DNA of 64,000 nt, from NCBI GenBank assembly GCA_014871385.1, contig CM026423.1, forward strand, positions 6,796,967 to 6,860,966, written 5' to 3'. Numbering within the stretch: the stretch's first letter is position 1; the number at the start of each line of letters is the position of its first letter. A program made the translations under genes and the position numbers. Positions 1-64,000 of the stretch are shown here, piece by piece. This DNA comes from Ceratodon purpureus (Eukaryota; Streptophyta; Bryopsida; Pseudoditrichales; Ditrichaceae). The notes under the pieces are model-generated. The model did no database searches. It was not told the origin of the DNA and saw only the letters and a list, made by a program, of their open reading frames with translations.

Positions 1-3000
1 AAACTGACCAGCTCCAAAAAGTGACTAGTAGCCTTCACCTAGCATGTTTCCTGAAAGTGTGCAAAAGCGTTCTAATTCTGTCCATGGCTGCAAAAATTGA
101 GTGCTTGTTATTGGTGCAGAAACGTTCTATTCTCAGAATCCAAGTGGTCATGTTAACCATGACTCTATGAGCGATTAGTAGGCCTTCTAGGGCTGAACAC
201 TCAAAAATTCATAGGAAATTGTAGACTTACTCAAACAATGATTTTTTTTTTTTTTTTTTTGGGATGGCTTTGCACCAGCTTTTCACTCCATCCAAAAATT
301 ACAAATTTTGTCCACTGTTCCAAATGAGCAAACCTGAAATTTGGACGGTTTCTGGGCCCTCTACCTGAAGGGGAAACCTTGTCCCAATTGCATCACTAAA
401 GCCCAAATATTTTGGCGCCAAAACAATGCCACGTAGGATAAATTGAAGTTCGAGTTAGACCTCAATATAAAGTCTCTGGGCTCGATTTGAAAGAATTGAG
501 CGATCCTATTGGTTGAAATTTGAAGAATTTGAGATGGCACTTATTCCAACCCCAAGTATAAACTGGCCCTAAATGTAACAAGGTCTTGTGTGATCATCAC
601 TTCAAGGCTAATTACCATGCACGTCGAAATTTACATACAATGGGTTGAGAAGGGCCAACTCCATCACTCTTCAACGCTCAATGCTTCTACTGACATGGAT
701 GAATGACCAAGTGCTCATCCAGCCCAAAACTTCGGGTGAGGGAGGTGCTTCCAAAATGTGGTGTTTTATTGATGTGTATTTAATTTATATTGTAATAGAC
801 ATTGTAAAGCTTTTCAAGGGAATTCCAATACACTTCAGAGTGCGTTGTTTTGACACTCAATGAATACATTGTGAACTTTAAATTTTTATATTTGAAAAAC
901 ATTAGTAACCAATATTATGATACTTTGAAAATTAAAATAGAAATTTTAAAGGGTATTCTAATGCATTTTAAAACTTAAATTTTTGACACAATATGTATAA
1001 AATACGGAGATAAGAAAAAATACTATAGTCTCTAAAGGAGATTGGTGTGAGTAAAGTGTCAAAGAATTCCCAATAAAGTACATATTTGGAAAGCATTCAT
1101 AATTTGATTTATAGCCTGAAGAACAATTATAACTAAAGCACCTTTAGATTGTGACTAAAGGTCAAGAGTTTGAAGAATTCATCCTAACAACTTGTAGAAA
1201 CCACCAAAATTTGTTTTTTGGACTTTATACTATAAATCAAAGTTCAAAGTCCAACACCTAATAAAGTGCTTATATGTCAATATTTTTGTGAATTTTGGTG
1301 CAAAGCGTTTAGGATTTGGATGAAAATTTAGATTTGCTGAGAATGAAATTCAAACTTCCTTGAGAACTAGATCTATTTATTTATCACGATATATGTAAAA
1401 GATAAGAAGTCCAACTATCAAAGATTTGCCTTCCTCCACTAGCCTTGTCATACACTATTTATTGACCTACTTATAATCATTAGCACTGGGATTGTGCTTG
1501 TAAAAATAAAGCTTATTTTGATTGACCATAACTTCTTTCTAATAATAAGCCTTTTGTTGAGATATTTCTACATTCTTTCCTTGATTTTTACACCTTTTTC
1601 TTATTTTTAAAGTATTTATTTTATTTATTTATTTTAATGTAAAAAGGTTCTAGTTTCTAAATATATTTTAATAATAAGTTTATAAATATAATTTAGAATT
1701 TTTATCCTGGCAAACAAATGAGATTTCATTTAGACAAAAGTTGCATTCTCTAAATTATGGAGGCTTGCAAAATAAACACTTGAAAATTTTGCAAGCTAAA
1801 ACATAAAGAATTCATTATGGCATGATATGATATAAATTAGTGAAACCCACCCACCTCCTTTACACATGGCTAACTTATATCTAAAGGTCACAAATGAATG
1901 GACTAGCGAGGTTGTACTTCATTTACATAGAGTCTCCATATAACTAACTAGTGAATATTTATAGACTTCTATGAGGGTATGAAATGATGGAAATTTCTTT
2001 GCCATGAGCATATGGTTATTTATTTGCTTTGGAAGTAATTTTAGCTTGTTACATATGCATGACAAACTTTTAGAGACTCTGATGTATATGGTGGTGCCCA
2101 GCTACAATAGAGTGCAACATGATTGATCATATTTAAACTATTAGTCAAGTTTTCTAATTTATGATTGCAATTGGATTCTTTCATCTTTCCTTTAATTCAT
2201 ATATGTATGCAGAATTTGATGTTTCTTGTGACAACAATAACAAGCTGTAAAAGACTTTCGACATCCTAACTACAAACATAATTCTAGGTATGGTTTTGGT
2301 TGTGTTTACATGGACATATGAACTCTTCACCTCTAATTTTTTCTTACTTTATAACACTAATATTTAGGGAATTAGAGGATTTTTGAAAACTCAAGGTATT
2401 TTGCATTCGATATTATAGTTGGTTTCTAGACGATAATTTTTAGTACTTTTGGAATTTTTTGTCAAACACAACTATGATTTGAGTAATGTTGTTTGAGTTT
2501 TCTTTGGAAAAAAACACTATATCAATAAATTGGTAATTGGAAACCACAAGATATTGTTTTGTCATATACCACCATGTGAAAATAGTGTACTGATTAAGAA
2601 GTTTTTGTTGGAAAATACATTGTAACTAAATTGGTTATTTGGTACTATAAAAGAGATTTTTATTGATTTAATAAAGTTTAGATTGAGAATGAGATGAGTT
2701 AGAGTGAATTTTGGTTAAAGAAGTCATAAAAATTGCCTTGCAAAAGGATGTCTTGTCCACCGAAGTTTTCTCAATCTTCTATAAAATTCTCAAATATACA
2801 TCTAATACATTTAAAGCTTTGAAGTTTGACACCATAACCAACTAGGGCAACAACTTTTACATTTAAATGTAATTTTACAATCTAAGAGTTTAGATTGTTG
2901 CTTTGAAGTAGATTGAAAATCTAATGAACAAACCAACTCTAAACCTCCACCTAGTATCATAACTTCAAATCTTCATTTAATGGATTTTAACCTCTAAAGT

Positions 3001-3515
3001 CCCTTGTTGGTTTTTGGCCAAAATTGTCAAAATTGACTCCTTACCACTTTAGGCTTAATAAATCTTAATCTAAGTATTGCTTAGTAAACTCAACCATAGA
3101 ATCTTAAAACTAACTTGATATACTACTTGCCCACCAAATTTGGATTATTCAATTCATTTAGAAGCTAGTAATGATTAAAGGGTGTTTTTTTCTTCCTGTA
3201 AGTATAAAAACTTCTTTGTGTCAAATTTTGAAGCTGAGACCCTTCTAAAATTGATGTATATTATAACTTGACTCAACCGGCACTTTGTGTAGGAAATAAT
3301 TAAGAAAACATCTCAAAACAATTCCAAAAAAAAAAACTTAAAAACAATTTTTTTTGAAGCTGTCATAATTGGGTTCCAAAACAATTTTTTTCATAATTTC
3401 TAAACCACAAGTCTTCTTCTTATATAAATTGGTTTATAACAAGTCTCTTTGAATTCTCTACATTTACTAAAAATTTGTAGTTGGAAGAATAAAGATTGAT
3501 GCTTCATTTATACTG
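1..3515. other. Gene-free AT-rich stretch
   Basis: I recognise no gene, RNA or complete transposon here. The DNA is AT-rich, with a T homopolymer of about 18 at 243-260. Open frames are short (up to 72 codons) and have no recognisable motif. A GGCCC-TAA string near 555 resembles the outer edge of Harbinger-type MITEs seen later, but no mate is visible. Confidence 0.6.
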
Positions 3516-3529
3516 ATTGAAACCTTCAA
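3516..3529. repeat. SINE target-site duplication, left copy
   Basis: ATTGAAACCTTCAA, identical to 3886-3899, flanks the tail side of the SINE. Confidence 0.88.
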
Positions 3530-3885
3530 AGAAGAAGAAGAAGAACTCCGGCCCCAAAGGGGCCGACGTGTATATAGTGTTTGTTGGTTCTATCCACTAA
3601 TCCGATGGCCACTGGACAAAGGATAATGAATTTAGAGCTACTCCTCCCTTTCGAAGGTAAACACTTTTCTACACTAAGTGCCTCTACACTAAGTGCCTTA
3701 AAGACAACCAACATGTCATCTCCCCCAAGGTCTTTTCGGGTACCCATGCAACGAGGTCTCAAGACCCCCCACCATAGTTGGGTGGACTATAGTAGTAGAC
3801 ACCACATCAGCATAGGGATTCGAACTCACGACCACCTCACCGGTGTGCTACGACTCAAACCACTACACCACGGCCGTGGTGCCTT
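3530..3885 (-). mobile_element. tRNA-derived SINE with 14-bp target-site duplication
   Basis: On the minus strand the element starts with a tRNA-like head. An A-box-like TAGTGGTTTGAG lies at about 3855-3867 and a B box GTTCGAATC at 3817-3825. It ends in a (TTC)n tail at about 3530-3545, just after a GGCCCC/GGGGCC stem. The copy is flanked by a perfect direct repeat, ATTGAAACCTTCAA, at 3516-3529 and 3886-3899, as expected for target-primed insertion by a LINE machinery. Internal promoter, simple-repeat tail and long target duplication together define a SINE. The open frames on both strands here are not genes. The exact duplication suggests a fairly recent insertion. Confidence 0.88.
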
Positions 3886-3899
3886 ATTGAAACCTTCAA
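3886..3899. repeat. SINE target-site duplication, right copy
   Basis: ATTGAAACCTTCAA, identical to 3516-3529, flanks the tRNA-like head of the SINE. Confidence 0.88.
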
Positions 3900-4784
3900 T
3901 ATCCACATTGGATTTAAAAAAAAACTTTAGAAGTTGATTTCTTTGTATAGGCAGTATACCATGGTCTAGATGGCAATTTTTAAAATTAAATTATTTTAGA
4001 GTGACTTTTTAACCCATACAAATCGTCATTAGTTTTTTAATATTTTGGATTTCTTTCAAAGACTAAAAATGGTCTAAATCACAAATTGTGAAGTATATTA
4101 GAAAGTTCTAACAATCTACTTTAGTAATGTAATAAGTTTGCAGTACTAGTTATAAAATGTTATAAATTAAACTATTTATAGTACATTATGTACCACAAAG
4201 TGCTACCACTCTTAGCACTTGTCATGGCTTCATATAAAAAATCCTATTAATTATAATAACTTCAAGGATCTCCATGATGACATCTTTTTATACTAGTTGA
4301 ATAAGTTGACCAACTTTTCTTTCTTGTTGATTCCAAGTTAGTTTGTTGATGAGTCATTGAGGGATTATAAACAAATAAAATAGAGTGTCATTTGTCTATA
4401 TCAAGTTTTAGAACATTTAAATCAATCAACAAATCCAAATATTACTCTTGTGTATTGTATCACAACACTTTTAATTGTTGACAATATAAGCATTTGCTTA
4501 AGGGAAACTCTATTGTAACTTAGAAGGATGGATGTCAAGAATCACATAATACAATTCATGACAAAAGAACCTAGGGCCAAACAAGAAAGAGAAAATGATA
4601 AGTCAGTCAACTAGCATAGAAAAACATCATTACCTAGACCATTGCAGTTCTTGTAACAAGTCAAGCATTTCATATGAAATGTAACAAGTGCCAATAGTGA
4701 TAACACTTCATGTCATGTAGCTGTCATAAATAACTGTGTTTTACAACATTTCACAACTTTTTTTTTTGTAAGCTTGTTAAACCA
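3900..4784. other. Gene-free AT-rich stretch
   Basis: Nothing recognisable: AT-rich DNA with no long open frame, no tRNA box pair and no visible terminal repeats. Confidence 0.6.
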
Positions 4785-5641
4785 TTAGCCCCTAAAGGAC
4801 AATCTGCCACATTTGGGCTTTTTTGGAATTTGGTCATGTACCTATGAATGCAATTTATATCAGGATTTTCTGAACTTTTTATTCAAGGTGGGCCATTTGG
4901 AGATCTTCGTGTGGGTATTTTTATTTTTCAATTCCGACATCGGGATCAAAAGTTATGAAGGTTTAAGTGTCAAACGCTGCTCGTTGGGCAACTGCTGAAT
5001 TTTTCTAAACCACTATGAATGCAGCAAATTCTGCCCAAAACTGCCCAAAACTGCCCAAAATCTGCCCAAAGACGAAACTTTGAAATTCCACCAAAAATTG
5101 AGATTTTGATATTTTTCAAAAATAAAAATTTCTATGTATAGAGAAGGCAGTAGAGCATGTTCCCACCATTCGGATTTTTAACCCAATTTTTTTTCATATG
5201 CTATTTTTATTGTCCAAAAACGGCCTTTGATTGTAAATTTCAGTGTACCCCCTAGCGGAAAATGATTTTTTTGGCAACTTTCCACAACTTTCTGAATATA
5301 ATTTTCTTAATAAAATTAGCTAACTCATTCTTCTTTGACGTGCATCAAAACCCCCAAAATCCATAATGCAAAAAATGGTTTTTTGGGCCTTCAAAACTTT
5401 TTTGTCCCCTTTTTTTGCAGCGAAAAAAAACTTGTTTTTCAACTTTGAACGTTATGATCTTGCAATTGGTGAAGAATGAGTGTGTGAGATTTGGTGGACA
5501 TGTAGACATAGAAGTTAGCTACAAGATCTTACGGTTGGATGTTCTAAAAAAGACCCCAAGTTTGCAAAATTCACTTTGCTTTGAAGAGGGGCCGTTTTGA
5601 GGCAGTTTGATGAAAAATACCCTCAGAACTTTAGGGGTTAA
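4785..5641 (+). mobile_element. piggyBac-like non-autonomous element, copy A
   Basis: An 857-bp element. It begins TTAG-CCCCTAAAGGAC (4785; the first tetramer is one base off TTAA) and ends AACTTTAGGGG-TTAA (5641). The terminal inverted repeat is CCCCTAAAG followed by weaker similarity. TTAA target tetramers with C-rich ends are the hallmark of piggyBac elements. No transposase is encoded, so this would be a MITE-like passenger. The interior, including a CTGCCCAAAA string repeated at 5030-5070 and the segment 5415-5600, recurs in inverted orientation at 42603-44312. Confidence 0.78.
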
Positions 5642-7172
5642 ATAAACCTACTAGTATTAAATTTGCAATACGATATACAATTTGTAATTTGGACCATCTT
5701 TGAGCACGTAAAAGCAAGTTGAAATTGCGCTTTCCTGCAGTGTGCTGGACGTGAACATATCCATACTGAGTAGACTATATATTGCGCATTTGGGCTGAAT
5801 GCAGAACTGTAGACATGGGTCAGGCTCATCCTGCGAAGAAAATATAACACGAGATCAACTTGTGACTGTGGCATGGATTATTGGACAAATATTCTATTTA
5901 AATAAAAACTGGTGCAGGTTGGCCCATAACCAGCATGGAGCAATATTTTTTCAAACTGCACTCCTGGTGACAAGTCTCCGAAGTGCTACATTTTGTTGGC
6001 CTACTTGAGAGGGATTTGATCATAAGGTACATGAAGAATTTAACCCAATTCTTCTCAAAGAGATCACCAACCTCTTTATTAAATTTCTCAAAATGCTTCT
6101 CCAATGTGACACGGAAGCTTCTCTTAGTTGTTCTTTTCGACCCAACACTTTAGAAAACCCAATCACAAAAAACTGCTGTGGATTTAGTCTCCATTATATC
6201 CAATCAGCCTTCTCTTGCCTATGTGAATCCAACAATTCAAACAAACTCACGATCTAATTCTCAGATAGGATACACTAGTCGTACCGAGATGGGATACACA
6301 AGTTGTACAATTTCCGTAAGCGGTTGCGATCAAAAACAACATATGGAAGGATATTAACCATGTACACCATTAACAAGCAAAGAAAATCGGAACAAAACCA
6401 AATTTCTGGTATCTAGTCTCCACAGTCACTTACATTGAATAACATAGTCAAAATCTATGAATATTCAAGGAATTAGTTCTGATAAGGTCAAGCCAAGCAC
6501 ATGCTCGGAACCCAAAAGTTTTCCTTCTTTTGCAGGCAATGAACAAGTGGCAAGTGAGACAAATAGGCCACTAAAGACTAAAGTCCACCTATTAGGGCTA
6601 TAGTATACAAAAGCACAGTGCACAAGATTTTCAATGAGAGACAAGTGGGTTACTTGGGCGGTCCAGCAAAGAGTGCCTGGGCCCAACAAAAACTCCCCTT
6701 CAGCTATCATAAACCCCGTTTGTATTTTGCTGCTTGGACTGGAATCAATAAAGTATTCCTTTTGCATAAAAGGAGAAATAAAAAACCACAAATATCGCAA
6801 ATCAGATAATTCCGCTCCAACTTGAATCCACCAAATGTTGATGAACACAAATCAGGACCATTCACACTATGATAAACACACTGTTGGCAAAGTTTCACGA
6901 GTTCATCTAGACACAGATCATCCTTAACACATAATCACATTGTAGTAACTCCAAATCCAAATACTCAACTCATGTAATTTTGTGAGCATGAATGGTTGTC
7001 TAAATTTTTGAATTGGTAGATACTTATTAAAATACATGGGAAGCTTATTTAGAAGAGTTAAAAGTTTTGAAGTTTTGAAGGAGTGGTACAAATGATTTAT
7101 TACAATGAACAAATAAATTTTTGAGTAAGAATCTGATGAGATGTTTTTATGACATTTTTGATTTAGTCATCT
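5642..7172. other. Gene-free stretch downstream of the DEG8 gene
   Basis: This probably includes the DEG8 3' UTR next to 7172. Short overlapping frames on both strands (for example 6465-6848 minus) show no recognisable domain. No RNA gene or terminal repeats were seen. Confidence 0.5.
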
Positions 7173-10100
7173 TCACCGAGTGCTCTCTTCCAATGTCAAT
7201 GGCAAATCCTGGATTTGATCATTCCTCTGCACCTTGAGCGAAATTTGGTCTCCTACTTGGAAACTGTCCAACGCTTTTGCAAGTTCTTGCGCATTCTTGA
7301 TCTGTAGCGCAAAGGAGAAGATTTTAGATCTGAATAGAAATGATTGAAGCAGTAGCAGAAAATAGTTTTGCAATGACTTAGTTGAAGAGATTGAAGAAAT
7401 CGTAGACTTACAGCAGTGTCGCCGACGCCAACGATTATGTCACCAAGGAGTATGTTTCCAGCCAACCCTCTCCTAGTTGCAATTAGCCCTGCCTTGGCAG
7501 CTGCACTCCGGTCTGGAACCTGCAAATTTCGTAATAGAAAATATTGTTGATTTCTGGATTCCACTTAAGAAGAGGCGTTCCAAGGGAAGTTTAAAGAATT
7601 GGACCGTGTAAATCTTTATTTGAAGAAAATCAATGAATATTTTGCAAAGGAGCGCTGAACCATATACTAATGATTCTAAGCATGTTGTTGTAATTTTTGA
7701 AGGTTGAGTACTAGAGCTTACTGTTAACACTAGTGCACCGCTGCGAACGTTGAGTTGCTTGGCTACTGGTTCAGGTGCAAGCTGCACGTTCAGTCCTGGT
7801 CGCATGACCTGCAAGATAATGCTTGAGTCCATGAATTCTCAATCACAAAAAGATGAAAATAAAAATAACGTAGTGAATTTGAAGCTTTCTTCTACAAACC
7901 TTTCCATATGCAATAAGCTGAGGGACAAGTTTGGCCACTGTGTCGACAGGAATTGCAAATCCAACTCCTGCTGATGTGCCTACACATACACAATTTCAAG
8001 GGAAAGAAGATTAAAAAGTTTTTAATCTCAATGGATGGCCGTGATATAACCAAAAATACATAGATAATGGCTGTTCTTCGAATAAGAAATTACCACACCT
8101 GTGCGAGTGAAGATCGCAGTGTTGATACCAATGAGATTACCTCTCGAGTCCAAGAGTACACCTCCACTGAGCATACAAAATGTAGCAGATCAGTAAATAC
8201 ATATTAGTCAAAAAGAGATCTAAATGAAGTTTTCTCTCAATTTCTTTTTAAAATACAAATGTTCAACATATGTGCCAACTTAGGACCGTTCCACTAACAA
8301 AGGAGATCACTCAGAATTAAATTAGCTTAGAGTACTTCGGGGGAAACTAATACAACGTTACTAACTTTGGTTGCTGTTCCTGATTAGTTGCAGCGGAGTC
8401 GCTTGACTTCCATTCTGGCCGGGCCTAGCAAGAGCTGTCATATCATATTCACCTTGCAAGAAAGAAGCCTATTTGTATAAACGAAGTATAAAAGGAAGAG
8501 AATGAAGATATCATGTTATGTGAAGTGCTTTACCTGTTTCCAGGATTAATGGCAGCGTCAGTCTGAATGCCACCTCCAATAACCACCCCAGTCTGGCTGT
8601 AAATGTCGCGGTTCAACCCACTGACAACTCCAACCGTTAAGGTGTGGTCAAAGCCAAACGGGTTACCAATTGCTAAGCATCTCTGTCCAACTCTGAGCTT
8701 GGAAGACTGGCCTAGGTTGACAGGACGCAGAAGCTCAACTGGAGCGTCCACCTGCAATACATAAATTTATAAATACATTAAATTGTAAACATGACAATCC
8801 AGCATAGTCAAACAGGCATGCCGGTAATTCGTAATTCCCTAAACATTCTTAAATTTATATCGGTACCAAAAACATGTTGGGCGGAATCTAAAGCGTTAAA
8901 TTTGGGTCACCGTTTTCAAAATCCTAGACCATTGTAAGTAGAACTCTGGATGCAGTAACTGGGACTTGCAAACGCAAGAGATAACATACATCAAGTACTG
9001 CAAGGTCCTTGGTCTTATCAGCGCCGACTAGCTTTGCCTCGAAATTCTTCTGATATCTACCCTGCCCAAAAACCACCACCAACGAAAGCCGCTGAGTCAC
9101 AAGGTCATCAATAATAGCCATTTCTAGGTGAATGAGAACTGCAACCTTTTGTCAATAAGCATATATTTCTTCCCAATGTTTGGCATCACCCACACCTTCT
9201 ACCCAATGCTGATTGTTAGAATAATTCAAGCTAACTCACATGGTAGTTACCACAGTCCAATCATGAAGGTATTTTTTCAACTAGCAATAACCATTTCAAG
9301 CCTCACATAATTCTGAAAATTAGATAATTCTATGACACATTAAGTTTTTATCTGTACCGACTGGCTGAAGGAGTGAAGCATCGGACAAAGAGCGTCAATG
9401 AGAAGGCTCTTACCCGTCGGCACCAAGCAGTGTAACACGAGCTACAACTTGTCCCAGAGGTGGGTTGCGTGCTAATGAGCTCCCAATCACTGCACAAAAA
9501 GAAAATACACAAGAACAGTTTAACTCAGACTTCTACATTGTCACTCTGTTGAGATTTGTATAGATAATAATTAATTTAAACATGGATATGCGAAGAACTA
9601 GCTAACCGTGATAATTTGTGACGATATGGCCTTCCTCGTCCCAAATGAAGCCCGATCCATTTCCTTCAGGAACCTGCTCAGATGTCCGCACATTCAACTC
9701 ACTAACTAGAAAACACAGCTTCATATTCAACCATTTTTGTACAATCCATATATCACTAGATATTTCCTAAAAATCATGCTAGCAACAACTATAAAGGGAG
9801 AAAGTTTTGGACAAATATCAGGTTTCTCTATGTAAATGTCTGAAATCATCATATATACACTAAAACTTCAAAATTTTGGAAGGGTCCCAAAGTAAAGCCA
9901 CACAGCAACAAGATCCACAAAAACTGTCTACGGTACTTTGGCTATATTTATTAAAGACTAAATAACCCTTGACAGAAGGCCAAACATGGGGTTAACATTG
10001 AATGAGGGGTTCCGACTGATGTAGTAGTGTAGCAGTGCTTCAAAATTAGATAAAAGTTGAGGAAGAAGTTGAAGAAAGTAAGAGAGCAGCACCTCGACAG

Positions 10101-11536
10101 AGCCAGTCATGTTGACTTGAGGGCGCAGTGTGACATCGAAGATGTTTACAACAGAGTACGTATTGCGTTCAAAGAGCTCCACAGTGCGTTCCTAGTTCCC
10201 ACAAGCTCATCACATCAATGATAGGAAAAGATAATTCAAGTAGTGCAAAGATATCTGTTGCTCATCATAGCAAAATTATGGTCGAGATCATTATCTCACC
10301 TCGGCAGGGGGAAGGGTACCAGCAGGCGTGACAGATGGGGTCACTTCGTCAATGGTCACAGTTGGATCACCGAGAGCCCTTGCTAAATTCCATTAAAAAA
10401 AAAGAGTAAGGTTGTGCAAAGGGCTTCACCAAATGCAAAACTTAATAAGGAGCGCAGAAGTATAAAGATCCTGAAATCGGTATCGTACGGTGATTGCAGC
10501 ATTGAAGATTAATATTTTGGTAACAACTTTTCTCCAGAGGATCGAGTTTCTGATGCTTCATGATGATTTGTCACTATAAGAACTTACCCTGGAGTTCCAG
10601 AAGAGATGGCAAAGTTGCTGCACCGCCCACAATACTGGCCCCGAATGTTCGCCGCCGCATTCGTCCTCCCTCCATGATCCCCTCACGTTTGCTCATTTCA
10701 TTTTGCTCAGACACACTTGACCTGCCAAAACCTCAAAATCATATGCACTCTGAAATTCATAACATACCAGTAAATCTGCACACAATACAACAATGAGGTG
10801 AACCCTATACCTTACAACTAATGGAAATCCACACCTTCGCTTCTAAAATAACACCTAGAATCACAAACTCACTAAAAGCATTCTGCCACCTTAGAGGACA
10901 TTCTTGCAACAAAGTTATTATTTTTCAATGCAGCTTATATACGATCATAAGTTTAGCTTCAGGTGCCTGGTAGCCTAGGGTTAGGGATTGCCACAAGACT
11001 AACTTCACTCTTTTCAATACCAAGACTATCAGCAAATGCTCCATAGGCTTCCAACATCGGTAATATAAACCCTTTTGTTCAATCTGAACATATTTCCATA
11101 TAAAAAAGAACGTGCTACTTATCCATGACCATGTAACGCTAGAAACACAGACACACCACAACATCACATCACATCAATTAGCAATCCATTCATCTCAAAA
11201 TTGACCATCCACCAAAAAAAAACAGAACCTAAAACAAAACTAGCCTCACCTGGAGCACTGAGGGTCCTCCCCAACGCTCTTGCAAACCATCATCCTGCTC
11301 ACATTGCGCCGGCACGTCGTGCACGCCCCACAGAACTTGAGAAAACCCCGCCTGGACTTGACAGGCACCACTCCCCCAGTCTGCAGAAGCGCCCCACCTA
11401 GCGCCCGGTCCTGGAACATCTCCGACCCAGCTGAAGCTATCATCTTGGGCACCGTCAGAATCAGCGACAAGGCCGACAATGTCTGGGAACTCAACCCCAA
11501 GCCTTGTGACACCGGAGGCATCATCAATTCACCCAA
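7173..11536 (-). CDS. Thylakoid-lumen serine protease DEG8-type (13 exons)
   Basis: A trypsin-like HtrA/Deg protease; known DEG8 works with DEG5 in the thylakoid lumen on damaged photosystem II D1. I joined 13 exons at GT-AG sites with phase kept: 11536-11250, 10721-10588, 10382-10300, 10191-10093, 9673-9607, 9489-9414, 9056-8990, 8751-8534, 8166-8099, 7979-7900, 7808-7722, 7519-7412 and 7301-7173, giving 1503 nt and 500 aa. Residues 1 to about 115 form a plastid transit region. RRRTFG at 119-124 before a hydrophobic stretch looks like a twin-arginine lumen signal. The catalytic triad is His223 (TNYHV), Asp266 (KDLAVL) and Ser344 (GNSGG). Motifs [23 protein letters not shown] and [17 protein letters not shown] match the family. 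One PDZ domain occupies about residues 390-500, which favours DEG8 over PDZ-less DEG5. All catalytic residues are intact. Confidence 0.93.
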
Positions 11537-12705
11537 TCCACCAAATCACAAATCCTCACTCTACCCTTCCTATCCACCTTCCAACACACATCAAAACCAA
11601 TCAATCAATCAATCCTTCACATGATCTCTACACTCCCACCTCTCCTCTTTCCAAACATGAACCCAATTCTATACCACCAATGAACTGAGCACAATCACAT
11701 GATCTCTACACCACCATCACCTGTGTCTTTCCAAACTTCTACACCACCTTACAACTCTATTGCAATGAAGTGAGCACAATCTCTACACTACCATCACCTG
11801 TGTCTTCCAAACATGAACCCAATTGTTGCTAATCTGTTGCAATGAATTGGATACTACAAGTGGACTATCTTATGAGTAGAGGAGTATGAGTGGAAGAGTA
11901 AGTGAGGCTGTTTGTGAGCTCTTTGAGGATGTTATGATGTTAGTGTTGATGATTTGCTTGATGTGGGTGCAAAGGTGGGAGCTTTGGGAGGGGCATGGCG
12001 TGAATGCAATGCATCATCACCGAGGGGAGTGGGGATGGATTGGTGGGAGGATGTGATGAGCTGCAAAGTGGTGGGATTGGTATGCAACTGGGGAAATTGG
12101 AGTGAATGACATTTGGAAAGGGGCAAAGGGGATAAGTTGGGAAGGGGGAGCCCTTGTGGCGGTATTATGCGGATATGTACGCACTGTGCATGTGAGTGTA
12201 GGTGGCGCTACATTAGTATCAGAGTTGAGAAGAAAGAAATAGAAGAACTCCGGTTTTTTAGGATGAAGAGTTCGGCGTGAATGAAGTGTTTTTTTTTAAG
12301 TATTTTGTATCTAAATTTTAGTGTTTTTTTAGATAATAGATCTTCGGGATAATAAATCTAGAGTTGAGATCTTAGGTTTGGTGTTGAAAAAAAACAAAAA
12401 ACTAGATTTTATTTTTTTCACCCCTTAAAAGATGTTTTTTTTAATATTTTTTTGAAGTAAGGTAATAATTCTTGAAACCAAAAAAAATCCCAATCCTTTG
12501 GTTAATTGCATAGCACATGAGGTGTAGTAAAAATCTACAAAGGCCGAGTAAACATAAAGAATATGAATAAAAAAAAACTCAAGTTTTATTAAAAATATTT
12601 TAGAAATATATGTCTATTTTAAGTCACCTAAGATTATTTTAGAGATTTTTTTTATTGAAATAACCTAAATCAAAATATCAATTTTTAAAAAGACAAACCT
12701 TATTT
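11537..12705. other. Upstream region of DEG8 gene and AT-rich spacer
   Basis: This follows the DEG8 start codon on its 5' side, so the promoter and leader should lie in the first few hundred bases. The DNA at 11540-11830 is C/A-rich with repeated phrases (ATGATCTCTACAC, CCATCACCTGTGTCTT) that occur twice or more. From 12240 onward it is AT-rich. No coding frame is convincing. Confidence 0.5.
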
Positions 12706-13482
12706 TTAACCTAAAGGACAATTTGCTCCATTTGGGCTTTTTTAGAATTTAGGCATGTATCTATGACTTCAATTTGAATCAAGATTTTTTGAAACTTTTT
12801 GTGAATGTTTACTGTAATAAGGACTTTTAGGGAATCTAATTTTTTTTAATTAGACATTTAAAAAAATAGTTATGGTGCCGGAAGTGAAATTTTGTGTTTG
12901 GTAGGCAATTTGGGCAGCCGTGCTAAATGCATTTGATACCAATGAGATTATTTTTGCAAATAATTAATGTTGACATCTTTGAGATTCTCCAAAAAAAACT
13001 TCTTTCAATACAAAATGTTCACTCCACAAAAATTAGTTTTTTAGGTTTTTTCTTTTTTTCACTTAAAGGATGGACATCAATCTCTACTTTGACCGTTTGA
13101 ACTGGCACTTTATAACATAATGAAATTTCTATGAAAGAAATATGAATTAGCATTCTTGTGTATTCAACTTAATAGAAATATTGTTTTCAACATGCTACAC
13201 TTGTCTTTTGTGTGTACATTTTTTTATACAATTAGCTAACTTAGTCGTCTTTGTCATGCTCCAAAACCCTCAAAATCCATAATGCTAAAAACCTAAGAAA
13301 AAAAAAAAGTAAGAGTGTGTCAACCTAGTCAAAAATTGTGTTAAAAAATTTGTTTTTAATCCTTAATGTTGAAATCGACCCGATCAACGCTGATCTGCTT
13401 GAAAGTTTTTATAAAAATTGGAACTTTGACTAGATATATCTCAAGATCCATATGGTCGAAATTGATAAACTTTAAGGGTTAA
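12706..13482 (+). mobile_element. piggyBac-like non-autonomous element, degraded copy B
   Basis: The left end TTAACCTAAAGGACAATTTG (12706) matches the start of copy A (4785) with two C residues lost. The right end AACTTTAAGGG-TTAA (13479-13482) matches copy A's right end with a base change. Interior blocks also match copy A: GGACAATTTG..TTTGGGCTTTTTT near 12716-12751, and TTAGCTAACT..CCATAATGC near 13233-13285. The copy is AT-decayed and older than the nested pair at 42.6-44.3 kb. Confidence 0.65.
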
Positions 13483-14551
13483 AAAAAATAAAATCATTTT
13501 GAAGTGAACAAACTCGCTACCTAAGTATGGTATGACATCTCTGAAGGAGCATGGAAAGCGGTTGCCAGAAACATCACCTCCCACTTTGGATGTTGGTAGG
13601 AATGTGAGACCTTATTATCATCTATGTCTAGTGGACTCAAGTCTGTAGGTGGAACAAACATACACTTTATACAAGCCGCTCTTCGAAGTTACTCTTCTAG
13701 ACCTTGATATTCTTGAGTGCCCATTTGCACATATGTAGCCCGTCTCTTCTCCACCGGTGTATCACCACTAGTAGCAGAAGCGCCGTTTTTAATTCCTGAA
13801 ATAGGGCACCTTGACGCTTTTGATGGAGGAGTGTGCTCGTGTCTGGTCGCCATTGGGGGAGTTCGAAGCAAGATGACCCAATTCTTGTCTGTTGTGACCG
13901 ATTTGAATCAATTTACCCATCTTTCACGATTCAAAATGACGCTTCTACTTGCAATGCATGTGCACACCGTTCAACTGATACAGAATTCAATAGTAGCAAA
14001 TTGATTCTATTTGATTTATTAAATCACATGATAAAGATCACTTATGTTATAAATCCGAAGTTGCTATAGTGACGTATGGTTGAATATCCTGACTGCGAAT
14101 ATATATGGGCATCCACTTGATAAATCAACATGCAATTAATGTGAAGGTTTCACTTGTATTTTGTGCTATGTATTTGTTGATATTATTCGAAACTTGTTAG
14201 CCAAGAAGATCATTTTGGAGTCTTTGCAGGTGAGATGACAGCAACATTTCTTTGGTTGCAAGCAAATGTTAAATTACAGGATTAGGTAGTTGCTAATACT
14301 GGACATTGTGAAGCATGTATTTCAAGTATCTCAAATGGTGAACATGTCGGGGCTAGATCTGCGTTGGTGAAGGTAGATCAAAAGTTTGAGTCGTTATTCC
14401 ATAGGAAGGCTACGTGTTGAAAACCTCGAATACTTGTTTTATGCACTACTATTGAAGACCTAACCATTAAATATTGTCTCGAAGTTAGTTTTGATTCAAG
14501 CGGATCAAACTCTTACAATACGATAGCCAATGCTTCAATGTAGGACATTCG
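13483..14551. other. Spacer between degraded piggyBac-like copy and CACTA element
   Basis: A minus-strand frame (13689-13871) and plus-strand frames (13717-14069) are open but show no motif and have stops on both sides. Nothing else was recognised. Confidence 0.45.
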
Positions 14552-15479
14552 CCAGCAAGAGACACCGCAACAGAGCAACCTTTTGGTTACAACTTTATAA
14601 CTTCCTTGAAATCTAAATATATCCGGTACAAAACCTGTTGCAAGTATCCGCACAAAAGTGTTACAAATGTGATACAAATGTACCTTCTATGGATACATCT
14701 GGGAAGTATTACGAATGAGAGTTTTAGAACGTATTGCCTACGAATTTCAAACGCCTTTGTAATACTTTTCATTCACATTTATATCTACAAATTATCTAGG
14801 AGCATGTGCACAGGACAAACATTTGCATGTGATAAACTCTCCACCGAGAGTAGACATTCATCAAAGAATACTTCTAAATCTGTGGATGTCCGTCATTATT
14901 CCATTTGTAGATCGAGAGTCCAACATGTATATACTGCATATATCTTTGTTTCACGTACTCATCTATACAATTTTTGATTTTGGTATAACGTAATGTAAAA
15001 CATACATAGATTCTGTAGTATAGAATTCCAATTTCCATAGAAGTTGCGGTGTTTCAAATCTATAGATTTACAGTACTTATTTGTACATTTCAGATAATCT
15101 ACGTATTCGTAAATCTATGTACAATAGCCATCTACGTACAATTAGCATGCACGATGCCCATGCATTATCCTCACATGGCCATTGCTAAACATCTCTTTAT
15201 TTGCTAAACTCAAAACAAATCTATCGCATTTAAGAATTAGCCTTAGACGATGAGCCACTTGATCCATACATAGGGGATCCAAAACGAGTCTTGTATTCTT
15301 CAAAAAATGCCTTAGATCCAACTTCATTAGCTCTCTTTATGAATTCAAATTGAGGATACTCATGGTATCAACGAATGTAGCCAAAACAATTATCAATCTG
15401 ATTGTATATAGATTAGAAAATCGTTCATCATTAATTCAAATCACTTCAATAAATAAAAGCATGTGTAAAACATACTCAC

Positions 15480-17172
15480 AAATTCATTGATGAAGGACTC
15501 CTTGTCCCCACTTCCCAGCCTATTTGGCACAGGTCGGCAATGACAAAGTGCATTCATTTGTTTTGCGTTCCAATTCGGATCGACCTGATGCTCTTTGGCC
15601 TCTGCTACAAAAAACCTCCAAGAAATACAAGTGCAACTCCTAGGCTTCCGAGCCCCTCGCTTTGCAGCCTCACAACGATAACGGTTCCTTCGTCTTCGTT
15701 ACCGGTGGCCAATTTCGTGCACTACCTTCTCCCAATCCCAATGAGGATAGTTTCTGAAACTAGCCAACAAACCCTCCAAAATGGCGTCCACCCGTGCACC
15801 ATGCTTCTGCACAATCCATGACTCATGGCAATCTTGCAAATGTACACAGCACATAGCTTTAACCCCTAAAATTCCTTGACTGTAATCTCACAAAAAACCA
15901 TGAAAAACGCAGTATTTGGAAGTTGGAGAAGAAATAATATGTTTTTTTAGTTTTTTCATCATTTAACCGTAAGATCTAATACTCAACTTGGTTTTTCAAG
16001 TAAGCACAAAATTTGAGAGCAAGATGACCATTAGATTCTTAGATTATATGGATCAAAGTTGCAAAAGAAGATTTTTTGGGGTTCAATCTGGTGACAAATT
16101 TGAACTTTAGAAATTAATATCTTTTTTTTGAATGGGTCAGAAATTGATTGAATAGCAAGGCCATGTTAACAATTGAGTTAAGTCTTCAAATATAAAATCT
16201 TGAAAGAAAAAAATTCATATTAATTTTTTCATAAAACATTTACTAGAAGTGGGTACAAAATGGAAGGAAATAGAAAATCATTTATAAGTTTGACATGGAA
16301 TTGTAAAATGTCAATCTTAACGGTCAGAATGTTGTGCTTAAAGGTCTTCACCTAGTTCTTTTTATTTCATTAAAAAATATTGAAAATTGAGTTTAGAAAT
16401 GAGCTTCAAAGATTTTTTTGTCCAAAATGCCTAAGAAACATATCTCCTCATAACTTTTATCCCATTGCTCATAATGGGTTGATTTATAGCTTCAATTGTA
16501 GATATAGATCAACCAATCATGAATCCAAAAAAAAAAATTGAATTTTTTTTTTTTTTTTTTTTTTTTTTCTTGGTGCTCGATCCTGCTTTGAAAACTTCAA
16601 ATGCTTATAACTTTTGCAATACTTATCGGAATGACGTGAAACAAAGTGCTACATGTAGAGTATAGTTTTTGGAAACTACACTAAAATATTCATTGAAAGT
16701 TTTAAAAGTATGAGGTCCCTGGAGGCTGCCCAAGAAGTCGAACGACCAAGTTCTGGTTGCGAAGAATTTTAGGGGTTAACTCGACTTCGAAATGCCTGCC
16801 CTAATGATACTCGTTGCATGATATCCACCTATTCATTCTGCCTGTGAAAATGCTTTTCGCTTTGATGTTGACGCTGCTGATGTTGTAGCAATGGTACATC
16901 ACATCCTCTAGATGGGGATGGGCCAGACGTTGGAGCAGAAACTTGTGCAGCTGGTGAACATTGGCCTTGCATGCATGGATTAGGCATATTTGACTCCTCC
17001 TAAGTCTCGGCATTTGGATCAACTCTGGAGGGACGCTTGTTGCTGCATCGTGTGCCGCTGACATCCTACTACATGCCACCACGAATGATCACTCCGGCTC
17101 CTCGCCTCAAACTGTTAGAATTGTTGCCTTGTCCAGTATTAAACATGGAAACTCCGAGGCGTGCAGAGGCCA
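15480..17172 (-). pseudogene. Decayed minus-strand coding remnant split by an insertion
   Basis: Two minus-strand segments flank the insertion at 15859-16779. The first (about 17172-16780) begins MASARLGVSMFNTGQG and continues through an S/Q-rich stretch with several in-frame stops. The second (about 15858-15480) reads VDAILEGLLASFRNYPHWDW, then a basic stretch and VDPNWNAKQM. The composition looks protein-coding, but I cannot name the family. It may be the second gene of the CACTA element or an older passenger gene. Confidence 0.3.
15859..16779. mobile_element. piggyBac-like non-autonomous element, subfamily 2
   Basis: A 921-bp element with both TTAA tetramers (15859-15862 and 16776-16779). 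The terminal inverted repeat TTAACCCCTAAAATTC is perfect over 16 bp. The interior differs from copies A, B and the nested pair, so this is a separate subfamily sharing only the ends. It contains a T homopolymer of about 26 (16543-16568). It sits inside the CACTA element and splits a minus-strand coding remnant. It has no coding capacity. Confidence 0.8.
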
Positions 17173-17360
17173 TCTAAGAGAGGGGGAGCCAAATAAAATA
17201 CAAATAAAAGCATTAGAGTTACAAGCGGTTTCATAACTGCATTTTGGATCTTTCTAACTAAGGTTTTGTAATAATTGAAGTACACATCTACTTATAAGTT
17301 TCCTTCTAATCAAAAAACATCGCCAATTGCTTCTCTGTGAGCCAATTATGAGCCAATTAT

Positions 17361-18861
17361 GTGTTCAATTTTGCAAATGCAATTTCCAACATCATTTTTG
17401 ATTTGCAAAAGCATTTATTAATTCATCTACACAAAGAGGTTCGATTGGCCGGTCCAGTGCACATGCGATGGATGTTTTTTGTAGAGCGATACATCAAAAA
17501 CCTGAAGAACTTTGTAAGAGAGCAAGCTAAACCGGAAGGGAGCATTGGTAAAGGCTGTCGTTTACAAGAGACAATGAGTATTCATCAAAGCTTGATTGGA
17601 GATCTAGATGAATATGCTCATTGACTTTGGAAAAAAATTGAAGACATCATAATCACAAGTATTAATTGTAAAAGAAATGTTTATCGATGGGATGATTTTG
17701 ATTTGTTTTTTCAAATTTATTATGTTTATTTTAGAACCATTTTATTCGGAATGGTCATTATCTTTGAAATTAATCATGAATGTGATTTGGTTAGTAGGTC
17801 AAGAGCTACATGGTAAAGGAAAAATGAAGAGATTTTCAAATTATGACGACATAAACTATCGACAAATCAATATATGTCTGATCCTGAACTCTCCACAAAT
17901 GAAATCATATGTCAATCGATACAACAATGTGGTAAAGAAATATCATGAAGAATTTAGAGCATTTTGACATGCTGATCCTCAAAAACGTCGTATTTGTTCA
18001 CAATCAATTGTAGATCTTGATGATTGGATACGCATGACTGTACAACATGAAGAAGAGAATCAATTAAATATTGATTCAATCAATCCTGAGGACAAAGTTG
18101 TGAAGGATATTTCATTGGATTGTGATCACGAGTATAAAATTTATTCACACATGTTCTCCTATGGTCGACACTTTTGGAAGACATTCAATTGACAAGCATG
18201 GACGAACATATAATTCTGGGATTGCGTGTAGATTTTTTGAAGGAGAGCACATCGTGGATCATGTTGGAGTTTTACGAGATATAGTGGAGGTGAACTTTTG
18301 CAAAGCAAGGAAGCTTATACTTTTCAAAGTACAGTGGTATAGAAGAAACACAACATGGAATGATTGCATGTTGTTTTCTAAGGACCAAACGTCAAATTTG
18401 CGGAGCGACCACACTAAAGATATTCCATTTCTTCCTCCTCATTGTGGGAACAAGTGTTTTTCATTTAGAATCCTTCAAAATACAAGAACCTATTTGTGCT
18501 TCAAGACAATCCTCTAAACTATGTTGTTTTTTATTCTATTGAACTAGCATTAGCTTGGAATCACAGAACTCACATAATTGGGCTAGAAGCAGGTGTTTTA
18601 GAAATGGAAAACAGAAATGAGATACGTAGACAAATGCAATTCAAAGAGGGAATAGGATTGGACACAAATGATAACTTAATACTCATGAAAACTATGAATC
18701 AGCTGATTCAAGATGACGAACATGAGATGAGAGGCATTGAAAGAGATGAACTTGTTTTAGACTCGCATGAAGACTCCGATTACAGTACAAGAAGAACAAG
18801 GTATGAGCAAAACCTAGTTGAAATGACGTGGCTTTTGGTCAATGAGACGACTCTACTTTGA
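17361..18861 (+). pseudogene. CACTA transposase remnant (DUF4218 + DUF4216)
   Basis: The frame at 17361-17622 reads FDLQKHLLIHLHKEVRLAGP, then VHMRWMFFVERYIKNLKNFV and EGSI, which is the DUF4218 signature of En/Spm transposases. A linking stretch follows at 17830-18110 (LNSPQMKSYVNRYNNVVKKY). DUF4216-like sequence then lies at about 18150-18540 (YNSGIACRFFEGEHIVDHVG, ILFKVQWY). The order is that of intact elements, but the upstream catalytic transposase domain is not visible. The reading frame is broken by several stops and shifts, so the copy is inactive. Confidence 0.8.
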
Positions 18862-21259
18862 TGAAATGAGAGTCTAAGTTATGATTGGTACTTGAAGAAA
18901 GTTTCTAACAAAGAAATACATGTTGGACAACTTATATAAAAAAATTGGATTCTAAATTTTAAATCATTATGATATCAAATTTAAGTTACAGTCATGGTCC
19001 TAGAATTTTTTCATACATTATTTTTTTTTTCTGTTTGTTTTTTCACGTGGGTAGTAGCTATATAAGAAGGAATCTTTAGACATAGGATCTCTCAATCTGT
19101 GACATTTGATGGTAATAATTATGATTTGGAGTGAGTTTATGTGATCAATTGCTAATTATTGAATGAAATGTTTAAAATGGATACATGAGTAGTTATTGTA
19201 TGGTATGCAGACAAGGAAGCATGGCTATTAGTTTGCACATATTATTGAAAATATATATAAAAAATTTGTGTAATAAGATATATGAATAAACAAGAATTTG
19301 TGTGTGCGGTGATAGAATAAATAATTAGAGAATGGGATTCTTGAGAGTGAGTGTAATGTGTAGAATTCATTAGCCCTAAAAAAATTTCACGTTTTGATGG
19401 TGAGAAATCTAGAGTATATTTGACTTACTCCCTTGATTTTGATATCTATTGTAAATCCTCCAAAATTAAAATTGAATATAAAACAAACATTTGATTTGAT
19501 GGATTCCACATTTTATCTTTTTTGCCAGTGCCCTTATGTATCTTTATTGTTTTCTAATTTGTTCCCTCACTATTGTATTGAAGTACAGCTGATAATTACT
19601 ATCGTGTGAGTAGTAGGTGATGCAGAGTACTAAAGTCACTTTCTCCATCTCTTCTATTCCATCTACATTAAACTATGTTGAATATATCTTATTTTTAATT
19701 GCACTTCCAATTTACATCCACATTTACATTCTATTCTTTTCAAATTTTGTTGCAAATGTTTCTATTTTGAATAATTCTTTTCCATTCCATCTCTACATTC
19801 TAACATTTCTATTTTCAGGTAAAAATTTATTGTTCATTCCATGTTTATATTTCATTTTTTCATTCTTCTTTGAAATCTTTCTATTAATAGGTGATTTTTT
19901 TTCTTTCATTCCATGTCTATAGTATTTTTTTTGCAAATATTTCTTTTTTTAGGTGGACATTTCTTTTTTATATCTAAGTTATATTTTCTTCAATTGTTTG
20001 TTGAAATTGGTTTCAATTTTTGAAATGTATTCAAAATTGTTTTCACTTTGGTTACCCAGATGTACAAATATATATTTTTCTACTGAATAAATGTATTATT
20101 ATTTTTTGCAAACACTAAATTTTTACAAGTAAAAATAAATATGTTGCAATCTTTCCAAGAATTTACATTTAGTGTAATATTTGGTTGTTGTGTACGATTT
20201 GGTTACTACACTAAATGTCTACTTTGCGATTAGTGTAAGGATTTGTGTTTAGTGTATATTATACTAAACGTCATATTTAGACTAGTGGTAACTTGAGCTA
20301 TATAGGTGTGTCTTTAAGTTTGTATGGGATTATAGGCAATTTGATAATCATAACCAATGTTCCGCAGAAGTAAACATTCTTGCAAAAACTAAGGAAATCT
20401 GTCTAAAATTCAATTACTTGCAAATGAAGGCAAAGATAAGCAGGATTTTTATTCCATTTTACTTATTTAAAATAAATAAAGTCAATTCTAAATAAATTAA
20501 AATATTTATGAAAAAATTAAAGAGCAATAAAATAGTTGAGATTCATAGTACAATATCACCTCTTCTTCTTTTTTACCAATGTCTAAGGAAACTACATGTT
20601 TTGCTTTATGCATTTCACCTATGATGTGCTATAGGCATGCAAAATAGGGATTGTCGAGGAGTTTGAACTTGAATTATTGTCCATTTTGTACTTGGGTTAA
20701 ATCTTACAAGTAGACGTAGTCTGATAAGCTTTGTACAAATTTACCCGACATTCTTGGAAGAATTTTAGATAGCCTAGTTACTCTACAAATGTACGTAGTG
20801 TATTATTTTTTCCCATATCTCAATATAAGATAGTTATTCCATAGAATTTATAACTTATAAAAATGAAAAATCCAATTTCACGTAGTGAACCATTTCAAAT
20901 TATTTCTTGTTTCAAATGACAAGAATGCATTCAATGCCACCATCGGAGTCAATGTGCAATGGTCTCCTTACTTCCCCAATCTTGGATTCAGAGGTCCTAC
21001 AGTTTTGTAGATTCTGGGTCCCGAGTACAATCTCTCCAGTCTTGAAGAAATCGCCGATTCAAGAATGACATAGATATGTCGTATCGCGCTTGTACATTTC
21101 ACGCTCACATAGATTTCAGAATACATCTGAGAACTGTTACAAATGCGAGACAAACCTGTAATCATTTTGGGACAAAAAAGCGACACAAAAATGTGTTACA
21201 AACATGTCAGAAGATAAGTGTTACAAAATTGTAACTATTTCAGCAGCCTCTTGTAGTGA

Positions 21260-22299
21260 GAATCGGAGCCTGGAGGAGAGATGATCTCATATTTGTAGTC
21301 TACATGATGGTTGGAGAATCAATTTGATTTTGTGGTCGTGTGCATGTTGATAGCGCAGGAGATTGAGAGCACGAGCACGGCCGGATTTGAATCACAGGTC
21401 TAGATTCTTTGACTGATTTGAGATCGGAGGATTGTGGAGATCAATTGCGATTGACTGTTCGAAAGACTGGAGGTGAGATTGAGAAACAAGATTTGTAGGG
21501 CGAGATTACACCTGTGTTAACGCCCGGAGAGATTGTGAACCGGAGGTGGAAAAATATAAGTTCTGAATCTTTCTTGGGCTCACGGAACCAGCATCAACGA
21601 TGCACAGATGCTGATCCAATTTCGAGTTTTCCGATCCATCCGTGTTTAGTGACTTGAAGATTTTTTTAAAAATCTGAGCAGACAGAATTACCTATATTCT
21701 TGAAATAAAAGGCAAACTCCATGAATCTAACCTTCTGCATCACGTTTCGAGGTTGTGGGCTTTTTTTGTGACTTCAGCGTATGTCATGAAGAAGGATATT
21801 TGCTTCAGGTTTTGTTGCAAGATTTTCAAGCACTATTCTAGTGTCACAAGCAAGATCAACAGCTGATGCTCAATGATCTTTTGCTGATTTTTAAAGCCAC
21901 CACAGGAATTTCTGCAACAGTATATTCTAGTTCTCACTGTTGTTTGTGAAACATCCATCCTGAATGACGTAGTGAAAGTTAGATGGTGTCTGAACCCAGC
22001 TGCATGCAGCTATTAATTAGGTTGTATCGAGTTTAGGACTCTGGACAATATTTAAATACAAACGGTTCATTACAGTGTGATTCCTAGTGGAATGTTTCTA
22101 CAGCTTATGAATTTACAACCCTACGTATCCTATTGAATAACTTAGCAATAATCTCCCCTTGAAAGGATTCCTGTTCAGTGCACTTGGTTGCAAGACTTTC
22201 TCAGAACCAGATTCAACCTTTGGTCAGCTGCATGCAGAACTCTCCTTGATCAGAATTGCAGTAAGGTTCAAGGACGTAAAAAAACCATCTATCGAAAAA
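21260..22299. other. Spacer and 3' flank of the kinase gene
   Basis: No gene was recognised. The last few hundred bases probably hold the 3' UTR of the minus-strand kinase gene. The part at 21260-21650 is less AT-rich but has no long open frame. Confidence 0.45.
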
Positions 22300-25083
22300 T
22301 CATGTTTGAAATGCATAGTACTGCACATCTCCTGTAATAACAGGAACGTCAATCTCTAAGGTTGAGATTCGAGTTTTATGGTACAATCCTTTTTCAATTT
22401 CTTGAACTTCCTCACAAATCTTTGTGAAATTTGGTCTTCTCTCAGGATTTCCATGCCAACAGTCCTCAATCAACGCCTTCAATTGTGGATGTAGATCAGA
22501 AGGCAAGCTTGGTCTGTGCCCTGAAATCACTCTGTAGTATTGCTCATACCGAAGGTGACCCTGAAATGGAAGGTTTCCTGTCAAGACCTCGTAGCATATC
22601 AGTGCGAAACTGTACACATCGGCTGCCTTGAGGTCGGGCTTTATAGACCTGTCAGATGTTCGAGTTGGAAGAATTTCAGGTGCACTCCAGAAACTAGTGC
22701 GGTCTGCATCTAAATAATCTGATGCATCAAATTTACTTGGACCTGCAATATGCTCATGTATTGACACACCGAAGCCCTGAAGTTTGACATCTATGCATCC
22801 TGTGCGTACGTCCACAAGCACCTTGACAGAAGACAAGGATCTGTGCATCACCCCATTTGAGTGTAGAAATAACATTGCCAGTGCAATTTTCTTGATGATG
22901 AGCACGGCTTCGTGGATATCAAAAGGCACAACAACGCCAAGTTTCTCTTTCTTTCCTGTAGCCAGTTCCCTTCTCACCATTCGGGATCCAATCAGTCTTC
23001 ATAACAGAGACCCATTCATCATCTCCATAACAATCAGGAACTGCTGCTTTGCGTCAATTGATAACCCCACCAACTGGGCTATGTAAGGATGGCGACTTAG
23101 CTTGATAAGAAAATCTACCTCCCTCTGCTGCTCTCCGTAGGATGAGCCTCCAAAGATCAATTTCTTCACCACCACCGAGGAGCCTAACCAGGTTGCCTCA
23201 TAAAATTTAGCATTACTTCCTTGAAGAATATTTCGCACTTTCACGAGCTGGCTCGGCTCAATTCTCATATGTTCTGGTAACAAAAGCGAACTGTTAGATC
23301 GTTCTAACCTATTCTTCATCGATAACGAGTCCAAGTTGATTACCTTGTGTGAAGAAGAAAGGGTGTATTCCTTCCCTTGGTTCACCAGGTGCACCCGATG
23401 GATAACCTTCTTGCAAACATGAAGTAGAACACTCCTCCAATGTTCATGGTTTCTTAGGGACTTGTTCGCAGGGATGGCATTCATTTGAGACTTGAAATAC
23501 ACCAACTCCTTGCAAATTTTCTCAAAGTTTGGCCGATGACTTGGATCACGATCCCAACAGGAGTTAATAAGTCCCTTGAGATTGCCATCTAAGTTGTCAG
23601 GCAACTCCGGTCTGAGACCCGAAATCACTGTACCATATTCGTTGTATCGAAGTCGGCCTGTAGAGAGCTCGTCTTGGAATGGAAGCTTTCCTGTCAAAAC
23701 TTCATAGCGCGTCATCGCGAAACTATACACATCCGCTGCCATGAGGTCGGGCGTGCTGAGATTGCCAACAGTTTCTGTAGGTAAGATCTCTGGTGCTCGC
23801 CAAAACCCAGTGCCTACACCAATCACAGCATGCATTGTGTTTGAATCTACATGTCGTGATGCACCAAAATCCACAATTTTGATCTGCTGATTGGAGCTGC
23901 CGAAGTATCGAACCAACACATTGGGCGACTTCACATCCCTGTGAGCAACCCCTTCAGTGTGGAGAAACCACAACCCCAGTGCAATCTTGGTGATGATGTC
24001 CAAGGCTTCAGAGAATTTGAAGGGAACAACACTAGGTGCCACATCAATGTTCTCTATTTCCATGATTGACCTATTAGCTTGCATTTGACAATCAATCAAA
24101 TCTCTCAAACTATACTCCATCCATTCCATCACTATGGAGCATCGTTGTTGCGAGTCAACCGATAAACCTATCAACCGCACTATGTGAGGATGACGAAGGT
24201 TGCTCAAGAATTTCAGTTCCTGCTGAAGTTCGAGAACCCAAGTCCTGCTATATGCTGCCAAAAATCTCTTCACAGCACATTTGCAACCTAACCAGGTTGC
24301 TTCATACACCACTGCGGAGGCTCCCCTCCCAATCCTTCGTCCTTTTCGGATGTCAGATGGATTGATTCTCAGATGACTGGAAATTGAAACAGGATGGTTT
24401 TCTAACTGTTGTTCTCCAACATATGAATTGTTCCACCCACTTGATGCAGACGTAACAAAACTGTCCAAGCTAGTGATATCTGAATCCAATGCCGCACGTT
24501 CCAACATTTTGGACATCTCCTCCATGTCCTTTTCGGCATCTGCCGTTACCAAAGCAGTCCCAAACTCTAGGGTTGGTTCGAAGCCTTGCATGGTGTCAAG
24601 CTCTTCGTGAATCTCCTTAAATTCTCCTGATCTGCAATCCGGCCCACTCACCACCCTGATGATTCCTTCCCACTCTCTAAAATACAAGATCAGAGCCTCT
24701 CCTCTTTGAAGGATTACCAGGAGCTTGTCAATTGCAGGAAGTATACCCTTGCTGCTGCCGCCGTTACTCAGGGATTTCTCACAAACAAAGTCACCCTTAT
24801 CGAACCCTAAGGCCTTCAATTCATTACCAATGGCACTGAAACGATCTGCCATACGCTTGCATTGGTGTTTGTTCACCCATACAGTGCTCGATATGTTGCA
24901 AACATTATCTATCACTTGTAAGGCCTGTGAGACTTGACAAATCAGCTCCTCCTCCAAATCCCCCACACTGGAAGCTGATGGAGATTTGTTCGAGATAGAA
25001 CCATCCCTTCCTACTATTTTAGAGGCCATATCCACACGTTCCATCTCCATATCTGGAGATTCCAATTCAACGCTTGTCGCCAT
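22300..25083 (-). CDS. MLKL-like N-domain + kinase + pseudokinase, one in-frame stop
   Basis: An intronless gene. The first ATG is at 25083 (MATSVELES). The N-terminal ~190 residues are helical (VSQALQVIDNVCNISSTVWV, KQCKRMADRFSAIGNELKAL-like) and resemble the DUF1221/HeLo-type domain of plant MLKL-like proteins. Kinase 1 looks active: IGRGASAVVYE, CAVKRF, HRDVKSPN (about 23915-23950) and DFG (about 23870). Kinase 2 is a pseudokinase: the glycine loop is degraded (QGSNAKFYE), HRD is HRS with the catalytic Asn changed to Lys (HRSLSSVKVLV, about 22815-22855), and DFG is GFG. A TGA at 22999-23001 separates codon 694 from an in-phase continuation to 22300. As read, the product is 694 aa, cut inside the pseudokinase N-lobe. 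The stop would be an Arg codon (CGA) with one CpG transition. Alternatives are a sequencing error or a true truncated allele. Confidence 0.8.
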
Positions 25084-26909
25084 AGAAGTACCCTTGAGTC
25101 CTAGAGTCTTTGACAAAGCCAGGCTTCGTTACTCCCTACTCGACTAATTCCTGAGTTCAAGATTCTACCACCTAAGAAGTCCATCCTGATCGAGAAGCTC
25201 GAATGTAGTCTGCACTCTATAACTCTTTTCTCTGAAAGTCATGGACAAATGCCCAGAGCTCAACTTTTGAGTTGCATTAACTTTCAAGTGGAAAACCTTC
25301 ACTAGAGACTCTAATAAGTGGAACCATAAAGACCCTAACATACCCTAAACCTGAAACCGCAATGCGGCAACACAATACTATAACTTCTATTCTAATGTTA
25401 GACAAGAGTTGGCCTCTGCAATCATAGGTGTAAAACCTCAAGGAGACCTTGCTCAACACTGCTCCTAAACCGACAAGAACATTCTAACACATCTCAGACC
25501 AATGAAGAAAGAAAGGATGCATACCTTACAGTCCCACACGCCTTAATTCAGTCCTAGCTACAAGCCGTGAAAGTTTACGCAGTTGCAGACTCTTCTACGA
25601 ACATCAGCAACAACGACCTAGAGCAAGATATATGCTCAACATAACTTCGAAGCAGAATTCGAACACTGTCGGTCAGACAACGACGCTCGTAAATTAGCGA
25701 ACACAAACTGGTACTGCTTGGACAACGTTTAGAGGTGATTTGAATTATGATTTCTTCGACATGAAAGGTTGCGATATCTTCGACATCCCGTCCAGAAGAA
25801 AATTAAGAAAGCATTTCAATCTGCACTGCCGAGTGCGCGCCACAGCTTCGATTACAGGCTCTGGGTGGTGTTTCCGGAGTACAGTAGCTGCTGCTGCGAC
25901 CATGGATTCGAATTTGAGTTCATCAGTTCCACGATACTCCAGCTGGGTCAAGGAACCTCAACATGATGTAAGGAGAGGTTCTCACAATATATGGCAAGAT
26001 CCTGCACTATTTAACATCAATAACCCAAGCTCTCGCCCACAATATCCGGTGACCCATGTGAAGCAACATGGTCAGGCAGTTGATACCATTATTCATACCC
26101 AAAATCGATACTATTACTCATACACAATGTTGATACCTGTCCCTGACATGGAAACCATTGCAACACATGGTTCCGCAAGTCCACTTCCGGTTTTGCAACA
26201 TCATATCACAAAGCGACGCAAACTCTCGGTGGACAATGGACTCCACCAAGTGTGCATCATCCCAATCTCATTCCCACACATCGTCGTCTCTTCTCTCAGG
26301 CTCTTCGACCACCTCTTCCAATCCTGTGCACACACATCCCAAGCGAGCACCCGCCTCAACTCAAACTCTCCCTCCGCAGCCAGTGCACCATCACTGAACA
26401 GCAACCGATGGATCACGTCTGCAACCGCCGGAGCACTTGATCATCCTCGTCCAGAGTGAATGCGCGACATGTTGTTATGTGAATGAGAGGTTGAGGCTAC
26501 ATCTTTCTCTTTTTCCACCTTTGCAAGGTCAGTCACCGAACCGTCTTCCCATCTTGTTGATTCCCATCTTTCAAGCCTGGTCTTCAAGCATCAATTCACT
26601 CACAGCATTCCTGTGATTGGACTTGGATTCCAGCTGGGAAGCCAGTGGGTTCAATTGCAGGGTTTAATTCCAGGATTCAATTGGGATCAAGTGGCAACAA
26701 TTTTGGGAATTAGGTCGTGAATTCGCTCCATCATCCGATTTTTTCCCGAACGTTGGGTTTTTGTTTGGGCTCGGCCAGTGTTCTGGTTGCACATTTGGGA
26801 GGAGCGTTTTAGCTAGTGGGGAATCCGCCATGTTGGTCGCTGTATCTTCACCTATTTTGAGGATTTTGTAGCTGAGTACTAGGAAGGAGAGGGTTTGGAT
26901 TTGGAGGCG
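25084..26909. promoter_or_regulatory. Divergent intergenic region between kinase and TPR genes
   Basis: This 1.8-kb stretch separates two genes transcribed away from each other, so both promoters should lie here. I see no convincing shared element. A plus-strand frame at 25761-26459 is open for about 233 codons from its first ATG. It encodes an S/H/P-rich sequence (VPRYSSWVKEPQHDVRR) with no recognisable domain. It could be leader, an exon or chance. Confidence 0.4.
25761..26459 (+). CDS. Unrecognised ORF in divergent promoter region
   Basis: About 233 codons from ATG, beginning MKGCDIFDIPSRRK. It has no domain, signal or membrane segment that I recognise; it is rich in Ser, Pro and His, with a basic patch KRRKLSV. 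Competing frames are open on the other strand. It lies upstream of the TPR gene in the same direction and could be 5' leader sequence. Probably not a gene. Confidence 0.2.
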   Translation: MKGCDIFDIPSRRKLRKHFNLHCRVRATASITGSGWCFRSTVAAAATMDSNLSSSVPRYSSWVKEPQHDVRRGSHNIWQDPALFNINNPSSRPQYPVTHVKQHGQAVDTIIHTQNRYYYSYTMLIPVPDMETIATHGSASPLPVLQHHITKRRKLSVDNGLHQVCIIPISFPHIVVSSLRLFDHLFQSCAHTSQASTRLNSNSPSAASAPSLNSNRWITSATAGALDHPRPE

Positions 26910-29900
26910 ATGGGCGCTCTCACGGTGGCGCTCGGCTTGCCAGGTCTGCACTCGCAGTGGAATAAGGTTTCGATCAGGAGAATCCCTCGTGTTTCAGGAG
27001 GAGCAGGGCCCAAATTCTTGTACCCACATTCGCATTCTTGGGTTGGGAGCAGTTTTCGGCACTATCACCAGTTAAGGCGACTGGAACAGAGGCAGCTTCT
27101 GTGCGCGGCGTCGGCGTCATGGCCGTACGAGAGCTGGGCGACGGGCGAGGGGAAGGAGGACTCCAGGAGGCCTGGGTTCCTGGAGCAGGAGGGCGGGGTT
27201 GAGGTTTTGGCCATGGGGTTAGGGGTTGTGGTGTCCGTTGTGTTGGCAGTTTCTAGGCACAGTACTCCAGGGGTTCCTGTTGGAGTTCTCTCGCTTGCGT
27301 TTCTGACGGCCGTCAGCATCACGCTTCGGCATCAGATTGCTGCTCTGTGTGGAGTTTTAGTTTCTCAGGTTAATTCTATCCAAGCTGCCATGGCAGTGCA
27401 CCTTTCGAGCATGCGGAACAATGTGATCATCTGGGTATGGTACTCGCACCTCTCAATCTAGGGTGGTCAATTTCTAGATGATGATTTGACGTTGTTTTCA
27501 ATCTTGAAAGCGTGGAGCAACTAGATTCTAGGTTTTTGGAGCTAGATGTAAACTAGAACGGATTAGGTGAGTGAGTTTCTTTGATATTCTTGTAGATTTG
27601 AACATGTGTTGATTAGAGTCTAGGGTTTGGAGATGGTATGTGCAAGGATTTTAGGTGTTGATGTTGCGTATCATGATGGTCTTCGATTTAGGTTTTTATT
27701 TTTATTGTTATGTTGTTTTGCAGGGGACTGGGAATGGAGCTAGTGTTCACAGTCCTACAGCACCAATTCGTGATGTTGAAGCTACTCCTTCTGTGACAAG
27801 AGATTCATTTGAGAAGAGGCAGGAGGAGAATTCTATAGAGGAAGCGAAGGGATTATCTTCCACGGAGATAGAAGCAGCTTTGACGAACATAGCGAAATCT
27901 GTTGCGCAGTTGACAATGGTGGTTGCAAGCCTAGACAGTAAGATATCAAGTCTGGAGAAAGCTGCAGCTAGTAACGTGTCTAGGTCAGAAAATAACAGGA
28001 TAGTGGAAGATGCCACGACAAGCTATGCATTTACTGAGGCTGAGCCAAAGCAGAATGGGATCTACAGGATTCAGAATTCGGTTGTCAATGGGAATGACGC
28101 ACAATTGAAGTGGGAGGAGGCAGTAGTTAAGGTGAAGAATAAAAATGAAGCTACATCGCAAGGTATCGAAGGTGAGATCATAATTTTGTCTTTGATGATA
28201 TTTGCACTAGCATGTTCACTCCTTATTTATGACGAGTATGAGAATGAAGTTATTCCTGTACATTTAATACTCCAGGCTAACGCATGCACTCGTCATGTCA
28301 GGGTATAAACCTTCGGAGGCTTCGCTGGCATCGAATAGAGCATTTCCGGAGTATGAAAGTAGAGCTAGAGGAGAACAAGTTTCATTGCTTGAAAGCAGTC
28401 CTGTGGACATCTTACCTGAAGTTGGAAGCAGTAGGAAAAACTTAAAACAATCTGCACCTTTAAAGTTCTCCAAAACAGAGACTGGAGATACTTCGATGGA
28501 GTTGTTCTTCCAAGATGTGGGAGTTAGGGAACCACAAGGAGATGTTGTATCTGCCGGTGAAGACCTAACGCAGTCCAATCAGGATGTTGCAGCTGTAGAG
28601 TCGATGGAACTGTTCTTCCAAGATGCAGGAGTTAGCTCTTCTCAACCAGATGGCGGAAATTTAGTGCAGTCAAGGAAAAACAATGTCGTGGAAAGTGTAG
28701 CCCAGCCACAGGTAGTGAATCCAACGCTGGCATCTTCAGTTCCTAGTGGGGTTTTAGATGATGTTGTTAGGAACAAGGCTGCGCAGGGAAGGGAAAGAGT
28801 GTACAACGAGGTTGATGCTGAGAGGGAAGAAAACTCGAGCAGGAGAGCCTCCAGGTCAGGTGGCTATGAATTGGACGGTTCGGAGAATTACAGAGCAGTT
28901 CCTACAACTGTAGGCTACAGAGGGGATGGCAATCAACGAACTGGTGCTAAGCCGGATGTCCTCAGGTTGAAGAGGATTATGAGTGGCGCAGAATCTCGCT
29001 ATACAGACGGGGTTAAGCCAAACTCCCAGCCGAATTCTTGGATCCAAAACGACGCAATGGCTTCTGGGATGACTCAGTCGAAAGTAATGTCCAAAGAACA
29101 ACCTACGGTAGTGTTTGCCACACAATCCGACGCCGGCTGGGATGAATCTTCTGTCTCTAGATCAACGGGAAACGGCTGGGCAGATGAGGATGGAAGAGCC
29201 AGTGACCGTGTAGGTGCCGGCAGGTTGGTTCTCCTGCAAATACGTTCAGCTTCTGTGCACAGGTTGTTATAATCTCAATTTGAGGCTTTTGCTCTTAAGG
29301 GAAGTTCTGTTTATTGATCTTATTTGAACTGTGTGTCTTTGCCAGCAGAGGTTCAACACGCTCACAGGGTGTTAAAGACGAGTCATCGTATGATGGGCAA
29401 GGGCAGAGTTCCAGAAGGAGACCACGGCCTGAAGGCAGTGAAGAATTATCATCTTCCGGTGAAGCAGATTATGGACAAAGGTGGCGGCGTGAAGGTTCTT
29501 CTGGTGGTACAAATGCGGATTTCGGGGGGAATGGCAGTTCTAGTGAGAGTAATGAAGGTATTGAAGATACTTGGAAATTAGCTAGTATCATTTATACTAA
29601 TGAAAGTGAATTATGTAGCTCCTTGATGAGATAAGTGGCAGAGCATGTAACCTTCCAGATTGAACAATGAATTTTCACAAGTTATTGATTGATCTAAGTT
29701 GTATTTGTAGGAGGGAACGGGAGCAAGAGACGACAGAGCTCCTCGCGAAGGTCATACGATTCGGACGAAGACAGAGATGTAGAGTCCCCTACATCCCAAG
29801 ATAGAAGACCATCTCCTGCAAGTCCTTCGTATCCTTCAGAACGAACTGAAACCTTTCGCAATCTTCCTGAACCAAAATCCTCAAAGCCAGACGATGAAGG

Positions 29901-31913
29901 ATTTCAGAAGATACTTGATGAAGTGGAGGCTCTGTTGAAGGAGGGGAGGGAGGGCCTTGAAGGTCGTATTGAAGTGGGTGTAGCAGAGCGCATGCTATAT
30001 GAAGCTGCTGAGCTCTGTGAAAAGGCCGTTGAACTTAGGTACATGTGTCTGTCATTTTTAATCCAGCACTCTAAAACTATTCTTCGGTTTTTGAAGTATC
30101 ATATGTTGAATTTTTCAGATCTTGGAAACATGAATTGGAAAAGTACTTTTTGTATTTAAGATTAAAGTAAGAAACATCTTCGAATGCCATCTAATTGGGC
30201 TGCTTTTACAGAATCGACAGGAGCTTTTGTTTCATCTGGTAGGATTTAAGCTAACTACGATTTTTGAAATGTTCCTAAACTACCGTGTTGCTCATGAAAT
30301 TGATTACCTTTTATTGCTATTCAGACCATCAAGTCTCGTAGCGGTTGGCATGTGGGGTAATACTCTCTTACTGCATGGAGAGCTCAAGCTGCGGCTTAGC
30401 CAAAATCTTCGAAGTATGATGCCGGAGCCTCCGTCAAAGTCGATGAATAGGCGGGAGTACAGGGAGGTTGAAGAGGAAATAATGGTGAGTATTAGACCAA
30501 CTCTTACTCAGATGGATTAGTTTCTTTTACGCATTCTTGAAGAGTCTCAAGTTTATGTTCTTTATTTCAACATAGTTGCTCAGGATCCTGAAATTCCTTT
30601 AGCGAATCCAGAGCCTTTGAGGTTTTAAGAATATTATATATTTTTTCTTCATCCAAGGGTGCTATGCAAATACACAAGTAAAGCTTGTTCTACGATTACC
30701 TTCACTTCTGGATAATGATAAAATGGCGTTAATGTAACAGAATTATGAAGCAACCTTGCAAGATGTTGGCGAGGAATGTGAGCAATTGCTTGTTGAAGCT
30801 GGTCGAAAATACCGTCTTGCTCTTTCTATGGACCGAACAGACATGCGCGCCTTGTACAACTGGGGTCTAGCTCTCTGCTACCGGGGCCAGCTTATTGCTG
30901 AGGAGGGTGGAGAGGTTCGTTACCTCTTCTATAACTGTCTTCTCGTTTTAATTCAGCAAGCTACAGCAGTATACGCTAGATTGGTTTATTCTTTCTTAAA
31001 TTTGTGGACTACAATCTCAGATATTTGAGTGATTCCTAATGTACCTTAACTGGGATGAAGTTCGATTTTGAGATGGAGGGAATTCTTCCTTTTGATGGTT
31101 AAAGGGGGCTGCTAAGTAAGGATGAATGATAATAGGGTAAACTAAGTTATGTGTTACAGTGTCGACTAAGTGATAGAAATTTCTTTACTTCATTCTGACG
31201 ATTTTTAATTTTTGGTTTTTTTGTATCTTTCAGACAGCAGCCCAAGATGCAGACAAAGTCTTCCTAGCTGCCATTGATAAATTTGAAGCAATGATGGGAC
31301 TCAGTGATATGTACGCTGCGGGAGGTAAGTACTGAAAATCATCTCGTGACCTACTACTGGCATCTAGGCATCTGAACATTGCGCAAGGAAGCAACGTCAT
31401 CATCTGATGCCTGTCATATCGGTTACACTAATTGGTGTGGACCACAATAACAATGAAACGTTTGCTTTCAAAGTATTTTGGTTTCTGCAGGAATTTTACC
31501 TCACTCTACTGTTGTTTTTCATTGGGGTTTAGGCTGGTTCAAACACTGCAAGTGTGCACATGCAGTCAATCCGTAGCGTGGTCACAAATTAATTTTCAAC
31601 AGCTCCTTGGTTATCATCTCTCTTTCTGAAACACTTTTGATAATGCTGTTTTGCAGCATTATTGAACTGGGGATTGGCAATGCGGGACCGGTCTCGCCTT
31701 CGGCCTCTGGGAAGCAAGGAGCGACAAAGGATAATGGCTCAGGCAAAGGAGATCTTTGAAGAAGCTCTTCGTCTGGACCCCAACTATGGTCAGGCAAGGG
31801 GAGCTGTAGCAGCTTCTATAGTGGAGCTGAAGGGGCTTCAGGAGTATGAGCAAGAGCCTCAGGAGTCCAAAGAGTCACCGCCTTCAAGAGGATTTCGAGA
31901 CTGGTGGGGTTAA
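26910..31913 (+). CDS. Plastid-targeted TPR membrane protein (9 exons)
   Basis: Exons joined in phase at GT-AG sites: 26910-27434, 27724-28171, 28302-29223, 29346-29557, 29711-30038, 30325-30484, 30741-30914, 31234-31324 and 31657-31913, giving 3117 nt and about 1038 aa. I chose ATG 26910 because the frame upstream lacks an ATG. Residues 1 to about 70 look like a chloroplast transit peptide. Two hydrophobic segments lie at about 98-115 and 121-138. A short coiled coil (EIEAALTNIAKSVAQL..SLEKAA) follows. A long disordered region contains SMELFFQD(V/A)GV twice. The C-terminal ~300 residues carry TPR-like helices: YRLALSMDRTDMRALYNWGL, DKVFLAAIDKFEAM, LLNWGLAMRDRSRLRP and AKEIFEEALRLDPNYGQARG. 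Similar C-termini occur in plant plastid TPR proteins of unknown function. Probable role: membrane-anchored scaffold. Confidence 0.85.
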
Positions 31914-32577
31914 TATTTCTTCTGCTTCCGCTTGTGTAATGCTTCACCGATAGCAGAAAACCTGTACCGTATTTTGTTTTTATCCGCGACCTAATGGTCA
32001 CCTTGGAGTGTATCAACATGACCCACTTTTCTTCATTTTATCTCTGAATTGAAAATTGTTTTGAGCGACAGTATGTAGTAACTGTCAACTAGAGAATGAG
32101 TCGAGCTTATCTACTACAGGCTGCAGCCGAGTTCCACACGGCTATGTATCTAGTGTTATCAAATCATCATTTTGGCAGTTTTTCCCATTATCATGGACTC
32201 ATTGGACAAATGAAATGCTTGGTGAATGTTTGCAAAGCATGTTGTTGAAATATACAGTCAAGAAAGTTGCATTGAATTGTTTTTAGAAGCACTTCAGGGC
32301 ACCCTTATTTTGCTCAAAACCAAGTGTGTATGTGTAGTTCCGCAGTGTGTAACAAAATGCACAAGATAGTATCGATGACATGTGCTTATTGATGAACCTT
32401 ATTGTTGTGAAGGTTCTGAATTTTAGAAGGGGCCCTTGAAACTACTATGGTTGGACAGGCCTTCGGAAAGTGAGCTTTGCATTTCTTGAATTTGTTATGT
32501 TGTACTTTCATGCAAGTAAGATGTCTGCTGCCACAAGGTTGAAAGATTCCCTGAAATTAAGGATCTACAGTGTCGTA
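31914..32577. other. 3' flank of TPR gene
   Basis: Probably 3' UTR in its first few hundred bases, then spacer. No open frame or repeat of note. Confidence 0.5.
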
Positions 32578-32586
32578 GTTTAAGAG

Positions 32587-32898
32587 GGGTCTCTCTATTT
32601 CCCCCCATCAAGAGGTGCAATCGAACCACAACCGCAGGTTCGGTTGCTAGGCTCGGTGGGTTCCATTTTGCTGCCCCTCCCCGTTTTGGGGTCATGGGGT
32701 CTTTTTTTGGTTTTTTTTTTTTATAAATTTGGGGCCGTAGGCCCCAATTTACCCTAGGGAGGTCCTCATGAGATCACTAGGACCCCCACTCAAGGCAAAT
32801 AATAGGGGCAGAGATTTGCCCCTCCCCTCCCCAACCCCCGACCCTGGCATCCGACCCACCCCCCAAGCACCGCTTGACGGGGGGAAATAGACAGATCC
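32587..32898. mobile_element. MULE-type MITE copy 1 (312 bp, 9-bp TSD)
   Basis: Terminal inverted repeats of about 32 bp with a few mismatches: GGGTCTCTCTATTTCCCCCC at the left, and GGATCTGTCTATTTCCCCCC as the reverse complement of the right end. The element is flanked by a perfect 9-bp duplication GTTTAAGAG (32578-32586 and 32899-32907). A 9-bp duplication is the Mutator-superfamily signature. Length and sequence are nearly the same as at 54550-54861. It encodes no protein. Confidence 0.88.
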
Positions 32899-32907
32899 GT
32901 TTAAGAG

Positions 32908-33564
32908 TTGACATGAGTGCATAGAGACTTACCGTACAAGCATGGAAAGGACTTGATTACCCATGCACTCATGCAACCGCATATCATGCCAAATGCAAGA
33001 AATAACTAATATTGACCTGTCCTTTCCAAAGTGGCGTCTGTAGCTGTAGGCAAAGCAGTTGGCAAGCATTTCAAGCACCCCATCCCAGCCACTCCATTTA
33101 TCAACCTATATGAAATCTTACGGACAGCATCAAAAGCACTGAGTCATCACTGTTTGTAACTTCTTCACACCGTGTACCAATTCTTTTATAACTTGCACAA
33201 CTGTCTTGCACGGTATTTCAGCATGATGGGTTCCATCGAAACTCGAGACTCTACTGATTTCAAAAATGTTCCCAATGATCACGTTCATTTCTAAAAGAGT
33301 CTCACACGTAAACAACCCCCCCAGGCTCCCTACATATGTCATGTACATACTCCACAACGCAAAGAGGATGAGCATGCCATTACATCATCCGAGAGTTTTC
33401 GCATGAACTCACTCCAAAAGCTGCTTTCACGCTAGCAGCCGTGACTCCCCCCAGACGCTTTGAGTCACACACCCTCTCCAAGGAGGCGGAGATCTTCATG
33501 ACTCCCCATTACACCAGCAGCCATACTTGCAATGATGTACCACAACGAGCACATCATGGTGTAA
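32908..33564. other. Spacer with an unassigned minus-strand frame
   Basis: A minus-strand frame at 33130-33375 (81 codons) has no family I can name. Nothing else was recognised. Confidence 0.4.
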
Positions 33565-34013
33565 GAGCATCCGCACCCTGCCGCGCAACAGGTGACCGCG
33601 CAGGGTTTTCGCGGGCCCGGACTGCTTCAACCGCCCCACTCTCACTCGCGTAATGGCCCGGAAGCTCACGGGCTCGCTATAAATCCTTGCGGGCTCGCCA
33701 GTTTCGTGTACGCCCCTCTTCGGTTGCGCGCTTCGTTTACGGAGAGATTTGAAGCTGATTTTGACATGTCGGCTAATTTTGACCTGTCGGCTCATATGTT
33801 TGCTCTGTGCAACCAATGCAGAGCCAAGTGATTGGGCTCCGGTGTCGCCATCCAGCTCATCTAGTGCCTTTCTTGCTTGTCGCATCTGGCCCTGTCAGGT
33901 CAAACTATGCAAACGGGTGGGGGAGGAGAATTCTTACGAGCCCCGCGAGCCTTGAGTGGCGCTGGAAACACTCAGTAGCGTGTCTTGCACCCCGCACAAG
34001 GGTGCGGATGCTC
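33565..34013. mobile_element. GC-rich Harbinger/Tourist-like MITE (449 bp)
   Basis: Ends are GAGCATCCGCACCCTG and its inverse CAAGGGTGCGGATGCTC, with TAA on both sides (33562-33564 and 34014-34016). A 3-bp TAA/TTA duplication fits PIF/Harbinger elements. The interior is strikingly GC-rich (CGCGGGCCCGGAC type strings) against AT-rich flanks. The open frames inside are not genes. Confidence 0.7.
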
Positions 34014-34016
34014 TAA

Positions 34017-36530
34017 GTACCTAAATCTGGACCCCCCCCTAAAGGCCGACACCCCAGATTCTTGCTGCAGTGGAGATTTGATGACCCTATAATGACCTAT
34101 AATGTATCCCATGCATACATGCAAAAGAGTGTCCGGCTATAGGTCAACCTATGTTGGTCACTTCCAAAATTTGTAGTTATTATTGTAAGTGCTTATAAAT
34201 ATCCTAAAAATGGGGAAATTTTGTTTTTTCTTATTGTTAATCACTGTAAAATAGGAAGCCACTCATTCCACCTCCACAAGTATAGTGAATTCCTTAAGTG
34301 TCCGAAAATAGGTGCTGCTACCATATACATGCTTCCAAGTCAGTCCAATCGTCCGGCATATTCCGGTTTTGTACATGGATGACGCATCTGTAAATAACTC
34401 TCGAAATTCCTCAGAAAAGGTATTCAGTAGCATCATCTGCTTTTTTTTCCGAGTGTTTTGCATCCCGAGAGAAGGATCTAGATACTGCGTATGGACACAT
34501 GTACTACCCTCGCGGTTTGGATAGGGTATAGCCAGCCACAGATATGGGTCCCTTGGATTAGCTGGCACCTTCAAGGCCTTGGCAGCCTGGCACAGGGGCA
34601 CATCCGTATGAGAGTCTGGTATATGCTTTTGGAAAAAGAGGAGAGGAAAAAGAATGAAACATCAGGAGGAAGTTAAGGGAAAAAGATCACCACATTTGTC
34701 TGAAGTGGATCTAGTCATGAGCCCAACTGGATCAGGTGTGCTTGTCAAGGTTCTTCCGTCATTGAAAATTGTTGCCCCTGCTCAAGTTTGTTCAGCTCTG
34801 CTCTAAGGGCGCTTTCGGATCAAATAGAGATTAAAATTTATTTTTTTATTTTTAATTTTTTTTAATTTTTTTTTGGACGAGATTAAAATTTAAGAATGTT
34901 CAAATGTTCAAAATAATATTACATAGATCAACAATATGTGAAATGATGAATTGGACTATCGTAAGGGTCCAAACACTCCTCATGATCTAGAATATATCAA
35001 CAATTACAAGGTCCGTAGACAATTATATTTCATATGCAAGTTGTCAATAAGGCTTTTTGTGTGATGAAATTTTTAGGAAGGTTAAGTGAATATTTGAGGA
35101 AGCTAAATGATGAATCAAGTGCCACTTGTTAATGCTCACTATATAAAATGCTCATGAAAGTTGGATGGTATATATGATGAAAGATAAACTTATTACTATT
35201 TATTTTTAGACTCTTTTTTCTTTTTGAATACTGAAGTGGCTCAACATCATTTTCCAAAAAAATGAAACATTCAACAACGCTATATGATAGGTGCTTATAA
35301 AAATAGTATCTTTATATATCTTCAAAAAAGATTTCAAAAATCCGCAACACAATTTTGACATTGTAAGAAGCTTCCAAATTTGAAACTATGGTGATATAAA
35401 GGCTTTAGAAGTCAATAGAACAACAACATGGTATCATCATAAAATTATATTTCTAAAAGTTACAAAAAATTGAAATTTTGTTATCACAATATTCAATTGT
35501 AGAAATGGACGCTCCTCACCTATAACTTTACCTTCATTCTATTTTCTCAACGGTCAACAAAGATTCAACTCAATACTCTTTCTTTGAAAAAAATCCCATA
35601 TCTCACGCCAATTTTGCTATAGTATCACAATTTCTTCAAATTTCAAAATCTTAAAACAAAAAATCAAGGCCATCAAAAGAGACCAAGGTACAAAATTAAT
35701 TACACCTAAGACCTCCAGTCAAACATCAAAACCTGAAAACAAAACAAAACTCAAACATTCAAAAACCCCCACTCCCAAAAATCACAAACACATTTATTAT
35801 CTCACCTCAGATATTTCAAACGTGACACCATACACCAATGCAGACAACTCCCCACATTCACCAAAACACTGTAGCCAGGACCACCCCCCCATTATGAAAT
35901 TCCCAATCATCCCCTACAATATTATAAACTTTCAATCATACCTCCCAACACCCTTTAACCGAATCAAAAAACATTAAAAAAAAACCCTAAAAATCCCTAA
36001 TAAACATTAAAAAAACCCCGAAAAACATTAAAAAAAAACTCCACGATCGGAACCCGATGAGGTCTACAAAAGACGCCGGACGACGCCCAACCGCCAATCC
36101 TACCCCGACTTCGTCGACCTCATGGAACTAAAAAAACGAATTAAACTCAGGGAATATCCTTCCCTCGATGCCGAGATTGCTTTGCCAGGATCACTTGGAT
36201 GATTCACGAACTACGTTAGCATTACGGTCAGGAAAATCGAGATCGATCGAGTAAGTTATGTGAGAGCAGAGACGACACACCGAAGTTGAGTGGCGCTCGC
36301 AGCTTCCCAGCCTCTCTCCGCTGCGTCAATGATCTCTCCTCCGCCGGCCTGCGCTTCAAGTCCACATCGCCATCGTGGACTGCGCAGAATTCCTGCATTC
36401 TGTTACTGCTATGAAATCTCTCTAGATTGCGAACTTCCCGGAACAAATTCCGTAGCTAGATAAATACACAAATCAATTCTACGTCGAGCCATCGTCTCTT
36501 CTCTCTCACCATCGTCTTGACCACAACCTG
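34017..36530. other. Gene-free AT-rich stretch
   Basis: A minus-strand frame at 34263-34601 is open for 112 codons but starts without an ATG and has no recognised motif. The part at 34800-36000 is very AT-rich and then C/A-rich. A homopurine-like AAAAACCCCGAAAA pattern is repeated near 35990-36040. Confidence 0.45.
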
Positions 36531-36607
36531 TACGATACTATCCCGATACTAGCCCGATACTATGTCGATACTAGGTCTATACTATGGTGATGCTAGGTAG
36601 ATACTAG
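36531..36607. repeat. 11-bp tandem array, seven units
   Basis: Seven consecutive 11-bp units around the core GATACTA: TACGATACTAT, CCCGATACTAG, CCCGATACTAT, GTCGATACTAG, GTCTATACTAT, GGTGATGCTAG, GTAGATACTAG. The first five units alternate TAT and TAG ends, hinting at a 22-bp parent unit. The array lies about 0.7 kb upstream of the CDPK start codon. Confidence 0.8.
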
Positions 36608-37330
36608 GTTGGACACAAGACCGATACTCGTGTGATATCTCTATATACCCGTGGTGTTACTAGGGTGATATGTAGAGCGGGTATCTAGTTGCCGGCTATG
36701 TAAGCTTCGAGTTGCGAAGCGGAGGGTGCACTTGCGTCTTCGCGTTTGCGGCCACTTGCTGGAGCTTCGCTTTGGTGGAAGGTTCGAATGCCGCTAATTT
36801 GACGCCGGAGGAGGTGCTGCTGTGATTGTAATCTGGGGCGGAGGTTTCTGGAAGAGGGGAGATTGGAAGGTAGTGACGTGCATCGAGTGGAGTGGAGGTT
36901 TTGTTGTTGATGTTGTTGTTGTTGTGGAGTGAGAGGGTTGTCGTGTTTGCATTTGGGTTTGGAGAGGAGCGTGAGGTTGTCTATTTCTGTCAGTTTAAGT
37001 TCACTTAATGCGGATGAGTGGAGTTCGTGAGGGGCGGTGTGTGAGTGTGGAGTCTTGTTCTGTGGAGGTTTTGTTGAGAGGCGGAGTTTTAGCGACGGTG
37101 CGGGGTTGTGGAGGTAGGGGTGTGGTGGAGAGATAGATTGTCTGTTTCGTCGAGGATGAATAAGTTTCTTAAGACTTCGGGAGAGGACTTTGGACCGTAG
37201 AGGAGAGGAGGGCGTCGGAGGGGGAGTTGTTTACGAGGCTGCCGGCGAGAGGGAGAGGGCGTGTGTGAACTGCAACTAGTGCTGCTGCTGCGCTCCACTC
37301 ATCCATTTTGTCACTGCAATTCGGCTGGCT
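36608..37330 (+). promoter_or_regulatory. Promoter/leader region of the CDPK gene
   Basis: This region runs from the tandem array to the CDPK ATG. It is G/T-rich on the plus strand with GTTGTTGTTGTTGTGG near 36912. No TATA box can be assigned with confidence. A leader intron is possible but not shown. Confidence 0.4.
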
Positions 37331-38812
37331 ATGGCTGAAGTGGCTCTGTGGAATGCACCAGACCACCAGTCATATGAGCACCAGAAGTGTGTGGACCTTG
37401 CCGACCTCTACACGCTGGGAAGAAAGCTCGGAGAAGGGCAGTTCGGCATCACCTACCTGTGCACCGAGAATGCAACGGGGCTCAAGTACGCGTGCAAGTG
37501 CATCCCCAAGCGCAAGCTCAGCATCTCCGAGGAGGAGATCGAGAATGTGGGGCGCGAAATCGAGATCATGCGCCAGCTCGCGGGCCATCCCAACATTGTG
37601 ACCATCAAGGGCGCGCACGAGGACGCTACCATGGTGTACCTGGTGATGGAGCTCTGCGAGGGCGGGGAGCTCTTCGACCGCATCATCGAGCGCGGCACCT
37701 ACACCGAGGCCAAGGCCGCGCGTCTCACCCGCACCATCGTGGGCGTTGTGGAGGCGTGCCACAGCTCCGGCGTCATGCACCGCGACTTGAAGCCCGAGAA
37801 TTTCTTGTTCGAAACTATGCATGAAGATTCGGAGCTCAAGGCGGCGGATTTTGGCTCCTCCTGCTTCTTCGAGCCAGGTGACGTGTTCACAGAGATTGTA
37901 GGAAGCCCGTTCTACGTCGCGCCGGAGGTTCTGGACCGCCAATACGGCCCCGAAGCCGACATTTGGAGCGCCGGAGTGATCCTGTACATTTTGCTGAGCG
38001 GCGTCCCACCCTTCTGGGCCGAGACGGTGCAGGGTGTCTTCGAGGAGATCATGAAGGGCGAGCCCCCAAGCTTCGCCGCGGATCCGTGGCCCAACATCTC
38101 CGACGGCGCCAAGGACTTGATCCGCAAAATGCTAAATCCAAACCCGAAGCAGAGGATTACTGCCTCCGAGGTTCTACGACATGCGTGGATTCGCGAAGAT
38201 GGTGTCGCGCCTCACAAGCCCATCGCTTCTCTCGTGCAGAACCGCTTGAAGCAATTCGCGGCCATGAACAAGCTGAAGAAGCTCGCCATTCGCATCATCG
38301 CAGAGAAGCTCTCGGAGGATGAGATTGGCGTTCTGCAGAAGAGCTTCGCTGAGATGGACCGGGACAACGACGGGGCCATCAGCTTCGAGGAGCTCCGAGA
38401 AGGGCTGGTGATGGCCGGCACCACGCTGCAGGAGGCCGAGATCTTCGACCTCATGGATGCCGCGGATGTGGACCAAGATGGCTTGATCGACTACGGGGAG
38501 TTTCTGGCGGCGACTCTGAGCCTGCACCACATCGAGCTCGAGGAGAATCTCTTCGCCGCGTTCCAGTACTTCGACAAGGATGGCAGTGGGCTCATCACCG
38601 CCGACGAGGTCCTGGCTGTCTGCGGCGAATTCAGCATGGAGGATGTGCGCATCGAGGATCTGATTCACGAAGCGGATGTTGGTGACGATGGCAGTATCGA
38701 CTACAAGATGTTCGTGACGATGATGCGCAAGGGCAACGGCGGTGTTAGCCATCAAACGATGCGCACCACCCTGGGCATCACTGATGTCCTCGTCCTCGAC
38801 TCAGCTGTTTGA
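37331..38812 (+). CDS. Calcium-dependent protein kinase (CDPK/CPK), intronless
   Basis: Ser/Thr kinase regulated directly by Ca2+; 493 aa, one exon. The kinase domain is at about 27-287, with glycine loop GEGQFG (34-39), Lys56, catalytic HRD (150-152), DFG (173-175) and an APE motif (197-199). The autoinhibitory junction is at about 290-332. Four EF-hand loops follow: D343-E354, D379-E390 and D415-E426 are canonical; D449-M460 has Gly at position 3 and Met instead of Glu at position 12, so it probably binds Ca2+ poorly. The protein starts MAEV, so the usual Gly2 myristoylation site is missing, as are N-terminal palmitoylation cysteines. The start is the first ATG of the frame and directly precedes the kinase domain. 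Third codon positions are mostly G or C, unlike the neighbouring intron-bearing genes. Family CDPKs usually have several introns, so a retrocopy origin is possible. Confidence 0.95.
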
Positions 38813-40254
38813 GTGAGTCCGGGTGACATCTTGAATCGGATTTGTACTTAGACTTTCCACTTGCAATCGGTGTTCCATACACAAACTTACTGCATATTGA
38901 CCTGCTTACAGGTCAGATGCTAATTAACCATATCCAATATTAACTTGTAGAAACGAAAACAGAAAGAGAAGATTTTGCCCATGATATTAGAGGTTTTGTA
39001 ATGCCAGGGTTAGGAATCTGGGTTAGGGGTTAGAATTCCGAGTATACGTCAAAGGTGATCGACATGTAACAGGATTCGTGTCGATAGTCGAAGGAATGCG
39101 GTGTCTCCGCTGCTAAGTGTAGTTGCAAGCGAATGAGTGGAAGCAGATGTCTCCATTTGTATATTAGAGCCTGAAATAGTAGTCAATATATAAAAGCAGG
39201 ATGATAAATTTGTTGCCGATGCAGCAACAATGCAATTCCTGCTTTGTACTTTTAGAAGATCATTTTAATGGTCATCAGTGATAACCTAAGTAGCAGTGCT
39301 TTACTGCCCTAAACCTGAGTTCTTAAATTACTGTTTGTGCTATATTATGTACCTGCAATGAAGTTAATCGAGCAAGTGTTGTCTGTGTTTAGTTATCCTG
39401 TCGTACAACAATCTCCTGATGTGAAGCGAGCAATATTGTTTGTCACTGAGCTTTTCATTGTAGTAGAGCTTTGGTCGTCTAAGCTCAGTACCTCATGAAT
39501 GGGTGATGCCAGTACCTGTTGGTCGAGCAATGAGAGCCGAAATGGCTGCTCAGTGGGGCTCAGTGAGCTGCCATCGACAGTCTGGAAGTTGTAGATGTGG
39601 GAGTCTAAGGTATTATCGAACCTGAACTACACGGATTCCGCCAACGCAATCCCCAAATATCGTGTTAGTGTTATGGAGAAGATACACAGTTGTTGGCCAG
39701 AATCATCTATTGCCTGGGAACGAAGGATCATGAGCTCAAAGAAATTTTGAAAAGTATCAGAATTCCATCACAGTTCCTTCTTCTCCATCCGGAAGTTGAT
39801 AGAATATACATTGCTCAGCTGGGTGGAGAGTCCTATGCTTGGAGCTGAAGATAATTTTCTGTTATTTTTTTGCTATGCGACAATAAGTTGGAAACAAAAC
39901 CTTTGCGCAAGGCCTTGCAGAGGTGATTGAGGAGTTACTACAGGAATGAAAAAGACGTACCGTGTGTACAGACAGCCAAATGATTGTAAGTTGTTGCCAC
40001 GTTCATCATATGGGACAATTCGAGAGGAACCGAAAGAGCAATTATTCCCATCTCTGAGTGAGCCTATGTGCACCTTGAGCCACGCACTCTTGAAAGACTA
40101 TCTCCTTCGGGAAGGGTAAGGATGAAGGAAGTCCTGATTTGTCATTTTGAAATTGGAGTTGTTTTTTTCTGGCACGGAATCTGGATTTGCATCTCAATTT
40201 GGGCAGAATCTGGCGTGGTGAGTTGCTGGAGCAACATTCTTGAAAGGTTACAGT
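38813..40254. other. CDPK 3' flank and spacer
   Basis: The first part is presumably 3' UTR. No further gene was recognised. There are short GGTTAGGGGTTAG-like strings near 39009-39031 but no array. Confidence 0.45.
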
Positions 40255-40269
40255 GAGATTGAAGATTTT

Positions 40270-40548
40270 TTTTTTTTTTTTTTTTTTGAGACAACTGGAA
40301 CCTTTTATTCCACCATTATAAGAGAAATAAACAAAGCGCCACCGCAAAGCCGAGCAAGAACCTAAGAACCTACTGGCAGAAAAAAATCACCGGCCTATCT
40401 ACCGGAACCACCTAAAATACAAAAGCCGAACCTAGCCAGCCCACCAAGCAAATCGCAACGCCCAAGGCACCTAAGCCGGGGCTTGGGTGAACAGGCGCAG
40501 ATCAGGAGGACGGTAGTTCCAGCGAAGTACGTCGCCCTGGGCCGTGAA
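40270..40548 (-). mobile_element. 5'-truncated LINE (L1-like) 3' end with 15-bp TSD
   Basis: Read on the minus strand, this ~280-bp segment starts in a coding-like tail (DVLRWNYRPPDLRLFTQAPA, then stop). It continues through a short 3' UTR containing AATAAAAGG and ends in a run of A (the T run at about 40266-40287 on the plus strand). A direct repeat GAGATTGAAGATTTT flanks it (40255-40269 and 40549-40563). Poly(A) end, long target duplication and 5' truncation are typical of L1 retrotransposition. The coding tail resembles the C-terminus of plant LINE ORF2, but a processed copy of another transcript cannot be excluded. Confidence 0.75.
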
Positions 40549-40563
40549 GAGATTGAAGATTTT

Positions 40564-42602
40564 GAATGTGAGTTACAAAACATGGCGAAATTTATTATTT
40601 TGGGTTAACTCTATTGGATGAACACAGTTTCTATGTGCGTATATTATAGGCATTGAATTCCATGTATTTAAACTTTTAATCAATTTAACAAAAATCCCAA
40701 CAGTCTACGAAGATTTCAAATGCAATGGTCAACTCAACAACACATTCGCATAGAGACCTTCAGCTAATTTTAAAATTGTCGGTTTATCAACAACATCATT
40801 GTGTACTTCAAAGTTCAAATGCTTTTGGCTACTATTCTTTAGCAAAAAAGATGTTTTGCTAGGAATCGAGTCAATTTGAAGATGTCTAGGAAAATACCAG
40901 GATTTATTGAGTGCCAGTAGATTGAGAGAGGATTCCAAAAGTTCAAATTGCAAACGATACCGAGTATCTGATCCAAAGTACTACAATATGAGCATTTCAT
41001 TACCGGCGGAATATTACCATCAGGGGAACCATATTATTTTTTTGAAGTGGAACATTTGGATAAGGGTATATTTTGATGCCGACATTATCCAAAACACATG
41101 CTCACTAATTGATTAAAAATATTTAAAGTCTACTATTACAACTCACAGACTGAAACAAATGTCCAAGGTAAACCATAGCGGATGAGGAGGGTCTCTCAAA
41201 TGTGGTTACAACATATACATGAAGGTGAGTGCAAAATCCTCCTTGAAAAAAGTATTATCAAACTAATATACTTCTACGCAGAGATCTTTCCAGAAACGAG
41301 GCAATACAACAAAGTAGAAGATAGCGTACAATTCACGCTGAAAACTGAAGATGGCTCGTCGTCGAATCTGCTCCCTCACGAATCACCGGTGTTCGACATC
41401 CGCACAGCCATTGATGACACCATCAACCCCCGCTTAGCTCCTATCCACGGACAGCTGAAGGGCAAACGCTTGTCGCTCTTCGCACAACTATCACTTGCCG
41501 ACTGCACATTTTCCAAACTCAAGTTGCATGAGCGCCAACAATCGATTTGAGTCCAATACCAATCTCAGGTCACCCAGAGAAACCAAGTCGATCCCCAAAA
41601 CCTAAATCCCAAATCGTTTTGACCCAGACCTATGATACCACTAAGCCTCAAGATCCAGAGAGCTCCAAGACATGACGAAGTGAGCAAGACAACTTCGCGA
41701 ATCAGAATTTACTGGTGAGAGAGAGTCTAATGTGACAACACTGATTTGCAATGGACGAGTAAATATGTTTCCTTTGGCGTATTCAGCAGGGATCACCGCT
41801 ATTGGACATCCACAACGCCATCCGACCTGGTCAGAATTTAGCCAGATTATGTAGGAAAATAGCATGACTCTCTCATGCATTAGTAGACTCATTGACTCAC
41901 TGGATGAATAGGGAACGAAACTATCACAGTGAAGTTAGAACCTTGGAACTCACTCATTTCTTTTATTTTTGGTTTTATATATTTTGAATAATTTTACTAT
42001 TTAATCTTACAATAAAAATAAAAATAAAATAAAATTTTAAAATTTAGTTAATATATTTATGATTTTTCTTAAAATAAAAAACTAATTTGAATAATTAGAT
42101 CAAGTGAATACTTTTTGAAAATAAATTTGTATAAATGATTTTTTTGCATCTTAATGTTTTGGTTTTGATAAGCTTAAATTTAATTTTTTTGTTAGCATCA
42201 TCTGGATGAATATGGGGGCTATACAACCCAAAATTCAATGAGATGAACCCTAGTTACCTCGCATTCGTTGTTTTGACTGAACCCTAAGACTTAATGGGCA
42301 ACGGGTCCTACCGGACCCGTTGCCCTTAGTCAAACCCTTCTCGCTCTGCTCGATGGATTTCCTTTATGTTGCTCATACATTTTTATGAGAAATAAATATT
42401 TTATTTATAAAATTTAATTTATTTAATTAATTAATTAATTTTCTTGATTTTCCCTCGAAAGAGCAGTCACAGTTCAAAGTCTGAAACTGTATTTTTCAGT
42501 TCATCCTCCACAAATGTCTGTCTTCATACCTTTGGTAACCTGACTACTGTTTTTTGATTTCCTCTGACATGCCCCTACGCGCACTCCAAACCATGCACTC
42601 TC
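40564..42602. other. Gene-free AT-rich stretch
   Basis: A plus-strand frame at 41182-41550 (122 codons from ATG, ending in KLKLHERQQSI) has no recognised family. The part at 41950-42470 is very AT-rich, with TAATTAATTAATTAATT at about 42424-42440. No terminal repeats were seen. Confidence 0.45.
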
Positions 42603-44312
42603 TTAACCCCTAAAGTTCTGAGGGTATTTTTCATCAAAACTGCCTCAAAACAGCCCCTCTTCAAAGCAAGGTGGATTTTGCAAACTTGGGGTCTTTTTTA
42701 GTACATCTAACTGTAAGATCTTGTAGCTAACTTCTATTTCTACATGTCCACCAAATCTCACACACTCATTCCTCACCAATTGCAAGATCGTAACGTTCAA
42801 AGTAGAAAAACAAGTTTTGTTTTCCTGCGAAAAAAAGGGATCAGCAGAGTTTTGAAGGCCCAAAAAACCATTTCTTAACCCCTAATTGACCAAGGATGTT
42901 TTTGCTCAAAACTGCCACCAAATAGTCCCTTTTGAGTGCAAGCTGGATAGTGCAAAATTGAAACCAATTTTGGTATTCCCAACCGTAAGATCGTGTATCT
43001 AACTTCTATGTCTATGTGTACGTCAAATCTCACACTCTCATTCCTTACCATTTGAGAGATTATAACATTCAAAGTTGAAAAAAAAGTTTTTTTTACGCTG
43101 CAAAAAGAGGACAACAGTATTTTGGGGTCCAAAAAAACCATTTTTTTGAGTAGATTTGGATGGCGTTTCTTTAGATTCTTGTTCCTAGGTGAGTTAGGTA
43201 CATGTCCACAAAATCTCATACCCATGCAAGGTATAGAACCTTGAGAAAATCATCAATTTCCACAAGGGGGTGTGCTGAAATTCACATTCAAAGGCCGTTT
43301 TTTTACAATAAAAATAGCATATGAAAAATTCTTGGATTGAAAACCCAAACGGCGGAAACATGCTCTAGTGGCTCTTCTACATATAGGAATTTTTATTTTT
43401 GGAAAAAACTAAAATCTCGATTTTTGGTGGAATTTCAAAGTTTTGTCTTTAAGCAGATTTGGGCAGATTTTGGCAGTTTTGGGCAGTTTTGGGCAGAAAT
43501 TGCTGCATTCACAGTGGCTGAGAGCCTGCCCGTGGAAGGGCGTTTTATGCTCAGAGGAGCATAAATTTTGCTCACTTCATCCAAAAATAAATAAAAAAAA
43601 TATCCCCATAAACCTTTTGAAAAAACCTTTTTCCACAAAAAAATTCAAAAAATTTCAAGTAAATTTGAATTTTTAGGAACCTGCCCAAATTTAAAAAACG
43701 CCCATTCTAGGACTTTGGTCAATTAGGGGTTAAAGTAAATATGGAATGAATCTCTCCATATTATTGTTCCTAAGTGAGTTAGGTACATGTCCAAAAAATA
43801 TCATATTCAAAAAAGTTGTGGAAGGTTTCCAAAAAAATCATTTTCCGCTAGGGGGTATGTTGAAATTCACATACAAAGGTTGTATTTTGACAATAAAAAT
43901 AGCATGTGAATAATTCTTGGATTGAAAATCCGAAGAGTGGAAACATGCTCTACTGCCTTCTCTAGAAGTTTTTATTTTTGAAAAATATCAAAATCTCAAT
44001 TTCTGGTGGAATTTCAAAGTTTCGTCTTTGGGCAGATTTTGGCAGATTTGGGCAGTTTTGGGCAGAATTTGCTGCATTCACAGTGGCTTAGAACATTTCA
44101 GCAGCTGCCCAATGAGCAGCATTTTGACACTTAAACCTTCATCACTTTTGATCCCGATGTCGGAATCGAAAAATAAAAATATGCACACGGAGCTCTCGGA
44201 ACGGCACACCTCTATTTAAAATTTCAAAAAATCTCAATTTAAATTGAAGTCGTAGATACATGCCCAAATTCTAAAAAAGCCCAAATGTGGAAGATTGTCC
44301 TTTAGGGGTTAA
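42603..44312 (-). mobile_element. piggyBac-like element, outer copy C (interrupted)
   Basis: The outer ends are TTAACCCCTAAAGTTCTGAG (42603) and GTCCTTTAGGGGTTAA (44312). They match copy A (4785-5641) in inverted orientation over the whole interior. Another family member (42875-43733) is inserted at a TTAA. Removing it leaves about 851 bp, almost the length of copy A. The outer copy has the canonical TTAA at both ends. Confidence 0.85.
42875..43733 (-). mobile_element. piggyBac-like element, inner nested copy D
   Basis: An 859-bp element inserted inside copy C. The terminal inverted repeat TTAACCCCTAATTGACCAA is perfect over 19 bp, and TTAA is present at both junctions (42875-42878 and 43730-43733). 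Its interior is homologous to copy C, but its ends beyond CCCCTAA differ (TTGACCAA instead of AGTTCTGAG). The matching position of copy D's own sequence reads TTTTTTTGAGTAGAT where copy C has TTTC-TTAA-AGTAAAT, so the empty site can be read directly. It is younger than copy C. Confidence 0.87.
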
Positions 44313-45216
44313 GGTGTCTTCTTCCCAAAGCCATCAGAGCTCCCAACTTTGCAACAAAACCAATCTAACACTAGACTCTCCACTCAACCCTACCTTTCCT
44401 TGCAAGCATTCTCATACTTTCCCATTTCTCCTCTTTTCGGAGGAACCCATGTTGTCATGCTTTTCACTCACCTACTAAACCGGGAGTTTGTGCACCCATC
44501 CGCGCTCACCGCCGAGGTTACCTCAGTCTTTCTGTTTTTGGAGTAAAAAGAAATTGTCTCATCTCCCAATTCGCAGAGAGCTCTGAAAGAGGTGGAGCGC
44601 CCTCACAGATTATGGTTACAAATTGTGTAGAATGTGTCCCCGCTTTACATACCCAGACTCACGGTTTAATACAAGGCAACATGCCCTAAACCCTGAAACA
44701 AACGTCTCCATTCGCAATCACATTCAGGCCAAACCTCAACCCTGGTAATTCTAAAACCCAATGCAACATCATCCCCTTCACCTAACTTATTCCAAAAATT
44801 AATGCAACACCATTCTCTTCGTTTTACTTCTAAAACAATTGCAACATTTTTTTAAATTATTATTATTTTTTTAATTTTATTTTTTTTGAGTCAAATGGTG
44901 GAATATTGCAACATATTTCACTTCATTTAGCTCTAGTCTTGAGCATTGTAACATGATTAAGATGAGCATGTAATATTTCAGTCCTGGTGGCTTACTCAGC
45001 TCCAAGGCTACCATTACAGACTCATAATCTTCATCTTCAGGCCAGAGTTTCCTTTGATTGAGAGATAAGAAAGGTTATGATGTGCTATCAAAGTTTGAAG
45101 AACTTAGTCAGTTTGAAGGCAACCAACACAGACTCATAATCTTCGTCTTCTTCAGCCCGGAGTTTGTTTTCAGGGTTGTGAGTGTTTTTTGCACATTTTT
45201 GGGAGAGTTGGTGGCG
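44313..45216. other. Spacer and promoter region of the phosphodiesterase gene
   Basis: No gene was recognised; short plus-strand frames at 44287-44546 have no motif. The promoter and leader of the gene starting at 45217 must lie in the last few hundred bases. Confidence 0.45.
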
Positions 45217-46659
45217 ATGGCGGACACGAAGGGGAAGCCGCCGCTGCTGCGCGACGCGCACCTGGGGCCATCGCTGGACCTGCCGCTGCTGGACTCGCCG
45301 CGGGTGCAGGAGGGGCGGGTGGACCGCGCCGTGCGGAAGAATTGGCTGCTGTGGGCGACGGCGTTTCCGCTGCTGAACGGGTTGGTGGTGTGGTTGGTGT
45401 TGTCGACGTTTAATAGTGGGAGCAGTGCGTCCGAATGTGGAGGATGGGGGACGGCGCGGAAGCTGCAGAAGCTGGAGCATCCGATGGTGATTCTGATCTC
45501 CTCGGATGGATTCCGGTGGGGGTACCAGCACAAGGCGCCGACGCCGAACATCGACAGGCTGCGGGTGAATGGGACCGAGGCGGAGACGGGCATGATTCCG
45601 GTGTACCCGTCGCTGACGTTTCCGAATCACTACTCGATTGTCACGGGGCTGTACCCGGCGTGGCACGGCGTGATCGGGAACTATTTCAGCGATCCGGACC
45701 CGAACAGCAGCGAGAAATTCAACATGCAGAACCATAACCCTAAGTGGTGGCTCGGGGAGCCCATTTGGGAGACTGTGGTGAAGAGCGGGCTCCCTGCTGC
45801 GACGTACTTCTGGCCCGGGAGCGAGGTTTTGAAAGGCCCGTGGAAGTGTCCAGAAGAGTTTTGTGCGCATTACAATGGCTCGGTGCCGTTTGAGTCTCGT
45901 GTGGACAGCGTTTTAGGGTTTGTGGATTTGCCTGCTGAGGTTCGGCCGAGGTTGATCACGCTTTACTTCGAGGAGCCGGATGAGGAGGGGCATGTGTATG
46001 GGCCTGATGCGCCGCAGATCACCGAGCAGGTGGTGCGTGTCGATGCGATGATTGGGAAGTTGATGGATGGGTTGGAGGAGAGGGGTGTTCTGGAGGATGT
46101 TACGATTATCATGGTTGGAGATCATGGCATGGTTGGGAATTGTCCTGATAAGGTGATATATCTTGAAGATCTGGAGCCGTGGATTAAGGTGCCTGCCGAT
46201 TGGGTTGATTCGTATTATCCTGTTTTCTCCATTCGGCCATCGCCGGGGGTGGATGTGGGTAGCGTTTTTAGGAATATTACGGAAGGATTGGCGTCTGGGA
46301 AAGTGAAGAATGCTGAGTTTGTGAAGATGTACTTGAAGGAGGATTTGCCCGCGAGGTTGCATTTTTCGGGGAGTGATAGGATTCAGCCGATTATTGGGAT
46401 GGTGGCCGAGGGGTATAGAGTGGCTGCGAAGAGGACGAGGCGGTCCATGTGTGGGGGTGCACACGGTTATGATAATGCGTATCTTTCCATGCGGACGATT
46501 TTCTTTGGACATGGACCACAGTTTGCCAGGGGCAGGAAAGTGCCGTCCTTTGAGAATGTTCAGCTGTATAATGTGATGACGTCCATTCTTGGCATCCCGG
46601 CTGCACCTAACAACGGCACTCCTTCGTTTGTAGAGTCTGTCCTTCTGCCGAATCCCTAA
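45217..46659 (+). CDS. Ectonucleotide pyrophosphatase/phosphodiesterase (NPP), intronless
   Basis: An alkaline-phosphatase-fold enzyme that cleaves nucleotide pyrophosphate or phosphodiester bonds; plant members act on the secretory or cell-wall side. 480 aa from ATG 45217; the frame is open further upstream but has no earlier ATG. A short cytoplasmic N-terminus is followed by one membrane segment at about 43-63 (WLLWATAFPLLNGLVVWLVL), giving a type II anchor. Active-site residues: Asp97 (SSDGFR), nucleophile Thr134 (YPSLTFPNHYSIVTGLYPAWHG), Asp255/His259 (EPDEEGH) and Asp302-His303 (GDHGM). A later conserved histidine is in CGGAHGYDN. The C-terminus ends at the catalytic domain, with no nuclease-like domain as in animal NPP1-3; this matches plant NPPs. 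One exon, G/C-rich third positions, like the CDPK gene. Confidence 0.93.
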   Translation: MADTKGKPPLLRDAHLGPSLDLPLLDSPRVQEGRVDRAVRKNWLLWATAFPLLNGLVVWLVLSTFNSGSSASECGGWGTARKLQKLEHPMVILISSDGFRWGYQHKAPTPNIDRLRVNGTEAETGMIPVYPSLTFPNHYSIVTGLYPAWHGVIGNYFSDPDPNSSEKFNMQNHNPKWWLGEPIWETVVKSGLPAATYFWPGSEVLKGPWKCPEEFCAHYNGSVPFESRVDSVLGFVDLPAEVRPRLITLYFEEPDEEGHVYGPDAPQITEQVVRVDAMIGKLMDGLEERGVLEDVTIIMVGDHGMVGNCPDKVIYLEDLEPWIKVPADWVDSYYPVFSIRPSPGVDVGSVFRNITEGLASGKVKNAEFVKMYLKEDLPARLHFSGSDRIQPIIGMVAEGYRVAAKRTRRSMCGGAHGYDNAYLSMRTIFFGHGPQFARGRKVPSFENVQLYNVMTSILGIPAAPNNGTPSFVESVLLPNP

Positions 46660-49207
46660 ATCCTTGAAGCTCCTGACGTGTAGAACGCTGCTTCCACATG
46701 TGTGTCATTGGAAGGCGGGGAGGCAAGAGACAGGAGTATATGTGGTGTACAGATTGTAGTTCCATGACAAGAATTCTGACATTTGTAGGTGATGATATGG
46801 TCGGCGATGGAGATGACCGGAAAGGTTTAAGCATGAGCTTGCGAAACCTTCCGAACAGATAGTTCTCTTATATTGCTGTAAGTATCTATTCTTCCCATCA
46901 TTCACAAATGTGGGTTTAGCACAATAAGGTTCTGATTCATTACCTGTGACTTTATGTAAAATATTGCAACTGTAATATATATTAAGCTTGGATATCGCAC
47001 TTCTGTTCTGTCTGATACATCGAGTGGAAGCGTATGTTCTGTGGCTTGCTGCAAAACGACCGTTTAGCTGATATTAGCATATCTGAGCATTACTGTGGAT
47101 TAGAATGAGTGAAACTCACGACAGATAGAAACCTGGAGGTGTATGCAGGGCTTTCTGTAGCATGTACTAAACTTGGAGTGGTAGCTTTGTAAAGCCTGCC
47201 CCTTGGTTTGATAGGTTCCTTATGCTTTGTTGGGGGTAGTTTTGCAATTGAAATTTATGTATTTGTAGAAGTTGCAGGTTCCTGACATTTGCAAGTATGC
47301 TAAGTGAGCCTGAGGCTTCATTCTTCATCGATTTTATGAACTCCACGCACTGTTTAATGTTCTCACGCGGTTTCTCTGTCAAGAAATCTTGCATGTTTCT
47401 TCACAGCTTGTCATGGCTGCTTGTCCTACTATGTGACTCTGCGTTCCGCAATTGTTACTTATGTTTGTTGTTTTGCAGGCCACATAGCATTGGAATTTGG
47501 TGCAATGGCTGGATTTATGTGACAGGCTCATGAATATTTGGCTCTTAACATCATGGCATGTCTCTTCTCTTTTCGCTTTTGACACAAACAGTAACAACTT
47601 TATTGTCGCGGCGAAGAAGAAACCCAGCAGAGACTGTTGGCGAAGAAATTTACATTTTAAAATTAAAAGGAGAGTACCGAAACCACTAATTCTTGGCTGT
47701 ACCTGGACCTGTCTTTTGAAAGTTTGTTGTGTTTGAACAAAGAATGTAAATCTCTAAATTTCTAAATGAACAATCTCCAGACATCTCGATGGAAGTCTGT
47801 GATTGTCCCAAATTGGACGAATTATTTTCCCCGACCATGTGAACTGCAGAAGAGAATGCTCTGAAGCCTGTTGCTCCCATTATGATACTTAGGTTAGCCC
47901 CCAAATACTTAAGTATTTCCAATAACTGGTATCACAAATTTGTACCACAGCATGTACCATCCATTCTCAATATTTTACGCAGATTGTTGCATACCCAGAC
48001 CCTCTGTACACCTGATTTTAGGGATACAGTTACAACAACTTGCTTCACACATACATGGAACAATGACAATCATTGGATGGCACCCAGAAACTCTCTGGAT
48101 CACAATGATTTTGATTCTGCTACACTTCTGTCAAATGTTTTCAACTTTGAATGCTCTAAAACGAGGGATTGCTTTTACCAACATTGTACTCCAAAGTTCT
48201 TGACGTACAGTATGTACCACAGAATTTTAAAAATCAGTTTGCTTGTATTCACCTGGAAATCGATATGAATTATATTTACTAGAAGGAAGTCTAGGCTCCG
48301 AAATTTCCATGGGAATATGGATATCAAGGATTCGATCACTCAAAGACTTACAACAGAAGACAACCAGCGACCCACAGGTACAGAGTACCCCGCCACTTGA
48401 CCCCAAGGGATTAGCTGCAGCAGTACCTGGGAAGACGACCTTTCTCACAGAGGAAGCAGGGGACTCACACCAGAGAATCCAACCCAAGTCACAGATAATG
48501 TATAGTTTCCAACTCCAGCACCGTATGTATCAATGAAAGAGCTCAAACGCCAGACACAAGTAGGAGAGAAGCGGGAGGTTTTGTGTTTGGCAAAGTATCA
48601 CGGACGATGGAACTTAATGCAGTCCCTCAAGTATCCATCATCGGAGGACCCTTCAATCCAATACAGTTTACTTCTTCTGGATAGGAGAAGTAACTGATAC
48701 CAGCCCCGGTCACAAAAATCAGGACAAGAATTTCCAATTCCTCTGGAAGCTGGAACAAAGACTGGACAAATGAGAATTAGAATTCATGATTCAACAAATG
48801 TTTATAAGCCCATGCATTTTTATTTTTATTTTTCTCAATCGCGTTGAATTTATTTATTTCTGAATGAAATTCAAATTTCTATTCACTACATTTCAAAACA
48901 TCTTTAGACTCCTTTTGTCACCGACATTTGAATAACAAAAACCAGCCACAAAACTAACATTTTCGTGTGACCTACTCTGGAGTAAAGACATGAAAATATT
49001 GGAATCGATATGATGCTTGAAAGATAAAAGGTAAAAGGTAAAAGGTTCATCCAGTGGAAGAAGCAAATATTATCAGAACCTTTGCTGTTACCGATAGATC
49101 CTCGATTCCTGTCGACCCAGGTGTTTTCTTTCATGTGAAGGCTTTTTATTTATTTTGTTAGCACAAATTAAACTTCTTTCATGTTAAGATTTGAAAACAG
49201 CACAAAT
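46660..49207. other. Spacer without a recognised gene
   Basis: The first part is presumably 3' UTR. Frames at 47882-48268 and 48243-48536 (plus) and 48227-48487 (minus) are open but overlap and match no family I know. The minus strand near 48640-48740 reads LIFVTGAGISYFSYPEEVNC before a stop, which may be a coding relic. Unassigned. Confidence 0.4.
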
Positions 49208-49303
49208 ACTGGGTGCGTTTACATCACCTGCCAGCAGGAGCAGGGAGCCAAACCCGGAGTAGGCTCCCTGATCCTGCTGGCAGGTGATGTAAACGCACCC
49301 AGT
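49208..49303. repeat. Near-perfect 42-bp-arm hairpin
   Basis: The left arm 49208-49249 begins ACTGGGTGCGTTTACATCAC. The right arm 49262-49303 is its reverse complement with one mismatch (41 of 42 pair), around a 12-base loop. GC content is higher than the flanks. No direct repeat flanks it. It could be a foldback transposon remnant or a young microRNA-type precursor. Confidence 0.9.
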
Positions 49304-49992
49304 GTCCATGTCTGTAATGCGACTTCGACTTCGACGTCGACACCAGGTTCCTTTCTCTCACCATGAATTTGTAGGAAAATAATATGCAACTCAAAAGGTG
49401 GTTTTGTTCAAGGGCAATCAAAAACAATCTAGAAGTGACCACTAAAAGCAGCTTACAGTGGCATAGTTTTTTAAAAGATGGTAGGAAATTATATAAAATA
49501 CAAATTCAATCATCTGGTGATGAGTCACTTCGGGGATTGCATAAAACACCATCCGGTATGCCTGGCCCGGGTATCTTGACAGGAAAGTGAGGGCCAGGTA
49601 GTGCCACCTCAGTGGTCAAGGGGTTAAAAACCAATGAAATTAGTACATATCATCATTTTGGAGGACATCCTGGCAAGAGAGCCTGTCCTTTTGGGACCCA
49701 TCTGAACCAAAAACAAGGAAAAGATGATATGGAGCTGCTTAGTCACGTAGCATAGCTTGTAAGTTAAGTAGCCTTATTGGCCCCTGTATTTGTAATAAAA
49801 ATAAAAATTAATAAATAATAAAGAAGTAGTCTTGTTGGGGAGCACACTCTGATGCACTTAAGATCAGTGAGAAATGCCAAATGAATTGGCTTGGTAAGAG
49901 CCCTTTGTCTGATACATTTGATGGCCTTTTTTCAAGTATTATCAGACAAGGAGAAGAATTTGGGTTCCTGTTGAGGGGCAGACATGAATTAA
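49304..49992. other. Spacer
   Basis: AT-rich; no gene or repeat was recognised between the hairpin and the next MITE. Confidence 0.45.
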
Positions 49993-50625
49993 GGGCCAGT
50001 TCAGACTATGGCCGAACTCGAGAGGAGAAGCTCAGTCCACTGTCCCGAACTTGGTCCATAGGAGAAGGTTTTGAGCTAAAAAGTAATCTTAAAATAATCC
50101 ACTTGGGGACTTTGGCCGGGCATGGTGTGAAGGCCAAAAGCCAAGACCTATGATCCAAATATTCAGACATTCATAGAAAATTGAAAAAAAATCAAAAAAA
50201 TCTGAAAAAAATAGGGAAGGTGTAAAAACTAATGAAGAATGTGTGGAAAACATTTCAGCAAATTCTACATTGTTATGACAAAGTTATGACTGATTGAAGT
50301 TCAGCTTGTTTTTGGACAGCATTTGTATAAACCCAATGATTGTCAAAAGGTTCATTAAATAAAACATGACAAGGCAAGTGGAGCATGACCAGCTCTTGTT
50401 AGCCCATGAGCCTTGTCTTCTTGTGCATATTTTAATGAAAAAAAAGTTTCTCCTCTCAACGCTAAAATTTCCCAAAAGTGCTGCCACCTAAGTTTTTTTG
50501 GAAGCGACCTCTTTTGGACCTTGGTCTTAGTGTGAAGGCCGAGATGAGAAACTTTGTGGTTTTCTGTAATTTCATTGGTTGGGACGCTTCTCCTCTCAAA
50601 GTTTGGCCACAGTCTGAACCGGCCC
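49993..50625. mobile_element. Harbinger/Tourist-like MITE (633 bp)
   Basis: The left end GGGCCAGTTCAGACTATGGC and the reverse complement of the right end, GGGCCGGTTCAGACTGTGGC, form an inverted repeat of about 40 bp that continues to GAGAGGAGAAG. TAA lies on both sides (49990-49992 and 50626-50628), the PIF/Harbinger target duplication. It has no coding capacity. Confidence 0.8.
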
Positions 50626-50628
50626 TAA

Positions 50629-51178
50629 GTTAGTGTTTGTCAAGTATTATCAGACATGTTTATTGTCATGTGATAGCGGAAATTTTGAATGGATATACAT
50701 CAAGATTAATAAGGTATATCATATGTTCCTTAGATTTAGAAATCAGATTTCTTTGAGAAATTCCATTTTTGAGAGACAAACCTTTATTATTTATCCATTC
50801 ACCACCCTATAAAATTTAATGATTTAAACATATTTTTTTTCACCTCTCTATAAAAGAGGCTACTTTGTGCATCTCACCCCTCGTCACCCGCGACTAGTTC
50901 TAAATTGACTTCAATTTTTTTTTATAAGATCACTCTTCAATGTGGCAAGTGACGTCAAAATTCAACCATGCTAATGGCGATATGGATAGTAGAAGAGGAA
51001 CAAAGATGGCAAGTTTCAAGAGTCTCGAGTGGTATAGACGGCAACAAACATCATGGGAAGTGGACATAAGCGTTAATGGAAAATTACACATATCGCACAC
51101 AATTTTTATTTCCCGCTAAGGAGAGTTGAATCCTAGCTGAAGTCGGCCTTGTCCACTGTAGGTAGCAGTCCCACTCAC

Positions 51179-51213
<35 letters not shown>

Positions 51214-51260
51214 ACCCCCTAATCCCCCTCCAATCCAAGTTAGTAATGTATTTAATCTAA
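50629..51260. other. Spacer with a 31-base C homopolymer
   Basis: 51180-51210 is an uninterrupted run of 31 C, followed by C-rich DNA to about 51235. No gene was recognised. Confidence 0.6.
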
Positions 51261-51262
51261 AA

Positions 51263-53440
51263 TCAAATACCCGCCGATATAATGGAAAGAGAGCACTTAC
51301 TGGTCCGCACAGATTCATCTTGCCAATTGTTCATTGCATCATGGAAAGGAAATGACTGCAAGGTAAAGAATTGTTGTGCATACACCTTGACACATGAATT
51401 CAGGTGCCCACTGAGGCAGTTTCTCACTTTTAATTTTATAAAACTTAACGTGGAGAAAGTTCTCTCATCCTCCACACTACCCAGCAAAGCCGTGATGGTG
51501 AATTCTGCCACCTTTATGTATTCTCAAAGACAATTAAATATAAGTGCATTGTGGCCAATCCGAGACGAGAATTTGGTTAAAGTGACTTGACTGCAACCTG
51601 ACTTCATATCAGGTTCTGTAGTGGTGCCCAAGTCCACCTTGATGCATATATTATATTGCGCCTTCATGGTTTTCAGATGCGAAGGGAATAAATCATTAGC
51701 ATTAGGCTACAGCGAGTACCATGGAAATACTATTCTCGAAACATTCATGAGTTCTATCTCAGAAAACGTTGTATCGAATTTGAGCCGTAGCAGCTCAGCC
51801 AAATCTTTGCATTGCCCATTTGACTCAGCTAATGGTACACTCCATGTCTGGTTGCGACACCAGAAGCTTTTTCACGTTGATGGCACAAATCGAGTGAGGA
51901 GGATACATATGGGCACCAATTTTGAATGACAGTTGCACATTTCCAGTGTTTGAGTCAATAACCCACTCATGTGCTATAGCGTAGAAATTATTGTAGACAA
52001 AAATCATAAAATATACCAAAACGGTTGTCGCTACCAAGCCGTTGCATCGTCACTATACATAATGTATAGTTCAGCTTGGCAAATCCAGACTATAGCAATA
52101 TAATCAGCCACATACTCGTTATTGGATTGAGCAAACTCCATTTGGGAATTAACAGATTACAGCATTAGCAGAATGTAGTGCAGGGCGAGCAAGGTGCCGA
52201 CTTCACAAAAGGAATCGTAATTCCTCCGACCACATTCCCGAGCAACCATCTGCTTTGCAATCATTTTGGGTTCCTTCATTGTAGCGTCCTCGCAAAACTT
52301 CGCCAGCAATGCCTTACATTCCTCCACGACCTTGCACAATGGAGATAGCAACGAAATCCAATGTGTCTGACATTTCGGAGCATCCGAAGCCCCTCTTTTT
52401 CCACAATTATGGCGAGTTTTTGGAACTCCAAATGTTGTTTAGGACTCTAACTCAAGTAAGAGAACATACGTTGGGAGAGGCTTTCTAATTTGGCTACAAT
52501 AGGAAGATTGGATAGTGGCTCTATAGCCAGATTGATGCGATGTGCCTTGTAGTGTACACCGAACATGAAAAGAGCAGAATGATTTCTCATCTTGACAGTA
52601 ACTCCATTTCTACATCTCTGGAACACACTATTCCCATCCACCTCAAAGCATACAATTCGGCTCGCCAAAACGACATCGGTCAAGCCATTATGTTGCACAA
52701 CCTGATCATGAATTGTTTTTCTAATAGCCGGAGCCTTATTTCCATCCTTTAATCAACTCAATGAAAGCAAAATGGATACTCTTTTAAATTGAAGATAGAC
52801 ATAACAGTGTACTGTGTATAGACAACCAGAACTAATCTTGTCAGCGAACATGGAGAGAAATTGAGCGATGGTTATCACCTTCTTCATGTGAGCAGAGATG
52901 GTCATTGAATTATGATCAGCCATCTCCAGCCTAGCCGAGCCCAATAGACCAGTGTCTTTTCAGGAGATCAGGGACGCAAAGGACTTCAAAAAGCTCATGT
53001 AAGTCACAAAAATCGGACATATGACGTCCCTGTTGAAGCAGAAAAAATATAGCCCTGAACTTGACCAATTTTCTATGTCTCTCTTTCACTACATCCCCTT
53101 GTAATTCTTATGCAACAGTACTTCCATCCCTACGATGACGAGTAAGATGATTTTTTTCATTCTTAGCGCGTGCATTTCCTCAAAGAAAGTAGTGCTGACC
53201 TATTTAAAGATTACCATGGCTTGCGAGGGCCTTCCGACAGCCTCCATGTTTCCAAAAAGAATCAATTTTTTGGACCAACAACTTGTCACCCCCCTCGACC
53301 TTTGAACAAGTTTTGCATCATATTTGCCAAATTTCCCACTTGGGAGACACCACATATTCCGCCCAAGGCAGTTCAGATCCAAGCGACAAACACAAAAAAG
53401 AAAATGATGGTTTTACTAGTATCTACTTCACCGATGTAGA
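51263..53440 (-). pseudogene. Decayed hAT transposase (ZNF862/DUF4371-like)
   Basis: Read from 53440 down to 51263, the minus strand gives pieces of one transposase in order. A basic N-terminal stretch comes first (LVQRSRGVTSCWSKKLILFG, near 53200-53340). Next is MADHNSMTISAHMKKVITIA (near 52860-52930). The catalytic-region piece MRNHSALFMFGVHYKAHRIN followed by LAIEPLSNLPIVAKLE is at 52447-52698. The hAT dimerisation tail, ALLGSVEDERTFSTLSFIKL and RNCLSGHL, is at 51263-51511. The family resembles zinc-finger 862-like hAT transposases. Multiple stops and frame changes between pieces show that it is dead. Terminal repeats were not found. Confidence 0.82.
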
Positions 53441-53476
53441 TTTACGGTAAAGACATGGCAAAAATTTGCCAATAAT

Positions 53477-53546
53477 AAATTGGCCGGTAGTAGATAGCAA
53501 ACCTTATATTCAAATTGGCGGGTAGTAGGTAGCAAACCTTGTTTTC
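53477..53546. repeat. Two-copy 35-bp tandem repeat
   Basis: AAATTGGC(C/G)GGTAGTAG(A/G)TAGCAAACCTT occurs twice with a 35-bp period at 53477 and 53512. It lies just outside the hAT remnant and may belong to its subterminal DNA. Confidence 0.75.
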
Positions 53547-54322
53547 AAAGATGAAAATAAAGATTGTATAGGAGGTAGTGAACCTTTTATGGTGCTACGG
53601 TAGTCTTCTATTTTATAGCATATCTCAGCATTGAGAGACATGAGTGGTTTAGTGTTTCAACACTAGGTCCCAAGCTTATAGTGGGGTGCTAAAATTTCCA
53701 CACACACTGCACCACATGAATGTTAACCTACTGCATGCTATAGGCGATTCTATTGTAATATTGTATCTGCAAAATAGAACTTTGAAGGCCCAAGATCGCA
53801 TGAAAAAAAATATTAAAAATTATGAATTGAATTTAATTTCTAATTTTTAGGATTGCAAAAAGAGGGAAATACGACCTGAGCCTGGCTAGTTCTTTGCAAT
53901 ATTAATTTGACGGTTACCACTTCACCCAAAAACAATAACAAAAAATAAAATAGAAACAAACAAACGAACAAGAAATTAATCCAAGCCAGGCAACAACTCA
54001 GGCCACGTGACTCAAAAAATGAATTGCAACCTCAGGTAAGAGCTGGATCAATTCTACCTGGACATCAAGACTTGTTTGGTTGTAACTAAATATTCCTACA
54101 ATGTTCCGATACAAAAAATCATATTATTTCCCCAACTCCTTTCAAGACGATTGCAGAAATACTTTTAGAACCATATTATACTGTTTCCCAAGTAATGCCG
54201 AATATGGTACACGACGTGTTGGTAAATTGTAGCCTCCCAGATTGCACAGTAACATGGGCGGCAGAAGTATTTTCAGCAACTGCGAAAACATTTATTTTTT
54301 CTTGAATTCAAGCACGTTCTTA
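53547..54322. other. Spacer
   Basis: AT-rich DNA, no gene recognised. Confidence 0.45.
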
Positions 54323-54549
54323 GGCCCTCTTTACACTAGAAACGAGAAGACCATGAGAAAATTAGCCAAGGGCCACAGCCCATTCTTGAAAAGACCAACT
54401 CTAAATTTGACGTCCTTTGGATATAGTGTAAAGTGAGAAGGGGCCTACAAACATGTGCTGAAATTTTTAATACATTTTCTAATGTAGGGTTATGAAAAAA
54501 TATTTAAAAAACGGAAATGATTGGCTATAAGAATTTTGGCCATATGGTC

Positions 54550-54861
54550 GGGTCTCTTTATTTCCCCCCATCAAGAGGTGCTACCGAACCACAACCGCAG
54601 GTTCGGTTGCTAGGCTCGGTGGGTTCCATTTTGCTGCCCCTCCCCGTTTTGGGGTCCTGGGGTCTTTTTTTGGTTTTTTTTTTTATAAATTTGGGGCCGT
54701 AGGCCCCAAATTACCCTGGGGAGGTCCTCATGAGATCACTAGGACCCCCACTCAAGGCAAATAATAGGGGCAAAGATTTGCCCCCTCCCCTCCCCTCCCC
54801 CCGAACCTGGCATCCGACCCACTCCCCAAGCACCGCTTGATGGGGGTAAATAGACAGATCC
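54550..54861. mobile_element. MULE-type MITE copy 2 (312 bp, 9-bp TSD), nested
   Basis: It has the same length and nearly the same sequence as 32587-32898. The perfect 9-bp duplication CATATGGTC flanks it (54541-54549 and 54862-54870). It lies inside the Harbinger-like MITE, so it inserted after that element. Confidence 0.9.
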
Positions 54862-54872
54862 CATATGGTCCA

Positions 54873-54924
54873 CCGGATTTTTAGTCAGGCCCACCTCTTT
54901 AGGTGGGCCTAACTAAAAATCCGG
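54873..54924. repeat. 24-bp-arm hairpin inside MITE
   Basis: CCGGATTTTTAGT(C)AGGCCCACCT pairs with AGGTGGGCCTAACTAAAAATCCGG around a 4-base loop, with one mismatch. Confidence 0.85.
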
Positions 54925-55174
54925 GGGTCTTCAAAAATGTGCCTTTTTGTTGCCACCAAGGACAAAAGTGTTGTCCATGTCATTTTCTCCTCTCCTTGTC
55001 CCTTGGGCTGAAATTTTAGGTGTAAAGTGGCATTTTTTCCTCCTCTCAATTCCTACGAATGTGATTGGCTGAAATTTCTTTTATGACGGCCTCTCGCCTT
55101 TAGTGTAAAGGGGCCCTTAGCCTGTAAAGTTCCTTCAAGAAAAGGGAAAAGCATGTCAGTCTGCGGAGGGTACA

Positions 55175-55277
55175 TTAAAGAATATCCATCTAACTCTTCG
55201 GAGAACGTTTTTTTGGTGAAACATAGTTAAGGAACTTTAGGGGTTAAAGAATATCCATCGAACTCTTTGGAGAACAT
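55175..55277. repeat. Direct repeat with piggyBac-like end remnant
   Basis: TTAAAGAATATCCATC-AACTCTT-GGAGAAC occurs at 55175-55208 and 55244-55277 with two differences. Between them, TTAA-GGAACTTTAGGGG-TTAA (55227-55247) matches the right terminus of the piggyBac-like family, with a TTAA on each side. This looks like a remnant left after imperfect excision and repair. Confidence 0.65.
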
Positions 55278-55954
55278 CTCAATTTGCAGGAAATTGGTCC
55301 ACATCGCATAAGAGCGGTTTCTCATACTAAATTTGGATCATAGAACCCAAATTTGGCAAAGTATTTTGATATGGTAAGCATGTGACAAAAAAATATCAAG
55401 TCTAAATTTAGCATTATAATGGCATCTTTGGGTACCACATATACAATGAAGTAATCAATTAGGAACAATGTTTTCTTGGATGTTTTTGTTGAAGATGTGT
55501 GTAATCATGAGATTATAGCATCTAGATATTTTTGAAGAAACTAGTAGTTTCCATGATGCTTTGTTATGTCTTTTAATACAAAATGAATATATGCAATGAA
55601 TATTCTACATGTGAGTAGTATGTGAATTCATGTATCTCAAATGGAACAAGTAGTGCAAGAATATCTATATATTCTAAAGCATAGTTATTTTTTAGCATGA
55701 CCAATATACGTTCCAATGCAAAATTTGATGAGGTAAGTTTTTTATTTGACAAAAATAGTAAGGTTGTTCCAAATTCATTATATAGTTTATCATCAATATT
55801 TGCATTAGTTGTCCATTTACAAATATTGGGGGTCTGACCATGATTTTTAGGTTTTTTTACCGTAATTAATGATATTTTCTTCTATTAATCAGAGAAGGTC
55901 ATTGTTTGATGTATTAGATATAGAAAACCAACTGTCTTTTCGATAATAATATGA
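55278..55954. other. Spacer
   Basis: AT-rich DNA without recognised genes. Confidence 0.45.
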
Positions 55955-56691
55955 GGGGGGAAGCACAATAAAGTGGACCAAAAAAGTGCTTAATTATTTG
56001 ACAATTTCAGCCCGTTGTGTAAACACGCAAGAAAGTGGCATCTAAAACTTCTTGATGGAAAATTAAGTTTGGAATACGGAAAGTAGACTTCATGGACTGC
56101 AACTTCTAAAATTTGTGTTTGTAGTTGTTGAGTTGAGACACCTCTATGAACACCACAAAGTTGAACAAAGTGAATGCAGTCATTTGGAAAAGTGACCGTA
56201 TTACATTGTATTTTTGACAAAAATCACTTTTGACTTTGCGGGGCCCTTCATTTGTACATTACGCTTGAAGAAATGATCCGGGTGGCCGTGTTTGCAATCC
56301 AAGATTAGCAAGAAGTACCGCAAGGATGTTTTTCAAACATTGTTTTCTGCAAAACTTTTTGTGAGGTTTTTTTCACCGAACATTGTTTTTTAAAATGGAA
56401 AAAACATCCTCTGAAGACAATAGAGGGCTCCAAATGAAGAAATTAAGACTTTGGAAAAATTCATTTTCATGATTTAGAACCAGCGGTCAAATTAAGTTTC
56501 AATTGAAGATGTTTTTTTTATGGAGATGCCTGTAAGATACCTTATGACACCTTAGAAAGTGACTAAAATGCTCAAAAACTACACCAAAATGCTCAAAATC
56601 AGCTTTGAGCAGTAAAAAACAACACACTTCATATTCACTTCCTATTGATCACATGTTGCACTCTATGGTACACTTTATTGTGCTCTCCCCC
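55955..56691. mobile_element. Unclassified MITE-like element (737 bp)
   Basis: The left end GGGGGGAAGCACAATAAAGT and the reverse complement of the right end, GGGGGAGAGCACAATAAAGT, are inverted repeats continuing to GGACCA/GTACCA. ATGA lies on both sides (55951-55954 and 56692-56695) and may be a 4-bp target duplication. The superfamily is not assignable. There is no coding frame. Confidence 0.65.
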
Positions 56692-56695
56692 ATGA

Positions 56696-57565
56696 TGTGG
56701 CATAGGCATGCTTGTATGAATGTGTAGCATTTATGGAAGCTAGGTGTATATTGTTTTTGGCCACCGTATTTGCTTGTTCATTTCATCTCTGTTGACATAC
56801 TAGGCTCTTATTTTGTATGATATGATTAGTTGTGTGTATTTTGGAGCAATTATACCATAGAGGCAAGTGTAACGTGATAAGCTTTGGCTAATATGTAGAA
56901 TGTGATATTTTACATGTGTGTTTAGTAAGTAAAGTACATTTAAACTATTGATGAATATGTAAACACACTTCGGAATTAAGTGTTAATAATTTGTAGGGTT
57001 TTGTAAAATTTTGTAGCACAACTTGTATGTCCACAGCTTGAAATGTTGCTTGAGTTTGGGCTTGCAGTAGTACTTGCAAATGAAATACTAGAAGCCTGGC
57101 TTGCCTGGGGCATGTTGTATCTGTATCTGGCATGCAAAGAGTAAATCGTATGTTATTTATGTAGAGTAAAAGTGCAGATTTGACCCCTTTGTAACCTCCC
57201 TCACACATGCACAATCCATGTTTTCACTGCCAGTCACACTTGCATGGGAAACACTACAAGTTATGGCTTGGTTGGGAGTTGTTAACTCTATGTTTGGCTT
57301 TGCAGGTAAGTTCTTGTCACATGGAATCCACCTCTAGAGGATGCATTAATAGTAGGTATGTGTTACGGCCTTTGTGGTAGCATTACCCCACTAAACATTT
57401 AATTGATGTTGATTGAGTTACTCTTCAACCTAGCTTTGACAAATACTCTCTTGCAATAACAAAATTCAAGTTTTTTCTATGCTTCTGAAAAAATAAATCT
57501 AAAAACAAAAAAATTGGAAAACCATGGAAATGAACAGAGATGATAGATCACACTCATCAGGTGGT
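56696..57565. other. Spacer
   Basis: AT-rich DNA, no gene recognised. Confidence 0.45.
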
Positions 57566-57672
57566 TCTGAATTGAATCCATGATACCATTGTCTCAGATT
57601 CAAGTCCATGGTATCTGAATTGGATCCATGATATGACTGTCTCAGATTCAAGTCCATGGTCTCTGATATGAA
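57566..57672. repeat. 48-bp tandem repeat, two and a part units
   Basis: Units start at TCTGA at 57566, 57614 and 57662. The first two share TCTCAGATTCAAGTCCATGG and flanking bases; the third is partial. A 48-bp period keeps the minus-strand frame open (16-residue repeat TMDLNLRQ..YHG), but I see no sign of a gene. Confidence 0.8.
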
Positions 57673-59711
57673 TCTACGGGTCATCAACTGTAGGGAACAA
57701 GTATGTTATGTTCTCTGCAGTAGCATATAACCCTTAATATTATTGCACCAAAACCAAGAAAATGCAGTCAAAATTGAACACATACGGAAAAACAAAACAC
57801 AAAACACATGCCAACACACTATTGCACACACTTGGACCTCCCCCAGCAAAGCTTTCACCCCCAACACACTTGGCCTCCCTTGGCAACTTTCAACTTTCAA
57901 CCCAGCAGACTAAGCACGTACGACCGAATAAAAGACCCGAAACAACAGAGATGCCCAACTGTTCGTCCATGAGACTTGGGTCGCTCATCCAAGTATCCAA
58001 CTGTGATCCTCTTGAGTCCTTGATGCGCCACGAATGAAGCATAATATGTCCGAATATTCCTCCCAGCCATGCAGACAGAAAAGCCTGTCTGATAGCCACC
58101 TCCGCCCACCAGCTATCCGGATCAGCATCAGCCTAGCATCTCTCGTGACAAGCTCCTCCAACAGAACATCACTCTGCATCTCAGATCTTGCTAGTTTCTA
58201 TCCATCACAGTGCTAATTCAGCTTAATCTCAGTCACACTGATCTTCACTTCACTCAGTGTCTTAACTGTAGTTATATCGATTCTTCCAAGGCACTGTCGA
58301 TGACTTCCGAGCTCATCGAGTTGTGATAGCTCGAAGGCAGAGATGTTTGTTGGTAGCTAGACAGAGATTTGTCTTATGTTATTACTGTTATGTTGTTTTG
58401 ATACAGTGTTATGTTTAAAACAGTTGTTTCTCGAATGCTTTTTTGGTTTAACTAAAATCTCGGCAGCTGTGGTTTAAGTGAACATTCAATATTGAACTTC
58501 AAAGAACTTGTGAGTATGGATTCGGCGAAGTTGTTGAGCAGGGACGCCGAGTGGTATGATTATTCCTGTGGTACATGTGTAATGAGTGGCTTGAAACCGG
58601 GAGGAATTCCCTGCAAAAGTGCGGGAAGGTACAATACATGATAGCTACCATATTCGAGTGTCGGTTGAACAGTGCAAAGGATTCTTCACAGCCATAACTT
58701 ATAAGTTGTGTGAGGTCCATCGAAACTGAGACCATCTAAGAGTGGCGGCAGTGGCGTAAGTGTACTCCGGTGGTACTCTGCAACTCCTAAGTTAATACCG
58801 CCCTCCTGCTCCGAAACGTCTCAGAGCACACGTTTCCAGCGAGAGGAAACCTTTGCCGAGTTGTTTGGCGGGTCAAGGAGTGTATGAATTTAGCATGTCA
58901 CTGTTCCCTTTCAAACCACGCCCGAGACGAGTAATTTCTCGTGCAGAGCTTTAAATTTTCCATCTAGAAGGAGCGTATCATACGTATTCAGAGTATCGTA
59001 CTTTTGATGTTTTATTCGGGGGTTATCTTTGGAACTCACCGGCGGGCTCTGCCATATATTATTTACATCGCAGCGGTTAGTGCCATGCATGTTTACCGTG
59101 TTAGGCTTATGTTCTGACCTGATATTGGAGTTTTGAGATTAAGCTTTGTATTAGGTACGTCGAGAGTGGTAAGGTTACCATGTTCACCTGTTAGGGCTCA
59201 TGCTCTCATGATCTGATACTGGATGTTTGAAACTTAGCTTTCTTGTAAGCAGCATATGACTTACACACGGAGAGATAGAGAAGCACTGGCCTGAAGACCA
59301 GTGTCAATCAAGAGTCGGGTGGGGTTGAAGTACTGGTAGGTAAGCACGCACTACTTCTTGTGTTTGCAGAATCTTGTGCCAAGAGTACACGGATGCGGTT
59401 AGAATGGTTGGCCTTTAGCTTGGAACTGGACCCTGGCTCTTGACGTTTCAACCACCAGAAGCAGAGAGATGGATTCGTTCGGCCTTCAACAACCTTGAAT
59501 CACTTCCTCAGGACCTTGCAGCTCCCAGTTAAAGATTTTATTTTCGTAGGAGGTTTTAGTGAGCTGTTGTAAGTTTTTCTGAGTCAGTGTTACCTAACGT
59601 CGACACCTCTTTTAGAACGTAGCTTTTGATGAAAAGTATTCATACTTAATCGCACGTCTTCTAGTCATGAAACTTAGTTTCTAGTTAGATTCATTGCTCT
59701 TCAATTAGTTA
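57673..59711. other. Spacer and upstream region of the TBL gene
   Basis: Minus-strand frames at 57890-58179 are open in overlapping frames without motifs. From about 58500 the composition becomes more balanced, suggesting the promoter and leader of the TBL gene, possibly with a leader intron. No defined element was found. Confidence 0.4.
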
Positions 59712-59920
59712 TCTCTGAGTCGAAGCGGAGGAGCAGGTTTGCGAATCAAGAGTGAAGGCTTTTGTGGCACGACTCTCTTCCATGTCATGAGAGCTTTGTA
59801 GTTTTCTTGTTCTCTGAGTAGAAGCGGAGGCGCAAGTCTGTGAATCAAGTGTGAAGGGTTTAATTGTGGCTCAAGTTTCTTCCATGTCATGAGAGCTTCG
59901 TAGTTTTCTCGTTTCTGAGT
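59712..59920 (+). repeat. ~100-bp tandem duplication in the TBL leader
   Basis: A unit starting TCTCTGAGT(C/A)GAAGCGGAGG and ending with CTTCCATGTCATGAGAGCTT plus GTAGTTTTCT is present at 59712-59810 and 59811-59911. A third unit starts at 59912 (TTTCTGAGT). It lies directly upstream of the start codon, probably within the 5' UTR. Confidence 0.8.
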
Positions 59921-59957
59921 ATCTATCAACTTGTGGGTTGCTAGAGGATCCTTCAAG

Positions 59958-62900
59958 ATGGCGGTGAAGGCGCCGCCTCGGAAGCTGACCCATTCAGGCA
60001 GCCGGAGACATATGTGCGGGTACTCGATCGGAGTCTCCACTGTTTTCATCTCCACCTTATTATGCATGTTCATCATCTGCTTCTTTTTCCTGGACATGGA
60101 GATGTTCTACCGGAAAGCGGGGTTCACAAACCCACCGCCGGTTGTCTTACAGACCCACAACTACGGCCTCGGGCACTCCGCATCTGAATCACTTGCAGAG
60201 CTGATAAATTCCACTTCCGTCGTCGCAACCCCAGCTGTGGAAGTCATCTCATCGAAGGAGGACACAGACAGAAAGACGGAGGAAGATGTTGGTGGGATTA
60301 ACGAGCTGCGTGAGGACGCGTCACCAGCTCAGGTCGATATAGAGCCAACCCAAATCGATGTGGTGCCATCTCGGGTCGATACGGAGCTAGCCCGCGTGAA
60401 CGTGGAGCCTTCTCAGGCGGAGAACAGTATTGCACCGGAGGACATTCTCATAGTTCCCGAAGAGGGTGAAGATGTGACCCCGAATGATGAGACAGTTCTG
60501 GAGTCAGCTCCGGAGGAGTCAGGTTCAGTGGACGAAGCGAAGATTAAGATGTCGCGAGAGCCTCGCTCTTTGGTTGGGTGTGATATCACGCAAGGGCAGT
60601 GGGTGTATGACAACGTTTCCTACCCGCTGTACCACACGAGGAACTGCCCGTTTGCGGATCCCGGGTTCCGTTGCGAGGAGAACGGCCGACCAGATAAGGA
60701 GTGGATGAGCTACCACTGGAAACCACACGACTGTGATCTACCCAGGTACGGTGATGGATCTCCTCTCTCTTCGTCACGATGGAACAATTATTTTCTCTCG
60801 ACAAATATTCACAAGGATGGGCTCGAGTTAACGGAGTACTTCAATAGCGTAACGTAATCAACTTGGTCGCTAAAATTGAGGCCTGAAATTGGTGAAGGTC
60901 ATGGCAATCCGGGAAACACCTAGCTGTTAGGTTTACTGTCTACTTTCTAGAAGAACACGATCATTTGTACACAGACGGCCGGGTCATGATGGAACCTTTT
61001 TTCTACTTTTTCATTTCTTGTCCCTTCTGCCAGCTGATAAAACATCACAATTATCAGTTCTGATTAACAAAGCATTTTTCACGAGCCCTAGGGATACTTT
61101 CAGGTCTTCATATCCCAGGCCTAAAAGTGGTGAAGGCAACGTATCATATTTTTTGCTTATTTTTGAAAGGAGCATAATCATATGTACGAAGAGAGATGGG
61201 TTTATTGAGTTTGACAGAACAATGGAGCAATAAGTCCAATTCTCAAGCAGAGATCTAGATTCGTAGATCGATCAATCGAAGTTTTGAGAATAAACATGTT
61301 ATTGAATCACGGCGGCTATTCAAAGAGGGGAAAGTTTGCATTGCTAGAATAGTATCCACTGTCTATTGACATGATTTTAATGTGATGCAAAAGGGCCCTG
61401 TTTTCCAAGGGTGCAGGATTGGAAATAGGTTTAGGTCCTCATAGGGATGAAGGTGAGTGTTCTGATGGTTGTGAGTGAGCCTTGTACTCAGGTTCAATGC
61501 AACGGATATCCTGGAGAGGTTGCGTGGGCAGCGCGTGGTGTTCGTTGGGGACTCCTTGGGACGCAACAACTGGGAGTCCATGTTGTGTATGCTGGCAGAA
61601 GGAGTGTCTGACAAATCAAAGATTTATGAAGTGAACGGGGAACCGATCACAAAACATTCCGGAAAGCTGGTCTATAGGTATAATTCTGACATGGTAGTTC
61701 ATATTTATTTAATTAATCTTAAAATGGACATCTATTAGAGATGATTCAATTTCACTGCAATCCGTCATGATCGCACTTCAACGAGTACACCTAGTAAATT
61801 ATCTATTGCTGGTGCTGATTCCTTATGTGAGTCATTGTTTGGAACAGGTTTGTGGACTACAACTGCACTGTGGAATATTACAGGGATCCGTTTCTGGTTC
61901 CCCAGACTCGACCTCCGAAGGGTTCCCCATCGAACGTGAAATGCGTTCTTAGAGTGGACCATGTGAGCTGGTCCGTAGACAAGTGGTGGGATGCGGATAT
62001 CATCATCTTTAACGCGGGCCACTGGTGGACTGAACATAAAATCTTTCGCCAGTAAGTACCCACTGTCTACTTGAACTTGTATTTTTCGCCTTTTAAAATT
62101 TAATTTCATTCGAGGCATACAAATATAATTAATTAATCCGTCAATAGAACAATAGCCGAAGTACATAGATTCCACTGTATTCGCTGTCAATAGAACAATA
62201 GCCGCTGTACGTGTACCTCTGTGTGCCCAACTGGCGCTGGTTTTTATGTTTCTTTCCTTTCTCGTGAACCGTTTTGTACTTTGATCTTTTGGGTTTGCAG
62301 AGGAGATGCTAAAGACGTGTGTTGTGGATGTATGCTATGTACAGGGGTTGCCGGTTTCAGGAAGGCAATGACCTGAAGCTTGAATACGATGTACCAACGG
62401 GTTTGGGAAAAGCATTGCGCACATGGGCCACTTGGTTGGAGAAACACCTGGATCCAAAGAAGAGTGAAGTGTTCTGGTTAAGTTTCCCCACCGTGCATTT
62501 CAGGTAATCCCTCAGTCTTACCCAACAAAACTTCCCGTTTAGGTCATGATCTTAGAATAATTTCCCTTTCAAACCAATAATCCATGACTCTATTTTGATC
62601 CAACAATTCATGACTCTAATACGAAGAAACAATTAGCAGCTCCATTTTCATCGTCAAGTACAAAACTGACCGTCACCTCTTAACTTATTGCATAACTGAA
62701 CCCGTTCTGATAAGTGAGGGCCACATTTCATAATTTTATTTACTTTAATCAACTTACAGCGCGCAGTCACTATTTCAAGAAAGAATTGTTTCAAAAATGT
62801 AAAAACAAAAACAAAAAACAAATTCTTCTCTTCACATTTAGCACCTAACTATTTGATGTAAACGCTCTGTGCTCTCCACTCCCTCAAACACACGTAACTC

Positions 62901-63442
62901 ACCTACTTTATGAAAAATGAGTGTAGGCTCCACTATCCTCAAGTGATCATCTTGTTTGGTTCTCCCCCTTTCCTCCCCCAATTTTAACAGGACTTGGTCC
63001 ACTTGTCCCAGATTACGTGTAGTCTTTTGTCTGAATCTTCTATGCCAACTCAATTCTTGTCTGGACCCATTGCAGGGGTGGGACATGGAACCACGGAGGC
63101 CACTGTCACCAAGAGCACCGCCCTCTGACCGAAGAGGAAGTCAGAGCCGAGTGGCAGACCCCATGGATGAACCAAATAGTACTGGACGAATTCATGTCCA
63201 GGATAAAGAAGAAGCTGGACTCTATCACCTACTTGGACATCACCACAGCAACTAACTACAGGTCTGATGGCCACGGGGCGTTGTACACTTGGGACACCAA
63301 GAAATTTGGTCTGAAGCCCCGGAATCGGCAGGACTGCAGCCATTTTTGCTTACCTGGGGTGCCAGACGCATGGAACGAGCTCATTCTAGCAAGTTTGTTT
63401 GCCAAGGGGAAGCGCACTTGGGCTCAACCTGTAAGATTATAA
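59958..63442 (+). CDS. PMR5/TBL-type polysaccharide O-acetyltransferase-like protein (5 exons)
   Basis: TBL proteins are Golgi membrane enzymes that acetylate cell-wall polysaccharides. Exons: 59958-60745, 61492-61677, 61848-62051, 62345-62503 and 63076-63442, all in phase; 1704 nt, 567 aa. ATG 59958 is used because the upstream frame extension has no ATG. One membrane segment lies at about 21-45 (type II anchor). A Pro/Glu/Asp-rich stem at 95-200 contains five 7-residue repeats (123-157, PAQVDIE type). The PMR5N domain (about 206-275) starts GCDITQGQWVYDNVSYPLYH. Catalytic motifs: GDS at 282-284 (FVGDSLGRNNWES) and DCSH at 532-535 (DxxH of the GDSL/SGNH fold). QGCRFQEGND and FPTVHFRGGTWNHGGHC match the PMR5-side TBL clade. 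The last exon passes a GTAAG after AQP, so an alternative donor could change the final three residues. Confidence 0.93.
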
Positions 63443-63817
63443 AATTTGATTCAAAAAGATTAGTGATCTCGATTAGTTCAATATTTATATTTTGCAATGC
63501 CAAAGTTGTATAATTGCTGCGTGAATTTTGACACTTCACGCGAGATTTCACAGCAACTTAGTTGTAGGCCACTGGTGCAGACTTCAAAAGTTTGTGATGT
63601 GGAATAGAGTCAAACCTGTACATATCATGATTTTTCAATAATTGGTATGTTGGCTGGAGATGAGCAAGTTTATCTTCGAAGATGGGTATTTTGAACGATT
63701 CGAAATGAACTCTTTAAGGAAATCAATAGCTCGGAAAGAGAATTTAATACGTTTTTGTACAATCTGATGGGTTATTAAAAAAACCGTTCACCAGAGAATA
63801 ATACCAGAAGCAGATGA
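63443..63817. other. Spacer between convergent genes
   Basis: AT-rich; probably the TBL 3' UTR and the 3' flank of the minus-strand ORF. Confidence 0.45.
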
Positions 63818-64000
63818 TCAAGCTCTCTTTCGCAGGTTCTGGTCATAGAGTTTGCCCATCTTCAATCGCCATAGCAACACAATTACCACTACCAACACTA
63901 CAAGGACAATTAGCAGCGTTGGATGGTTGTTTTCCATGACCTCCGATGGGAATCTGATCTCCTGTAGCTCGAATTCTTCCCTTGTTCGATTTGCAAACAT
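63818..64000 (-). CDS. Small single-pass membrane protein (may continue off the edge)
   Basis: 60 codons ending at TGA. An ATG falls exactly at the window edge, so an earlier start cannot be excluded. One strong hydrophobic segment of about 20 residues (LLIVLVVLVVVIVLLW) is followed by a basic tail (RLKMGKLYDQNLRKRA). I do not recognise the family. The reading is moderately convincing because of the clean membrane segment and positive-inside tail, but ORFs this short can be chance. Confidence 0.4.
   Translation of the reverse strand: MFANRTREEFELQEIRFPSEVMENNHPTLLIVLVVLVVVIVLLWRLKMGKLYDQNLRKRA

Follow-up and report, generated by a model that had tools for sequence, protein, structure and literature searches.

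A non-autonomous piggyBac-type element nested at a TTAA of a related element, and its transposase-bearing relatives, in a moss genome

Introduction

The piggyBac element of T. ni has a CCC-type tip, and hairpin cut-and-paste chemistry is known for piggyBac. Duplications other than TTAA, among them CTAA and TTAG, have been reported for a few animal piggyBac elements in the available text of one source (PMC10813416), which also records that piggyBac has been isolated from plants. For land plants, the accessible parts of two reviews include PiggyBac among the superfamilies of angiosperm MITEs (PMC10004981) and among plant DNA transposons (PMC10794571), and a fern repeat table, as far as it is accessible, counts 1230 piggyBac pieces (PMC6890710). 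In the available text of a moss genome paper (PMC10619864) the word occurs as 'piggybacking'. No description of the piggyBac elements of a moss was found in the open-access literature, judged mostly by title and the start of the abstract and with subscription papers largely outside this scope. A sequence-only reading of the locus described here had held that land-plant reports are few. The superfamily is thinly documented in land plants, as that reading had it, but the angiosperm MITEs, the plant reviews, the fern table and the plant isolates just cited qualify the statement.

Results

The window, the whole 64-kb stretch of moss DNA that was analysed, holds a TTAA-bounded element at 42603 to 44312 (+ strand) that is interrupted by a second one. 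Without this insert and with a single TTAA retained, the outer element measures 855 bp; its inverted ends, at 42603 to 42615 (+) and at 44300 to 44312 (−, an inverted match to the left end), are 13 bp long including the TTAA, or 14 bp when the flanking C/G is counted. The inner element at 42875 to 43733 (+) measures 859 bp including both TTAA copies (42875 to 42878 and 43730 to 43733) and has perfect inverted ends of 19 bp at 42875 to 42893 (+) and 43715 to 43733 (−). Direct repeats of 238 nt at a spacing of 272 and of 246 nt at a spacing of 585 show that outer and inner sequences keep register to the left and to the right of the insert. At the nest junction the outer element reads CCATTTC-TTAA-AGTAAA, and the homologous stretch inside the inner element is CCATTTTTTTGAGTAGA. 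The nesting proposed from the sequence alone is exact, with the inner element placed at a TTAA of the outer one, inverted ends bounded by TTAA, and the outer sequence resuming in register.

Both copies had also been described as sharing their ends. This applies to TTAACCCCTAA, found at all four ends (42603 (+), 42875 (+), 43723-43733 (−) and 44302-44312 (−)), for which 12 matches with at most one mismatch were counted in the window against 1.25 expected from shuffles. The tips adjoining the target, CCCCTAATTGACCAA in the inner and CCCCTAAAG in the outer element, are CCC-type inverted ends as in the piggyBac superfamily. The 19-bp terminus, however, is a property of the inner subfamily only, and an end-to-end alignment of the outer element without its insert gave 73% identity to the inner one. 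Rather than being two copies of the same subfamily, inner and outer elements belong to separate but related ones. A third element of the window, an uninterrupted outer-type copy at 4785 to 5641 (−), aligned end to end with the outer element at 85%; read on the + strand it ends in TTAA on one side and TTAG on the other.

The likeness of inner and outer elements across their whole length could suggest an origin of the nest from related elements by duplication or recombination and not by transposition. Yet the breakpoints are located exactly at both 19-bp ends, the TTAA is repeated and the outer element continues in register, while the inner-subfamily copies fetched from the genome lie in different flanks, with flank similarity only at a few repeat-borne sites (e.g. 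L041, L042 and L061). We consider such an origin very improbable and attribute the nest to transposition of the inner element into the outer one. Since it is nested inside the outer copy, the inner insertion is the younger of the two.

Elsewhere in the window, a fragment of an outer-type element was observed at 12710-12852 (89% over 89 bp). A 921-bp element at 15859-16779 has the ends TTAA-CCCCTAAAATTC...GAATTTTAGGGG-TTAA; alignment of its body with the inner and outer elements produced no match, and it probably represents another piggyBac-type non-autonomous family. A 22-nt direct repeat occurs at 55177 and 55246, and a lone TTAGGGGTTAA at 55237-55247 lies where its second copy begins.

Among the neighbouring genes, an open frame with a type I phosphodiesterase/nucleotide pyrophosphatase domain (PF01663, 7.6e-101) at 45058-46659 begins downstream of the nest, 746 bp away, and its upstream region may thus include the nested elements. 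The window further contains a protein kinase frame at 22999-25128 with an adjoining frame, kinase-like in appearance, at 22300-22998, a frame that combines a kinase domain with EF hands at 37280-38812, and a PMR5N-domain frame at 59919-60857.

Both elements belong to large families in the window's own assembly (362,488,568 bases, 151 contigs). For the inner element, at least 39 other full-length or nearly full-length copies were found at 93-96% identity among 40 candidates scored (3365 in a first look), and its 19-bp terminus occurred 806 times with at most two mismatches (435 forward, 371 reverse) against 5 occurrences for the reversed control. A genome search with the 855-bp outer sequence yielded at least 40 full-length or nearly full-length copies at 90-93% identity. 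Pairwise identity among 41 inner-type copies ranged from 93.2 to 99.3% with a median of 95.3%, and the copy in the window was at most 97.8% identical to any other of them. These identities, to which no clock was applied, suggest an older burst of the inner family with some later movement. Both elements are non-autonomous, MITE-like and about 0.86 kb long. A TGGGCAG motif recurs in the MITE bodies; the idea that it serves transposase binding was dropped, since the motif is sparse in the transposase-bearing elements.

For a transposase associated with the inner ends, 100 listed exact 19-mer places out of the 806 ends were paired by hand. They gave 36 short pairs of about 0.83-0.90 kb and three long ones, with 22 ends left unpaired. 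The long pairs, L024 (5535 bp), L025 (5492 bp) and L026 (5431 bp), have TTAA at both edges, and all three, which are the pairs above 5 kb among these ends, carry a match to PF13843 (DDE_Tnp_1_7, the piggyBac transposase): at C12:6838839-6839978 without a stop in L024, at C6:87713276-87714415 with one TGA in L025, and at C11:15300244-15301383 with one TAG in L026. The presence in the same genome of a transposase with the same ends, a point raised by the sequence-only reading, is thereby established for the inner subfamily; some of the 806 ends beyond this hand-paired list may bound other cargo.

The transposase frames of L025 and L026 are broken, and L024 has an open stretch of 1019 codons with a PF13843 match of 1.4e-79. 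This frame aligned with the transposase of T. ni piggyBac (6x67) at 6.5e-27 and with piggyBat (9c0f) at 5.7e-25, its aspartates falling on those of both in the contexts IDE, DNxF and GVDxxDQ. The first methionine of the open stretch occurs only at residue 171, so that the frame gives no firm start for the L024 protein. A C-terminal zinc finger, PF13842, scored 3.8e-4 and 21.4 bits in L024, under the curated cut-off of 24, and a domain scan of the L026 piece found PF13843 only and no PF13842. Outside the transposase frame, at about 752-1241, L024 has a tandem repeat, one frame of which reads repeated SALCTVH.

Kolobok and Sola3 are superfamilies that target TTAA as well, and TTAA duplication alone does not separate them from piggyBac, so that one of them could in principle move these copies. 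Against this stand the PF13843 matches in three of three long exact-end pairs, the CCC-type tips, and the CTAA and TTAG duplications reported for piggyBac (PMC10813416), although the four motifs that the available text of that source names do not include the exact tip CCCCT. We regard a Kolobok or Sola3 origin as highly unlikely and retain the assignment to piggyBac made from the sequence alone, which agrees with PF13843 in the same-end elements, the TTAA target duplication and the CCC-type tips.

The relation of the non-coding copies to the transposase-bearing elements was followed along their length. The left 19-bp terminus of the inner element recurs without change at the ends of the 5.4-5.5 kb elements, and the last 40 bp of the inner element, which include its right terminus, agree at every base with the transposase-5' end of L024, L025 and L026. 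Over 174-209 bp, the right part of the inner element (43525 to 43733, −) matches the same end of these elements at 77-81%. The left 250 bp have in common with the three elements only the 20-bp tip and a weak stretch of 42 bp (seen with L026, at a local score of 24 where 60 shuffles reached at most 18). The middle, at about 250-640, reached at best a weak score with the ends of L026 (21 against at most 18 in shuffles); comparison with the ends of L024-L026 did not reveal a source for the middle. By sequence comparison, the inner family has its ends and one of its flanks in common with these three elements, yet it is no simple deletion derivative of them, because the middle and most of the left 250 bp find at best weak matches there.

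The ends of the outer element resemble those of two other transposase-bearing elements, L070 and L071, one end being TTAACCCCTAAAGG and the other TTAACCCTTAAAGG. No partner with exactly the outer ends was found among the transposase-bearing stretches fetched. The 1.5-kb flanks of 15 transposase matches held two single ends but no pair, and three wider stretches around transposase matches yielded two complete elements of 5339 bp and one single end. L070 and L071 are 98.4% identical over 5339 bp and lie on different contigs in different flanks; their longest open frames have 585 and 1042 codons, respectively.

A PF13843 profile search of the genome gave at least 116 matches, all 116 scored places (998 candidates) being above the cut-off, and none of 14 control genomes had a match. 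Eighteen transposase domains or frames, namely the 15 best genome matches together with L024, L070 and L071, fell into about six groups, between which identity was 34-54%.

The target was examined with the 17-mer CCCCTAATTGACCAAGG, which does not itself contain TTAA. It occurs 44 times in the genome, and TTAA directly precedes it in 41 cases, against an estimated 1% or so expected from base composition alone. In the three exceptions the same tetranucleotide was found on both sides in direct orientation, CTAA in L056, TTAT in L047 and ATAA in L085, which identifies it as duplicated target and not as terminus. Forty inner-type copies were fetched, 39 from the element search and one from the 19-mer search; in this set of best matches, biased to intact ends, 36 have TTAA on both sides, the junction feature that the sequence-only reading had proposed to check across the genome. 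The other four are L047 and L056, L064 with TTAA and TTAG, and L062, whose left end is lost. In the outer family, the eight best of 40 loci comprise five with TTAA on both sides, L072 with TTAT on both, L077 with CTAG on both and L075 with TTCA and TTAA. Other target duplications, named beforehand as evidence against piggyBac, thus do occur (three of 44), but each is one base off TTAA, is duplicated, and belongs with the variants known in animal piggyBac from the accessible text of PMC10813416.

Filled and empty sites provided a second view of the target. All 40 outer relatives listed lack the insert and are 847-868 bp long. In the eight of these that were inspected the nested site is uninterrupted, with TTAA at the homologous position in five, and L074 is identical to the outer element across the core CCATTTCTTAAAGTA of the nested site; the natural filled/empty comparison that the nest had promised is available in these relatives. 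In addition, for 12 of the 40 insertions, namely the two non-TTAA cases and ten selected others, the two flanks were joined and the genome was searched for the corresponding empty site. Matches across the junction were obtained for three. L047 yielded two empty-site loci, each with a single TTAT and no gap; two loci for L041 and one for L061 hold a single TTAA. Besides substitutions, these L061 and L041 sites differ by single bases within runs of T or A, in two instances adjacent to the junction. The remaining nine joined flanks gave no match across the junction among 40 candidates scored, which carries little weight because only these 40 were scored. Weaker empty-site evidence comes from a diverged paralogue of the L032 site in the window near 56230 (flanks 72% and 84%), which has TTGA where the filled site has TTAA. 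The empty sites found are paralogues, not excision products. TTAA-specific insertion is borne out by the 41 of 44 left ends that follow TTAA and by empty sites with a single tetranucleotide.

That TTAA is instead part of the inverted repeat, with a shorter true target (TA or TTA) or none, is compatible with the palindromic TTAA at most junctions, where a TTAA copy alone cannot tell, but is practically dismissed by the direct CTAA, TTAT and ATAA on both sides of one inner-type copy each, which are decisive, and likewise by the direct TTAT and CTAG of two outer-type copies and the single TTAT in both empty sites of L047.

Discussion

We interpret the inner and outer elements as non-autonomous members of the piggyBac superfamily, the inner one most likely moved in trans by the 5.4-5.5 kb elements with the same ends, duplicating a 4-bp target as it jumped into a TTAA of the outer element; we assign this reading a probability of about 95%. 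The transposase of the resident 5.4-5.5 kb elements would bind the shared 19-bp ends, cut the element out and insert it at a target of 4 bp, in nearly all cases TTAA, duplicating this target in the process, presumably by the hairpin chemistry of piggyBac. In the nest described here, that target would have been a TTAA inside a resident element of the outer subfamily.

The broader picture is less firm. We see about equal grounds for and against a diverse moss piggyBac population with about six transposase groups (34-54% identity to each other), at least two different sets of ends and numerous open frames of close to 1000 codons. Such a population would be the source of large non-autonomous families, the bodies of which do not derive by simple deletion from the transposase-bearing elements examined, and its movement would be recent enough to leave 98%-identical full-length transposase-bearing copies on different contigs. 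Within the open-access literature, this moss would be the first land plant for which all four components, transposase-bearing elements, MITEs, duplicated targets and empty sites, have been shown side by side.

The moss elements are new members of a known superfamily, and their interest lies in the host group. Source elements, MITEs, duplicated targets and empty sites are found together in one genome, and a rich piggyBac population, transposase-bearing as well as non-autonomous, is placed in a land plant, where the accessible earlier reports draw on MITE classes or on repeat tables. The target choice of piggyBac in a plant becomes readable from the natural filled and empty sites and from the few TTAT, ATAA and CTAA targets. 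The question is also raised whether mosses inherited or acquired these elements.

Among described systems, T. ni piggyBac (IFP2; 6x67/6x68) resembles the moss elements in its TTAA target and in a transposase core with aligned aspartates (E 6.5e-27). It differs in length, with 2472 bp in the available text of PMC10803768 against 5.4-5.5 kb, and its transposase has 594 residues against the 1019-codon open frame of L024. For piggyBat of Myotis lucifugus (9c0f), homology to L024 covers the core (E 5.7e-25), and the C-terminal Cys/His stretch aligned without significance; host and terminal sequence are different. The angiosperm PiggyBac MITEs are likewise small non-autonomous plant elements assigned to PiggyBac, in the accessible part of PMC10004981, whereas in the moss, transposase-bearing elements with the same ends are present in the same genome. 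Finally, Daphnia Pokey and its MITEs, as presented in the available text of PMC4912750 and PMC3849761, offer the parallel of putatively autonomous piggyBac-superfamily elements alongside MITEs; Pokey differs in using an rDNA site besides other places, a comparison that on the moss side covers the tetranucleotide alone.
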